A DNA stretch of 43,846 nucleotides, from positions 1 through 43,846 of IMG/VR virus record IMGVR_UViG_3300028364_000059. One strand, 5' to 3'. Every line of letters starts with the position of its first letter. The stretch's first letter is position 1. The position numbers were made by a program, and so were the translations under genes. The DNA comes from a virus. The notes under the pieces are model-generated. The model was not told the origin of the DNA and searched no databases. It saw only the letters and a list, made by a program, of their open reading frames with translations. Shown piece after piece: positions 1 through 43,846 of this stretch.

Positions 1-64
1 CTGTAAAAGCTAATTTATTAAACTCATATCCAAAAAGAATACCATCTGCTGTGTATGTTGACAT
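1..64 (-). CDS. Partial CDS at the left edge, probable tail/appendage gene
   Basis: An ATG at base 64 (reverse strand) opens a frame reading MSTYTADGILFGYEFNKLAF that runs off the left edge without a stop. It begins 7 bases after the stop of the preceding 688-residue tail-fibre gene, so it is probably the next gene of the same late operon. Only about 21 residues are visible. No domain can be assigned; position suggests a tail-fibre, chaperone or other virion gene. Confidence 0.6.
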   Translation of the reverse strand, partial: MSTYTADGILFGYEFNKLAFT

Positions 65-70
65 ATTTTC

Positions 71-2137
71 TTATGTTAAAATAAATTTCTTCCAAACTCC
101 TGTTGTATCGTTTACTAGCTTATATACGATTCCGTTGTCACCAGCATTTTCACATATAAGTTCAAATCCAATAACCCTCCCAGGAACACGAATATTAAGC
201 TCTGCATCTGTTAGAGTAGCAGAAGTGATAGATGGGTCTGAATCATACAGATTTACTATCTGTTTAGAACCACTTACTGAGTTTTCACCCACTACAACTG
301 CTGCGTCTTGATTTAGACCTTTATGTTCAGGCATATACCTACTTCCAAAGACATCTATAATTTGCCATTTGTTTAAATTACCTTTTGTTATGTATGCGAA
401 AACAGTAGTTCCTTGAAGTCCAACACTTACCGTGTTATTAGGAAGTGATATTTGATTTTCCTCTAAAGAACTAGAACTTTCATTATCAATTTGAATTTCA
501 AAACTTGAATTGTTAATAAGGTGTATAATTTTGTAATCTTCCGAAATATTAAACCCAGTGAATACCGCTTTTCCATCTGTATTTGTAGCTACTATTATAT
601 TTCCTTCTACTTGGAAATTATCGTACACACCTCCTATAATTACTTCTTGCTCTTCTGATTTTATCTGGAAATCTTCTAGTACAGTGTCAATTCCCAGATT
701 ACTTCTTGCTGCTGCTGCATCTAAAACTTCAGATAAATGGTTGCCTATTAAAAAAGCACCCGATAAATTACTTGAAATACCACCTTGTGGACCTATAGTG
801 TACTCCATGAATTGAGCATTAACTGTACCTGCTGTTGCTGTTGCTGTTGATTCTATTAGCCACCATCCTAAAAAGTTAGCCGTTTTTACTGTAGGATTTA
901 ATATGTATTCTTCTAGTTTTACACCTGCCTTACAGAGAGTCATATTTGCATAGTTCTCTTGCCCATATTGCATAAAAAAGGTTCCAAAACTATCTCTATA
1001 AAGTCTATGCCCTACACAAGTCGTAGATCCTAAAGGTGTGATAGTGTCATTGTTATCCCAAAACTTTACGATGTTTGTATTACCTCCTGGGTCTATATTT
1101 GTCTTAGTAAGTAAAAAATATTCTGCATTGTCTACTTGGTCTAAAGATTTAGTACTTGGGTCAAAGATATTTCCTGTACCACCAAACTCTAAGAAACTTC
1201 CTTCTTCTACGTCAAAACCTAGATTATCAGTTCTGCCTGTAACAGCCATGCCCAGCTTAAATGGTATGCCTGCTGCACGTAAGTATTTGAAAAAATCTCT
1301 TATACTATTTGCATAATTACCAATAGGGTTATTATAATATTCAAAATTAATAATTGTATTACTTGAAGTATCTACCAATATACGCATGGTAAAAACTTTT
1401 CTTGTCCAATCTTCTCTAGTCGGTTCAGTCGTTTGTTGTTGTAACTCGTTGTTTTTGTCTATGTATACAAATGTAGACCTTGCGTTAAGATTTAATACTG
1501 TTTCATTTACAACTTCTGCAATTGCTGTTTTAACATATCCTTCATCGCTGTTAATTTCGCCACTTATAATTCCTTGCGAAAAGACAGTTCCACCTACAAC
1601 CACTGATGATACGTAGCTGCTACTTACTCCTGTACCTCTATTTTTTAGTACAGCGTCATCTATGCCTTCTGCAAAAGCTTGTAAATCAGTTTTTTTTGAC
1701 ACTTTTAGGTTTGTGTCATCTAAAGCCACATCGTTTGCTTCTATAGATCCTATAGTTACTTTGTCATCTAAAGCGTCCTGAGTTGCAACTGAAATAGGCT
1801 TATTTGCGTCAGAAGTATTATCTACATTTGGTAGACCCACATCACTCTGAGTAGTGTTGTGTGGATTGGACCCATCATTTAGTAATAATTCACTATGATT
1901 TTCCGTGCCTTTTTGAACTAACCCATCATCGGTTTTGTTACGTTTCCACCAATATTCCTTTACTTCTGTTACACCTCCTTCTGTAGTTACTACACCTACC
2001 GTTCTACCTAGCTCTCTTACTGCTACAGGTACACCTGCTTTAGCTTCAGCTAACGATGTATATGTTCCATAGTAAAAATCAGCACTTGCATGTGGCGTAG
2101 TTATTTTTACTTTATTAAAAAGATTAAAACTGTTCAT
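71..2137 (-). CDS. Tail-fibre / receptor-binding appendage protein (688 aa)
   Basis: This long late protein carries a fibre-type segment at about residues 95-125. There LPNVDNTSDANKPIS is preceded by NPHNTTQSDVG, the hallmark of the phage tail-fibre repeat (NVDNTSDxxKPxS) that packs as a triple-stranded stalk. The rest is Thr/Ser/Gly/Asn-rich and predicted beta, with a unique C-terminal half that would suit receptor binding. The ATG at 2137 lies 3 bases after the stop of the upstream 313-residue gene, so the two are co-transcribed. Known from the family: such repeats occur in distal tail fibres. Inferred: host recognition at the virion surface. No chaperone or autoproteolytic domain was recognised. 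Confidence 0.7.
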   Translation of the reverse strand: MNSFNLFNKVKITTPHASADFYYGTYTSLAEAKAGVPVAVRELGRTVGVVTTEGGVTEVKEYWWKRNKTDDGLVQKGTENHSELLLNDGSNPHNTTQSDVGLPNVDNTSDANKPISVATQDALDDKVTIGSIEANDVALDDTNLKVSKKTDLQAFAEGIDDAVLKNRGTGVSSSYVSSVVVGGTVFSQGIISGEINSDEGYVKTAIAEVVNETVLNLNARSTFVYIDKNNELQQQTTEPTREDWTRKVFTMRILVDTSSNTIINFEYYNNPIGNYANSIRDFFKYLRAAGIPFKLGMAVTGRTDNLGFDVEEGSFLEFGGTGNIFDPSTKSLDQVDNAEYFLLTKTNIDPGGNTNIVKFWDNNDTITPLGSTTCVGHRLYRDSFGTFFMQYGQENYANMTLCKAGVKLEEYILNPTVKTANFLGWWLIESTATATAGTVNAQFMEYTIGPQGGISSNLSGAFLIGNHLSEVLDAAAARSNLGIDTVLEDFQIKSEEQEVIIGGVYDNFQVEGNIIVATNTDGKAVFTGFNISEDYKIIHLINNSSFEIQIDNESSSSLEENQISLPNNTVSVGLQGTTVFAYITKGNLNKWQIIDVFGSRYMPEHKGLNQDAAVVVGENSVSGSKQIVNLYDSDPSITSATLTDAELNIRVPGRVIGFELICENAGDNGIVYKLVNDTTGVWKKFILT

Positions 2138-2140
2138 ATT

Positions 2141-3082
2141 TTATGATAAAGTTATTGTTATTGTTGCTTCAAGGGGGACCCCAGAAGAAAAATTATATAC
2201 TTTATAAGTCTGTGTATTTCCACCTGCATCTGGAATGCTCATACTATCCTCGGTATCAGTAAAATTTGTAGTTACATCTTCATCATTGGATGTTCCAATT
2301 GCTACTATATTCATGCTGTTAGGTATGGCTATAGTGGTGTGAGTGCCATTAATATAAAATGAAAAAGAATTTACGCTTTCAAAAACACTTCCTGTGGCTG
2401 TCTGTCTTAGCTGTAATCCATCTGTTTCAAAGCTGTTAGCAACCTTATAGAATGTTTTAAGCTCTCCTGTTATAGAAGTATTTTTTGATACACTTGCTCT
2501 AGGTATTCTATTGGTGTCATCCGCTTGTCCTAAATTATTTGTTTTAACAGGTCCACTATCATAGTCTATAATAGAAGAGTACACTATACTTCCTCTACTT
2601 ACAGTTATATTTTCCTCTACTGTCTTTACTGAATCTGTAGAAAAACTATCTAATATAATAGTGTTTCCTTTACTTATTCTTTGCCTATTTACAGGACCAG
2701 CATCATTTTGAACGAAAGTTGATGTTATCGTTCTGTCAACGGTAGATCCTGCCTCTACTAAATTAACACCTAAAGTTAGAGTTGAAGAAGGTTGTACATA
2801 TACCACTTCGATAGATATTGCATCCAGTATATACTGTGCTACTTCTATGTTTATGTTACCCCCTACATTTAATATTTCTATAGTCCCTCTATCTGAAGTT
2901 AAATTAGTTTCTACATCTTCTCCAGAATCTTCATTGAACTCAGGTTCTAACGCATTCCTAAGTTGGTCTGTAAAAAACAATTTTACTGTGTCCTCTCCCG
3001 TTTTTACAATGTAAAGGGCGTTAGGACACCTTTCTTCTTTTGCTGGTAATCCTAAAACAAAAAACTTTTTTAGTTCATCCAT
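2141..3082 (-). CDS. Beta-rich appendage protein, possibly tail/baseplate-associated (313 aa)
   Basis: I do not recognise a named family. The protein is almost entirely Thr/Ser/Val/Ile/Asn-rich, has few Lys or Cys and shows alternating polar and hydrophobic residues typical of beta-structured phage appendages. Its first 45 residues (ELKKFFVLGLPAKEERC...YIVKTGEDTVKLFFTDQ) weakly resemble the N-terminus of the 968-residue tailspike at 29576 (FFVDELPPKKF...YFLKEVDSDNTKMFVSN). A shared tail-attachment module is therefore possible. The gene lies 3 bases upstream of the tail-fibre gene and 1 base after the 113-residue gene, within one operon. Confidence 0.5.
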   Translation of the reverse strand: MDELKKFFVLGLPAKEERCPNALYIVKTGEDTVKLFFTDQLRNALEPEFNEDSGEDVETNLTSDRGTIEILNVGGNINIEVAQYILDAISIEVVYVQPSSTLTLGVNLVEAGSTVDRTITSTFVQNDAGPVNRQRISKGNTIILDSFSTDSVKTVEENITVSRGSIVYSSIIDYDSGPVKTNNLGQADDTNRIPRASVSKNTSITGELKTFYKVANSFETDGLQLRQTATGSVFESVNSFSFYINGTHTTIAIPNSMNIVAIGTSNDEDVTTNFTDTEDSMSIPDAGGNTQTYKVYNFSSGVPLEATITITLS

Positions 3083-3083
3083 A

Positions 3084-3425
3084 TTACCATTCTATTTTTG
3101 ATACACAATTTACATTACAAACTTCATTTACATTGTCTGAATTTTCATTATGTATATAACCTGTTTTTATCTTAATTTTATTATAGTCTTCTTTGCAATC
3201 TTCATTTCCCTCTAGTATTACTTTCTCCGTAAAGTTTCTTATCTCACATAAAGGTCTTGATAATATTCTATGAATCATTAAAGTATGAAGAAACTTATCT
3301 TTTACAACAGTTTTGCCTATTCCAAATCTTTTCTTAAAGTTTTCTTTGGTTGCATAGTCTATAAGGTGTTTCTCTACCTGTGAAGCTGCTATTGATAGGT
3401 TTTTTATTTGATTACTTAGTGGCAT
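3084..3425 (-). CDS. Hypothetical protein in tail operon (113 aa)
   Basis: This is a small, mostly helical, basic protein with several Cys residues in its C-terminal half (LCEIRNF, EDCKEDY, VCNVNCVSK). No family is recognised. Its start codon overlaps the last base of the upstream gene's stop and it ends one base before the next gene, so it is translationally coupled within the late operon. The N-terminal ~60 residues could form a helical bundle. It may be an assembly factor or minor tail component; this is inferred from position only. Confidence 0.5.
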   Translation of the reverse strand: MPLSNQIKNLSIAASQVEKHLIDYATKENFKKRFGIGKTVVKDKFLHTLMIHRILSRPLCEIRNFTEKVILEGNEDCKEDYNKIKIKTGYIHNENSDNVNEVCNVNCVSKIEW

Positions 3426-3988
3426 TATATACAGTTTTTACATTCTTTAAAAGCTTCCATTTTGTCCTGGGCAAGCTTAAAAAATTCTTTTGCCTTAGGA
3501 ACATCCCCCTGCCTAATTGCAGAAGAGGCTGCTTCTAAAAATCCTACAATATATAAAAGGGAGTCTCTAACTTCCTTATCAAAAATATCGTATTCTATTC
3601 CTAATTTTATCCACTCCTTGTCCAGCTCTATTTGTAATTCATCTTTTTTTAAATAGTATTTTTCAACACTTCTTTCTCCATTTTTTCCTCCACGTACTTT
3701 GATATTCCATATTCCATCTTCTAAGTTTTCTAGTTTTGTACCACAACTTAGACTTAAATTTAAACTGTTGAGTCCATTTGTTGAGTTTTTGCTATACACT
3801 CTTACTATTGCCTCTTCTTGATTTGGTGGGGTAACATACAAATACGCTGGCATATTTTCAATAACTAACCAATCTGAAAAATCAGATATAAGAATTACCC
3901 TAGGGTCTCCCGAATCTAAGATTTGAAAGTCTAGTCTTATTTTACCTATATTTGATATCTTAGGTATTTCTTTTATTGATTCTGCCAT
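3425..3988 (-). CDS. Structural protein candidate with beta N-domain and helical C-terminus (187 aa)
   Basis: Residues 1-110 look beta-rich (RLDFQILDSGDPRVILISD, YLYVTPPNQEEAIVRVY, WNIKVRGG), like an immunoglobulin-like or virion decoration fold. Residues 115-187 are helical and end in a Cys pair (KECKNCI). No named family is recognised. The gene lies 1 base downstream of the spanin-like gene and overlaps the next gene by one base, so it is firmly in the lysis/tail operon. Inferred role: virion appendage or adaptor. Confidence 0.5.
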   Translation of the reverse strand: MAESIKEIPKISNIGKIRLDFQILDSGDPRVILISDFSDWLVIENMPAYLYVTPPNQEEAIVRVYSKNSTNGLNSLNLSLSCGTKLENLEDGIWNIKVRGGKNGERSVEKYYLKKDELQIELDKEWIKLGIEYDIFDKEVRDSLLYIVGFLEAASSAIRQGDVPKAKEFFKLAQDKMEAFKECKNCI

Positions 3989-3989
3989 G

Positions 3990-4721
3990 CTAAAATTCTA
4001 CCATTAATGAGGCACCTACCGTTTGGTTTGTCCCTGCGTTTATAAATAAATATGTCTTATTAATTCTAATACCTGTGTTCATCTGTAAAAACTCTGAATT
4101 TGTTTCAAATGATTTTCCGTATCCTGCTCCAAAAATAAAACCAAAAGTGTCTTTTTTATATTTCTCTTTATAGGGTATTGATATTGCATCTAGTTTAGAT
4201 ACTTTTGCAAAATCTGGAACTTTGGCATTTATTCTATACATGCCTTTAGGTTGTTCTTCTATTCCTAATGAAAAAGATAAAGGCTTTAATACAAACTTGC
4301 CTTCTCCTGTTTTATTTTTAGTATCTACTTTTGCACTATATTTTATATAGTAATTTTCTTTTGTTGGATAGTAGTCATTAAATTCAAAACTACCTTCCGA
4401 TTCTTCTACCACTTCTACTGTTGTAATTATTGTATCGAACGATACTTCTTTTTCAATAACTAGATTTGGATTTTTTAATTCTAATTGTAACTCCTCTACT
4501 TTTATTCTAAGCTGTTTTGCTTTAGCTGTATCTGCTACTAGTTTTGAGTAAAGACCTTTTTCTATTATTACAAGACTGTCATTTTTTAACACCATACTTT
4601 TTACTTCCTTCTGTAAACTTTTTATTTGGTTATCTGAAAATTTATTAGCTAAATACCAACCTATAAGTAAGGCTAGTATAAAGAAAAATATTGTCACCCA
4701 ATTTTTACGAAGTATGCTCAA
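3990..4721 (-). CDS. Membrane-anchored coiled-coil protein with outer-membrane-like C-terminus; spanin candidate (243 aa)
   Basis: The only suitable start is TTG at 4721; no ATG lies upstream in frame. Residues 8-26 form one strong transmembrane helix (WVTIFFFILALLIGWYLA). A predicted coiled coil follows at about 30-85, then a beta-rich region from 90 onward with alternating amphipathic strands. The chain ends ...NQTVGASLMVEF, a terminal aromatic residue as in outer-membrane beta-barrel signals. It lies 10 bases after the DUF5675 lysis gene, next to the holin. Known: phage lysis in Gram-negatives ends with spanins bridging inner and outer membranes. Inferred: this single protein may span the periplasm. 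It could instead be a virion or receptor-modifying membrane protein. Confidence 0.5.
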   Translation of the reverse strand: MSILRKNWVTIFFFILALLIGWYLANKFSDNQIKSLQKEVKSMVLKNDSLVIIEKGLYSKLVADTAKAKQLRIKVEELQLELKNPNLVIEKEVSFDTIITTVEVVEESEGSFEFNDYYPTKENYYIKYSAKVDTKNKTGEGKFVLKPLSFSLGIEEQPKGMYRINAKVPDFAKVSKLDAISIPYKEKYKKDTFGFIFGAGYGKSFETNSEFLQMNTGIRINKTYLFINAGTNQTVGASLMVEF

Positions 4722-4731
4722 AGCTTTTTGT

Positions 4732-5142
4732 TTACTTAATTTCTATCATTATACCGTCTACTTCTTTTAGATAAGATAACAGTTCTCCTACTGCTACCTT
4801 TGAATTAGTTACATCTACTATACCGTCTTTATTAATATAGCCTAATCCTGTACCGATTAAAACACAACCTAAAATATCTGTGTAATAGTTCCCTTTGTGT
4901 ATTAATATCTCACTTCTGCCAGGTACATCTTGAATCCATAAGCATTCCCCGAATTTTGGAGAATTGTGCTTTCTGGCCTTGTAACTCCCTTTTGGAATAC
5001 AACTTATATACTTCTGATTGTCCAACCAAGGAAGCTCTAAAGAGTCCCAACTATCAATAACGGAGTTGTTGTTGTCTAGCAAGTATAGTTTACCTATAAT
5101 TTGATTTTTCTCTGGGCTATATCTGTCAATCAGTATTTTCAT
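4732..5142 (-). CDS. DUF5675 family protein, probable lysis-associated (136 aa)
   Basis: The central pattern LELPWLDNQKYISCIPKGSYKA, then SPKFGECLWIQDVPGRSEILIHKGNY and DILGCVLIG, is the signature of DUF5675, common in Bacteroidota phages and prophages. The conserved CIP-G-Y, H-x-GNY and GC-x-L motifs are all present, and length matches the family. The Cys/His pattern resembles cell-wall transpeptidase-like folds, but no enzymatic activity is established. It starts 2 bases after the holin stop and is followed by the spanin-like gene, so a role in peptidoglycan degradation or lysis is a reasonable inference. Confidence 0.75.
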   Translation of the reverse strand: MKILIDRYSPEKNQIIGKLYLLDNNNSVIDSWDSLELPWLDNQKYISCIPKGSYKARKHNSPKFGECLWIQDVPGRSEILIHKGNYYTDILGCVLIGTGLGYINKDGIVDVTNSKVAVGELLSYLKEVDGIMIEIK

Positions 5143-5144
5143 TT

Positions 5145-5633
5145 TTACTCGTTTTTAGGGACATCCCCTGTTAGCTTTTTTACTAAATCTGTGAATACTT
5201 CTCTTATTTTTAATAGCATTACACTTACTATGTCGGCATTAACTATATCTTTATTTTGCCTTATGGATATCATATTTGTTATAATTGATATTCCCTCATG
5301 TAAAACTAATATTTTAATTACTATATCTATTAGCCATATAAAATCGTATCCTAGTCCTAATGCGACTAGTGCTAATATCATAGGTATTGTTAGTATTGTT
5401 GCTTTAGTTAAAATACCCCAAAGCATTGTTTTTAAACTGAATTTTATTTTTACAACTCTTACTGCTTTTATTGCACCAAAAAAGGTGTCTATAATCATAA
5501 GCCACATTAATATTTTTACAATATCAATATCTAAGCTCAAATATGCAAAGGCAGCATAAGTTAAATATGTTATATATTCCCATGTATCTGGGTCTAAGTT
5601 TGTTAATTTTGCTAGGAAAAGCTTTAAAGACAT
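5145..5633 (-). CDS. Phage holin, family 4 (TcdE/Cph1-like) (162 aa)
   Basis: The protein has three to four hydrophobic segments at roughly residues 18-35, 38-55, 72-95 and 96-115. The motif LMWLMIIDTFFGAIKA matches the D-x-x-x-G-x-x-K/R-A signature of pfam05105-type holins. The C-terminal tail is charged (LVKKLTGDVPKNE) as expected for a cytoplasmic regulatory end. It would oligomerise in the inner membrane and trigger lysis. It is followed at once by the DUF5675 and spanin-like genes and preceded by a terminator-like hairpin. The ATG at 5633 has an A-rich leader. Confidence 0.8.
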   Translation of the reverse strand: MSLKLFLAKLTNLDPDTWEYITYLTYAAFAYLSLDIDIVKILMWLMIIDTFFGAIKAVRVVKIKFSLKTMLWGILTKATILTIPMILALVALGLGYDFIWLIDIVIKILVLHEGISIITNMISIRQNKDIVNADIVSVMLLKIREVFTDLVKKLTGDVPKNE

Positions 5634-5660
5634 AATTAATTTAGTAGTGATTATTAACTA

Positions 5661-5690
5661 TTAAATAAAGGGGGAGTGTTTCATCCCCCA
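5661..5690 (-). terminator. Rho-independent-like terminator between the 659-aa gene and the holin
   Basis: On the minus strand GGGGGA and TCCCCC pair around the 8-base loop TGAAACAC and are followed by TTTATTT. It sits directly downstream of the 659-residue structural gene, so it probably caps or attenuates the head transcript before the lysis genes. Confidence 0.6.
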
Positions 5691-5706
5691 ATGTTTAAAT
5701 TTAAAA

Positions 5707-7686
5707 TTATATTACTCCATAAGCTCTTACTGTAGGGATTCCCACTGTAGCTACTAAACTGTTAAGTAAATTCTCTACATCTTTATGTTTACCGACTTCA
5801 GCAGAAACCATATATACAAAGTTCTCTTGGATTCTTTGACCCATACTCTGAGAACTAGACTCAGGAGATACTTTCAATTTGTATGTTACATATTGTGCAT
5901 CTGCTATAAGAACTGACTCTTCTCCAAGTAAAGCTTTTACAAACTCATTTTGGTGGCCATCAGCATGTCTATGTCTCTGAACTCCTGTAAAATAGTTGTG
6001 ATCTCTATCCTCTAAAGCATAAAGGTGTCCTCCTAAGTTAGAAAGATCTTCTGCTCTTGAAAGAACTTTAACACTAAATCTATCTCCACTACCTTCCATT
6101 AAAGAATAGAATACGTTAGCTCTATATCCACCTACTACAGAAATTCTTGTAGAAGTGTCTATAAACGGCACACCATCTCTTAAAAATTCTCCTGGATTAA
6201 CTATGGTTTCTTTACCTCTAAGTCTGATACCCATTTTAGCATCTGCATCATAAACTTTATCTACCTTAGTCCATTCAGTAAAACCAAATGCGGAAGGCGA
6301 TTCAGAAATAAACAAATTTCTAAAAATTGGATCGCACTCTTCCTCTACTATGCTGGTAACAACACTTGTAGAATATACAGTTTGGCATGCTACTGAGCTT
6401 GCTGCTGTTATAGTTAGATCTGGGTAAGTTTCTCTTACTTCTGCTAGTATATTCTCTCCACATTTATTATCTGGTAAAATAAGAGTATAAGCTTCCGTCA
6501 ATGCATTTGCAGTACTTCCTGCTGTCCACAATTCATTTGTTTCTGAATCGTTAGAACAAATATCCTTTGTCTCACCAATTTTTGATAACTCTGCTGTTGG
6601 GTTTGCTTCAACAAAAGCAGCAATTTCAGCATCTGTTAAATCATTATCGGTAGCTACAGCGTAAACACCTTTACCTCCGTCTTGACCTTGCTTAACTACA
6701 GAGCCTGTAATTACACCTGGTAGACCAACAACCTCTGGAGTTGCATCTCCATCTGGAGTCAATTGCACAGACTCATCCGCACCGTCATCTTCTAAAGATA
6801 CATAGTAAATTACTCCACCTGTATCTGCTGTAAATCCTGTTGGGCAATCTGCACAACCTTTAATTACAGAGCCTACTGTCTTAACAAAAGCGTCTGGTAA
6901 ACCTGCTGATGCTATAGTAGGGATTAGGATAGTATAGGTAGAGACTGTACCTTTTCTATCACTTCTTTCTACTTTAGTTCCAAACTGTGCTTGAACTTGT
7001 GCTAAAGAATTACTGTCTCCTACATCTACCAAAGATAGATTATAAAAAGTGTGTTCTGTTTGTCCTGATAGAGAGGCACTTTCAGAGTTAACTGGAGTAA
7101 CTTCTAAAACCTCATTTAAAGAAATATCAGAAATAAGCTTGTACTCTTCTTTAAGATTAATAATAGCTTGTTCTACTATTTCTTGATTTGTTTGACTTGC
7201 AGTCTCTCTTTCGAAAAATACTTCTACAGTTACACAATCTCCACTGTATCCGATTAAAGATATAGTTCCTCCAGAAAGTTCGATTTGCATTGTCTCTACT
7301 TCTCCTACTTCTAAATCAGAGAAATCTAAAGCACTGCTGTCTTCATTCCCGTTGTACCCCACAATAAAGTCATCTACTTTTTTGTTAGTACTTGGAGCGA
7401 ATACCTCTAATCCTGTAATTTCACTTAATTTGAAAGTCCTAGTTCCTTTGTCAAAGTTAGCTTGTGTTCTAGTAATGTCTAACTCATTAACTCCTACTTT
7501 AACCTGTAGTCTGGTGTCTTGGGATAGTCCTGAAAAATTAGAGATTGCCTTAAGTCCGTTTCTTTGTGAACTTCTAGCATCAAATACTCCTAATTGACCT
7601 TTAGCCAAATCAAAGGAGCCTCCTTCTTTCATTACATTTCCGTTTAATGTAGGTAAAAACCTAGCAAAACCTCTGTGTAAACTCAT
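5707..7686 (-). CDS. Large structural protein, possible major tail/sheath-like or needle protein (659 aa)
   Basis: No named family is recognised with confidence. The N-terminus (MSLHRGFARFLPTLNGNVMKEGG, then KGQLGVFDARSSQRNGLKAISNF) resembles self-assembling tail proteins, and the MSL start echoes the major-capsid start, both with very similar leaders. A middle section (about 260-420) is Gly/Thr/Val-rich with several Cys (CADCPTGF, DICSNDSE, DNKCGEN, EEECDP). The C-terminal ~120 residues are helical and contain HLYALEDRDHNYFTGVQRHRHADG. Its position right after the head-connector genes and its terminator suggest an abundant virion protein. A contractile sheath, tail tube or large tail spike are the alternatives. 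Confidence 0.5.
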   Translation of the reverse strand: MSLHRGFARFLPTLNGNVMKEGGSFDLAKGQLGVFDARSSQRNGLKAISNFSGLSQDTRLQVKVGVNELDITRTQANFDKGTRTFKLSEITGLEVFAPSTNKKVDDFIVGYNGNEDSSALDFSDLEVGEVETMQIELSGGTISLIGYSGDCVTVEVFFERETASQTNQEIVEQAIINLKEEYKLISDISLNEVLEVTPVNSESASLSGQTEHTFYNLSLVDVGDSNSLAQVQAQFGTKVERSDRKGTVSTYTILIPTIASAGLPDAFVKTVGSVIKGCADCPTGFTADTGGVIYYVSLEDDGADESVQLTPDGDATPEVVGLPGVITGSVVKQGQDGGKGVYAVATDNDLTDAEIAAFVEANPTAELSKIGETKDICSNDSETNELWTAGSTANALTEAYTLILPDNKCGENILAEVRETYPDLTITAASSVACQTVYSTSVVTSIVEEECDPIFRNLFISESPSAFGFTEWTKVDKVYDADAKMGIRLRGKETIVNPGEFLRDGVPFIDTSTRISVVGGYRANVFYSLMEGSGDRFSVKVLSRAEDLSNLGGHLYALEDRDHNYFTGVQRHRHADGHQNEFVKALLGEESVLIADAQYVTYKLKVSPESSSQSMGQRIQENFVYMVSAEVGKHKDVENLLNSLVATVGIPTVRAYGVI

Positions 7687-7727
7687 TGTTTTAAAATTTA
7701 ATGTTAATTAATATAGTGATTTGTGTG

Positions 7728-8396
7728 TTACGAAATATTCTCGTTCTGTCTTTGCTTGTCAAATTGGAAACTTGGATCTGCATTGTTGATCTTAAAGTCT
7801 CCTACCATTGCAGAAACGATTCTGTCTACCACTTTTTCTGGTAGTTCAATCTGTACATTTTGGAATGTACTTTCTGGATTGTCAGGATCTTGTAGTTGTA
7901 TTTTAATTGGGTACTTGTAATATGTTAAGAAAGTTTTATTAATCTCCATACCCACTTCTTTGTAAACCTTTATCTGGTTTCCTGCATAACTATATGGGGC
8001 TTCCCTATAGTCAAAAGAAGGTGAAAAAAAAGAACTTGTTACTATGTTTGATTTATCTTCGTCTCTAAGTTCGAATAAATCTATATGTTCATTAGAGCAG
8101 GCTCCTTTTGAGCCTGTGGCTCTTGCGGAAGACCAACTTAAAAAATCTGAGGGTAGGTTAAACAGGTTGTAGTTCTCTTTAGATTCTTCAAGTCCTAATT
8201 CTATATCATCTATAAGTAGGACTTGAATATCTTTTTTTACATCTAGTTGCCTGTTATGTAAATAAAATTGGATTAGCCTAACTGACAACTCGTTATACAG
8301 TAAGGCCACTTTACCCCTATCAGTAGAAAAGTTATCGTTCGTAGAGTTCTTCTCTGCTTTTACTAAATACCTTTCGTAGACATCGTTTGGAGTCAT
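7728..8396 (-). CDS. Head-tail connector / neck protein candidate (222 aa)
   Basis: This 222-residue protein starts MTPNDVYERYLVKAEKNSTNDN. It has a helical N-terminal domain (about 25-60, VALLYNELSVRLIQFYL) and a long C-terminal helix (ELPEKVVDRIVSAMVGDFKI), an arrangement seen in phage adaptor or stabilisation proteins, including those of crAss-like phages. It lies 5 bases downstream of the 323-residue gene and just before the large tail protein, the usual place for a connector. The assignment rests on architecture and gene order; no diagnostic motif was found. Confidence 0.45.
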   Translation of the reverse strand: MTPNDVYERYLVKAEKNSTNDNFSTDRGKVALLYNELSVRLIQFYLHNRQLDVKKDIQVLLIDDIELGLEESKENYNLFNLPSDFLSWSSARATGSKGACSNEHIDLFELRDEDKSNIVTSSFFSPSFDYREAPYSYAGNQIKVYKEVGMEINKTFLTYYKYPIKIQLQDPDNPESTFQNVQIELPEKVVDRIVSAMVGDFKINNADPSFQFDKQRQNENIS

Positions 8397-8401
8397 TTAT
8401 T

Positions 8402-9373
8402 TTACTCTAAATGTGAATTTATTTCTGTTAAGACAGCAGCTTTTTGTGAGGCTAATTTGGCTCCTTGTTTTAAAGAACCTCCTAATTGCATATCTCCTAT
8501 TACGAAAATATCTCTGTCTTTTGTTACTACACCTTTTTTAGATAAGGTTTGTAGTTCTTTAAATATTCCTAGTTCTACCATTCCCTTTTTATTTTCAGAC
8601 ATTTCTGCTGCTTCTAAAAAGTTTTTTTGATTGGAATACCCATCTCTCTTGTTTTCTGTGAACTGTTTGAACCTTTGGTTTACTGTAACATCTGGTGTGT
8701 CTGCTGTAATACCTTTTAATCCAATATAATTTAGTATTAAATATAGTACTGTTGGGTTATTTTTAAGTGTGTAGAATTTACCAATAGTGTCTATTTGTAA
8801 AGCATCTTTTTCTTGTTCAACATCTCTAGCTTTATCTCTATTCTCTATACAAAACTGCGCTGACCTATACTCTGGCAAGTCTTCTAAATCTTTAGGTGCT
8901 AAAGATCTGTTTATAATACAAATAAATAATTGAAGGACTTGCTGAGGATCACTCGTTTTAAAAAGTTTTCCGTTTTTTAAGTCAACATGAAAAGAACTGT
9001 CGTTAACAAAATTCCAAAATTTACTCTCAATATCCTTTGGGTCTAGTTTCCCTTCTCCGTATCTTTTTTCGAAAGGCTTTATAACTAGCTCTTCTACTTT
9101 AGCTATAAAAGTATCCCTATCTTTAGAAGACATATCTGAAAGTACTGGACTTCCTTCATGTAGTCCCGTGTCCCAAATTCCTACATCTTCATTCCAAACT
9201 GCCTCTACTGTGTTAACTCCTACTTGGTCATCTAAGTATTTTGTAGTCCTGCTGTTTTTAAATCCATCTGGTGCATCTGCATCGTACTTAGGTACTACTT
9301 GGTAAATGACATCTTCTGATAAATCTAATGAATACCCTTTAATATCAATTATTTTTTTTAAACTTTTAGTCAT
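8402..9373 (-). CDS. Virion or head-completion protein of unknown family (323 aa)
   Basis: No family is recognised. The N-terminus (DIKGYSLDLSEDVIYQVVPKYDAD...) is beta-like; from about residue 85 it is mostly helical and charged. It starts with ATG at 9373 behind a good promoter (TATTTTTG, 9401-9408) and is followed 5 bases later by the connector candidate. Gene order after the capsid gene suggests a head-completion, internal or neck protein. A maturation protease is less likely because no Ser/His/Asp triad pattern stands out. Confidence 0.45.
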   Translation of the reverse strand: MTKSLKKIIDIKGYSLDLSEDVIYQVVPKYDADAPDGFKNSRTTKYLDDQVGVNTVEAVWNEDVGIWDTGLHEGSPVLSDMSSKDRDTFIAKVEELVIKPFEKRYGEGKLDPKDIESKFWNFVNDSSFHVDLKNGKLFKTSDPQQVLQLFICIINRSLAPKDLEDLPEYRSAQFCIENRDKARDVEQEKDALQIDTIGKFYTLKNNPTVLYLILNYIGLKGITADTPDVTVNQRFKQFTENKRDGYSNQKNFLEAAEMSENKKGMVELGIFKELQTLSKKGVVTKDRDIFVIGDMQLGGSLKQGAKLASQKAAVLTEINSHLE

Positions 9374-9400
9374 GGTTTAGATGTTTGGTTTATCTGGATA

Positions 9401-9431
9401 CAAAAATAAGCAAATAGATTTGTTATTACAA
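9401..9431 (-). promoter_or_regulatory. Bacteroidota-type promoter for the 323-aa gene
   Basis: On the minus strand, TTG (9431-9429) and TATTTTTG (9408-9401) are separated by 20 bases, matching the Bacteroidota -33/-7 promoter. It lies 28 bases upstream of the ATG at 9373, in the 194-base gap left of the zinc-ribbon gene, so the neck genes can be transcribed independently of the capsid gene. Confidence 0.65.
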
Positions 9432-9567
9432 ATTTGTTAATTCTGGTTATTTTTGTTAATTATTAATTATTTCCACATTAGTGACACTATTTTGATAGTT
9501 TACTTTACTATAATCATAAGTATCTCCGTGTACTTTTTTAGTTTTTGTTATAAATTTTTCAGTACTA

Positions 9568-9780
9568 CTACACTTTTGCATTGGCAGTTCTAACATCACC
9601 ACACTTAGGGCACCCCGAACCTTTTTTATGATTATGGGCTATTGTTTTAAACTCACCATGTATAGGGCAGTTAACCACGACATTACTTTTGGTAGTAATA
9701 TAAACTGTATTTTCATAAGTATAGAAACCTTTGTGGGTTTTTACACACTCTGCTATAAAACTTTCTGTTGTAATATTCAT
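9568..9780 (-). CDS. Small zinc-ribbon protein of the DUF723/homing-endonuclease-associated type (70 aa)
   Basis: The pattern F-x-x-C-x-x-x-H...Y-x-Y...VVVNCPIHGEFKTIAHNHKKGSGCPKCG is the repeat module found next to phage homing endonucleases (DUF723-like). Metal ligands Cys-Pro-x-His and Cys-x-x-Cys are intact. The ATG at 9780 is chosen; a longer GTG start at 9807 would read through the terminator stem of the capsid gene. It stands alone between the capsid gene and the 323-residue gene with no nuclease domain. It may be a remnant or solitary DNA-binding part of an intruding endonuclease gene, or a small regulator. Confidence 0.65.
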   Translation of the reverse strand: MNITTESFIAECVKTHKGFYTYENTVYITTKSNVVVNCPIHGEFKTIAHNHKKGSGCPKCGDVRTANAKV

Positions 9781-9794
9781 GCCGTAAATATAAA

Positions 9795-9831
9795 CAAAAA
9801 TACCCACTTCTGCAAATGAGAGAGTGGGTAT
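9795..9831 (-). terminator. Terminator of the major capsid gene
   Basis: On the minus strand ATACCCACT (9831-9823) pairs perfectly with AGTGGGTAT (9808-9800), and a T run follows at 9800-9796. It begins 25 bases past the capsid stop codon. The 3' arm plus T-tract also reads TATTTTTG, which resembles a -7 box, so this short stretch may act both as terminator and as weak promoter for the zinc-ribbon gene. Confidence 0.8.
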
Positions 9832-9855
9832 CTTAATAAAATAGTGTTTATTACT

Positions 9856-11565
9856 TTAGTTAAATCCTCTTCTAAACTTAGGAGATTTGTGAATCATCAC
9901 AATCTTAGAAGGGTCTTTAATAAATACATCCGAGATATTATAAGCAAAATATTCTTCGGCCATATATTTACCCGCAGACATAATGTCGCTAGATCTTCTA
10001 GAGTCATATCTTCCTGTGCTACGTCCTGAGTACATTACTGGACCCTCTGGTTTTACTAGGAAGATATTTGAATTTGCATTACCACCTTCAGCTAAGTTTG
10101 TTCCTGCTGGAAGATTTGATGTTGCATTGTTAGAAAAGTCTTGGCTAGAAGCATCCCATATAATCATAGAGTATGTAGTGTGTGCTGCTCCGTCTGGGTG
10201 CATTCCTGTCTCAAAACGATCTCCTCTTAGACCATAATCTAAGTTTACATCTCTTTCGATTTCTACCATACCTATCATTGGAAGATATACATTTGTAAAT
10301 CTTACTGGCAACATGCTCAAATTAAGTAAGTCGCTTCCTGTGATGACATCTTTTTTCAAAAGTGCATCTTGGTTGAATAGTGGAGAAAGTTGTGCAATTT
10401 GAAGATTTACTTCCTCTTTGAAAATCTCTAGTACATTGTAAAATGCTTGAGTACCACATTTGAATTTGATACGTCTTGATTCAAATTCTAAATCTGATTT
10501 GCTAAAAATATATTCTACAGCTTTTCTGATGTGCTGTTTTGTAATCTCTCTTCCATATTCAATAATTCTACCTCTCATTGCTTGTCTCCAAAGACCGTCA
10601 TTGAATCTTAGAACTCCGTTAGTTGTTCTAACTTCACCAGACTGTTGGAATAAAAGTTTTGTAGAAGTAATCTTATCAAGATATTTCATTGTAAGAAGCT
10701 CCATTGTAGAACCAAGGTTAGCAGAGTCTTTGATTGGCTTCCCGCTTTTAGGGTCCACATCCATTCTGACTGCAACATCCCCATAGCCTTTAGCATCCAT
10801 TTCACCTTTGATCTTATCCATGTACTGCTTAGTTCCTGCTGTTGCAACTCCTTCTTTCAAAGTTACTGAACCTGCTTTAGCTGTAATGAAAGATTCGACA
10901 CCAGTTACTGAACCTAATCTGAACTCAAACTTCATACTTCCAGGTGTATCTGGCATGTCAAGTTTAGCAAATTTAGTTCCGTATTCTGGGGCACCGTGAG
11001 ATACAACGAAAAATTCTACACCTCTATTAAGCTTCTCTACTGGAAAACTTGCCCTTTTATTCTGGGTTGTAAGTTGTAGTGGTGTCCTATAGCCAGTTCC
11101 TGTTGGCTCAACATCTTCTTCGTCAGAAACTACTGCTTGGATTCCGTCAAAATCATCATAACCAATTACTGTTCCTGGTGATAATTCTTTGTTAAGAACC
11201 GCATAAAAAATACCGTTATCCACTCCTGCGAATGTTTGGTGGCTAGAAGACTCCTCAATAAAAAGACCTCCTTTTTGTTTGTTTTCTATGGAATAAGTAA
11301 AGTTGCCTTCAAAACCGTTTACTTCTAATACAGAACGTTCTCCTACGAGATCAGTTAGTAAAGAAGCTGGCGATTTTTCTCTTTTTTGGTCGTTCCACAT
11401 AGTCATAAGACCCATGTGATTCTCTAGCGGATCTTCTTGATACCAAGAATTTAGACTCGCTGAGTCGAACCCACCGTTGAAATATTTTCCAACGTCTTGC
11501 CCTTTCATAAAGGCAATCATTTGATTCCCATTATTAATAGTAGGAATATTTGTTTGTAAACTCAT
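9856..11565 (-). CDS. Major capsid protein candidate (569 aa)
   Basis: The gene follows portal and an acidic scaffold-like gene, the standard place for the major capsid protein. It is soluble, without membrane segments. The order is an N-arm (1-60), a long mixed domain with an E-loop-like Gly-rich stretch, a helical spine around 300-400 (LWRQAMRGRIIEYGREITKQHIRKAVEYIFSK is split over two helices), and a beta C-terminus (ISDVFIKDPSKIVMIHKSPKF). This order fits an HK97-type fold with an inserted domain. A strong dedicated terminator follows at 9795-9831, consistent with high expression. There is no signature motif, so the call depends on gene order. Confidence 0.7.
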   Translation of the reverse strand: MSLQTNIPTINNGNQMIAFMKGQDVGKYFNGGFDSASLNSWYQEDPLENHMGLMTMWNDQKREKSPASLLTDLVGERSVLEVNGFEGNFTYSIENKQKGGLFIEESSSHQTFAGVDNGIFYAVLNKELSPGTVIGYDDFDGIQAVVSDEEDVEPTGTGYRTPLQLTTQNKRASFPVEKLNRGVEFFVVSHGAPEYGTKFAKLDMPDTPGSMKFEFRLGSVTGVESFITAKAGSVTLKEGVATAGTKQYMDKIKGEMDAKGYGDVAVRMDVDPKSGKPIKDSANLGSTMELLTMKYLDKITSTKLLFQQSGEVRTTNGVLRFNDGLWRQAMRGRIIEYGREITKQHIRKAVEYIFSKSDLEFESRRIKFKCGTQAFYNVLEIFKEEVNLQIAQLSPLFNQDALLKKDVITGSDLLNLSMLPVRFTNVYLPMIGMVEIERDVNLDYGLRGDRFETGMHPDGAAHTTYSMIIWDASSQDFSNNATSNLPAGTNLAEGGNANSNIFLVKPEGPVMYSGRSTGRYDSRRSSDIMSAGKYMAEEYFAYNISDVFIKDPSKIVMIHKSPKFRRGFN

Positions 11566-11597
11566 TGTTTTTAAAATTTATTAGTGATTTGTATTTA

Positions 11598-12755
11598 TTA
11601 CTTTTCTAACCTCTTGAAAAACTCTTCTTCTGTTTTGTCCTCCTTTGCTGGTTCTTTTTTAGAACTTGATTTAGAACTACTGCCTGACTCTTTTCTTAAA
11701 AGATTTAGCTTTCTAGCTGTTCCTACTTGTTCTTTTTTTATCTCTTTACTTGCTATGTTTTTTCTGTATTCCTCTGGATTACTCTTCCAAATTAAAAACT
11801 CTGCAAGCATTTTAGGATCTTCTCTTAAAGACTTAATCTCCTGGTCAAAGCCTTCCTTTGATGTTGCTTTATCAATTAAAGGAGAAGTAAAAGCTGCTTT
11901 ATCGTAACCTAAGTTTTTAAACTCTTCTCTTAAATCCTTCTTCAGTTTTTTAGTATCGTCCTCTTGCTTTTGCTTATTATCATAAGCAGCTTGCTTTTGC
12001 TGTCTTAAAGTTTCTTTAAAAGAGTCTTTGAGTTTGTTAGCAAAATTTGTAGCTTTATTCTCTAACTCTAAATCTACTTTGTCAGCCTCTATAAGTCTAT
12101 CAATTTGTTTAGGGCTTAAAGCCTTGTTTTCCATAGAGTACATCTGTCTTACTAGCTCCTCCTGGTGGTCTTCTTCATTTAGATCATAACTTTCTAGTGG
12201 ATTTATGAACTGCTCTTTAATTTTAAGGACGTTTGAAATATCCCCTCCGTTTTTAGAAATCTCCACTACTTCTAAAGATATCTCATCTAGCTCTGACTTA
12301 TTAATGTAGTTACTAGATATGTCTTTTTCGTTTTCCTCTTTTTGAGCTTTAATGATTTCAAAAAAAGTGTCTTCGTCTAAATCTTCAATTTCTGATATTG
12401 GGGTTTCTTCTCCTTTGTAGTCAATTACATAGTCTTCCCAAATACCTTGCTCTATATACTTTTTAGCCATTTTACTAGGATGAGATACTTCCCCAGGTTC
12501 CTTAGTTTTTTTGACTTCTTCTTCTTCAGTAGCTAAACTTTTCTTGTCCTTTGTTTCTTCTACCTCTACCTCTTCTTTGGTATCTTCACTTCCTTCTTTA
12601 GGTGTTGTCTCTTCTTCCTCTTCTTCATCTTCAAATCCTTCAAAGGACGGTTTTTTACTTGTGTCTTCGCCTTCTTCACTTGTAATAAGCATAGAACTAA
12701 AATCATAAGTTCCTGCTCCTTGTTTTACTTCTGTATTTGTTTCTTTGGTTTTCAT
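11598..12755 (-). CDS. Acidic scaffold-like / capsid assembly protein (385 aa)
   Basis: The ATG at 12755 (MKTKETNTEVKQ) is preferred over an in-frame TTG at 12767 that falls inside the -7 box. Residues 30-85 are extremely acidic (runs of Glu, e.g. DEEEEEETT), and the rest is Lys/Glu-rich helix and coiled coil, including a Ser/Lys-rich stretch near the C-terminus. Such highly charged helical proteins between portal and capsid genes are typically scaffolds expelled or digested during head assembly. No protease motif is visible. The gene has its own promoter and ends 32 bases before the capsid ATG. Confidence 0.6.
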   Translation of the reverse strand: MKTKETNTEVKQGAGTYDFSSMLITSEEGEDTSKKPSFEGFEDEEEEEETTPKEGSEDTKEEVEVEETKDKKSLATEEEEVKKTKEPGEVSHPSKMAKKYIEQGIWEDYVIDYKGEETPISEIEDLDEDTFFEIIKAQKEENEKDISSNYINKSELDEISLEVVEISKNGGDISNVLKIKEQFINPLESYDLNEEDHQEELVRQMYSMENKALSPKQIDRLIEADKVDLELENKATNFANKLKDSFKETLRQQKQAAYDNKQKQEDDTKKLKKDLREEFKNLGYDKAAFTSPLIDKATSKEGFDQEIKSLREDPKMLAEFLIWKSNPEEYRKNIASKEIKKEQVGTARKLNLLRKESGSSSKSSSKKEPAKEDKTEEEFFKRLEK

Positions 12756-12764
12756 ACTGCTTTG

Positions 12765-12772
12765 CAAATATA
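12765..12772 (-). promoter_or_regulatory. -7 promoter box of the scaffold/capsid transcript
   Basis: TATATTTG on the minus strand matches TAnnTTTG exactly. The expected transcription start is a few bases before the ATG at 12755, giving a very short leader. A clear -33 TTG is not seen at the ideal distance. Confidence 0.55.
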
Positions 12773-12845
12773 TGTTACTATTCTGGTTTTTAAAAATATG
12801 TTAAAATTTAACATAGGCTATAATACTTGTTAATTTTTATTTAAC

Positions 12846-15668
12846 TTAGACTTCTAATATGTCTCCTGTTCTTTTTGCCATGTTGGTCTCTCTTTGAACT
12901 TGGTTTTGTTCTTTCTGTACTTTAAGCTCTTCCATTTGAAGCTTTAGTTTAGCGAAAGCTAACTCTTGTTTTGATTTATTGTCTTCTTTTTTTATCTTAT
13001 TTTTCTCTCCTTCTATTCTTTCTTTAGAGTATCTATCTGCTACTTTGTTAACATCCTCTACATCTCCATCTTCTTCATTTCTATCTTTAACTCTAGATAC
13101 CGCAGCTATATGTGAAGTTTGTAAATTGTTATCTAACTCTCTTTGTTGTGTCTCTCTTTTTTCTACTCTATCTAATTCTTTCTGTTCTGCTTCTGCTTCT
13201 AGTCTACTATTCAAAAGGTTCTGTTCGTGTTCTTGTTCTTGCTGTCTTTGCTTTTCAATATCACTTCTAGATTCTTTCAGTACTTTATTTATTGTTTGAA
13301 AGCTTTCACTTACAATTATTTGAGATATGTCTAGTAAATCATTACTCAAAGTGTTTGTTTGTAAAATATACTGCTTAAACTCCTCTAACTGTTTTCTTTT
13401 TTTAGAGTCCGCTATTGGTAGTAATCCTAATTTTCTTAGATGGAAATCTTCATCTTTAAATACTTGTCTTATTAAAAACTGCTCTTCATCACTCCTCATA
13501 TAAGAGAAGGATATCTCTTTATCGTTTGCCTCGCAAAACTGAGCTATCGTTAAACCTACTTCTAAGTCTTTTAGTCTAGCTTGATCCATCTCTTCGAATA
13601 CATGCTCTATTTGAGCTGCTGAGTTTACCTGTCCAACTTTAATACCTTCAGCAGTGGAATACTGGTCAGGCGTTTTCATATTCTGTTCAGTTATTCCTAT
13701 ACTGTCTAATGCTAAGTTTTTGTAATACCTTGCTAATTCCATTTTCTGTTGTATCTGTGGAACAAAGGATATGTCTTGTGGCATCATAGAATTAAACTGT
13801 TGCCCTACTCTATCTTTCATGTTCTGTTTAGACATATCAATAGGCACTAATCCTGTGTCTCTGGCCATGTCTAAAACATTAAGAAGTGTTTCTCTAGCAT
13901 CGCCCATACCCTCAAAGTCGGATGGTAAAAGGGAGATATCGAACAACCAAAATATGCCTATCTCTTTTTCTGTCAAAGAGTGCATGAGATTCATTTGGTA
14001 GTTGTGTTCTATTTGGTAAGGTCTCATCTTTTTAGCCTCGGAATTTGTAACAATTCCTGTGACTGGTAAACTTATGTCGTATATTTCTGAGTTGCCTTTT
14101 ATCTGGATTTCCATAGGACCAACATCTAAGTATATGTCTTTTCCTAATATTGTGTTCCTTCCTGAAAGTTTGATGCCTTTGTATGCTATTGGAGCATAGG
14201 TAAACACAATAGAGTTTGGTTCTAATGTTCCCTTCTCCATTTCAGTCTCAAACTCTTTAAGAGATTTAGATTTTAAAGTCTTTATGTCGTTTTCTTTTAA
14301 AAAGTCGTCTAATAGTTCATCTGTTACCCACTCTGTAACTGCTCTACCAAAATCATTTTCATAATATAGTAGACCGATTTTCTGCCAAGACTTCCAATAA
14401 GCTTGTGTGACTCTAATAGTATCTTCTCTTACATCTATATCCCTACGAAGGTATTTGGTTACACTATTTACACCTACGTTGCTGTCAAAATCATAATCTG
14501 GTATCCAGTCAGCAGCTTCTTGTTGCTGTCCTTCATCATCATAAAAAGTAGTTTTTCCTAAAGGTACTTGTAAGGCTGACTGAAGCTCTAAAGAGGATTT
14601 TCTGTCATAATAGTTTTCATGTGGTAACATCTTTGCATCCTCTGTTAGATTATTTTCTAACATTTTTTGGAACCCAGGTTTCTTACTATTTCTCTCTCCC
14701 TGTCCTCCACCATTGTAATCAAAATGGTTCATTATCAGTTTAATATCAGCCTCTTTCATCAAATGGCCAAAATTGTCAACTACCTTAAATGGTGCCATCT
14801 CTGTTAAATGTCCAACATACTCTCCTTTTTGTGGGTATTTTAAATCTGCATCTTCCGAGAAAAATGTCTCTACTGTATTCCAGCGTTCTATATTATAATA
14901 ATCGTAACCTATTCTATAATGCTTGAAGTATCTCCCTGTAAGAAATCTATCTACAAAGAATTGTCTCTCCATTTCATCTAGGTTAAATACTACTCTATCT
15001 TTTTCTAATGTTATACGGGCCCATTTAGCTGCAATAGGTTTCCACTCCGTTTGCATTGCCGAGCTTATTTCTGGTGGAGTAACTAGTTCTGCCTTTTTTT
15101 GCTCAAGCATTTGGATATATTGCTGTTTTTGCTCGTCAGTTTCAAGCTGCTCCAACTGCTCAATAAATATCCCGTTTCTTGCTAATCTTGTTTTTAATTC
15201 AGCTTGAAAATATTCTCTTGAAAAATCAAAAAGTCTATTTGTTAACTCCCTGTCATATTCATTTACAGCTATTTCATCAAAAAAGTCTACCCTGAATTTT
15301 GCTTTGGTCTCGTTATATTTTGTTGCGAGGTGATAAGCAACTCCTCCTATTATGTCGAAGTGTCTTACACTAGAAGGTATATTTGCTTTGTCTCTTATTC
15401 CCTCTACATGTTTCAATATTTCAGGGGTCATCTCATAATCAGTGTAAGCTAAATCTCCCTCAACCATCCTATAGTACTCATCAAAAACAAGATTTTTAGT
15501 TATCTGCCTTTGTCCTATCTCTTCTAGTCGGTCCATTGTATCTTCTCCCCACTTCTTATTTTTTTTATAAGACGGTATTGCTTGCGGAGGTAGGGCTGAG
15601 GACACCTGATTTGGTGAACCCAATCCCTGAAATACGTGGGTATATAAATTAGCTGAATCCTTTGACAT
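12846..15668 (-). CDS. Portal protein (940 aa)
   Basis: This large gene directly follows the terminase gene in transcription order. It has the expected features of a portal: an N-terminal segment with PSYKKNKKWGEDTMDRLEEIGQ, a long mixed body, and a helical section around 620-720 (LLNVLDMARDTGLVPIDMSKQN..., EMDQARLKDLEVGLTIAQFCEAN). The C-terminal ~160 residues (about 780-940) are a highly charged Gln/Glu/Lys coiled coil. It is long for a portal but similar in size and coiled tail to the large portals of crAss-like Bacteroidota phages. It would form the dodecameric ring through which DNA enters. It has its own promoter at 15688-15718. Confidence 0.7.
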   Translation of the reverse strand: MSKDSANLYTHVFQGLGSPNQVSSALPPQAIPSYKKNKKWGEDTMDRLEEIGQRQITKNLVFDEYYRMVEGDLAYTDYEMTPEILKHVEGIRDKANIPSSVRHFDIIGGVAYHLATKYNETKAKFRVDFFDEIAVNEYDRELTNRLFDFSREYFQAELKTRLARNGIFIEQLEQLETDEQKQQYIQMLEQKKAELVTPPEISSAMQTEWKPIAAKWARITLEKDRVVFNLDEMERQFFVDRFLTGRYFKHYRIGYDYYNIERWNTVETFFSEDADLKYPQKGEYVGHLTEMAPFKVVDNFGHLMKEADIKLIMNHFDYNGGGQGERNSKKPGFQKMLENNLTEDAKMLPHENYYDRKSSLELQSALQVPLGKTTFYDDEGQQQEAADWIPDYDFDSNVGVNSVTKYLRRDIDVREDTIRVTQAYWKSWQKIGLLYYENDFGRAVTEWVTDELLDDFLKENDIKTLKSKSLKEFETEMEKGTLEPNSIVFTYAPIAYKGIKLSGRNTILGKDIYLDVGPMEIQIKGNSEIYDISLPVTGIVTNSEAKKMRPYQIEHNYQMNLMHSLTEKEIGIFWLFDISLLPSDFEGMGDARETLLNVLDMARDTGLVPIDMSKQNMKDRVGQQFNSMMPQDISFVPQIQQKMELARYYKNLALDSIGITEQNMKTPDQYSTAEGIKVGQVNSAAQIEHVFEEMDQARLKDLEVGLTIAQFCEANDKEISFSYMRSDEEQFLIRQVFKDEDFHLRKLGLLPIADSKKRKQLEEFKQYILQTNTLSNDLLDISQIIVSESFQTINKVLKESRSDIEKQRQQEQEHEQNLLNSRLEAEAEQKELDRVEKRETQQRELDNNLQTSHIAAVSRVKDRNEEDGDVEDVNKVADRYSKERIEGEKNKIKKEDNKSKQELAFAKLKLQMEELKVQKEQNQVQRETNMAKRTGDILEV

Positions 15669-15687
15669 TTCTATATTTTATGTTTTG

Positions 15688-15718
15688 CAAAGATACGTCT
15701 CTTAACGCTGCGTTACAA
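15688..15718 (-). promoter_or_regulatory. Bacteroidota-type promoter for the portal gene
   Basis: On the minus strand TTG (15718-15716) and TATCTTTG (15695-15688) are 20 bases apart, the ideal Bacteroidota spacing. It lies 20 bases upstream of the portal ATG in the 61-base gap after the terminase gene. Confidence 0.75.
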
Positions 15719-15729
15719 ATTTGTTAAAG

Positions 15730-18444
15730 TTACCAATACTTTCCTGCTCTATTTGTATTAGGATAAGGGTTCTTTTGGCGACTAGCTCTTGCTAATCTGT
15801 TGTTTTTTATTTTTTCTCTTTTTATTCTTTCCTCCTCTTGTGTCAATGGCGGTTTGGGTGCTCCGTAAGTTACTTGTAAAAAGTAGTCATAAAAATATGC
15901 AGACATTGCAGCAGTTATACCATCGTGGTTTCCTCCAAATTTAAACTTAATCATCTCATCTAAAAGTCTTATATCTTTAACTTTTTCAAATCCCCATCTA
16001 GTTCTTATTCTTCCTTGTTCATCTTCATACTTTTCTTTTTTCTTCATTACATTCAAGAAATATCCAAAAAGTGAAGACTTATTTTTAGATGTTGGCGACC
16101 AACCAAATCTTCTGTTATCATTTCTGTTTAGCTCAAACCTTCCTGTTAGGTTGAACGACTCTATTATATACTCATCTGTTAAATCTAGTTGATCTGTATG
16201 TACTTTAAAACCCATGTCTTCGTTCTCCATAAATACAGGAGCTTTAAAAAATTCCATCATCATAATACCTTGCTCATAAAAATGAGGGTGTGAGTCTGGT
16301 CTTGAATGATAGGTTGCTGATATATTTCCAGTAAATCTATTTATAATTACAAATGAACCAACTGAATCTGAGTCAGCTTTATCTTGTTTATAATCATCAA
16401 GTCCTACAACATAGAATCCAAAGGTGTTCCCATCCATCGGGTCTTCAAATATAGTACAAGGTGCATCGTGATTGCCACCATTATAAGGAAAAGGAGCATA
16501 TTCTTTATTTGATAAGTCGTAAGTTACATCCCCATTTTTATCATAGGAAAATACTGCTTTTTTACCTGTGTCTCCCTCCTCTATTATCCTCTGTTTATAA
16601 TTTAAAAGCTCTTCTTTTGGAAAAGGGTTTTCTTTACCTGATAAAAATATCTCTTCTATATCTATTGGATAATATACTTTTTCTTTAATTAGTTCGTCTT
16701 TATCCCCCGATTTTAACTCTCTGTCTTTTGTAATTATGTCTAGTGCTACTTTCCAATCTGTGACTAATATCTTTATTTTATCTAAGTTTGGGGTAGAGGG
16801 TACTCCTAAGTATTCTGATAATGTCTTTTCTATTTTTATAAGCCCTTCTTTAGCACTCATTTGACCTGGTAAATAGGTTCCAAATTTTCTTCTGGTCCAA
16901 GTTATAAGTTCTTTAGGAATACCTCTCTCTAGGTTATCAAAATTCATCTGTGATATACCGTAAGTGTTTGGTGAAGCTAACACTTTTAACGCATCTTCTA
17001 CAAGTTCTTCATTTGCGTTTCCTGTTCCTGATAGTATTGGTACACATCTTTTACCACCTGTTGCATCAAAACTCGGCTTTGCTGCATTAAGCTGTTCTAG
17101 AAAAGATATCTTCATACACTCATCAAGCACAAAAGCATCTGGTGTATACCCAGCTAGTATCTCAGACTTTTTTTTCTTTCCTGAATCTAAGTTTACAATC
17201 TCTAATACGCAAGAAGCAAGTGTTTTTTGATTTTTGGTTTTTATGCCTAGTGTTACTTTCTTGGACCAGTCAGAACTAGGATTAGGTATCTTAAATGCTG
17301 GGTCGGCATTAGTCATTGTCTTTTTAAAGTTTTTTTCTATTTGTCCTAAATCTTTAGAACTACCCCCAGCAACTATTAATTCTTTTCCTCCTTGTAAAGC
17401 TACTGTCTGTAAATGGGATGCAATATCTGTTGTTTTTGCTGCTCTTCTTGTTGCGCACAAAAATAAGATATATCCATCTTCTCTTCTCTTAGCTTTTTCG
17501 TATTCGTCTTGAATAACAAACCACTCGTTGTCTCTGAGTGGTGGGTGCATCAAAACGTCTTTAGATTCTTTTTCTAATGTATTTGGGTTTATGTAAACTT
17601 GAGGTATATCTGATTTAAATACATTTAAGTGAGTATACATCCAAGGGGATATAAATACTCCATCAATGGTGATACCGTCCCTAATTTTCTTATATTCATC
17701 AATATAAAACTGTAATGTTTTTTTATCTTGTTCAAAATAATGTTTTTCTGGATTCCACTCTGGTGGATTTTCCATGTGAATGAGCATTTCATTTTTTGGA
17801 GTGGATTTAAAGTCTAGATTCATAGCATCCATAATCTCTTTGATTTTTGGATACTTTCTTTCTACTAAGTTTCTTATGGCCAGGGTTGCTTTTTGATTAT
17901 CCCAAAGCTCTAGTATACCTTCTTGGTTTTCTCTATCTAAGTCTAATTTATATATTTTATCTTGTATAGAGTTTTGATCTTTATACAGTAAGCTGTCAAA
18001 CTCTATCTCCTGGCTTTTAAAGGTCTTCTCGTCTATTTCCTCTTCTTCGTCTGGTATATCTTCCTCATTGACACTAAACTCCTCAGACCTAGATGTAAAA
18101 TTATCTATTCTTTTTAAATGGTGGTCTATGGGAACCCGCATCTTTTTGATGATATTATCAACAGATGGTTTTCTGCCTATATCCTCAGAAACTTTAGAAC
18201 AAAAATATGTAAGTCTATCTAAAAGTGCAGATACAAGTTTAGTCTGTATTTTGTACTCTCCTTCTTTTCCTTCCCACTTCTTGCTCTTATTGTCCTTTAT
18301 AAAATAAAACTTACAGTAAGATATCTTGTTGTCGACATCTCTTTCAACCTCTGCTTTGGACCAGTCATTATCTTTTATATACTTAAAATAGTCCTCAGAC
18401 TTAGATACATTCTTTTTCCTAAAGTCTTTAAGAAATTGATTCAT
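15730..18444 (-). CDS. terL: Large terminase subunit, TerL (904 aa)
   Basis: This packaging motor ATPase/nuclease cuts and translocates DNA into the head through the portal. A Walker-A-like ATRRAAKT lies near residue 329-336, the viral R-rich variant used by terminases. A Walker B with catalytic acid (FVLDECMK) lies near 437. The RNase-H-like nuclease starts around 678 (VGLDDYKQDKADSDSVGSFVI), with the distal acidic site near 834 (FGGNHDGITAAMSAYFYD). At 904 residues it has a ~320-residue N-terminal extension compared with common terminases, as in some large Bacteroidota phages. It has its own promoter (18460-18489) behind a terminator. Confidence 0.9.
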   Translation of the reverse strand: MNQFLKDFRKKNVSKSEDYFKYIKDNDWSKAEVERDVDNKISYCKFYFIKDNKSKKWEGKEGEYKIQTKLVSALLDRLTYFCSKVSEDIGRKPSVDNIIKKMRVPIDHHLKRIDNFTSRSEEFSVNEEDIPDEEEEIDEKTFKSQEIEFDSLLYKDQNSIQDKIYKLDLDRENQEGILELWDNQKATLAIRNLVERKYPKIKEIMDAMNLDFKSTPKNEMLIHMENPPEWNPEKHYFEQDKKTLQFYIDEYKKIRDGITIDGVFISPWMYTHLNVFKSDIPQVYINPNTLEKESKDVLMHPPLRDNEWFVIQDEYEKAKRREDGYILFLCATRRAAKTTDIASHLQTVALQGGKELIVAGGSSKDLGQIEKNFKKTMTNADPAFKIPNPSSDWSKKVTLGIKTKNQKTLASCVLEIVNLDSGKKKKSEILAGYTPDAFVLDECMKISFLEQLNAAKPSFDATGGKRCVPILSGTGNANEELVEDALKVLASPNTYGISQMNFDNLERGIPKELITWTRRKFGTYLPGQMSAKEGLIKIEKTLSEYLGVPSTPNLDKIKILVTDWKVALDIITKDRELKSGDKDELIKEKVYYPIDIEEIFLSGKENPFPKEELLNYKQRIIEEGDTGKKAVFSYDKNGDVTYDLSNKEYAPFPYNGGNHDAPCTIFEDPMDGNTFGFYVVGLDDYKQDKADSDSVGSFVIINRFTGNISATYHSRPDSHPHFYEQGIMMMEFFKAPVFMENEDMGFKVHTDQLDLTDEYIIESFNLTGRFELNRNDNRRFGWSPTSKNKSSLFGYFLNVMKKKEKYEDEQGRIRTRWGFEKVKDIRLLDEMIKFKFGGNHDGITAAMSAYFYDYFLQVTYGAPKPPLTQEEERIKREKIKNNRLARASRQKNPYPNTNRAGKYW

Positions 18445-18459
18445 TTACTATATTTTTCA

Positions 18460-18489
18460 CAAAAATACATAATATAGCTGAATCTACAA
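18460..18489 (-). promoter_or_regulatory. Bacteroidota-type promoter for terL
   Basis: On the minus strand TTG (18489-18487) and TATTTTTG (18467-18460) are separated by 19 bases. It is placed 16 bases upstream of the terL ATG and just after a terminator, so terL transcription is probably started here. Confidence 0.7.
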
Positions 18490-18500
18490 AAAATGTTAAA

Positions 18501-18533
18501 TTGAAAAATCCAGAAGTTGTCGCTTCTGGATTT
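18501..18533 (-). terminator. Terminator upstream of terL
   Basis: AAATCCAGAAG and CTTCTGGATTT form a perfect 11-bp stem with the loop CGACAA (minus-strand reading), followed by a short T run. It lies 20-50 bases after the stop of the 167-residue gene and separates the small-gene transcript from the packaging/head genes. Confidence 0.8.
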
Positions 18534-18554
18534 GGATAAAAATGAAATGAATAG

Positions 18555-19058
18555 TTATTTTTCCATTGTACTTAGGAGTCTTTCTTTGTACTCTTTGTAA
18601 TGGTCTGATTTTAATATCTTATTAACCGCTTCTCTTTGAGCCCCCTTTTCTCTCTCTATTACCTTATTGTTAGCTACTATAAAAGTTGTTTTTGTTCTCT
18701 GTTCTTTAAGCTCTGATAGTACCTTGTTTAAGTCTTGTGAAAAATACTCGTCTAGTCCTAATTCTGTTGCCAACCCATAGAACGTCAAAAGTACTTCTAG
18801 CATAGTCTTTTGGTCCTTGGCTTTTATTTGGAAACCATACATAAGAAACTCCATTTTTTGTACCAGCTCCTCTTCCATATTCTCTAGTTCCTCATCATCA
18901 GAGTCATGCATCTCTTGTATGAGGCTATCTTTGTTTTTTTGTAAGTCATCATTTTCAGTATTTATAAACTGAGTAAAGATTTGCCATTCATCATAAAGAC
19001 TCTCTACTTTTTTAATTATAAATCTTTCGGAGTTACCAAGTTCTGTTCTATCCTTCAT
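18555..19058 (-). CDS. Helical acidic protein upstream of terL, possible small terminase or assembly factor (167 aa)
   Basis: The ATG at 19058 (MKDRTELGNSERF) is chosen over a GTG at 19076; it overlaps the stop of the previous gene by 11 bases. The protein is almost wholly helical and highly charged, with a strongly acidic middle (DSDDEELENMEEELVQKM) and a coiled-coil tendency. No family is recognised. Being immediately upstream of terL it could be the small terminase subunit, but no HTH is evident. It could also be a packaging-associated or unrelated early protein. Confidence 0.5.
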   Translation of the reverse strand: MKDRTELGNSERFIIKKVESLYDEWQIFTQFINTENDDLQKNKDSLIQEMHDSDDEELENMEEELVQKMEFLMYGFQIKAKDQKTMLEVLLTFYGLATELGLDEYFSQDLNKVLSELKEQRTKTTFIVANNKVIEREKGAQREAVNKILKSDHYKEYKERLLSTMEK

Positions 19059-19257
19059 TTTCAATAGTTTTAGCACGTTCTAGGTTTGTTAGAACCTGTT
19101 CGTCTCTTAGTTCTAATAAGTCAGATAGTTTATCTGTTCTTTTTGAGTTACCATAAGGTCTGAAGAACGCATAGTGTACCTGTGCATAAGTGTAATCCTC
19201 ATGCTCTTCTAGGAAGTCTATTAGTTCTTTTACTATGGATGCTTTAGTTGCTGTCAT
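19048..19257 (-). CDS. Small hypothetical protein (69 aa)
   Basis: This is a short, charged helical protein, MTATKASIVKELIDFLEEHE..., with a central segment YAQVHYAFFRPYGNSKRTDKLSDLLE that could be a small helix-turn-helix. Its start overlaps the stop of the DUF1573-like gene by one base and its end overlaps the next gene by 11 bases, so it is translationally coupled. No family is recognised. A DNA-binding or terminase-related role is possible but unproven. Confidence 0.5.
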   Translation of the reverse strand: MTATKASIVKELIDFLEEHEDYTYAQVHYAFFRPYGNSKRTDKLSDLLELRDEQVLTNLERAKTIENEG

Positions 19258-19601
19258 TATTCTTCTATTTTGCCTGTTAGTTTTATTTCTGTTTTGTACT
19301 CTTTTTTGTTTACATCCTCGTAGTAAAAGTAAACCATTTTGTTTACTCGCCCTAGAAGCTTAGTATCGTACTCTATAAATATTCCTGCTTTTTCTTCTTT
19401 CGCATAAAGTACTCTAACTTTAGTACAACCTCCACAAGAAGCTTCTGCAAAGAACTTTTTCATAACTACTCCTGGAGAAAACTCTAGTTCTATTTTTACT
19501 TCTTTACCTTTAGTTATGGTTCCATAATCTAGTTCGTATTTTCCATCACTTACTTTTTTTAGTACTGTTATGTCCTCTGAGTTTTTATTTAGTGTTTCCA
19601 T
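19257..19601 (-). CDS. DUF1573-like protein (114 aa)
   Basis: The order F/Y-G-x-I-x-K-G (ELDYGTITKGKEVKIELEF), ASCGGCTKVR, IFIEYDT, GRVNKMVYFYYE matches the DUF1573 immunoglobulin-like fold that is abundant in Bacteroidota. The usual SCGCT motif is SCGGCT here. No signal peptide is present, so unlike most host DUF1573 proteins it is probably cytoplasmic or a virion part. It sits in the small-gene operon upstream of terL, co-directional with the 69-residue gene. Possible roles are a capsid decoration or head-associated protein; this is inferred from the fold only. Confidence 0.6.
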   Translation of the reverse strand: METLNKNSEDITVLKKVSDGKYELDYGTITKGKEVKIELEFSPGVVMKKFFAEASCGGCTKVRVLYAKEEKAGIFIEYDTKLLGRVNKMVYFYYEDVNKKEYKTEIKLTGKIEE

Positions 19602-19609
19602 ATTTATTT

Positions 19610-19843
19610 TTATATATCCTTTTCAGGTCTTAACCTATAGTCATTAATATCAAATTTATGGTTTCCAAATGATAAGTATCGTGAAGCTCCGTCTCTAAAA
19701 GCTGCAAACACTTGTTCTTCAGAATACAGTTTAGGGCCATCAGGTTCACACTCATTCCATACTTGTAATAACGCTTGTTGAACGCCTATACTATCTGGAT
19801 AAGCTGTTTTTTCTTGTATTTCTTTTATTCTCTCTGTTGTCAT
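19610..19843 (-). CDS. Small conserved-looking phage protein (77 aa)
   Basis: The ATG at 19843 (MTTERIKEIQEKTAYPDS) is preferred. The longer start at 19864 would overlap the previous gene by 19 bases, whereas 19843 follows its stop by two bases after an AAATAAAT leader. The pattern KTAYPDSIGVQQALLQVWNECE recurs in small phage proteins of Bacteroidota, as I recall it, but has no assigned function. The C-terminus contains RYLSFGNHKFDINDYR. It is co-transcribed with its neighbours. Confidence 0.55.
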   Translation of the reverse strand: MTTERIKEIQEKTAYPDSIGVQQALLQVWNECEPDGPKLYSEEQVFAAFRDGASRYLSFGNHKFDINDYRLRPEKDI

Positions 19844-19845
19844 AT

Positions 19846-20133
19846 TTATTTTTCTGTATCCCATTTAGGGGTTCCTCCTATATTTTCTAAAGAACAGTAC
19901 TCTTCTTTTATTCTGGTTTTGAATTTAATTCCGCAGTTGCAAATAGTACATTGGTTATTAAAACCGTTTAAATAAAACCACCAGTAATCTTTAAACGTTC
20001 TTTCAAGTAAAGATACATTTTTAAAATTGTGTACACAAGTTTTGCAATGGCTCAATCTTTTCTTATGCCATTCTGGTAAGTTTTTGTCTTTTATAAACCT
20101 AGACTTTATTATATTAATTATTTTTTGGATCAT
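19846..20133 (-). CDS. Zinc-binding small protein (95 aa)
   Basis: Two Cys clusters are visible: HCKTCVHN near residue 30 and CTICNCGIKFKTR near 61-69, followed by a single Cys at EEYCSLENIGGTPKW. The C-x2-C...C-x2-C-x-C...C-P/S pattern is seen in small phage proteins that bind zinc. The N-terminus is basic (IIKSRFIKDKNLPEWHKKR). It overlaps the upstream gene by four bases. The function is unknown; a nucleic-acid or protein-binding adaptor is plausible. Confidence 0.55.
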   Translation of the reverse strand: MIQKIINIIKSRFIKDKNLPEWHKKRLSHCKTCVHNFKNVSLLERTFKDYWWFYLNGFNNQCTICNCGIKFKTRIKEEYCSLENIGGTPKWDTEK

Positions 20134-20594
20134 ATTTTATTTTGTATTTCTTCTACTTCTTCCATTAAAATCTTTCTTCTAGACATCCCTTTAATTAATG
20201 GTATTATAACATGATAATTTCTATGCATCTTAGACACGTTTACTCTAGGCTGGTTATTTTGATAATCCTCCTCTATTAAAGCATATCTTTCTTCCCATAG
20301 CTGCCTTTGTATTTCTCCTAATTCTTCCGATCTTTTAGTAGTATAAGAGTGGGGGCTTATATAATTTTTTCTTCTCTTACACTCAGACTGTGGCCAATAT
20401 GCTCTTCCTAAATTATCTCCTAGTTTTATTGAACAAAAAGGAATTTCTTTTTTTCTTTTCCTTATGTAACTTACAGTTGACTCATACACTTCATTGAGTA
20501 TTTCTTGGTTTAAATAAATGCCGTGTTTGTCTTGTAAGTTTTTTAAGGTCCTTTCCATAACCTCTTTCTTATCGGCTATTCCTTCTTTATACAT
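20130..20594 (-). CDS. Hypothetical basic protein (154 aa)
   Basis: No family is recognised. The protein is Lys/Arg-rich with segments SYIRKRKKEIPFCSIKLGDNLG and SECKRRKNYISPHSYTTKRSEELG, compatible with nucleic-acid binding. Predicted helices occupy the C-terminal 60 residues. It overlaps both neighbours (8 bases with the 122-residue gene, 4 bases with the zinc protein), so it is part of one tightly packed operon expressed from the promoter at 20972. Confidence 0.5.
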   Translation of the reverse strand: MYKEGIADKKEVMERTLKNLQDKHGIYLNQEILNEVYESTVSYIRKRKKEIPFCSIKLGDNLGRAYWPQSECKRRKNYISPHSYTTKRSEELGEIQRQLWEERYALIEEDYQNNQPRVNVSKMHRNYHVIIPLIKGMSRRKILMEEVEEIQNKI

Positions 20595-20955
20595 CTTTTA
20601 CAAATCCTACTATAAATATTCTTTGATTGTTTTCAAAAAGCTGTTTTGCACATACTATCATTTCTTCAGAGAGGTGCCCCTTACGCTGATTGTACTTATC
20701 TTTTATTAAATACCCATTTTTTCTGAGTAGCGATTTTATTGATCTCATATACCCATCATCTATTTGGTCTGAGAACATAGTTTTTATATCTGACTTGCTT
20801 TCATACCCATACACTAAATAATAAGCTAAAGCTTCCCTTGCTCTTATATGCATATTACTTTCTGGAGGGTTCACTGCAAGATAAACATCAACAAATTTTT
20901 TAGCTAAATCTAAGTTATTTTTATATTTAACTGGTATACCGAATTGTTTGGCCAT
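20587..20955 (-). CDS. First gene of the leftward operon, possible DNA-binding protein (122 aa)
   Basis: The gene follows a TATATTTG box by 16 bases and opens the minus-strand transcription unit. Residues 70-100 (SDQIDDGYMRSIKSLLRKNGYLIKDKYN) look like a winged or simple helix-turn-helix, and the N-terminal half is helical (DLAKKFVDVYLAVNPP). No named family is recognised. As first gene of the late arm it could be a regulator or small terminase; both are inference. Confidence 0.5.
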   Translation of the reverse strand: MAKQFGIPVKYKNNLDLAKKFVDVYLAVNPPESNMHIRAREALAYYLVYGYESKSDIKTMFSDQIDDGYMRSIKSLLRKNGYLIKDKYNQRKGHLSEEMIVCAKQLFENNQRIFIVGFVKDV

Positions 20956-20971
20956 CTATTTTGCTTTTATG

Positions 20972-20979
20972 CAAATATA
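20972..20979 (-). promoter_or_regulatory. -7 box of the leftward small-gene operon
   Basis: The minus strand reads TATATTTG, an exact TAnnTTTG match, 17 bases before the ATG at 20955. With the plus-strand promoter at 21044-21075 it makes a divergent promoter region between the two arms. Confidence 0.65.
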
Positions 20980-21043
20980 GGTATTATAAAACTATCTTCC
21001 TAATTTAAACTGTTAATTTTTTTAACTATTTCTATTTAACAAA

Positions 21044-21075
21044 TTTGCTAGAAGCAATATGTTTATGTACTTTTG
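21044..21075 (+). promoter_or_regulatory. Bacteroidota-type promoter for the rightward arm
   Basis: TTTG (21044-21047) and TACTTTTG (21068-21075) are separated by 20 bases. The -7 box lies downstream of an upstream in-frame ATG (21059), which argues that translation of the first rightward gene starts at the ATG at 21092. Confidence 0.7.
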
Positions 21076-21091
21076 CATAAAACCAAAAGAG

Positions 21092-21343
21092 ATGATTGAT
21101 TACAATATTCACGAATTTACAGAAGATATTTGGATGCTGGTTCCACAAGAAGTTGCGTCTAACAAATACATTGACGAAAATGAAGATTATTTTAGAGACC
21201 TACTGTTTTTCTTTTACCAAAAAAGAATGAATGGTTTTTCTACTGAAGTAATAGCAGAAATGATAACCGAGTTTTTAAAACTGTCATTTGAACATAAGCC
21301 TAAGATGGCTAACATATTAGATGACGATTATCAATTGACATAG
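21092..21343 (+). CDS. Small acidic hypothetical protein, first rightward gene (83 aa)
   Basis: The ATG at 21092 is chosen because the promoter -7 box at 21068-21075 lies upstream of it, whereas a start at 21059 would precede the transcript. The protein is acidic and helical (HEFTEDIWMLVPQEVASNKY...), ending in DDDYQLT. No family is recognised. It stands alone between a divergent promoter and a terminator at 21381-21418, the setting of an early regulator or host-takeover protein. Confidence 0.6.
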   Translation: MIDYNIHEFTEDIWMLVPQEVASNKYIDENEDYFRDLLFFFYQKRMNGFSTEVIAEMITEFLKLSFEHKPKMANILDDDYQLT

Positions 21344-21380
21344 ATACTGTTTAATAAAGTAGTGATTTGTTGAACCAAGG

Positions 21381-21418
21381 GCCCCACAATTATTTTTTAA
21401 ATAATGGGGTCTTTTTTG
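21381..21418 (+). terminator. Terminator after the first rightward gene
   Basis: CCCC and ATTATTT pair with AAATAAT and GGGG, with a 3-base bulge (ACA) on the 5' side and a TTT loop. TCTTTTTTG follows. It lies about 40 bases after the stop codon at 21343. Confidence 0.75.
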
Positions 21419-21442
21419 TTTTGCAAAATATCAGTTAACTTA

Positions 21443-21474
21443 TTTGGAGGATACATTCTTTTTACTTATCTTTG
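21443..21474 (+). promoter_or_regulatory. Promoter of the structured-RNA region
   Basis: TTTG (21443-21446) and TATCTTTG (21467-21474) are 20 bases apart, an excellent match. No coding gene follows for over 800 bases, so its product must be an untranslated RNA or a very long leader. The start is expected near 21479. Confidence 0.75.
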
Positions 21475-21478
21475 CCTC

Positions 21479-21590
21479 GAAGATTTATCCATAATAAGAG
21501 CGTTCTATAAAATATTAGCTTCTGAAAAGAAGTAGAACCCTTGGGAAACACTCTTATTGATTGTCTTCAACCCCAAGGGTTTTTTGTTTT
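21479..21590 (+). ncRNA. Candidate ~110-nt RNA with pseudoknot and intrinsic terminator
   Basis: Four paired elements can be read by eye. AATAAGAG (21493-21500) pairs with CTCTTATT (21551-21558). GTTCTA (21502-21507) pairs with TAGAAC (21533-21538). CTTCT-GAAA-AGAAG (21519-21532) is a perfect hairpin with a GNRA tetraloop. AACCCTTGGG (21536-21545) pairs with CCCAAGGGTT (21572-21581) and is followed by TTTTTG. The first and last pairings interleave as an H-type pseudoknot in which the terminator loop pairs with the 5' end, so the fold may control termination. This may be a stand-alone small RNA or the 5' domain of the longer structured region downstream. Confidence 0.6.
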
Positions 21591-22250
21591 TAAGTGTTTT
21601 ATCCAGGCCACTAATCATCGTAACGGAATAGGGGTGGTCTTGAACAGGTTTAGTAACTGTGCCTTTGAAATAATAGGGAAACATAACGGGGAAGTTTGAA
21701 GTCTTAGGGCGCAATCTGTACACACAAGAAAACAGTATATAGGGTATCCCTAAAGGTTTAAAGAACCTTCTTCAGCCCACGGTGGGAATCGTGATAACTG
21801 TAGGGTCAATTTTAAAGGTGTAAAAGCTTTTTTCTAAGACGATTGATATTTAAAACTGTTTTTAAAACTAGCTACAAATAGCTAAAATGCACTAAATCAG
21901 CTACTTACGATTTTTTGTAAGGGGTTTCCCCACATCCACACTTTAAGGCTTACCGCAAAAATTTAAAAAACAACAAAAATTACGAATTTCGCCTAAACGG
22001 CGACCAAAGAAAGTCTTTGGATACTGTAAACTTCGTACCTCAGTTTACTAAACAGTAATTTTTACTTTAATGAAAACTCAGAATGGTACAGGGTGATGTA
22101 TTTCAGTTTAGTCTTTCGGAGAGATAAAGAAACTGTCTTTTACTCAAACGTAGGTACCTGCATGCAAATGGGTTTTAGATTCTACCGCAGTAGGAGAACA
22201 GTTTTGCCCAAAGCCAATCCAATTTTTTATGGGGCAATTAAATGTTAAAA
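21591..22250 (+). ncRNA. Candidate large structured non-coding RNA region (about 660 nt, or about 770 nt with the 5' domain)
   Basis: No credible gene exists here, yet the sequence is less AT-rich than its neighbours and crowded with hairpins. These include GGCCAC/GTGGTC (21606/21634 region), AAGGTT-TAAAG-AACCTT (21752-21768), TAGCTA-CAAA-TAGCTA (21869-21885), CTTAC/GTAAG followed by GGGGTTTCCCC (21903-21931), TCGCC-TAAAC-GGCGA (about 21989-22003), CCAAAGA-AAG-TCTTTGG (22004-22020), TACTGT/ACAGTA (22022/22052), CAGTTT/AAACTG (22103/22134), TTCTAC-CGCA-GTAG (near 22180) and TTGCCC/GGGCAA (22204/22232). Size, phage setting and lack of ORFs resemble the giant ornate RNAs GOLLD and ROOL. I cannot confirm either class from memory of their consensus. 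Confidence 0.5.
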
Positions 22251-22253
22251 AGC

Positions 22254-22284
22254 TTGCATAGTACATTGATTATCAGTATATTTG
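22254..22284 (+). promoter_or_regulatory. Promoter of the 22.3 kb operon
   Basis: TTG (22254-22256) and TATATTTG (22277-22284) are separated by 20 bases, 19 bases before the ATG at 22304. It marks the downstream limit of the structured-RNA region. Confidence 0.75.
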
Positions 22285-22303
22285 TATAAGAAATAGTAAC
22301 GTT

Positions 22304-22684
22304 ATGGAAGACAAAAAATGTATTTATTGTGACACTTGGGATGCTATAAATGAAAAGGATACTTGTGGGTTTTGTGAAGAGCTTATGGAACGTCTCGTAG
22401 ATTCAGCCGTTGTTTACCTTAAGACACATAGTACAGACCCTGATGACTATAAAGATTTTGAAATAGAAGATTTTAGTGAGAACGTTGTTAGTGTAGAGGT
22501 AGAAAAAGATAATAACTTAAAAGTATCCAAAAGATACCCTGATTACTGTAAAGGTACTGTTAATTGGATAGACCTAGACGACCCCACTAGAGAAGTTTAT
22601 ATAATAACAGTAGATGATAATGGTAATGAAGTATCTAGAGAGTACTTTGGAGATAACCCTAGAATAGAAAAAAATGAAAAATAA
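22304..22684 (+). CDS. Small protein with N-terminal zinc ribbon (126 aa)
   Basis: The N-terminus contains CIYCDTWDAINEKDTCGFCEEL, a Cys-x2-Cys...Cys-x2-Cys zinc ribbon at residues 6-24. An acidic beta-rich domain follows (DLDDPTREVYIITVDDNGNEVSRE). No named family is recognised. The last 11 bases overlap the start of the next gene (ATGAAAAATAA), giving translational coupling to the pair of paralogues downstream. The gene is expressed from the promoter at 22254. Confidence 0.6.
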   Translation: MEDKKCIYCDTWDAINEKDTCGFCEELMERLVDSAVVYLKTHSTDPDDYKDFEIEDFSENVVSVEVEKDNNLKVSKRYPDYCKGTVNWIDLDDPTREVYIITVDDNGNEVSREYFGDNPRIEKNEK

Positions 22685-23108
22685 ATATTATACCCCAGAA
22701 ATAGAAGAGTTTCATATAGGGTTTGAGTTTGAAAAATACGATAATAGACCTGCTATTTATAAAGAAAATGATTTTAAACCTACTAATTGGCATAAGCACA
22801 CATACAATTTAACATCTATTAGGCTATCTCAACTAGATACTCATTTGTATAATAAAACACTTAGAGTTAAATATTTAGATAGAGAAGATATAGAAAGCTG
22901 TGGTTTTGACACAGAAGATAATGGAGAGTGTTATTGTATGATTGATACGTTTGATTTGTACGGACTATATCCTTGGGAATGGGATAAAGGGATAAAGAAT
23001 TTATATAAAATAACTTTAAATAGAGAGACTTTGTATAGAGGTGTTATTAAAAACATATCCGAACTTAAAGTACTATTAAAACAATTAGATGTATACAATG
23101 AAAAATAA
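22674..23108 (+). CDS. YTPEIEEF-type conserved phage/mobile-element protein, copy 1 (144 aa)
   Basis: It begins MKNKYYTPEIEEFHIGFEFE, a start shared by a family common in Bacteroidota phages and mobile elements, function unknown. Further family-like features are a central RVKYLDREDIESCGF and the C-terminal IKNISELKVLLKQLD. It is paralogous to the next gene. Both genes begin with the same 11-base overlap ATGAAAAATAA with the gene before them, so the duplication unit includes the coupling signal. The middle of the two copies has diverged. Confidence 0.65.
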   Translation: MKNKYYTPEIEEFHIGFEFEKYDNRPAIYKENDFKPTNWHKHTYNLTSIRLSQLDTHLYNKTLRVKYLDREDIESCGFDTEDNGECYCMIDTFDLYGLYPWEWDKGIKNLYKITLNRETLYRGVIKNISELKVLLKQLDVYNEK

Positions 23109-23550
23109 ATACTACACCCCAGAAATTGAAGAGTTTAGAGTAGGGTTTGAATATGAAGCTATAAACATAGATAATGCACAATGGGGCATTTGTAAATGTA
23201 CTCCTGGATTTGGTGCTTTTGATGACGATAAAGGCGACTTAGAAGATGGTAGAATAAGAGTAAGATACTTAGATGAAGAAGATATATTAAGTTTAAGATT
23301 TAAAAACCCATCTTATTCGGTATGTACTTGGTATGAACTTGAAGGACATTTTGAAGACTCTTTTGCATCTTATGGTTATTGGACTAAAATTAGATTAGTA
23401 CATTGTGGGTTGGATAACAAAATTAAAATAGTGGCTTACGAGTATAGTTGGGATGCAGTAGAAACAGTAATATTTGCAGGAGCAATTAAAAACATATCCG
23501 AACTTAAAGTGCTATTAAAACAGTTAAATTTATTACCAAGTAGCATATAA
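23098..23550 (+). CDS. YTPEIEEF-type conserved phage/mobile-element protein, copy 2 (150 aa)
   Basis: The ATG at 23098 (MKNKYYTPEIEEFRVGFEYE) is chosen rather than the upstream ATG at 23089, because it aligns with copy 1 and reproduces the same 11-base overlap. It shares with copy 1 the N-terminal 20 residues, RVRYLDEEDILSLRF and the C-terminal IKNISELKVLLKQLN. A central stretch about Trp/Tyr-rich segments (VCTWYELEGHFEDSF) differs. The function is unknown. The tandem pair suggests dosage need or divergence of binding specificity. Confidence 0.65.
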   Translation: MKNKYYTPEIEEFRVGFEYEAINIDNAQWGICKCTPGFGAFDDDKGDLEDGRIRVRYLDEEDILSLRFKNPSYSVCTWYELEGHFEDSFASYGYWTKIRLVHCGLDNKIKIVAYEYSWDAVETVIFAGAIKNISELKVLLKQLNLLPSSI

Positions 23551-23571
23551 GAATATTACAAAAATTGAAAA

Positions 23572-25002
23572 ATGTATACACCATTTCCATCACAACAAAG
23601 AGAGATAGAGAAGATAGTAAAGTTTATAGATAGCAAAACATCTAAAAAGGGAATCTTTACTATGCCTGTAGCTTTTGGTAAATCTATTGTTATAGCTAAT
23701 GTTGCTATGAGATACCCTGAGAAATACTTCATAAACATTGCACCGAACAAAGAGCTAGTAAAACAGAACTACGAGAAGTATATTTCTTATGGTTATGAAG
23801 CTTCCCTATGTTCTGCATCCCTCAATTCAAATGATGTGTCTAAAGTGACTTTTGCTACTATAGGCACACTGATTAAGCATGCTGATTTTTTTAAAAACAA
23901 GGATGTTGTACTCTTGGCAGATGAAGCACATGATTCGAGTTTAAGAGGAGGGCAGTTAGACAAGTTTGTTAAGAAGCTTAAAAAGTGTAAAGTAGTTGGG
24001 GTTACGGCCACACCCATGAGATTAAATCCAACATCAGGGGGTGCTAGACTATCTATGATGGACCGACAGTTTAAATGCATCTATTCTACATTGGAGAGTG
24101 TAGTACAAGTGGCTGATGTTATTGCAGAAGGTCGCTGGTCCAAGCTCATTTACAATGTAGAAAACGTTGATGAAACAAAGTTAGAATTAAACACAACAGG
24201 TTCTGATTACACTTTAGAGTCACTAGCAGCATTTTCAGATGCTAATAATATAAAACAAAAGTGCGTAGAGGCCGTTTATAGGCTCCGAGAAGAAGGTAGA
24301 AAGAGTTGTATAGTTTATGTTACCTCAATAGAAGAAGCAGAGGCTGTGGCTGCTAAAATAGATAATGCTGCGGTATTGCATTCTAAGTTACGAACTGTAG
24401 TAAGGGATAGAGTTATTAGAGAATTTACAAGTGGGAGATTACAGACAATCATAAATATAAATTGTTTAAAGCAGGGATTTGATTATCCGTTGCTTTCCTC
24501 TATTGTGTTGGCAAGACCAACTAATTCTTATACACTATACTACCAGATTTTGGGACGTGCTGTACGTGTACACAAAGATAAAACAAATGCTAAGATTGTA
24601 GACATTTCAGGTAACTATAATAAGTTTGGTGCCATAGAGGATTTAGAATTTCTTAACGCAGATTATGCTGGGGGTTGGGCAGCGTTTAGTGGAGATAGGC
24701 TTTTAACAGATTACGCTTTAGGTGGAAGCCTAGTGCCAACAAAGCAAAGTTTAAAAGACCACTATAAAGATTTTACAAATCCTTCTGCATTTCCAAAAGA
24801 CCCTGAATTTACATTTGGAAAACATAAGGGGACTAAGGTATCTATTGTTAAAAGAAATCATGAGGGATATTTATTCTGGATGGTTGACCCAAAAACAGAA
24901 TTTAAATTTGGGGGTAAGAATGGTGCAGAATTAAAAGCTGCCATTTACAGAGTATTAAAACTGCCGTTTGGTGTGCCCGTAAGAAATAAAGAACCTTTTT
25001 AA
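23572..25002 (+). CDS. Superfamily 2 DEAH-box helicase/translocase (476 aa)
   Basis: A two-domain SF2 ATPase. Motif I is an unusual MPVAFGKS (residues 31-38), motif II is DEAH (117-120) and motif III is TATP (145-148). In the second half, SLRTVVRDR and CLKQGFDYP correspond to motifs IV-V and QILGRAVRVHK (about 330) to motif VI. After about residue 410 a C-terminal module FTFGKHKGTKVSIVKRNHEGYLFWMVD resembles the DUF3820-type segment found in phage exonuclease and helicase proteins. It probably unwinds or remodels DNA in replication, recombination or repair (T4 UvsW or RecG-like role inferred). A nuclease partner is not seen next to it. Confidence 0.85.
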   Translation: MYTPFPSQQREIEKIVKFIDSKTSKKGIFTMPVAFGKSIVIANVAMRYPEKYFINIAPNKELVKQNYEKYISYGYEASLCSASLNSNDVSKVTFATIGTLIKHADFFKNKDVVLLADEAHDSSLRGGQLDKFVKKLKKCKVVGVTATPMRLNPTSGGARLSMMDRQFKCIYSTLESVVQVADVIAEGRWSKLIYNVENVDETKLELNTTGSDYTLESLAAFSDANNIKQKCVEAVYRLREEGRKSCIVYVTSIEEAEAVAAKIDNAAVLHSKLRTVVRDRVIREFTSGRLQTIININCLKQGFDYPLLSSIVLARPTNSYTLYYQILGRAVRVHKDKTNAKIVDISGNYNKFGAIEDLEFLNADYAGGWAAFSGDRLLTDYALGGSLVPTKQSLKDHYKDFTNPSAFPKDPEFTFGKHKGTKVSIVKRNHEGYLFWMVDPKTEFKFGGKNGAELKAAIYRVLKLPFGVPVRNKEPF

Positions 25003-25021
25003 AAAATAAAGCATTAAAATG

Positions 25022-25051
25022 TTGTATATCCAATTAAAATGTCTATATTTG
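25022..25051 (+). promoter_or_regulatory. Promoter for the HNH-recA operon
   Basis: TTG (25022-25024) and TATATTTG (25044-25051) are 19 bases apart. The -7 box ends only 5 bases before the ATG at 25057, so the transcript would be nearly leaderless. This promoter excludes the upstream in-frame ATG at 25039 as start. Confidence 0.7.
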
Positions 25052-25056
25052 CATAT

Positions 25057-25425
25057 ATGAGTAAGTATACCAAGAAAAGCTTAGAGAAAAGAAAAAAAGA
25101 TAGAGAGGGTTACAAAGAATTTTTTGAGGGTCACATATTAATAATAAAAAAAAGTAATGCAAAATGTTTAGAGTGTGGTAGCAGATTAAAAGGTTCGGTT
25201 AGGGAAATAGCTCATGTTCTCCCTAAGTCGCAATTTAAATCTATTTCAAAGCTAGATGAAAACATAATATACCTTTGTGAAGAACATCATAATTATTTTG
25301 ATAATAGATCAAATGAAGATGTGAAGAGTATGGATATTTTTAATAAAGTAGCAAAAGTATTTCAAAGCCTTTTACAAAAAATAACAGAAGAAGTAAATTA
25401 CAAAACCTACGATAGATACGAGTAA
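25057..25425 (+). CDS. HNH-type endonuclease-like protein (122 aa)
   Basis: The ATG at 25057 (MSKYTKKSLEKRK) is chosen; the earlier ATG at 25039 precedes the promoter -7 box. The zinc/HNH arrangement is Cys-Leu-Glu-Cys-Gly...IAHVLPKSQFKS...NIIYLCEEHHNYFD: two Cys, an H-V-L-P motif, then C-x-x-H-H. This matches HNH nucleases with a treble-clef fold (NinG/5-methylcytosine-nuclease-like layout). The basic N-terminus would bind DNA. It is followed by the RecA-like gene 3 bases later, suggesting a role in recombination or as a structure-specific nuclease. A homing function is less likely as it is part of the operon. Confidence 0.7.
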   Translation: MSKYTKKSLEKRKKDREGYKEFFEGHILIIKKSNAKCLECGSRLKGSVREIAHVLPKSQFKSISKLDENIIYLCEEHHNYFDNRSNEDVKSMDIFNKVAKVFQSLLQKITEEVNYKTYDRYE

Positions 25426-25428
25426 AAT

Positions 25429-26421
25429 ATGGGAAACTTAGATTCAGTTTTAAAAAAGTTAAATAGAGGTAAAAAAGAAGAAGAAAAAAGCAAAGTTCTT
25501 GGTAAAAATAAACTTGAAAAGATTTTTTATTCTACGGGTAGTCCTTATATTGATTATTTAGTAGGGGGTGGCTATCCTGGAGGAGGGTATAATACTGTAG
25601 AGGGGACAGGTGGCACAGGAAAAAGTTCTTTAGCACTACTCGCATGTAACGATGCTATAGTAACAAAAAATAAATACGCTGTCTACTTTGATGGTGAGGG
25701 TACTCTGGATGATTCTTACATAAACAGAATGTGTGTAGACAGATCTAAACTTATAGTAGAAAGAGGACGTAGTTTAGAGGATATGCTAGACAAAGCGGAA
25801 GCCTATGCAACAGCAGATGAAATAGGAATAATAGTTTTAGACTCCATTCCAATATTTGTGTCAAAGACAGTAGAAGAAAAATCTGCTCAGGATATTACAA
25901 TGGCAGTAGAAGCAAGAAAGTTTTCAGCTAGGATGCCAGTATTAGAAGGGCATTGTATGGCCAGAGATATAACTATTTTAGGTTTAAATGCTTATAAACT
26001 TGATCCTGGAACTACTATGGGTGACAATAGAGTATTACCTCGTGGAAGATGGCAGTTAACAATGAATAATGTATTTTTAACTTTAGCAAAAAAGAAAAAT
26101 ATATTCGATGAAGAAGGTACTCATATAGGACATCAAATTGCAATAAGAGTTAAGAAAACTAAAGCTGCTACATATGAACCTACAGAAGTACACATGATAA
26201 ATTTTTATTATGAAGGTGGTATAAATAGAGAGGAGGAATATGCTAGGTTATTTGTGGAAGTTGAATTAGTAAAGAAAACATCCTCTTGGATATTTTTTCC
26301 TAACAAAGATGGTGAGGAGGTAAAAGTCCAAGGAGTAGAAAAGTTTATAGAACACCTTTTAGAAAACAAAGAAGATTATGAATTTTTAAAGAAGCAATTT
26401 GATGAGCGAACTAGCAGATAA
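25429..26421 (+). CDS. uvsX: RecA/UvsX-family recombinase (330 aa)
   Basis: A RecA-fold ATPase. The Walker A GTGGTGKS lies at residues 59-66. A catalytic-acid motif DGEGTLDDSY (88-97) is like the Glu of RecA EGT. Walker B IIVLDSIP (134-141) is followed by a loop and a second motif near NNVFLTLAKK. It lacks the RecA C-terminal domain and is close in length to phage UvsX. It would form filaments on ssDNA and catalyse strand exchange in recombination-dependent replication. The next gene overlaps it by 20 bases and may encode the UvsY-like loader. An SSB gene (32766) is in the same arm. Confidence 0.85.
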   Translation: MGNLDSVLKKLNRGKKEEEKSKVLGKNKLEKIFYSTGSPYIDYLVGGGYPGGGYNTVEGTGGTGKSSLALLACNDAIVTKNKYAVYFDGEGTLDDSYINRMCVDRSKLIVERGRSLEDMLDKAEAYATADEIGIIVLDSIPIFVSKTVEEKSAQDITMAVEARKFSARMPVLEGHCMARDITILGLNAYKLDPGTTMGDNRVLPRGRWQLTMNNVFLTLAKKKNIFDEEGTHIGHQIAIRVKKTKAATYEPTEVHMINFYYEGGINREEEYARLFVEVELVKKTSSWIFFPNKDGEEVKVQGVEKFIEHLLENKEDYEFLKKQFDERTSR

Positions 26422-26851
26422 ACTTAAAGATATCATTGAGCAGTATGAAGATAACAGAAAAGCTTTTTCAAATACTTATAGTCGTGGTAGTTTAGAAAGA
26501 AATTCACTTTTGGAATATCAAACTAAATTTGTATCTTTGAAAGCAGACTTAAGACCATATATGGCGGAGATTACAAAAAAAAATACAAGATATGATGATA
26601 AGTCAGCTACTGCAATAAAGTTTAGAATTGCAATAGCTATTCATGAAGGGGAATACAAAAATGAACAAGGTGAACTAATATATGAAACCTGCTCTATTAA
26701 TCAAGCTGAAAAATTTGCATCTGGTTCCCAAGACTATAAAACTTTTATAAACAAAAGGGCTTTTTACAAAGAGTCCTATGTAAATTTAAGAGATATTAGA
26801 GAGGACATTAATTCATACATAAACTTAATAAAAGATTTAATTAAAAACTAA
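26402..26851 (+). CDS. Small helical protein, UvsY-like recombination-mediator candidate (149 aa)
   Basis: The ATG at 26402 is chosen (the frame opens at a TTG three bases earlier). It overlaps the recombinase gene by 20 bases. The protein is all-helical and basic. Residues 10-75 are a charged helix (DIIEQYEDNRKAF..), then YDDKSATAIKFRIAIAIHEGEY, then ASGSQDYKTFINKRAFYKESYVNLRDIREDINSYINLIKDLIK. Size, helical make-up and position behind a UvsX match UvsY (137 residues in T4), which loads UvsX on SSB-coated DNA. No diagnostic motif was found, so the assignment is inference from context. Confidence 0.5.
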   Translation: MSELADKLKDIIEQYEDNRKAFSNTYSRGSLERNSLLEYQTKFVSLKADLRPYMAEITKKNTRYDDKSATAIKFRIAIAIHEGEYKNEQGELIYETCSINQAEKFASGSQDYKTFINKRAFYKESYVNLRDIREDINSYINLIKDLIKN

Positions 26852-26863
26852 AAAAGAAGAATT

Positions 26864-27238
26864 ATGATTTTAACTAAAGTACCAAAGCCAAAAAAAGGAT
26901 GGGTTTACGTCCGAGCATTAAAAGAGCAAGAAGATAAAACAGCAGGAGGTATCATTATGCCTCATCAGGCCAAAGAAATGCAAATGTATTCACGAGCCTT
27001 AGTGACTGCTGTAGGGGACAATACCAGAGAGTATGACATGGAGTGTAAAGTTGGAGACGAGGTTATTATGAACGCTAAATTTCTAGACTTGTCTAACAGA
27101 ATGATTTCTGTAAATGGAGACCCAGCATTCCTTCTTAGAGAAGAGACAGACGTTATTGGGTGGGTACACGAGCAAGATAGGCTTGTAAGGCCAAACCCAA
27201 CACCGACAGTACCTAAAGAAAAAAAGATCGTATTCTAA
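26864..27238 (+). CDS. GroES-like co-chaperonin (124 aa)
   Basis: The residue order YVRALKEQEDKTAGGIIMP (mobile loop with GGI-hydrophobic), RALVTAVGD, CKVGDEVIMNAKF and PAFLLREETDVIGWV is the GroES fold. The K-T-A-G-G-I signature and the G-D-x-V turn are conserved, and length is slightly above the ~95-residue bacterial protein owing to N- and C-terminal extensions (the tail PTPTVPKEKKIVF). It would cap the host GroEL, as gp31 of T4 does for capsid folding. Known: phage GroES analogues change substrate range. No groEL is present in the window, so it must work with the host chaperonin. Confidence 0.85.
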   Translation: MILTKVPKPKKGWVYVRALKEQEDKTAGGIIMPHQAKEMQMYSRALVTAVGDNTREYDMECKVGDEVIMNAKFLDLSNRMISVNGDPAFLLREETDVIGWVHEQDRLVRPNPTPTVPKEKKIVF

Positions 27239-27247
27239 AAATGAATT

Positions 27248-27379
27248 ATGGATACGAAAAAACAACAAGTAATTGAAGCTATAAAAACACTTACAGAAGT
27301 GATAAAAGAATGTAAAGAAGATCGAGGGATGCTGGAGTCATTAAGGGGTAAAATAAAAGAGTTGATAGTAGAACTATGA
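27248..27379 (+). CDS. Small coiled-coil protein (43 aa)
   Basis: It starts at ATG 27248 (MDTKKQQVIEAIKTLTEV) and ends in TGA at 27379, sharing ATGA with the next gene. A heptad-like pattern of Leu/Ile spans nearly the whole length (VIEAIKTLTEVIKECK..., LESLRGKIKELIVEL). No family is recognised. It lies between the GroES-like and GIY-YIG genes and is probably co-translated with the latter. Confidence 0.6.
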   Translation: MDTKKQQVIEAIKTLTEVIKECKEDRGMLESLRGKIKELIVEL

Positions 27380-27861
27380 ATTGGATATACAGAGGCAAAG
27401 AAGTAAAGTCGATAAAAGACTTACCTAAAAATACAGTTGGATTTGTTTATAGAATAGAAGACGAGAACGGCAAATTTTACATAGGTAAAAAGTCTTTAGT
27501 ATCTAAGCTTAATACAGAAGTCTCTAAAAATGTATATGACAATTTAAAAAAAGAAGGCTTCCCTGTGACTAAGACAAAGAATAAAGCAAAGTCAAAAAAG
27601 GGAAGCGTTGTTTGGAGATACAAAAAGAAAGTACAAAAAGAAACCAATTGGCAGAAATATACTGGCTCCAATGTGAACCTAAATGCAGATATAAAAAAGG
27701 GTTTAAATTACAGCAAAGAAATAATCCAAGTTTGTAAAAACAGTAAACAGATGTCTTACTATGAAACAAAGCATCAAATATGCAACGGAGTAATAGAAGA
27801 AAACAATAACTCTTGGAACGAGAATATACTTGGAAAATACTTTCATAAAGATTTAAAATAA
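27376..27861 (+). CDS. GIY-YIG endonuclease family protein (161 aa)
   Basis: The GIY-YIG core is present: VGFVYRIEDENGKFYIGKKSL (residues 21-41) supplies the two strands and the FYIG motif, and a basic linker (KTKNKAKSKKGSVVWRYKK) and W-Q-K-Y-T-G-S follow. The later segment MSYYETKHQICNGV carries the expected catalytic Glu in a helix. Such proteins act as small phage nucleases (Seg-like or host-DNA-degrading). It overlaps the preceding 43-residue gene by four bases and ends before a promoter at 27897, so it closes this operon. Confidence 0.75.
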   Translation: MNWIYRGKEVKSIKDLPKNTVGFVYRIEDENGKFYIGKKSLVSKLNTEVSKNVYDNLKKEGFPVTKTKNKAKSKKGSVVWRYKKKVQKETNWQKYTGSNVNLNADIKKGLNYSKEIIQVCKNSKQMSYYETKHQICNGVIEENNNSWNENILGKYFHKDLK

Positions 27862-27896
27862 CTATTAACTTATTTTTATGTCACTATAAAAAGTAT

Positions 27897-27904
27897 TATC
27901 TTTA
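27897..27904 (+). promoter_or_regulatory. Promoter -7 box for phoH
   Basis: TATCTTTA, one base off TAnnTTTG, lies 20 bases before the ATG at 27925 in the 63-base gap. A -33 box is not distinct. Confidence 0.45.
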
Positions 27905-27924
27905 CCGTAAATAAAATCATCTAT

Positions 27925-28599
27925 ATGTCTAAAAGAAAAGGTACTAAGTCAAAGTCTTCACTAAATGTAGATAATTTTAGAGTAGAACTTAAACCAAATC
28001 AAAAAGTAGTTAGTAACTTTTTAAAGACCAATGAAATATCAATACTGAAAGGTGCTCCAGGCACAGGTAAAAGTTTTATACAGTTGTATAGGGCAGTAGA
28101 GGGGTTTCTATCAGGAGAGTTTGATGAGATAATCCATATAAGGAGTGCTGTTGAAATAGGTGCAGGTATTGGGTTTTTACCAGGGGAGGCAGAAGAGAAA
28201 TTGGAACCTTATCAAGAAGCATTTTTTGATAACTTAAAAGATATGGTATCTGGGCCAGTACTTACTAAAGTAAAAAAAGCAGTTCGTTTTGAGCACGTTG
28301 GTTTTCTTAGAGGTAAGACACTAAAAAGATCGGCAGTTATATTAGAGGAGGCTCAAAACCTAACTTTAAAAGAACTTATATCGGTAGTAACAAGAGTATC
28401 TGATACAAGTAAACTATTTATAAATGGAGATGCCTTACAGTCAGACATTAGAAACAGTGGGTTTTTACCGTTTGTAGACATCGTATCAGGCATAGAGGGA
28501 ATAGGTGTCATGGTCTTAGGAGATAACTACCAAATGAGAAATAAAATGATTGTATTAATTAACAACAAGTACGTAGACTTTTTAAACAAAAATAAATGA
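27925..28599 (+). CDS. phoH: PhoH-like ATPase (224 aa)
   Basis: The PhoH family P-loop ATPase motifs are Walker A GAPGTGKS (residues 43-50), the PhoH-typical HIRSAVEIGAGIGFLPGEAEEKLEPYQEAF (71-100, split over two motifs) and Walker B VILEEAQN (138-145), followed by LFINGDALQSDI. Length fits phage PhoH. Its biochemical role is uncertain: RNA helicase-like, linked with phosphate starvation in hosts and widespread in phages. Its stop overlaps the next gene's ATG (ATGA), pairing it with the dNTP-hydrolase-like protein. Confidence 0.85.
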   Translation: MSKRKGTKSKSSLNVDNFRVELKPNQKVVSNFLKTNEISILKGAPGTGKSFIQLYRAVEGFLSGEFDEIIHIRSAVEIGAGIGFLPGEAEEKLEPYQEAFFDNLKDMVSGPVLTKVKKAVRFEHVGFLRGKTLKRSAVILEEAQNLTLKELISVVTRVSDTSKLFINGDALQSDIRNSGFLPFVDIVSGIEGIGVMVLGDNYQMRNKMIVLINNKYVDFLNKNK

Positions 28600-29000
28600 T
28601 AACAGACGAAAAAGAGTTCAGGGAAAAGCTCAAAAGGGAGATAGAAAAGCAAAACCGTGAAGTATTAAATTCTTTTAGTGCTAACAATACTTGGAGCGCA
28701 TCTACAGAAAAAGAAGGTATTAAAGAGTCAGAAGATAAGATAGATTACTCAGAACTAGACTGGGAGTATATAGATGCTATGACTATTAGAATGGCTAAAA
28801 ATATTAAATATCCACCTGAGAATTGGAAAAAACCAATGGATATTAAAGAACTGGCAAAGTCTGCAATGAGACACGCTAGAAGAATATTACAACCATTAGA
28901 AGGAGACACAGAAACTGACTTAGAACACGCTGAAGCTTTGGGTTGTAATGGAATGATGATTAACTATCAAATTAAAAATTATAACAATGGCAAAAGGTAG
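28596..29000 (+). CDS. DUF5664 / dATP-dGTP diphosphohydrolase-like protein (134 aa)
   Basis: The C-terminal part KYPPENWKKPMDIKELAKSAMRHARRILQ, then ETDLEHAEALGCNGMMI, matches the DUF5664-type fold related to MazG-like nucleotide pyrophosphohydrolases, with its conserved Y-P-x-x-N-W, R-H and E-T-D/G-L-x-H residues. It may hydrolyse dNTPs or otherwise adjust the nucleotide pool during phage replication. The N-terminal 45 residues are a charged helix. The gene is coupled to phoH (ATGA overlap) and to a small basic protein downstream. Confidence 0.65.
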   Translation: MITDEKEFREKLKREIEKQNREVLNSFSANNTWSASTEKEGIKESEDKIDYSELDWEYIDAMTIRMAKNIKYPPENWKKPMDIKELAKSAMRHARRILQPLEGDTETDLEHAEALGCNGMMINYQIKNYNNGKR

Positions 29001-29130
29001 AAGAGTAAGTTGGATGTTTGGAGGTAAAAAATATTATGGAACAGCGATTCCATCAATGGAAACTTCTGAGGCAACATTCGCTAGAACAGAAAACGGAAAG
29101 ATTAAAAAAATGCTTAAAAAGAAAAAATAA
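28987..29130 (+). CDS. Small basic protein (47 aa)
   Basis: It starts at ATG 28987, overlapping the preceding gene by 14 bases, with MAKGRRVSWMFGGKKYYG at its start and KIKKMLKKKK at its end. It is strongly basic and may bind nucleic acid or an acidic partner. No family is recognised. A following 8-codon frame (29132) is probably not a gene. Confidence 0.55.
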   Translation: MAKGRRVSWMFGGKKYYGTAIPSMETSEATFARTENGKIKKMLKKKK

Positions 29131-29168
29131 AATGGCAGAGATAGAATTTGAATTATAAAATAAAAAAT

Positions 29169-29546
29169 ATGAGAAACTCAGGAATACCAAAAGGATTTAT
29201 AGAAGTGGAAGTAGTAGATAGTAGACTAACAAAAGAAAAAAAAGCCGAAATAGATATCAAAAAAAGAGAACTTTTTGAAAAATTAGAAAATGATAGCGGT
29301 GGTCTTACAAGAGAACAAAAAATAGCTCTTGGATTAGAGGGAGAAAGTGAAGACCCCAATGTAATTACAGAGTATTTAATGGACGAAGACTTTGAAGAGT
29401 TTACTTATAAAAAGTATATTAGAGAGGATCTTAGAGTAATTATAACAGATAAGGGAGAAGAAAAAGTAAGATTTCTAGATATAGATGGAGAAGTAATAGA
29501 AGTTACAGATAGTGTATCAGATTTAGTTAAAAAGTTTTCACAATAA
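29169..29546 (+). CDS. Acidic hypothetical protein (125 aa)
   Basis: The ATG at 29169 (MRNSGIPKGFIEVEV) is preferred to a TTG seven codons upstream. It is very acidic with a C-terminal SDSVSDLVKKF. The centre includes SEDPNVITEYLMDEDFEEFTYKKY. No family is recognised. It lies 29 bases before the tailspike gene; an assembly or early regulatory role cannot be separated by sequence alone. Confidence 0.55.
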   Translation: MRNSGIPKGFIEVEVVDSRLTKEKKAEIDIKKRELFEKLENDSGGLTREQKIALGLEGESEDPNVITEYLMDEDFEEFTYKKYIREDLRVIITDKGEEKVRFLDIDGEVIEVTDSVSDLVKKFSQ

Positions 29547-29575
29547 CAACATAATATATAAATATAGTATTAAAT

Positions 29576-32482
29576 ATGGCATACCACACACCCAATTTTT
29601 TTGTAGACGAATTACCACCTAAGAAGTTTCTATTTGGCGAGGCTATTTATTTTCTTAAAGAAGTGGACTCTGACAATACAAAAATGTTTGTTTCAAATAT
29701 AAACAAAGACATTTTTGAAATAACAAATTCGAGGCTTATAGAACAAACTGCAAGGACAGTAAGTGGAGAAATAAGCGAAGACACAGGAATAATAGAATTT
29801 AAAAGAGATGATAATTCTACCTATACAGTAGATTTATCTTATTTTATAGTAGAAGTACCTACAAAATTATCAGAGTTAGAGAATGATGGTAATGGCAACG
29901 GAGATCCCTTTGTAACAGAAAGTGAATTAGGATTAAGTGTAGTAGCAAAAACAGGCGAGTATGGAGACCTTTTAAATAAGCCTGCACTTTCAGAAGGGGA
30001 GGGTACGGTTGTTATGTCTGAAAATATAGTAGATACTTTAGAGGATTTAAGACTTGTTGAGAATCCCGTAGAGGGTGAGACTTACGAAATAAGAGCGCAT
30101 AACACAGAAGGACTAGATAAAAACTTAGGAAAAGGAGTCTTTAAATTTACTAAGATACCTTTAAGTATTTTGGAGGGATATGCAATTTTTAGACAAGATT
30201 TAAGACGGCTTTCTGGATCTTTTACCAAGACACCTTTAAGTAGGACATTAAATTTAGATTCAGGATACGGCGTAAATGGAGTAACACCTGAGGGCTTAAT
30301 AATTGGACTAAGAAATAATAAGTCAAATGAAACTGATAGAATAAAAATAAAAGGAGAAATTCCTAAAGATACATTTTTTTATTTATTTACTGAAAATGCA
30401 GATGTAGACGATAATTTACCTGAATCTTTTGATGAAAATTTTGTAATCCCTGATTACAATGAAATATATATACTTGACGATGATGGTGTTTTTATAAGGC
30501 CTAACTATGAAAATTTTGATGGTGTTGGCTACTGGGAAAGAGTAATTCCAGAACATGGTTGTGTAACGCCTGAAATGTATGGTGCAATTCCAACTAACTT
30601 CCCTACTTATTATAACAAAGACAATCACAAAGCAATACAAAAATGTTTTGACAATGTATTTTATCCTAGTAGATTAAATCCTAATAAGTCTTATTACACT
30701 TCTAAAGAACTTGTAATAAGAAGAAGTAAAAATTATGATTCGGTTTATTTTGCTCCTTACAAAGTAAATGCTAAGAGATTAGCAGGAGTTAGTAGTTACG
30801 GAGGTACAATATTTACAGACCAGAATATAGTTGTAATAAGACAAGCTGGCTGTGATTTACAAGAGTCTACTTTAAATATAAATACAGCTATGGTAAAGCA
30901 TCACACTAGAGCTGCATTTAAGGTGGATTTAGGTTATCAACATAGACAAAAGGTATTTAATTTGTCAGTGGTAGGAAATGAAGAAAACCTAGGGTATAGA
31001 GACCATATAGGTACAAGAGCATATGTGATGGATGCAAGAGATGTGTCTTATGATGAAGATGGAGTACAGTTAGTAGTAGAAGATAATTATGGCGCAAGAC
31101 AAGGTTCGTTTTATTTTTCTTCAGAGATTAATTTGATGTTTTACAACTGTCATACAGGTATTTGGAGAACGAAAGACAAGCCTGGTACTAGTGAGTTTTA
31201 CGGGGCTTTCACAAATGGTCTACAATTTAACATAGTAGACTTTCAAAAAACTAAAAGAGTTATTAACATTGAAAAATTTATGGGGAGTTGTTCTTATGAA
31301 TGTAGAACATTTCAAGCAGATAATAATTTAAGTCGGGCTCAAAGAGAGGTAACACCTTGGGTACTCTTAAAGGGAAACAGCTATTTTGATGGGTTTCCTA
31401 TGGATTTTACCGCCACAAATAATGAATGGAAGTTTTATAAAGATGGAGAAGGTGTAGAAGAATATATTTTTGAAGATGCATTAGGTTCGGATTGGGAAGA
31501 TTCAGTAACTGAAGAAGATGACTATTTTGATAACGGAACAATAGATGGAGTAAGATTTGAGGCTAGACGCTTGTGGAGACCTTTATATTTTGTTAACTTA
31601 GAAGGAGAAAATATAGAATTAGGAAAATTATCTAAACTAGAAGCTAAGAGAAGACCTCATATATTTCAAAATCTGGAAATGATTCAAGGAAGTCCTGCTC
31701 TTGATATATTGAATAGTAGTCTTATAATTCCAAATAGGCCCAGAACCAGATCAACTGGGGCTTTTATAGAAAAATTAGAAAATAACTTATTATTCGCTAA
31801 TAGAGAATCTCAAAATTATTATGTAAAAGGTTTTACTAACGATGGTTCTTGGGAATATGAAGACTTTTTAGAAAAATCTGAAGGCGTAAAACCTGAGCAA
31901 TCTTCAATTTCAATTAATAATCCTGAAGGTTGTTTTGAAGTAAGCAAAGGATTAACTACGGTCAGTTTTGAAGTTGGGTCTAACACGCAAACAGATTATG
32001 TTGAGATCCACTTAGATGGAACTAATCCAAGATTAAGAAACGCAAAGAAATTATATGTGACATTAGAAAGTCAGGCTGGTATGCCTAAGCAAATACAAGC
32101 AACTTTGGCTAATAATAAAAAACCCATAAACTCAGAGAGAATTACAGGAACAAAAACATTCACTTTTAAGGTTGAATCTAGTACTGATGTATATATAATA
32201 AGGTTTATAGGTTTTAGTACTAGCACATTTGAACAAGAATCTGAAGATACTGCCATAGTTGATGAAGATCCTATTGGTATCGGTTCTTACTCCATACAAA
32301 GCATATCTACTGAACATCCTTTAGGTTCAGGGGTTTTACCTTATTTACATAGAGGTGGAGATCAAACTATATTAGGAGATCAAACTTTTATTGAAGGAAA
32401 AGGGCCAGTACTTTCACACAATGGAAAAGAGTACAGATTAATAGTTGATGCCAATGAAAATTTAACAATAACAGAAATATAA
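29576..32482 (+). CDS. Tailspike/tail-fibre protein with beta-helix-like domain (968 aa)
   Basis: The N-terminal region (1-125) ends in PTKLSELEND...YGDLLNKPA, a phage fibre repeat motif (xLxNKP). Around residue 335 HGCVTPEMYGAIPTN is followed by DNHKAIQKCFD, the Gly-Ala-x-x-x-D...AIQ pattern at the start of pectate-lyase-like beta-helix tailspikes. The following ~400 residues are Asn/Gly-rich and repetitive, and the C-terminus (about 800-968) is beta with SYSIQSISTEHPLG and a terminal GKEYRLIVDANENL. It likely recognises or degrades surface polysaccharide. It is encoded in the DNA-metabolism arm, on the opposite strand to all other virion genes, which is unusual. Confidence 0.75.
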   Translation: MAYHTPNFFVDELPPKKFLFGEAIYFLKEVDSDNTKMFVSNINKDIFEITNSRLIEQTARTVSGEISEDTGIIEFKRDDNSTYTVDLSYFIVEVPTKLSELENDGNGNGDPFVTESELGLSVVAKTGEYGDLLNKPALSEGEGTVVMSENIVDTLEDLRLVENPVEGETYEIRAHNTEGLDKNLGKGVFKFTKIPLSILEGYAIFRQDLRRLSGSFTKTPLSRTLNLDSGYGVNGVTPEGLIIGLRNNKSNETDRIKIKGEIPKDTFFYLFTENADVDDNLPESFDENFVIPDYNEIYILDDDGVFIRPNYENFDGVGYWERVIPEHGCVTPEMYGAIPTNFPTYYNKDNHKAIQKCFDNVFYPSRLNPNKSYYTSKELVIRRSKNYDSVYFAPYKVNAKRLAGVSSYGGTIFTDQNIVVIRQAGCDLQESTLNINTAMVKHHTRAAFKVDLGYQHRQKVFNLSVVGNEENLGYRDHIGTRAYVMDARDVSYDEDGVQLVVEDNYGARQGSFYFSSEINLMFYNCHTGIWRTKDKPGTSEFYGAFTNGLQFNIVDFQKTKRVINIEKFMGSCSYECRTFQADNNLSRAQREVTPWVLLKGNSYFDGFPMDFTATNNEWKFYKDGEGVEEYIFEDALGSDWEDSVTEEDDYFDNGTIDGVRFEARRLWRPLYFVNLEGENIELGKLSKLEAKRRPHIFQNLEMIQGSPALDILNSSLIIPNRPRTRSTGAFIEKLENNLLFANRESQNYYVKGFTNDGSWEYEDFLEKSEGVKPEQSSISINNPEGCFEVSKGLTTVSFEVGSNTQTDYVEIHLDGTNPRLRNAKKLYVTLESQAGMPKQIQATLANNKKPINSERITGTKTFTFKVESSTDVYIIRFIGFSTSTFEQESEDTAIVDEDPIGIGSYSIQSISTEHPLGSGVLPYLHRGGDQTILGDQTFIEGKGPVLSHNGKEYRLIVDANENLTITEI

Positions 32483-32496
32483 TATTAAAAATGTTT

Positions 32497-32525
32497 TTGT
32501 TATAGATAATAATGTTGTATCTTTA
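32497..32525 (+). promoter_or_regulatory. Promoter for the SSB operon
   Basis: TTG (32497-32499) and TATCTTTA (32518-32525) are about 18 bases apart, 23 bases before the ATG at 32549, in the gap after the tailspike gene. Confidence 0.6.
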
Positions 32526-32548
32526 CAATTCACTTAAAAAACGAAGTT

Positions 32549-32749
32549 ATGAACGAAGAAAAAGATTTTGATATTAGAAACCGCTTTGCAGTAGAGGCAT
32601 CTCCTAGTATGTTTAAATTTATCATTGAAGCAGTTGAAAATACAGCACTAGGTGAAAAGCAGATGGAAGATTTAGATCTTACGCAAAGTGCTTGTGATGA
32701 GTCTTATGTAGTGGCAGACAAAATGATGTTATCAAGAAATTCAAAATAA
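32549..32749 (+). CDS. Small acidic protein upstream of SSB (66 aa)
   Basis: The protein is acidic and helical, MNEEKDFDIRNRFAVEASPSMF, with several Met residues near the C-terminus (DKMMLSRNSK). No family is recognised. It is the first gene behind the promoter at 32497 and 16 bases upstream of the SSB gene, so the two are probably co-expressed. Confidence 0.6.
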   Translation: MNEEKDFDIRNRFAVEASPSMFKFIIEAVENTALGEKQMEDLDLTQSACDESYVVADKMMLSRNSK

Positions 32750-32765
32750 ACCAAATAAATAAAAA

Positions 32766-33464
32766 ATGGCACAAGATTTAAAAACAGTGAAAGTTAAAAA
32801 GGGTACTTTCTATATCTCTTCAAAAGAAGACCAAGGCGAAGGATGGACAAAAAACGAGTTCAAAAACCCTCAAAACAAAGATGAGACTTTAATAAGGTAT
32901 CACAGAGAACTATCTATAGAAGGTAAGATTACTTATCTAGCTATGAAAGAGGACAAGTATGCTGGAAATGTAATGTCTTTAATTGTCAACAACAAAGAGA
33001 AAGAAGAAAGTTATTCCTTACAGATACCAATCATGGATACGGGAGGAACAGTAAGGACTACCAACCAGTATTTTAATTCGATTGCAGGAGTCTTTAAAAA
33101 TGTAAAAAAGGGAGACACAATTACGATGTTTGTCAATAACAAAAATAAGGACAAAGACGATAGGCTGTATAGAAATATAGTAGTACTGAACGAAGATAAT
33201 AATCTTATTAAATCTGATTTCAGTTTTATGGACTCTCCAAAGTGGGCGGTGTCTATTACCGAAGATGAATTTGGTAAAGAGGTTAAAAAATATGATGCAA
33301 CAGAGTCTAATAAATTCTATATAGAGAAGTTTAAAGAGTCCATAGCAAGATTTGAAGCATCACAGGCTAAAGACCCTATTCCAGAGCCAAAGGATACTGC
33401 AAAAGAAGAAAAAGATTATACTCCTCATGAAGAAGTAGATGAGGATGATGGCCTGCCCTTTTAG
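32766..33464 (+). CDS. ssb: Single-stranded DNA-binding protein (232 aa)
   Basis: The body is an OB-fold-like domain with alternating beta segments (FYISSKED, ITYLAMKEDKYAG, SLIVNNKEKEE, DTITMFVNNK), a Lys-rich middle and a disordered acidic C-terminus HEEVDEDDGLPF. The D-D-x-L-P-F end mimics the conserved DDDIPF tail of bacterial SSB that docks replication and repair proteins. It would coat ssDNA for the helicase and the UvsX-like recombinase. It is longer than bacterial SSB and closer in size to phage SSBs. A long-loop terminator follows at 33508. Confidence 0.75.
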   Translation: MAQDLKTVKVKKGTFYISSKEDQGEGWTKNEFKNPQNKDETLIRYHRELSIEGKITYLAMKEDKYAGNVMSLIVNNKEKEESYSLQIPIMDTGGTVRTTNQYFNSIAGVFKNVKKGDTITMFVNNKNKDKDDRLYRNIVVLNEDNNLIKSDFSFMDSPKWAVSITEDEFGKEVKKYDATESNKFYIEKFKESIARFEASQAKDPIPEPKDTAKEEKDYTPHEEVDEDDGLPF

Positions 33465-33507
33465 CAAATACCTAACAATCAGGTAGCTACAATAACTTAA
33501 ACAACTC

Positions 33508-33572
33508 AACCCACTATAGTATTTTAGATATTATTTAGGTCTCGCATAACCGCAATATGTGTGGGTTTTTTA
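33508..33572 (+). terminator. Long-loop terminator after ssb
   Basis: AACCCAC (33508-33514) pairs with GTGGGTT (33561-33567) and is followed by a T run. The loop is about 46 bases, unusually large, and may contain additional structure. It ends 17 bases before the next ATG at 33585. Confidence 0.55.
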
Positions 33573-33584
33573 AAAAACTAATAA

Positions 33585-33869
33585 ATGGCTAAAGAAACAA
33601 ATACAGGATACCAATCATTCTTTCATAAGTACTGGGTGAAAGAAATTAAAAAAAGAACCAAGGCCACACACGTTGGACATATCGAAGGATTCTATGACCA
33701 AGACAATAAAAGAAAAATAAATTGCATACACATAAAAAGCAAAACCTTTGAACTAAAGTATGGAGGAGCTAAAGCTTTCAGTCTTTTTACAGACAAAGAT
33801 TATGAAGATGCAATAGAAAGTTATTTAACAGGGTTAAAATACGAGAGTGATGAGAGAAACAACAGCTAA
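33585..33869 (+). CDS. Basic hypothetical protein (94 aa)
   Basis: It is Lys-rich, starts MAKETNTGYQSFFHKYWVKE and has a beta-like centre (KATHVGHIEGFYDQDNKRKINC). The C-terminus is helical and acidic. No family is recognised. It overlaps the next small gene by 20 bases. Confidence 0.55.
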   Translation: MAKETNTGYQSFFHKYWVKEIKKRTKATHVGHIEGFYDQDNKRKINCIHIKSKTFELKYGGAKAFSLFTDKDYEDAIESYLTGLKYESDERNNS

Positions 33870-33990
33870 AAGACAATACCAAGACTTTTTAATGCATGAG
33901 GAACTACTAGAAATCTTTCCTCATTTTTCTGGAAATTGGGAAGAAGACAAAGAAGAGTTCGAAATAATTTTTGAGCAAAATAAAAGTTAA
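33850..33990 (+). CDS. Small acidic protein (46 aa)
   Basis: It starts at ATG 33850 inside the end of the preceding gene and ends in TAA at 33990. The sequence MRETTAKRQYQDFLMHEELL has a Glu/Asp-rich second half (NWEEDKEEFEIIFEQ). It is likely an acidic effector or adaptor of unknown function, supported by the tight overlap and by codon use like its neighbours. Confidence 0.55.
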   Translation: MRETTAKRQYQDFLMHEELLEIFPHFSGNWEEDKEEFEIIFEQNKS

Positions 33991-33999
33991 AAATAAAAC

Positions 34000-34278
34000 A
34001 TGCAAGTAAACCTGCTTTTAAACTGTTTTAGAAAATATTCTTGTGATAAAACACTCCCCACAAAAGAGACTCTCATTAAGATGATATCTTATTTAAATAA
34101 AGAGTATTACGAGTTTGTGCTTACTAATTATCCTAATAATTATACTGCTATAATTTTAAAGTTTTTCGAAGAAGAGGAAGAATATGAGATCTGTAAGAAA
34201 ATAGTAGAGAGAGTAACAGTCTATAACTTAGTAAACTCTGACACAATATCCACAAAACTACCCAACTGCAATGAGTAA
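34000..34278 (+). CDS. Hypothetical protein (92 aa)
   Basis: The protein is helical with Cys at positions near 9 and 15 and a run of Glu in the middle (FFEEEEEYEICKKIVERV). No family is recognised. It overlaps the following HTH-metallophosphoesterase gene by 8 bases, so it may be an accessory to it. Confidence 0.5.
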   Translation: MQVNLLLNCFRKYSCDKTLPTKETLIKMISYLNKEYYEFVLTNYPNNYTAIILKFFEEEEEYEICKKIVERVTVYNLVNSDTISTKLPNCNE

Positions 34279-35881
34279 AAAAATTTGGAAAGATTTAACA
34301 GAAGAAGACAAAGAATACATAGCAAGTATATACTATGAAGAAGGAGTATCACATGACGAAAAAACGGATATACTTTCTGATAAGTTTGGAGTTGTAGGTA
34401 GAACTATACGAAAATGGTGGAAAGATAAACTAAATCTTTCAGAGTCACCCAATTCAAAATTACCAAGAGATTTAGAAAAAGCTAAAGTAAATGAAATACA
34501 TAAAGATACTGATGTAGTACTGTTTACGGCTGCTCAAAATAAAACTCATATTAATAGGAAAGCATGGAACAGTATGCTTAAATACAGGGATTTTATAAAC
34601 TCTCTAGGTAAAAATTGCCAAATAGTTGTGGCTCCATCTAGGTATAGAAACCCGACATCCCTAATAGACTCTGATAATAAAAAATCAGAACAATGGTGGA
34701 TGGACGATATAATACCTTACTTACAATACGGTAAGAGGTACATAGGAGACACAATGCTTGCTACAAGTACTAGAATAAGACCAACAGCTAAAGAACCAAT
34801 GACAGGGTATGAACTGTTAGCAAACAACCATAATTTAGTATTACCACACCCCAAGATACATTTTAAAACTATGCCCAGGTTTAAAAACCAAGCATTAAGA
34901 ACAATGTCCACAACGGGTTTTATAACCCACAAAAATTACTCAGATTCTAAAGCGGGCGATATAGCTAGTGAGAATCACTCATATGGTTTTGTTGTCATAG
35001 AAAAAAAGAAAGACGGTACCTGCCATGTACCTAGAAATGTAAAGATTGACAAGCAGGGTAACTTCTGTGACATTGGATATTATGTTACTCCAGATAGTGT
35101 AACTGTAATAGAAAAAATAAAAGGGATAGTCTGGGGAGATTGGCATACAAGGAATATAAATAAAGTAGTATTTGAAAAAACTACAGACTTACTTAAAAAG
35201 ATTAAACCTGACAATCACGTACTGCATGATGTGCTAGATGCTTCTTCTGTAAACCCACATGAGTCTAAAGATATGTTTATACAAAGGCTTAAAATAACAC
35301 AGAATGCTCACTTAATAGAAGAGGAAATAAATGAGACTTTTGAATGGCTAAAAAAATTAGATCCTATCGGGGGAAAAGTCTATGTAATTTTATCCAACCA
35401 CGACGTATTTTTAGATAGGTATGTTAACGACTTTGATTGGAAAAAAGATTTACACAACTCTCCCTCTTATTTGAAGTATGCATACATACAACAGACTGTA
35501 GATTTAAGAGAGTATGGTACAATGTACGGTTATTTACTCAAACAAGAAATGCCAGAAGTAAGCTACGTAAATTACGGAGAGTCTTTGAAACTGTTTGATT
35601 ATGAAGTCGGAGAACACGGAGACTCAGGTATAAATGGTGCCAGAGGAAATTATAAATCTTTTAGTAGACTAAATACCAAAATGATTTTTGCTCATGGTCA
35701 TAGTCCAGTAATACATAATGGTGTTACAATGGTAGGAGTAACATGTGAAATTTCTCAGTATTATACTAGAAAAGGTATGAGTAGCTGGGCGTATGCTCAC
35801 GACATAATCCATATAGAAACAGAAAAAAACCAATTGATTGTATTCGATGATGACTATGAGCTATCTAGCTTTATGCCTTAA
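34271..35881 (+). CDS. HTH-fused calcineurin-like metallophosphoesterase (536 aa)
   Basis: Residues 1-50 form a resolvase/transposase-like helix-turn-helix (GVSHDEKTDILSDKFGVVGRTIRKWW). From about 285 onward the two-metal phosphoesterase motifs appear in order: GDWH (near 288), HDVLDASSVNPHE (near 319), SNHD (near 374), then a late H-x-H motif FAHGHSP (near 474). The region 75-280 is a distinct domain with R-x-R-N-P-T and Trp-rich patches. The domain plan suggests a DNA-cleaving or DNA-end-processing nuclease, possibly like the A1 host-takeover protein of T5, but the link is only by general layout. A terminator follows at 35908. Confidence 0.7.
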   Translation: MSKKIWKDLTEEDKEYIASIYYEEGVSHDEKTDILSDKFGVVGRTIRKWWKDKLNLSESPNSKLPRDLEKAKVNEIHKDTDVVLFTAAQNKTHINRKAWNSMLKYRDFINSLGKNCQIVVAPSRYRNPTSLIDSDNKKSEQWWMDDIIPYLQYGKRYIGDTMLATSTRIRPTAKEPMTGYELLANNHNLVLPHPKIHFKTMPRFKNQALRTMSTTGFITHKNYSDSKAGDIASENHSYGFVVIEKKKDGTCHVPRNVKIDKQGNFCDIGYYVTPDSVTVIEKIKGIVWGDWHTRNINKVVFEKTTDLLKKIKPDNHVLHDVLDASSVNPHESKDMFIQRLKITQNAHLIEEEINETFEWLKKLDPIGGKVYVILSNHDVFLDRYVNDFDWKKDLHNSPSYLKYAYIQQTVDLREYGTMYGYLLKQEMPEVSYVNYGESLKLFDYEVGEHGDSGINGARGNYKSFSRLNTKMIFAHGHSPVIHNGVTMVGVTCEISQYYTRKGMSSWAYAHDIIHIETEKNQLIVFDDDYELSSFMP

Positions 35882-35907
35882 CAAACTTTAGCTCAATATT
35901 TCCAACA

Positions 35908-35940
35908 AACCTTCTAATTTTTAGAGGGTTTTCTTTTTTT
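35908..35940 (+). terminator. Terminator after the metallophosphoesterase gene
   Basis: AACCTTCTAA pairs with TTAGAGGGTT (10 bp with one G-T pair), loop TTT, followed by TTCTTTTTTT. It lies 27 bases after the stop. Confidence 0.8.
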
Positions 35941-35956
35941 ATAAGGATAAAAGTGT

Positions 35957-35964
35957 TATCTTTG
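35957..35964 (+). promoter_or_regulatory. Promoter -7 box for the 36 kb genes
   Basis: TATCTTTG lies 18 bases before the ATG at 35982, directly after a terminator. A clear -33 TTG is not present, only a T-rich tract (35931-35940). Confidence 0.6.
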
Positions 35965-35981
35965 ATGAAAGAAATAGAATA

Positions 35982-36248
35982 ATGGAAAATAACAATTTAC
36001 AGTTGGATTTCTATGATCTAATAGAACAGGAAGTAGTAAGAGAGAAGTTAGAAAAAGAAGATCAAAAAATGATTGATAAGCTCCATAAGAAAGGAATCAA
36101 CTTTACAGTTTTTAAAAACGCTTTGCCCGAACACAAAAATATAACAGAAGATCATAAAGTGTTCTACTACAAATTATTTGCAACAGATAACTTTAGAGCC
36201 CAGATTAGTCTAGAGAGCTTTGTAACAGACTTAGAATTTTTACTTTAA
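35982..36248 (+). CDS. Hypothetical protein (88 aa)
   Basis: The protein is helical and charged (VVREKLEKEDQKMIDKLHKK) with a C-terminal half KVFYYKLFATDNFRAQISLESF. No family is recognised. It is the first gene behind the 35957 promoter. Confidence 0.55.
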   Translation: MENNNLQLDFYDLIEQEVVREKLEKEDQKMIDKLHKKGINFTVFKNALPEHKNITEDHKVFYYKLFATDNFRAQISLESFVTDLEFLL

Positions 36249-36301
36249 AACAATTTAATTATAATGCCAATAATTTTAAAAATAGGCAAAAATTAGAAAA
36301 T

Positions 36302-36724
36302 ATGAAAAATCTTTTATGGCTTGATGACAGGAGGAACCCATTTTTAAATGAGGACGAGAAAGTACCTAGGGATATACATGATTGGAATATCAATTGGGTT
36401 TTAGACTATAATCAGCTTGTAAAATGGATAGATATGTATGGTCTGCCCGATGCAATCTCTTTCGACCACGATTTGAGCTCCGAACACTATACACCCGAAT
36501 ATTTTTGGGATGATTACGAGGCAAGTAAAAAATTTCAAGAGTGGAAGAGTAAGTCCTATAAGTATAAGACTGGAGAAGGTTGCGCTCAGTGGCTAGTAGA
36601 TTACTGTAACAATAATGATGAACCTTTGCCAGAAATATTCATTCACTCGGCCAACCCAGTTGGTGCAGATAAGATAAAACAAGTTATAGAAGATTTTGAA
36701 TTTATAAATGAGCTGCGAAAGTAA
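36302..36724 (+). CDS. Cyclic-phosphate processing receiver (cREC) domain protein (140 aa)
   Basis: It has the N-terminal signature LLWLDDRRNPF (Asp7-Asp8-x-Arg) and ISFDHDLS (about residues 53-60), followed by GEGCAQWLVDYC and IFIHSANPVGADKI. This pattern matches the receiver-like domain named for cyclic-phosphate processing, found with RNA end-processing and repair enzymes. It lacks an output domain. In a phage it could work with host or phage RNA repair, but the activity has not been shown and no RNA ligase is in the window. Expressed with its small neighbour from the 35957 promoter. Confidence 0.7.
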   Translation: MKNLLWLDDRRNPFLNEDEKVPRDIHDWNINWVLDYNQLVKWIDMYGLPDAISFDHDLSSEHYTPEYFWDDYEASKKFQEWKSKSYKYKTGEGCAQWLVDYCNNNDEPLPEIFIHSANPVGADKIKQVIEDFEFINELRK

Positions 36725-36834
36725 TATAAAGTACAACATAATATAGTACCCAAGTCAGGTTCAAACTGACATAAAAGATACAAATTAGATTAATAAATCG
36801 AATATTAAACAATTCGATAAATACAACGAACAGA

Positions 36835-37095
36835 ATGGTAGACTTAAACACTTGTAAAAAAGGAGATATATTAATCAGCTCTCAAGGAATGAAGTTAGAA
36901 TATATTTCTAAAACTCCCTGGAAAGGTCATACTTATTTGGACCACGTAGTAAAATATCCAAGCGATGACTTTGGTAATTCAAACTATGGTACCAGAACTA
37001 ATGATGGTTTTGTTTTTGCTAAAGTGAGAATGCCAGAAACTGATAACGATATTGTTGAGATAATACATTTAACTATGGAAAGTCATGGCGAGTAA
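36835..37095 (+). CDS. Conserved-looking phage protein with beta-barrel-like fold (86 aa)
   Basis: The sequence has VDLNTCKKGDILISSQGMKLEYI, then YGTRTNDGFVFAKVRMPETDNDIVEII. The pattern K-x-G-D-x-L-I-S...Y-x-x-x...G-T-R-T-x-D-G-x-V-F is one I associate with small phage proteins of unknown role. It overlaps the next gene by 11 bases. The fold is probably an SH3-like barrel. Confidence 0.55.
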   Translation: MVDLNTCKKGDILISSQGMKLEYISKTPWKGHTYLDHVVKYPSDDFGNSNYGTRTNDGFVFAKVRMPETDNDIVEIIHLTMESHGE

Positions 37096-37483
37096 AAAAG
37101 ACAGAAAGATAATCTTTAACAAGTACGATGGTCATTGTGCCTACTGTGGAGACCTATTACAAAAAGGCTGGCATGTGGATGAGGTATCACCTGTAAAACG
37201 GAATCATAAATACGATAAAAGTAAGCAAAAGTTTGTTTGGGACGGAACCTATCAGCACCCCGAAAGATTAAACATAGACAATCAAATGCCAAGCTGTCCA
37301 AGTTGTAATATAAACAAACATAGCGGTACTCTCGAAGATTTTAGAAATCTAATATCTGGATTTATGAAACACTTAAATGAAGTTAATACACAGTATAAAA
37401 TAGCCAAGAGATATGGTCTAGTAAAAGAAGAGGTAAAGCCCGTTGTGTTCTACTTTGAAAAATTTAATAGTTTAAAAAACTAA
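37085..37483 (+). CDS. HNH endonuclease (132 aa)
   Basis: A complete HNH module: YDGHCAYCGDLLQKGWHVDEVSPVKR gives the first Cys pair and a His-x-Asp-Glu/Asp catalytic strand, and DNQMPSCPSCNINK with the following HSGTLEDFR gives the second Cys pair, Asn and His. A C-terminal tail (YKIAKRYGLVKEEVKPVVFYFE) matches other phage HNH proteins. It probably introduces nicks or breaks in DNA. It is likely part of the operon rather than a homing gene, since it is coupled to both neighbours. Confidence 0.8.
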   Translation: MASKKDRKIIFNKYDGHCAYCGDLLQKGWHVDEVSPVKRNHKYDKSKQKFVWDGTYQHPERLNIDNQMPSCPSCNINKHSGTLEDFRNLISGFMKHLNEVNTQYKIAKRYGLVKEEVKPVVFYFEKFNSLKN

Positions 37484-37485
37484 TA

Positions 37486-37683
37486 ATGTACGAAATAATA
37501 TTAAAAACTTGGTACCCAGAAACACCTTATAAAAGGAACACTGAAGTTTATAAAAACTTAAGCTTTGAGGATATGGAAGAAGCTGTAGAATACCTCAGCA
37601 ACCATTTAGAAAGCATATTAGATGAATTTCCTGTTGATGGTGAGATAAAAATTAAATATAATCAAGAGTTAAGCTTAGATTAA
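37486..37683 (+). CDS. Small acidic protein (65 aa)
   Basis: The sequence opens MYEIILKTWYPETPYKRN; the second half is a helix (FEDMEEAVEYLSNHLESIL) then a beta strand (GEIKIKYNQ). No family is recognised. It lies 2 bases after the HNH gene. Confidence 0.55.
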   Translation: MYEIILKTWYPETPYKRNTEVYKNLSFEDMEEAVEYLSNHLESILDEFPVDGEIKIKYNQELSLD

Positions 37684-37685
37684 TT

Positions 37686-37790
37686 ATGGAAGAATCAAAA
37701 ACAAAAGAAAACAAATACTGTGAGTGTAAAGATACAGAAGTAGAAGAAGTATATAATTCAACTTGTGAAATCTGTGGTAAAGAAAAGTAA
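37686..37790 (+). CDS. Very small zinc-knuckle protein (34 aa)
   Basis: The frame from ATG 37686 to TAA 37790 contains KYCECKDTEVEEV then TCEICGKEK: Cys-x-Cys and Cys-x2-Cys separated by 12-14 residues, a plausible zinc site. It starts two bases after the previous stop. No family is recognised. Confidence 0.55.
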   Translation: MEESKTKENKYCECKDTEVEEVYNSTCEICGKEK

Positions 37791-38074
37791 CTAGTTTAAG
37801 CGACTCTTAGTTGCTTACCATTACAATCATATAACAAAAAGCTAATATTAGCTTAAAAGAGCTTCAAATGCACCCAGATTAAGTGATACATGTACTATTC
37901 CGTATTCGAAGATAGAATAAATTCATATTGTAGAAACTTTAACAGTATTACTCTAGATTTAACCAGACATCTGTTGTATCTTTGTAGAAACTTAAAAAAG
38001 AGCATTTACTAGCAGTAAGACCAACAATAGAGTATGATGTATTTTCTAACATACTAAATGATGTACTAGAAGCA
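37791..38074 (+). other. Gene-free stretch with one promoter
   Basis: No credible gene is seen in this roughly 280-base stretch. A TATCTTTG box lies at 37977-37984, 90 bases before the small gene at 38075. The frame of that gene is open back to base 37985 but lacks an ATG, so the leader may be long or an unusual start may be used. Confidence 0.5.
37977..37984 (+). promoter_or_regulatory. Promoter -7 box
   Basis: TATCTTTG exactly matches TAnnTTTG. TTT at 37958-37960 is a weak -33. Downstream is the small zinc-like gene at 38075 and the 38.3-39 kb gene cluster. Confidence 0.55.
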
Positions 38075-38221
38075 ATGGATAACTACACAAATGAACAGTT
38101 ACATACGCATAGAACTAGTAAGCTTATTTGTGGACAGTTTAATGCGGACCCAAGAACTAGCAGCGCAACAAAATGTACATGTGGCCGTGAAAAATGGGAA
38201 CACCCTAAATCAAAAAATTAA
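38075..38221 (+). CDS. Small putative zinc-binding protein (48 aa)
   Basis: From ATG 38075 the frame reads MDNYTNEQLHTHRTSKLICG and ends with CTCGREKWEHPKSKN. The Cys...CTCGR-x-x-W pattern occurs in small phage proteins and suggests a zinc site. The frame is open for a further ~30 codons upstream without ATG, so the true start is uncertain. No family is recognised. Confidence 0.45.
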   Translation: MDNYTNEQLHTHRTSKLICGQFNADPRTSSATKCTCGREKWEHPKSKN

Positions 38222-38312
38222 TTAAAATAAAAATCATGACAATAAAACAGTAAAGGAAGCTTTAGCTACTTCCGATAACAATATTAACTGCATAAAACGC
38301 ACCAAAAGTGCT

Positions 38313-38609
38313 ATGTTAATACTAAATCTGCTTCAAGATAAGTTAGGGGCTGATATAGAAAAAGCTAAAAGCTCTTGGGACATGACTATTTCTAATGAAT
38401 ACTTACGTAGTCTAATATATAGTTCATCTTTGGGTATTACATGGTCAAAGCCAGAGGTCAAACCTATATTTTTAGGCAGGATATCAACTGACACAACTGT
38501 TGAAGAATACCTCGAACTACTAGAAGACTTTACTGAAGACCTACCTGCTTACACAGTAAAATTTGTTTGGAACGACTCTAAAGAAACAGTATTTGAAATT
38601 GTAAAATAA
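38313..38609 (+). CDS. Hypothetical protein (98 aa)
   Basis: The protein starts MLILNLLQDKLGADIEKAKS and is mostly helical with a beta C-terminus (AYTVKFVWNDSKETVFEI). No family is recognised. Its stop overlaps the next ATG by one base (TAATG), so translation is coupled. Confidence 0.55.
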   Translation: MLILNLLQDKLGADIEKAKSSWDMTISNEYLRSLIYSSSLGITWSKPEVKPIFLGRISTDTTVEEYLELLEDFTEDLPAYTVKFVWNDSKETVFEIVK

Positions 38610-38800
38610 TGGAGAGATTTAAAGTAGTACTAGGCTGGTTGTGTATAGTATTATTCTGTGTAATCACAGTAGTACTAGTAATACAAAGATTTAGTTTTCC
38701 AGAACTAACACAAACACAATTATTTCTAAAGTCGTGGTACTTACTACTAGCTCTGGCAGCATGTGTAGGAGGATATGGTTGGACCGCAAAAAACAATTAA
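38609..38800 (+). CDS. Small double-pass membrane protein (63 aa)
   Basis: Two hydrophobic segments are visible at about residues 7-25 (VLGWLCIVLFCVITVVLVI) and 42-58 (SWYLLLALAACVGGYGW). It may be a small holin-like, superinfection or host-envelope effector. There are no catalytic residues. It overlaps the preceding gene by one base; the downstream gene starts 5 bases later. Confidence 0.6.
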   Translation: MERFKVVLGWLCIVLFCVITVVLVIQRFSFPELTQTQLFLKSWYLLLALAACVGGYGWTAKNN

Positions 38801-38804
38801 AGCT

Positions 38805-39068
38805 ATGAAAAAAGAAGATATTGAAGAGTTAAAATTTACTTTAGGTGTGGGACAATTACACCTAAAGTCTAACCAAGTATTATTATACCACAATGATAAC
38901 TATACATTAGGACATTATGTCAAAGATAATTTAATTACTATCTTCGTAACAGACCCAAGCAAAAATGGAAAGTTTCCAGAGTTTATAGCAGATTCAGCTA
39001 GAGTTACCAAAATAAGAATAGATAATAAAAAAGAGTTAAAAATACTCTTAGAGCGATTAGGTATATGA
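38805..39068 (+). CDS. Hypothetical protein (87 aa)
   Basis: The ATG at 38805 (MKKEDIEELKFTLGVGQ) is chosen instead of 38775, since the longer form would overlap the membrane protein by 26 bases and add a residue stretch with no support. It is beta-rich (YTLGHYVKDNLITIFVTD) with a terminal helix that ends LKILLERLGI, reminiscent of the C-termini of the paralogous pair at 22.7-23.5 kb. The stop overlaps the next start (ATGA). Confidence 0.55.
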   Translation: MKKEDIEELKFTLGVGQLHLKSNQVLLYHNDNYTLGHYVKDNLITIFVTDPSKNGKFPEFIADSARVTKIRIDNKKELKILLERLGI

Positions 39069-39226
39069 TTTCAAATAAACCCAAGTGTAGAACCTGTGGT
39101 AAAGATATGATAGAATGGAACCTAATGGCAGAAACACACGAACACTCTGAATGTACAGTAGAAAGGATATCAGATAATCTAAGCAACATATTAAAAAAAC
39201 AGTTGAAAAATGGATTATACAGATAG
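39065..39226 (+). CDS. Small zinc-binding protein (53 aa)
   Basis: The frame from ATG 39065 to TAG 39226 has KCRTCGKDM and HEHSEC: Cys-x2-Cys and His-x-His-x2-Cys, enough for a zinc site. It begins within the previous stop and overlaps the next gene by 17 bases. No family is recognised. Confidence 0.55.
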   Translation: MISNKPKCRTCGKDMIEWNLMAETHEHSECTVERISDNLSNILKKQLKNGLYR

Positions 39227-39527
39227 AATACTTATCAAACTAAGAAGGCAGTACAGTGAAAGCGAGACAGTAGCTGCATTATCTAAAAAAGTAACAGATC
39301 TTGAGGTAGAGAATGGTAAACTAGTATCGGAGATACACTATCTGGAGCACCAATAAATAGAAGTCAAATTAACTAAGAGGGATAAGCTAGAAACTCTAAA
39401 AAAAGAAGCTATCCCTTCATTAAAAGGCACCCAGAAACTCAAAAAAGAAAATGTTAGCCTAAAGCAACAAAGAAGTGACCTTATGTACCAAGTAATAATG
39501 CTAAAACAAAAATACGAAAACTTATAA
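39210..39527 (+). pseudogene. Coiled-coil gene interrupted by an in-frame TAA
   Basis: ATG 39210 opens MDYTDRILIKLRRQYSESET, which ends at TAA 39354-39356 after 48 codons. The same frame then stays open for 56 more codons (IEVKLTKRDKLETLKKEA...) to TAA 39525-39527, and this second part also has coiled-coil character (KKENVSLKQQRSDLMYQV). The two parts therefore look like one ~105-residue coiled-coil protein with a nonsense mutation. Alternatives are a stop-read-through product, or a natural short first gene with an unrelated tail. Confidence 0.6.
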
Positions 39528-39529
39528 TT

Positions 39530-39667
39530 ATGGAAGACGAGAGGTACCGTTTTAAAAAAGTAGACATTTTCCTACTTGATGAATTAGCACATTGGCAAGA
39601 CCCAAACATTAATTATGATAAATATTGGAAAGCTGTAAAAGGAGAAAAAAAGCACCCTAAAAAATAA
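39530..39667 (+). CDS. Small hypothetical protein (45 aa)
   Basis: ATG 39530 to TAA 39667 gives MEDERYRFKKVDIFLLDELAH and a Lys-rich tail. It starts 3 bases after the preceding stop. No family is recognised; the composition (Lys/Tyr/Trp) is compatible with a small binding protein. Confidence 0.5.
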   Translation: MEDERYRFKKVDIFLLDELAHWQDPNINYDKYWKAVKGEKKHPKK

Positions 39668-39674
39668 TTAAATT

Positions 39675-39824
39675 ATGGAATGCCAAAACAAAAACTGTAG
39701 TAGAACCGCAACAACCAGCAACTTAGAATATTTCAAAGATATTTGGTATTGCACCCTACACGCAAACAAAGCAACAAGAGAGGCTAGGAGAATAAGAAAA
39801 TACGGAAACAGAACAAAACAATAA
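39675..39824 (+). CDS. Small Cys/basic protein (49 aa)
   Basis: ATG 39675 to TAA 39824 gives MECQNKNCSRTATTSNLEYF with a second Cys and a His in WYCTLHAN. A zinc site Cys-x4-Cys...Cys-x2-His is possible. The tail RRIRKYGNRTKQ is strongly basic. The reading frame continues open downstream of the stop (see the entry at 39825). Confidence 0.5.
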   Translation: MECQNKNCSRTATTSNLEYFKDIWYCTLHANKATREARRIRKYGNRTKQ

Positions 39825-40007
39825 ACTATCGAGAAATCGTATAAAATTGTGGTAGGAAAAACTACCGAAATAAAAGATAGTAGTGTCTTAGATAGAGGCT
39901 ATACAAAATAATTACTTGCATTTAATGACGGATTTACTGAAAGCACCTCATTTGGCCTATATACTTGTATTAAAGTTAATGATACTATACTTTTTGAAAA
40001 AGAATAA
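39825..40007 (+). pseudogene. Degenerate reading frame with in-frame TAA
   Basis: The frame following TAA 39822 is open and protein-like: KIVVGKTTEIKDSSVLDRGY, an in-frame TAA at 39909-39911, then LLAFNDGFTESTSFGLYTCI to TAA 40005-40007. No ATG is visible for it. It appears to be the decayed remains of a gene, cut by a nonsense mutation and now adjoining the truncated DinD-like gene on the other strand, whose 3' end overlaps it. Confidence 0.5.
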
Positions 40008-40413
40008 GGTAGGTGGTTCTGGAATATGAAACCAAATTGTAAATAAGTTCTGCTTTTCTAGTTTGAATTGCAAAATATCGTTGAGCAAATGCTATTTTCT
40101 CTTTACGAGGATCGCCATTTTGAGCAACTAGATAACATGCGTATCTTGTTAACATAATATCTGGAATTTCTTTTTCCGCTCCAGACCCAATCGAAACCAT
40201 TTTGCCGATGTCGGGAAAATGGTCATCTATTTCTTGTTCGGAAAGTTCACAAGCTGTTTTTGCTTTTGAAATTACCCCTTGAAAATTATCCCACTTTGTA
40301 TATGATAACAGGTGTTGTAAATCCCTTGCCATCCAAAATTCTACTCCGTCAGTAGTTTTGTGAGCACAAGATTCAAAATTTTCAGTTAGACTGTGTATTA
40401 TCGATGTTTTCAT
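39985..40413 (-). pseudogene. Truncated DinD-like (DNA-damage-inducible protein D) gene (142 aa)
   Basis: It is the only minus-strand gene in the right half. Residues 20-120 contain EFWMARDLQHLLSYTKWDNF, HFPDIGKMVSIGSGAEKEIPDI and ARYAxYLVAQNGDPRKEKIAFAQ-type motifs, characteristic of DinD. The bacterial protein is about 275 residues; here homology stops near TRKAELI (about residue 119) and the last 20 residues seem to come from adjoining phage DNA. It is probably a non-functional fragment gained by horizontal transfer; residual antirepressor-like activity is not excluded. Confidence 0.7.
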
Positions 40414-40482
40414 TCTTTAAAATTACAAATTTTATTCTAAATATTATATATTTATACTGTCGATTTTAATGCCACACAACAC

Positions 40483-40519
40483 CAGTGTAAAAAACGTTTT
40501 AATGTGTTTTTACATACTG
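40483..40519. repeat. Imperfect inverted repeat upstream of the DinD-like fragment
   Basis: CAGTGTAAAAA (from 40483) and TTTTTACATACTG (to 40519) form an imperfect inverted repeat around an A/T-rich loop, with TGTTAGCA beside it. It lies between the DinD promoter side and the frameshifted gene at 40548. It could be a terminator for the DinD-like fragment's left neighbour, a recombination scar or a mobile-element end. Confidence 0.35.
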
Positions 40520-40547
40520 TTAGCAAAATTAATAAACGAGAAATAAA

Positions 40548-40708
40548 ATGACAAAAGAAGACCTAATAAAAAAATAGAGAAAGAAATTGACTTTTTAAAC
40601 ATGCGTTTAGACACTGCAATATTTATAGGGGATTGGAATAGAATAAGAATAGAAGAAGGATTAAGCATATATAAGGATATTGTAAATGATTTAAAAACTC
40701 TAGAATAA
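40548..40708 (+). pseudogene. Small helical protein gene needing a -1 frameshift at A7 (53 aa if shifted)
   Basis: ATG 40548 reads MTKEDLIKK then meets TAG at 40575 directly after AAAAAAA (40568-40574). A -1 shift on A-AAA-AAA leads straight into IEKEIDFLNMRLDTAIFIGD and a stop at 40708, a coherent amphipathic helical protein. A-AAA-AAA is a classical slippery heptamer, and a base deletion in an A8 tract would look identical. No strong downstream hairpin was noticed, so a simple indel (biological or sequencing) is as likely as programmed frameshifting. Confidence 0.55.
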
Positions 40709-40763
40709 AATTACTAAAAATTTTTTTTCATAATCGAGAAATTAGTAATCGAGAAACAGGAAC

Positions 40764-40796
40764 GGGGGACCATAGCAAAAGCCCCCAAACTTTTTT
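40764..40796 (+). terminator. Terminator downstream of the decay zone
   Basis: GGGGG (40764-40768) pairs with CCCCC (40782-40786) and is followed by TTTTTT (40791-40796). The stretch after it (to about 40890) is unusual in having long C runs and no gene. It closes transcription before the promoter at 40948. Confidence 0.55.
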
Positions 40797-40925
40797 CAAT
40801 TTTTCCCCCACCCCCCCGTAAAAAAATCCAGCTGGCCAAACAAAAAGTCATAAAGTTTAGTTAAAATTTCCAAAGGGCCACCCACCCCCTATAAAGTTTT
40901 AACAATGTCTTAACAGTTGTTAGGG

Positions 40926-40955
40926 TTTAATATGTAACCTCTTATTGTATCTTTG
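40926..40955 (+). promoter_or_regulatory. Promoter opening the right-end module
   Basis: TTT (40926-40928) and TATCTTTG (40948-40955) are 19 bases apart. The transcript would begin near 40960 and carry a ~50-base leader with GGGGGCAACACTAGCC before the gene at 41009, whose start context is TTAACACTATG. Confidence 0.65.
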
Positions 40956-41008
40956 TATCAGAAAGGGGGCAACACTAGCCACCTATAATTTAACAAAATT
41001 TTAACACT

Positions 41009-41230
41009 ATGGATTTAGCCCACAAAACAATCGTATTTTCTTTTAACTATCCTCACAACTTTATAAGCCTTGTATGGGATGGTAGCATAGCCAACCATTT
41101 AGAAAGCAAGTTTAAAGGCTTCTATGCAGATCACGGAGCGAAAGCAGTGTTCAACGTGTTTTATATGTCTTTAGATAGAGGCAACCAAAAAACCCTATTG
41201 AATTGGATTGATGCCAATTACAACGGCTAA
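41009..41230 (+). CDS. Hypothetical protein of the right-end module (73 aa)
   Basis: It starts MDLAHKTIVFSFNYPHNFIS and ends LLNWIDANYNG. Aromatic residues are frequent, and the segment HLESKFKGFYADHGAKAVFN suggests a helical small domain. No function is known to me; I associate similar small proteins with Bacteroidota phages and plasmids. The AACACTATG start context is shared with the following genes. It is followed by the structured spacer at 41238-41296. Confidence 0.6.
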   Translation: MDLAHKTIVFSFNYPHNFISLVWDGSIANHLESKFKGFYADHGAKAVFNVFYMSLDRGNQKTLLNWIDANYNG

Positions 41231-41237
41231 AGCACCA

Positions 41238-41296
41238 TTTAAACGCCGTTCCCCATTGGTTTGGGGGGCGGTATCTAACCTTAAAACACTACTAAG
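41238..41296 (+). repeat. Conserved intergenic hairpin-leader element, copy A
   Basis: The copy begins TTTAAACGC, then CCGTTCCCC (41246-41254) pairs with GGGGGGCGG (41263-41271) around the loop ATTGGTTT, then GTATCTAAC and TTAAAACACTACTAAG lead to the ATG at 41297. Copy B at 41518 has the same flanks, loop and stem length but a different stem sequence. It is a selected structure; function is unknown (mRNA stabiliser, ribosome-access control or processing site). Confidence 0.75.
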
Positions 41297-41512
41297 ATGA
41301 GTATAATTGTAAACGATATTTTAACACTAGAGGATAATTTAGAGATGGGTTTGTTATCACAAGATGAAACACGAGATGAAATAGGGGAACTGTTTTGTCA
41401 AATATTACGTCAATATCCTGAAGGTAGTAAGAAGTCCGAGGTATTGCAAAACCAACTAACAGAGGTTCAAAACCTAGCATTTGACATTTACGACATTGAA
41501 GCATGGTATTAA
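41297..41512 (+). CDS. Small acidic protein of the right-end module (71 aa)
   Basis: It begins MSIIVNDILTLEDNLEMGLL and is highly acidic and helical (SQDETRDEIGELFCQILRQYP). No family is recognised. It lies between the two copies of the hairpin-leader element and is likely expressed in step with the J-domain gene. Start context AAAACACTACTAAGATGA. Confidence 0.6.
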   Translation: MSIIVNDILTLEDNLEMGLLSQDETRDEIGELFCQILRQYPEGSKKSEVLQNQLTEVQNLAFDIYDIEAWY

Positions 41513-41517
41513 ACCCT

Positions 41518-41576
41518 TTTAAACGCTTCAAGCCATTGGTTTGGCTTGGAGTATCTAACTTTAAAACACTACTAAG
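41518..41576 (+). repeat. Conserved intergenic hairpin-leader element, copy B
   Basis: CTTCAAGCC (41526-41534) pairs with GGCTTGGAG (41543-41551) around ATTGGTTT, flanked by TTTAAACGC before and GTATCTAAC plus TTAAAACACTACTAAG after, up to the ATG at 41577. Relative to copy A six of nine base pairs differ, yet all remain paired (including G-T wobbles). Confidence 0.75.
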
Positions 41577-42053
41577 ATGAATTATTTTAACGACTGCAAG
41601 ACATTAGACGAAGCGAAAACACTATTCAGAAAGCTATGTTTAAAACTGCATCCAGACACAGGAGGAACGAACAAAGATTTTATTTATATGTTTAACCAGT
41701 TTAAAAGCTTTAGACCTTCAAAGGGATTTGAACAGCCTTTCAATGCGGAGCAATTTTATAACAATGAAGTCAGAATATTTGACAGTCTTAATGATGTCAA
41801 AGTGAGTTTTGTTGGCTCTTTTATATGGTTAGAGGATAACGAGAAGGGAGCGACCTATAGACAGAAAGACGCAATAAATGCAATAGTTATTCAAGGCAAA
41901 AATAAAGCTAGGTTTGCAGGAAAAAAGAAAGTTTGGTATTTCTCCCCAGAAGGCTATAAACAAAAAGCAAAAAGTGGTAAAAGTTTAGACCAAATAAAAA
42001 GCAAATACGGAAGCAAAGAATTTGCTACTAAGGGAAGAAAGGCAATATCTTAA
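41577..42053 (+). CDS. J-domain (DnaJ-like) protein (158 aa)
   Basis: Residues 10-50 contain DEAKTLFRKLCLKLHPDTGGTNKDFIYMFNQF, the helix II - HPD (residues 25-27) - helix III core of a J-domain that stimulates Hsp70 ATPase. The remainder (60-158) is a Bacteroidota-type extension with SFIWLEDNEKGATYRQKDAI and KKKVWYFSPEGYKQKAKSGKS. It may redirect the host DnaK. It follows copy B of the hairpin element. Together with the GroES-like gene it makes two chaperone-targeting proteins. Confidence 0.75.
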   Translation: MNYFNDCKTLDEAKTLFRKLCLKLHPDTGGTNKDFIYMFNQFKSFRPSKGFEQPFNAEQFYNNEVRIFDSLNDVKVSFVGSFIWLEDNEKGATYRQKDAINAIVIQGKNKARFAGKKKVWYFSPEGYKQKAKSGKSLDQIKSKYGSKEFATKGRKAIS

Positions 42054-42071
42054 CAAACTATTGACAAGACA

Positions 42072-42093
42072 AAACCTCCTTAATTGGGGGTTT
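42072..42093 (+). terminator. Terminator after the J-domain gene
   Basis: AAACCTCC pairs with GGGGGTTT (8 bp with one G-T pair) around TTAATT; a following T-rich tract (TTTATCC) is weak. It lies about 18 bases after the stop at 42053 and immediately before the next promoter. Confidence 0.6.
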
Positions 42094-42098
42094 ATCCT

Positions 42099-42106
42099 TA
42101 TCTTTG
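42099..42106 (+). promoter_or_regulatory. Promoter -7 box of the 42.1 kb RNA candidate
   Basis: TATCTTTG, with TATAAGAAC after it, starts transcription in a 400-base stretch without a gene. The expected start is near 42111. Confidence 0.6.
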
Positions 42107-42109
42107 TAT

Positions 42110-42255
42110 AAGAACAAAGGGCGACGTATAGCACCAATACGGGAAGAGTAGACTCCGACGAACCTCATTATAAAATGTTAATATTATCACAAAGTATTTA
42201 AACCTGTTGTAAGTTGGAGTCTACTATTTCGACTCTATCTCAAAGCCAGACTATT
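42110..42255 (+). ncRNA. Candidate small structured RNA with 10-bp inverted repeat
   Basis: AGTAGACTCC (42147-42156) is perfectly complementary to GGAGTCTACT (42216-42225). A small hairpin CGTAT-AGCACCA-ATACG (42125-42141) precedes it. An alternative stem, GAGTC...GACTC (42217-42235 region), competes with the long-range pairing. The region has its own promoter and no credible gene; the next gene starts at 42451. A promoter box on the opposite strand (42310-42317) faces it, so an antisense transcript is possible. Confidence 0.55.
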
Positions 42256-42309
42256 TTTTAAGCTCAAAAAAGTTTTTTATTTCATAAGCGTATCGCTTTT
42301 AATTCTTTA

Positions 42310-42317
42310 CAAAGATA
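42310..42317 (-). promoter_or_regulatory. Opposing promoter -7 box
   Basis: The minus strand reads TATCTTTG (42317-42310). It points leftward across the candidate RNA. No minus-strand gene follows, only an AAGCG-ATA-CGCTT hairpin and A/T-rich tracts, so any transcript would be antisense to the RNA at 42110-42255. A -33 box is not clear. Confidence 0.45.
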
Positions 42318-42419
42318 AGGTATAAGTATAGTTTTTAAAGACTGTTTAACAAGATGTTAACAATTAAATCTTTTCAATAGTTTAACATTTTATTAAGAAT
42401 AATATCGTTTTGTTGGTCG

Positions 42420-42427
42420 TATCTTTG
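42420..42427 (+). promoter_or_regulatory. Promoter -7 box of the 86-aa gene
   Basis: TATCTTTG lies 23 bases before the ATG at 42451, with the leader AACTAAAACACTACTATA. T-rich sequence upstream may supply the -33 contact. Confidence 0.6.
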
Positions 42428-42450
42428 TAATGAACTAAAACACTACTATA

Positions 42451-42711
42451 ATGACAAAAGTAAATCACACTAAATTAATGGCTTTAAATCCTTTCTTACT
42501 TGATAGCTTTATAAACCAATTAGGGCAAAAGTTCGACCTTTATGAGCATCCAACGAAAGGAGATGAAGCCGAAGTAATCGCAGTAATAGAAGAGTTTAAA
42601 GAAGCTGTAAACAGTGGCTTTTTTGATACAGGGGATTTTTACGAAGGTAGCGACTACAACCCATTATATAAGGATGGGGAAATAAAATGTGCCTTTGAGT
42701 TTGGCCTTTAA
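42451..42711 (+). CDS. Acidic hypothetical protein of the right-end module (86 aa)
   Basis: MTKVNHTKLMALNPFLLDSF opens a mixed helical protein with a strongly acidic centre (KGDEAEVIAVIEEFKEAV) and an aromatic C-terminal half (DFYEGSDYNPLYKDGEIKCAF). No family is recognised; I associate similar proteins with Bacteroidota mobile elements. Preceded by its own promoter and AAACACTACTATAATG context. Confidence 0.6.
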   Translation: MTKVNHTKLMALNPFLLDSFINQLGQKFDLYEHPTKGDEAEVIAVIEEFKEAVNSGFFDTGDFYEGSDYNPLYKDGEIKCAFEFGL

Positions 42712-42732
42712 AAGTTAAAAGAACGTTAAACG

Positions 42733-42765
42733 TTTGGTAGTATCGTATAAACTACCTTATATTTG
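42733..42765 (+). promoter_or_regulatory. Promoter with operator-like dyad in the spacer
   Basis: TTTG (42733-42736) and TATATTTG (42758-42765) are 21 bases apart. Between them GGTAGT (42736-42741) and ACTACC (42751-42756) form a perfect inverted repeat with 9 bases between, the shape of a repressor operator. It drives the small membrane protein gene at 42790. Confidence 0.65.
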
Positions 42766-42789
42766 TAACGAACTAAAAAATAAAACACT

Positions 42790-42951
42790 ATGAGAAATAT
42801 TAATTACATTGCAGTAATAGCCTTTTTTATCCTCATCTCAATAGGATCTTATCTAATTACACAGGCGAATTATAGCGGAATATATTTTATTTGTGGAGGG
42901 ATAGCGGTTTTAGTCTTCGCAAGATTTAGTAAACTTTTAAGAGAGTATTAA
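42790..42951 (+). CDS. Small membrane protein (53 aa)
   Basis: ATG 42790 to TAA 42951 gives two hydrophobic segments: YIAVIAFFILISIGSYLI (about 6-23) and GIYFICGGIAVLVFARF (about 30-46). It ends in a charged SKLLREY. It is probably a host-envelope effector or accessory; no catalytic residue is visible. Own promoter with operator-like dyad, start context ATAAAACACTATG. Confidence 0.6.
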   Translation: MRNINYIAVIAFFILISIGSYLITQANYSGIYFICGGIAVLVFARFSKLLREY

Positions 42952-42974
42952 CAGAATTATCTAATAATTAGCCT

Positions 42975-42982
42975 TATCTTTG
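42975..42982 (+). promoter_or_regulatory. Promoter -7 box of the 177-aa gene
   Basis: TATCTTTG followed by TAAGGAAC lies 25 bases before the ATG at 43008, with the start context ATAAAACACTATG. Confidence 0.6.
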
Positions 42983-43007
42983 TAAGGAACAAAAACAATA
43001 AAACACT

Positions 43008-43541
43008 ATGAAAACACAATTTAGAAACGCAGATCAAACAAAAATCAACAAGCAATTAAACCTAGCTAAAAAAGTTAGTGAGTACGAATTTCAAGCGATG
43101 CAATTTTTAGCAGATACTAAAACAGATATTAAAATTGAGTTTTTGAGACGTGGTTTTCATTTTGATACTGATAAGGACGTGAGAAATATTTATTCTGTTA
43201 CGTTGACAAATGATAAGCATAGTTTTTATTTTGATTTTGGTGACTCTATTCATAACACTGAAGAACTAGCCAAAGCATTGACACCAACCAAAAAAAGAAA
43301 GTTTCACCCAAAAGCCTACGATGTTTTATCCTGTTTAAATATAGACTATTCAGAAGATTTTGAGGACTTTTGCGGAAATTTTGGATATGATACTTTTGAT
43401 GAAGATAATTTTGAAGGTAACTTTATAAATGAAAGTGCAATGAAAATATACAGAGCAGTTCAAAATGAGTCTAAAAATTTAGAGTCGTTATTCGATGAAA
43501 CCCAGTTGAAAGCATTGAGCGAGATACAGCAAAAAAGGTAG
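43008..43541 (+). CDS. Conserved-looking phage/plasmid protein (177 aa)
   Basis: The C-terminal half reads AYDVLSCLNIDYSEDFEDFCGNFGYDTF, with a following SAMKIYRAVQNESKNLESLF. The pattern YDVLxCL...F-E-D-F-C-x-x-F-G-Y-D recurs, as I recall it, in phage and plasmid proteins of several phyla; function unknown. The N-terminal half is basic-acidic mixed (LRRGFHFDTDKDVRN). It has its own promoter and is followed by a terminator at 43548. Confidence 0.6.
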   Translation: MKTQFRNADQTKINKQLNLAKKVSEYEFQAMQFLADTKTDIKIEFLRRGFHFDTDKDVRNIYSVTLTNDKHSFYFDFGDSIHNTEELAKALTPTKKRKFHPKAYDVLSCLNIDYSEDFEDFCGNFGYDTFDEDNFEGNFINESAMKIYRAVQNESKNLESLFDETQLKALSEIQQKR

Positions 43542-43547
43542 TCCTTT

Positions 43548-43577
43548 AAGGTTATACGGTTAAACCTTTATTTTTTC
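43548..43577 (+). terminator. Terminator after the 177-aa gene
   Basis: AAGGTT (43548-43553) pairs with AACCTT (43563-43568), and ATTTTTTC follows. The next gene begins 22 bases later without an obvious promoter of its own. Confidence 0.65.
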
Positions 43578-43599
43578 TAACCTCAAATAAACACTATCT

Positions 43600-43782
43600 A
43601 TGGACTTTATAACATTAGACCAACAAGCAAGAGAAGCAGTAAAACTATATGCAGGCGCACCAATAGAGTTAACAAGACAGTTAAACAAATTAGGCATAAG
43701 GTACGTAAAAGTCCAAAGGGGAGCGAGTGTAAGGTATATATTAAGGGGCGAGAAGATGAGAAGAACCGAAATAAAACTTTAA
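43600..43782 (+). CDS. Small basic protein of the right-end module (60 aa)
   Basis: MDFITLDQQAREAVKLYAGA opens a helical N-terminus; the second half is basic and beta-like (IRYVKVQRGASVRYILRGEK). Ends MRRTEIKL. No family is recognised; nucleic-acid binding is possible. Start context ATAAACACTATCTATG. Confidence 0.55.
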   Translation: MDFITLDQQAREAVKLYAGAPIELTRQLNKLGIRYVKVQRGASVRYILRGEKMRRTEIKL

Positions 43783-43816
43783 CTTAGTATTGGGAACTAT
43801 AACCAGTAAATAGTAT

Positions 43817-43824
43817 TATCTTTA
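43817..43824 (+). promoter_or_regulatory. Promoter -7 box at the right edge
   Basis: TATCTTTA (one base off consensus) precedes the next gene start by 18 bases. Confidence 0.5.
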
Positions 43825-43842
43825 CAGAAACAAATAAACACT

Positions 43843-43846
43843 ATGA
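43843..43846 (+). CDS. Start codon of a gene cut by the right edge
   Basis: Only ATG and one base are visible. The context ATAAACACTATGA is the module's start pattern and a promoter lies upstream, so another gene of the same type begins here. Confidence 0.5.

Follow-up and report, generated by a model that had tools for sequence, protein, structure and literature searches.

We know of few large structured RNAs in phages, namely GOLLD and ROOL, and of none whose function has been established. ROOL RNAs are large, phage-borne and devoid of open reading frames (ORFs), and in some genomes they lie near tRNA islands. GOLLD is a large RNA of phages and prophages with conserved and variable domains, sometimes with a tRNA nearby, and its conserved region is located at the 3' side (PMC12286853). 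The ornate OLE RNA, of about 600 nt, occurs mostly in extremophiles and anaerobes of the Bacillota and is linked to the ribosomal protein bS21 (PMC12054373). The put RNA of phage HK022 measures ~70 nt and consists of two stem-loops that act in cis on RNA polymerase (PMC9378689). In addition, a survey of structured RNAs in the human microbiome describes many unnamed candidates, some of them near phage genes (PMC8040213).

The DNA analysed here, referred to as the window, is the virus record IMGVR_UViG_3300028364_000059 over its full 43,846 bases. Its portal protein shares 35% identity with those of the Cellulophaga phages phi4:1 and phi17:2 (Lightbulbvirus) and 33% with that of the gut phage csAssE-Sib. 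The structural genes run leftward and the replication-type genes (helicase, UvsX-like recombinase) rightward, and at the switch between them lies a gene-free stretch of about 770 bases (21479–22250). A first-pass annotation, made from the sequence alone, had proposed that this stretch encodes a large structured phage RNA, either a member of GOLLD or ROOL or a new class. As described below, the stretch is composite: a leader of ~110 nt, which reaches to 21585 and includes an intrinsic terminator, is followed by a conserved RNA core and a 3' domain.

Coding content, folding and comparison with known RNA families

The stretch contains no credible gene, as the first-pass annotation had stated: its sole ORF of at least 60 aa lies on the minus strand, starts with GTG and is 72 aa long. 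Among the homologs, conservation falls on base-paired regions and not on codons, and no conserved coding frame runs across the stretch. The window as a whole contains no tRNA. It had also been described as having almost no spare space, which is not quite right, as four other stretches (37684–38312, 39190–39984, 40414–41008 and 42054–42450) lack an ATG ORF of 60 aa. Of the lower AT content that had been noted, the direction held (GC 0.359, against 0.329 window-wide), but the contrast is only modest because 11% of equal-sized windows reach the same GC. The richness in hairpins was borne out by a minimum free energy of -183.3 kcal/mol, with z-scores of about -2.1 for the + strand, where 1 of 40 shuffles folded equally well, and -1.4 for the - strand; locally, z-scores reached -2.7 (21481–21600) and -3.7 (21961–22080). 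Folding energy by itself is weak evidence, and it is comparative covariation that is decisive.

No part of the window matched any of the 4227 families of Rfam 15 at the gathering threshold, and the models of group I and group II introns, RNase P, tmRNA and 6S RNA were unmatched by window and region alike. For 21340–22310, neither GOLLD nor ROOL gave a covariance-model match at E ≤ 5; the one match at this level was a sub-threshold chance match at a terminator-like hairpin upstream of the region. Seven homolog loci searched with the ROOL and GOLLD models gave no match at E ≤ 1. Membership in GOLLD or ROOL is therefore not supported, and the comparison with Rfam leaves a new class as the remaining interpretation.

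The new RNA resembles ROOL in its size, phage setting and lack of ORFs, and its copy in phi4:1 lies next to a tRNA array, but its core helices differ and its family includes members down to about 250 nt. It shares with GOLLD an architecture of conserved and variable domains, but it is conserved in its 5' half and variable at the 3' side, where GOLLD has its conserved region. It is similar to OLE in size, but does not match it. Like put, it is a structured RNA immediately behind a phage promoter, but it differs from put-type antiterminators in size and fold, and the terminators that follow it are backed by new promoters. We found no description of this RNA family in the literature searched, and candidates of the human-microbiome survey may overlap with a fragment of the family (PMC8040213). 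Judged from sequence, the RNA is apparently a previously undescribed structured-RNA family, unrelated to GOLLD and ROOL.

Homologs in phages and bacterial chromosomes

A blastn search against named phages returned only phi4:1 and phi17:2, with 76.5% identity over 98 nt (window 21604–21701). In these phages, the homologous DNA is unannotated and occupies the corresponding place between the structural genes and the helicase gene, with a tRNA array on its other side from the helicase. We judged the two loci to be syntenic because the helicase gene of the window (23572–25002, + strand) has a 53% identical counterpart in phi4:1, downstream of the RNA in both. Searches with the helicase led to the contig L147, which is 91% identical across the whole stretch, and to the more distant L143–L145; no relatives of the neighbouring gene (22304–22684) were found by search. 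In total, homologs were found in phi4:1, phi17:2 and L147, in some 15 other phage contigs and at about 10 chromosomal loci in genomes of Flavobacteriaceae type, several of these loci being within small integrative elements.

Further homologs came from covariance models and patterns. A 62-nt core model (R1) recovered the true relatives L176–L180 from Flavobacteriaceae genomes, and its other matches were judged to be chance; most of the genome matches below about 34 bits (L181, L183 and others) were dropped as coding or AT-rich chance lookalikes. The improved model (R2) matched 7 of 400 Flavobacteriaceae genomes; in a phylum sample of 396, the seed genome was its sole match. Model R3 matched 3 of 395 genomes in the class. 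When viral contigs were scanned with a pattern for the loop motif, 19 matches emerged on contigs of up to 155 kb, and 18 of them score 28–103 bits with R2. R3, whose alignment does not include phi4:1, recovered phi4:1 at the right place with 32.5 bits. The window scored 29.8 bits (E 1e-4) with R2, from whose training it was absent, and its family core (21641–21727, + strand) scored 46.7 bits (E 1.6e-10) with R3, the training set of which included the window row. Other searches were unproductive: blastn of L178, L229, L230 and L144 against named phages and of L178 against plasmids gave nothing real, a 14-mer pattern and the pattern ATCGTAACGG gave chance matches except for phi4:1, and the pattern TTARTAAYTGY...AATAATA gave chance matches only.

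A covarying core and a Shine-Dalgarno-like motif

The conserved core domain opens with stem P0 (AGGCCAC/GTGGTCT, 21605–21640, + strand), whose score summed over 23 homologs is 306, compared with 249 ± 11 when partners are swapped. It is followed by the 90-nt core, in which three nested helices, Pa, Pd and Pc, were aligned across 29 sequences (24 distinct). The window copy forms Pd (CTGT 21657–21660/ACGG 21686–21689) and the hairpin Pc (CCTT 21662–21665/AGGG 21675–21678) with its conserved loop UGAAAUAAU; it contains the family motif ACAUARCG, and its Pa (AAC 21643–21645/GUU 21694–21696) is weak. In this alignment, which was fitted to the model and whose covariation figures should be read with that caveat, 99.1% of cells hold standard pairs (77.4% when shuffled), 70 cells carry double compensatory changes (18.2 when shuffled), both sides have changed in 11 of 15 pairs, and the covariation score is 0.637 against 0.231. 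Versions displaced by 1–3 columns have 33–59% of cells paired. For the viral homologs, part of the 3' strand of Pd was preset by the search pattern, which left Pa and the 3' strand of Pc free. Structure is thus conserved in the relatives, and the large structured RNA that had been suspected from the hairpins is backed by both homologs and covariation. On these comparisons, it appears almost certain that a structured RNA family exists at this stretch and in Bacteroidota viruses and small bacterial mobile elements.

Further downstream, the hairpin CACGGU-GGGA-AUCGUG (21778–21793, + strand) reads CGUAAU-GGGA-AUUACG in L147, with three double and one single compensatory changes around an unchanged GGGA. 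A second, crossing pairing (Pb) fitted L205 and L203, failed in L143 and L204, and is not claimed. The 3' purine motif AAGGGG (21919–21924, + strand) is Shine-Dalgarno-like: [AT]AGGGG or [AT]AGGAGG is present in 20 of the 24 homologs, compared with 3.4 ± 1.7 after shuffling, and it is absent or altered in L222, L230, L227 and phi4:1. The 3' domain (21940–22250, + strand) is predicted to be structured, with hairpins at 21989–22003 and 22004–22020; these last ~300 nt are conserved in L147 alone, with little variation.

Promoter and leader

The strong promoter claimed by the first-pass annotation is located at 21443–21474 (+ strand). It consists of TTTG (-33), N20 and TATCTTTG (-7), fits the Bacteroidetes consensus of host promoters and has a predicted start near 21480. 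The window has 12 occurrences of the motif TTTG-N20-TATCTTTG, compared with 2.0 ± 1.4 in shuffled sequences. The same 31-nt promoter element is also found upstream of the RNA in L147, L143 and phi4:1, and in many phages the motif lies within about 100 nt upstream of the core.

The leader that follows (21480–21585, + strand) ends in an intrinsic terminator, formed by the T stem (21536–21545/21572–21581) and a U-run. A leader arm pairs with the terminator loop in stem P1 (21492–21500/21551–21559, + strand), resulting in an H-type pseudoknot. Such a terminator between promoter and core, with an upstream arm pairing with its loop, was found in the window, L147 and phi4:1, where the P1 arms differ in sequence yet remain complementary (TAATAAGAG/CTCTTATTG, GCTAG/CTAGC and TCGCTGAGTT/GGCTCAGCGG, respectively). 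When loops were shuffled, the P1 score was attained by 10 of 500 shuffles for the window, 16 of 500 for phi4:1, 0 of 500 for a similar unit in L167 and 171 of 500 for L147 taken alone. In L221 and L224 as well, a terminator-like hairpin separates the promoter from the core. A promoter and a ~100-nt leader with a (partly pseudoknotted) terminator also precede other genes in related phages, at L167 (2440–2596), L150 (3640–3740), L151 (2826–2940) and L165 (3388–3550). The promoter-leader-terminator unit thus has the look of an attenuation module in general use within the phage group.

Genomic layout and alternative explanations

In the phage copies, a promoter precedes the RNA, a divergent switch is usually close by, and same-strand genes follow, among them an amidase (L230, L213, L229), GroEL (L215, L226), a terminase (L231) and a sigma-like factor (L217). 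In four contigs (L222, L230, L214 and L216), a strong terminator closes the unit that holds the RNA, with or without one or more genes, and a new promoter lies within about 30 nt behind this terminator. As a terminator followed by a new promoter is seen in several phages, the RNA may form its own short transcription unit. In the window, the next gene (22304–22684, + strand) has a separate promoter (22253–22288, + strand), and the RNA is therefore not needed as a leader there. As a separate observation, a gene of GIY-YIG homing endonuclease type (by eye) lies immediately upstream of the RNA in L222 (-1024..-224) and L214 (-1095..-100 relative to the core).

Our initial idea was that the RNA is a cis-acting leader in the style of HK022 put, EAR or the lambda Q leader, with the nascent RNA binding host RNA polymerase or a phage factor so that terminators in the downstream operon are read through. 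The layout of most loci is compatible with this: a promoter lies immediately upstream of the RNA, at or near a divergent switch, and co-directional genes start behind it, which in many phages are genes for lysis, a chaperonin, a terminase or a regulator. In most phages, the next gene on the same strand is close by and the terminator comes only after one or two genes; put itself lies directly behind early promoters and has an effect over 10 kb (PMC9378689). However, the fresh promoters after the terminators in L222, L230, L214 and L216 mean that read-through is not needed, the nearest terminator in the window precedes the core instead of following it, and a length of 250–700 nt far exceeds that of put. 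We demoted the leader on the layout of terminators and promoters and regard it as doubtful. Because of this layout and of the next gene's own promoter, we favour a self-contained RNA that probably acts in trans.

Another possibility, which we consider unlikely, is an RNA-only nanostructure, in which homo-oligomers like the cages of ROOL and GOLLD would shelter cargo such as tRNA or protein during infection. The size, the phage setting and the position right after the tRNA array in phi4:1 resemble the GOLLD and ROOL setting (PMC12286853), and a tRNA-Leu lies inside a gene-free stretch of the distant relative L151. Against this, neither ROOL nor GOLLD is matched in sequence or structure, the short members measure only ~250 nt, and most members lie away from tRNAs, with none near most of the homologs scanned. 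With regard to tRNAs, we also observed two tRNA-like genes in phi4:1 (L148 3640–3920) with long internal insertions (~100 nt extra) and recognisable acceptor and T arms, for which the annotation is pseudo-tRNA or absent. The phage-like contig L167, binned as Lacinutrix, has two more gene-free stretches beside tRNA genes (720–1445), promoter-led and terminator-ended, which are possible additional non-coding RNAs.

Small elements surround the chromosomal copies; judged by eye, they carry genes for excisionase-like HTH proteins, serine recombinases or integrases. At L210, L212 and L199 (-150 to +850 around the core), the unit measures ~1 kb and consists of the RNA, a 64-aa ORF and a 60–70-aa HTH ORF; in L212, palindromic repeats that follow the scheme TTCTGTTA-N4-TAACAGAAGTTAA flank it, and genome G107 carries two copies of such a unit. 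In the integrative elements L197, L200 and L238, the RNA occupies one end and a small (~200-aa) serine recombinase is encoded farther along, and the copies at L198 and L201 lie in elements with integrases. This setting would fit a mobility or packaging RNA, common to phages and satellites, without which the element could not be moved, packaged or maintained, but no terminase or capsid gene is co-conserved and L150, L151 and L165, distant relatives in the same phage group, have no detectable copy, which makes such a role improbable. The AT-rich DNA and the folding z-score of only about -2 might speak for chance hairpins in ordinary intergenic regulatory DNA. This explanation is contradicted by covariation with double changes in 24 sequences and by homologs in unrelated phages, and can practically be dismissed.

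Proposed mode of action

Our main reading, to which we assign a probability of roughly 0.45 as a whole, is that the stretch encodes a trans-acting non-coding RNA of ~650–770 nt, a member of a new family in Bacteroidota phages and small integrative elements, with 30S binding as a tentative mode. We infer that the RNA would be transcribed from its own promoter as a short separate transcript and that it would work in its folded form and in trans during infection. In the crAss-like versions, the premature terminator-pseudoknot between promoter and core could set the amount of RNA. The folded core would then offer its conserved purine motif (AAGGGG/AGGAGG) to 16S rRNA, whose anti-Shine-Dalgarno tail we take to be complementary to the motif on the basis of the textbook 16S sequence, and the RNA might thereby bind or reserve a subset of host 30S subunits.

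Binding to 30S is our leading specific guess because of this complementarity, the hidden anti-Shine-Dalgarno tail in Bacteroidia, and the ribosome links of GOLLD and OLE. Bacteroidia ribosomes sequester the anti-Shine-Dalgarno tail in a bS21 pocket, and ribosomes that lack bS21 behave differently (PMC9976891); ribosomes were pulled down by GOLLD (PMC12286853), and the OLE complex is reported to include bS21 (PMC12054373). The absence or alteration of the motif in L222, L230, L227 and phi4:1 is awkward for a ribosome-binding role, and the ribosome is an unlikely target when considered by itself. More speculative still is that these RNAs form a widespread trans-acting phage class that captures or reprograms host 30S subunits through an exposed Shine-Dalgarno-like motif in Bacteroidota, with the same RNA carried by small integrative elements.

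Our analysis adds a class of large structured phage RNA that appears unrelated to those described before and has members in both Bacteroidota phages and small integrative elements. The covariance model allows the annotation of stretches that are now left blank. As the RNA is present in the cultured Cellulophaga phages phi4:1 and phi17:2, transcription, deletion and pull-down experiments are now within reach.
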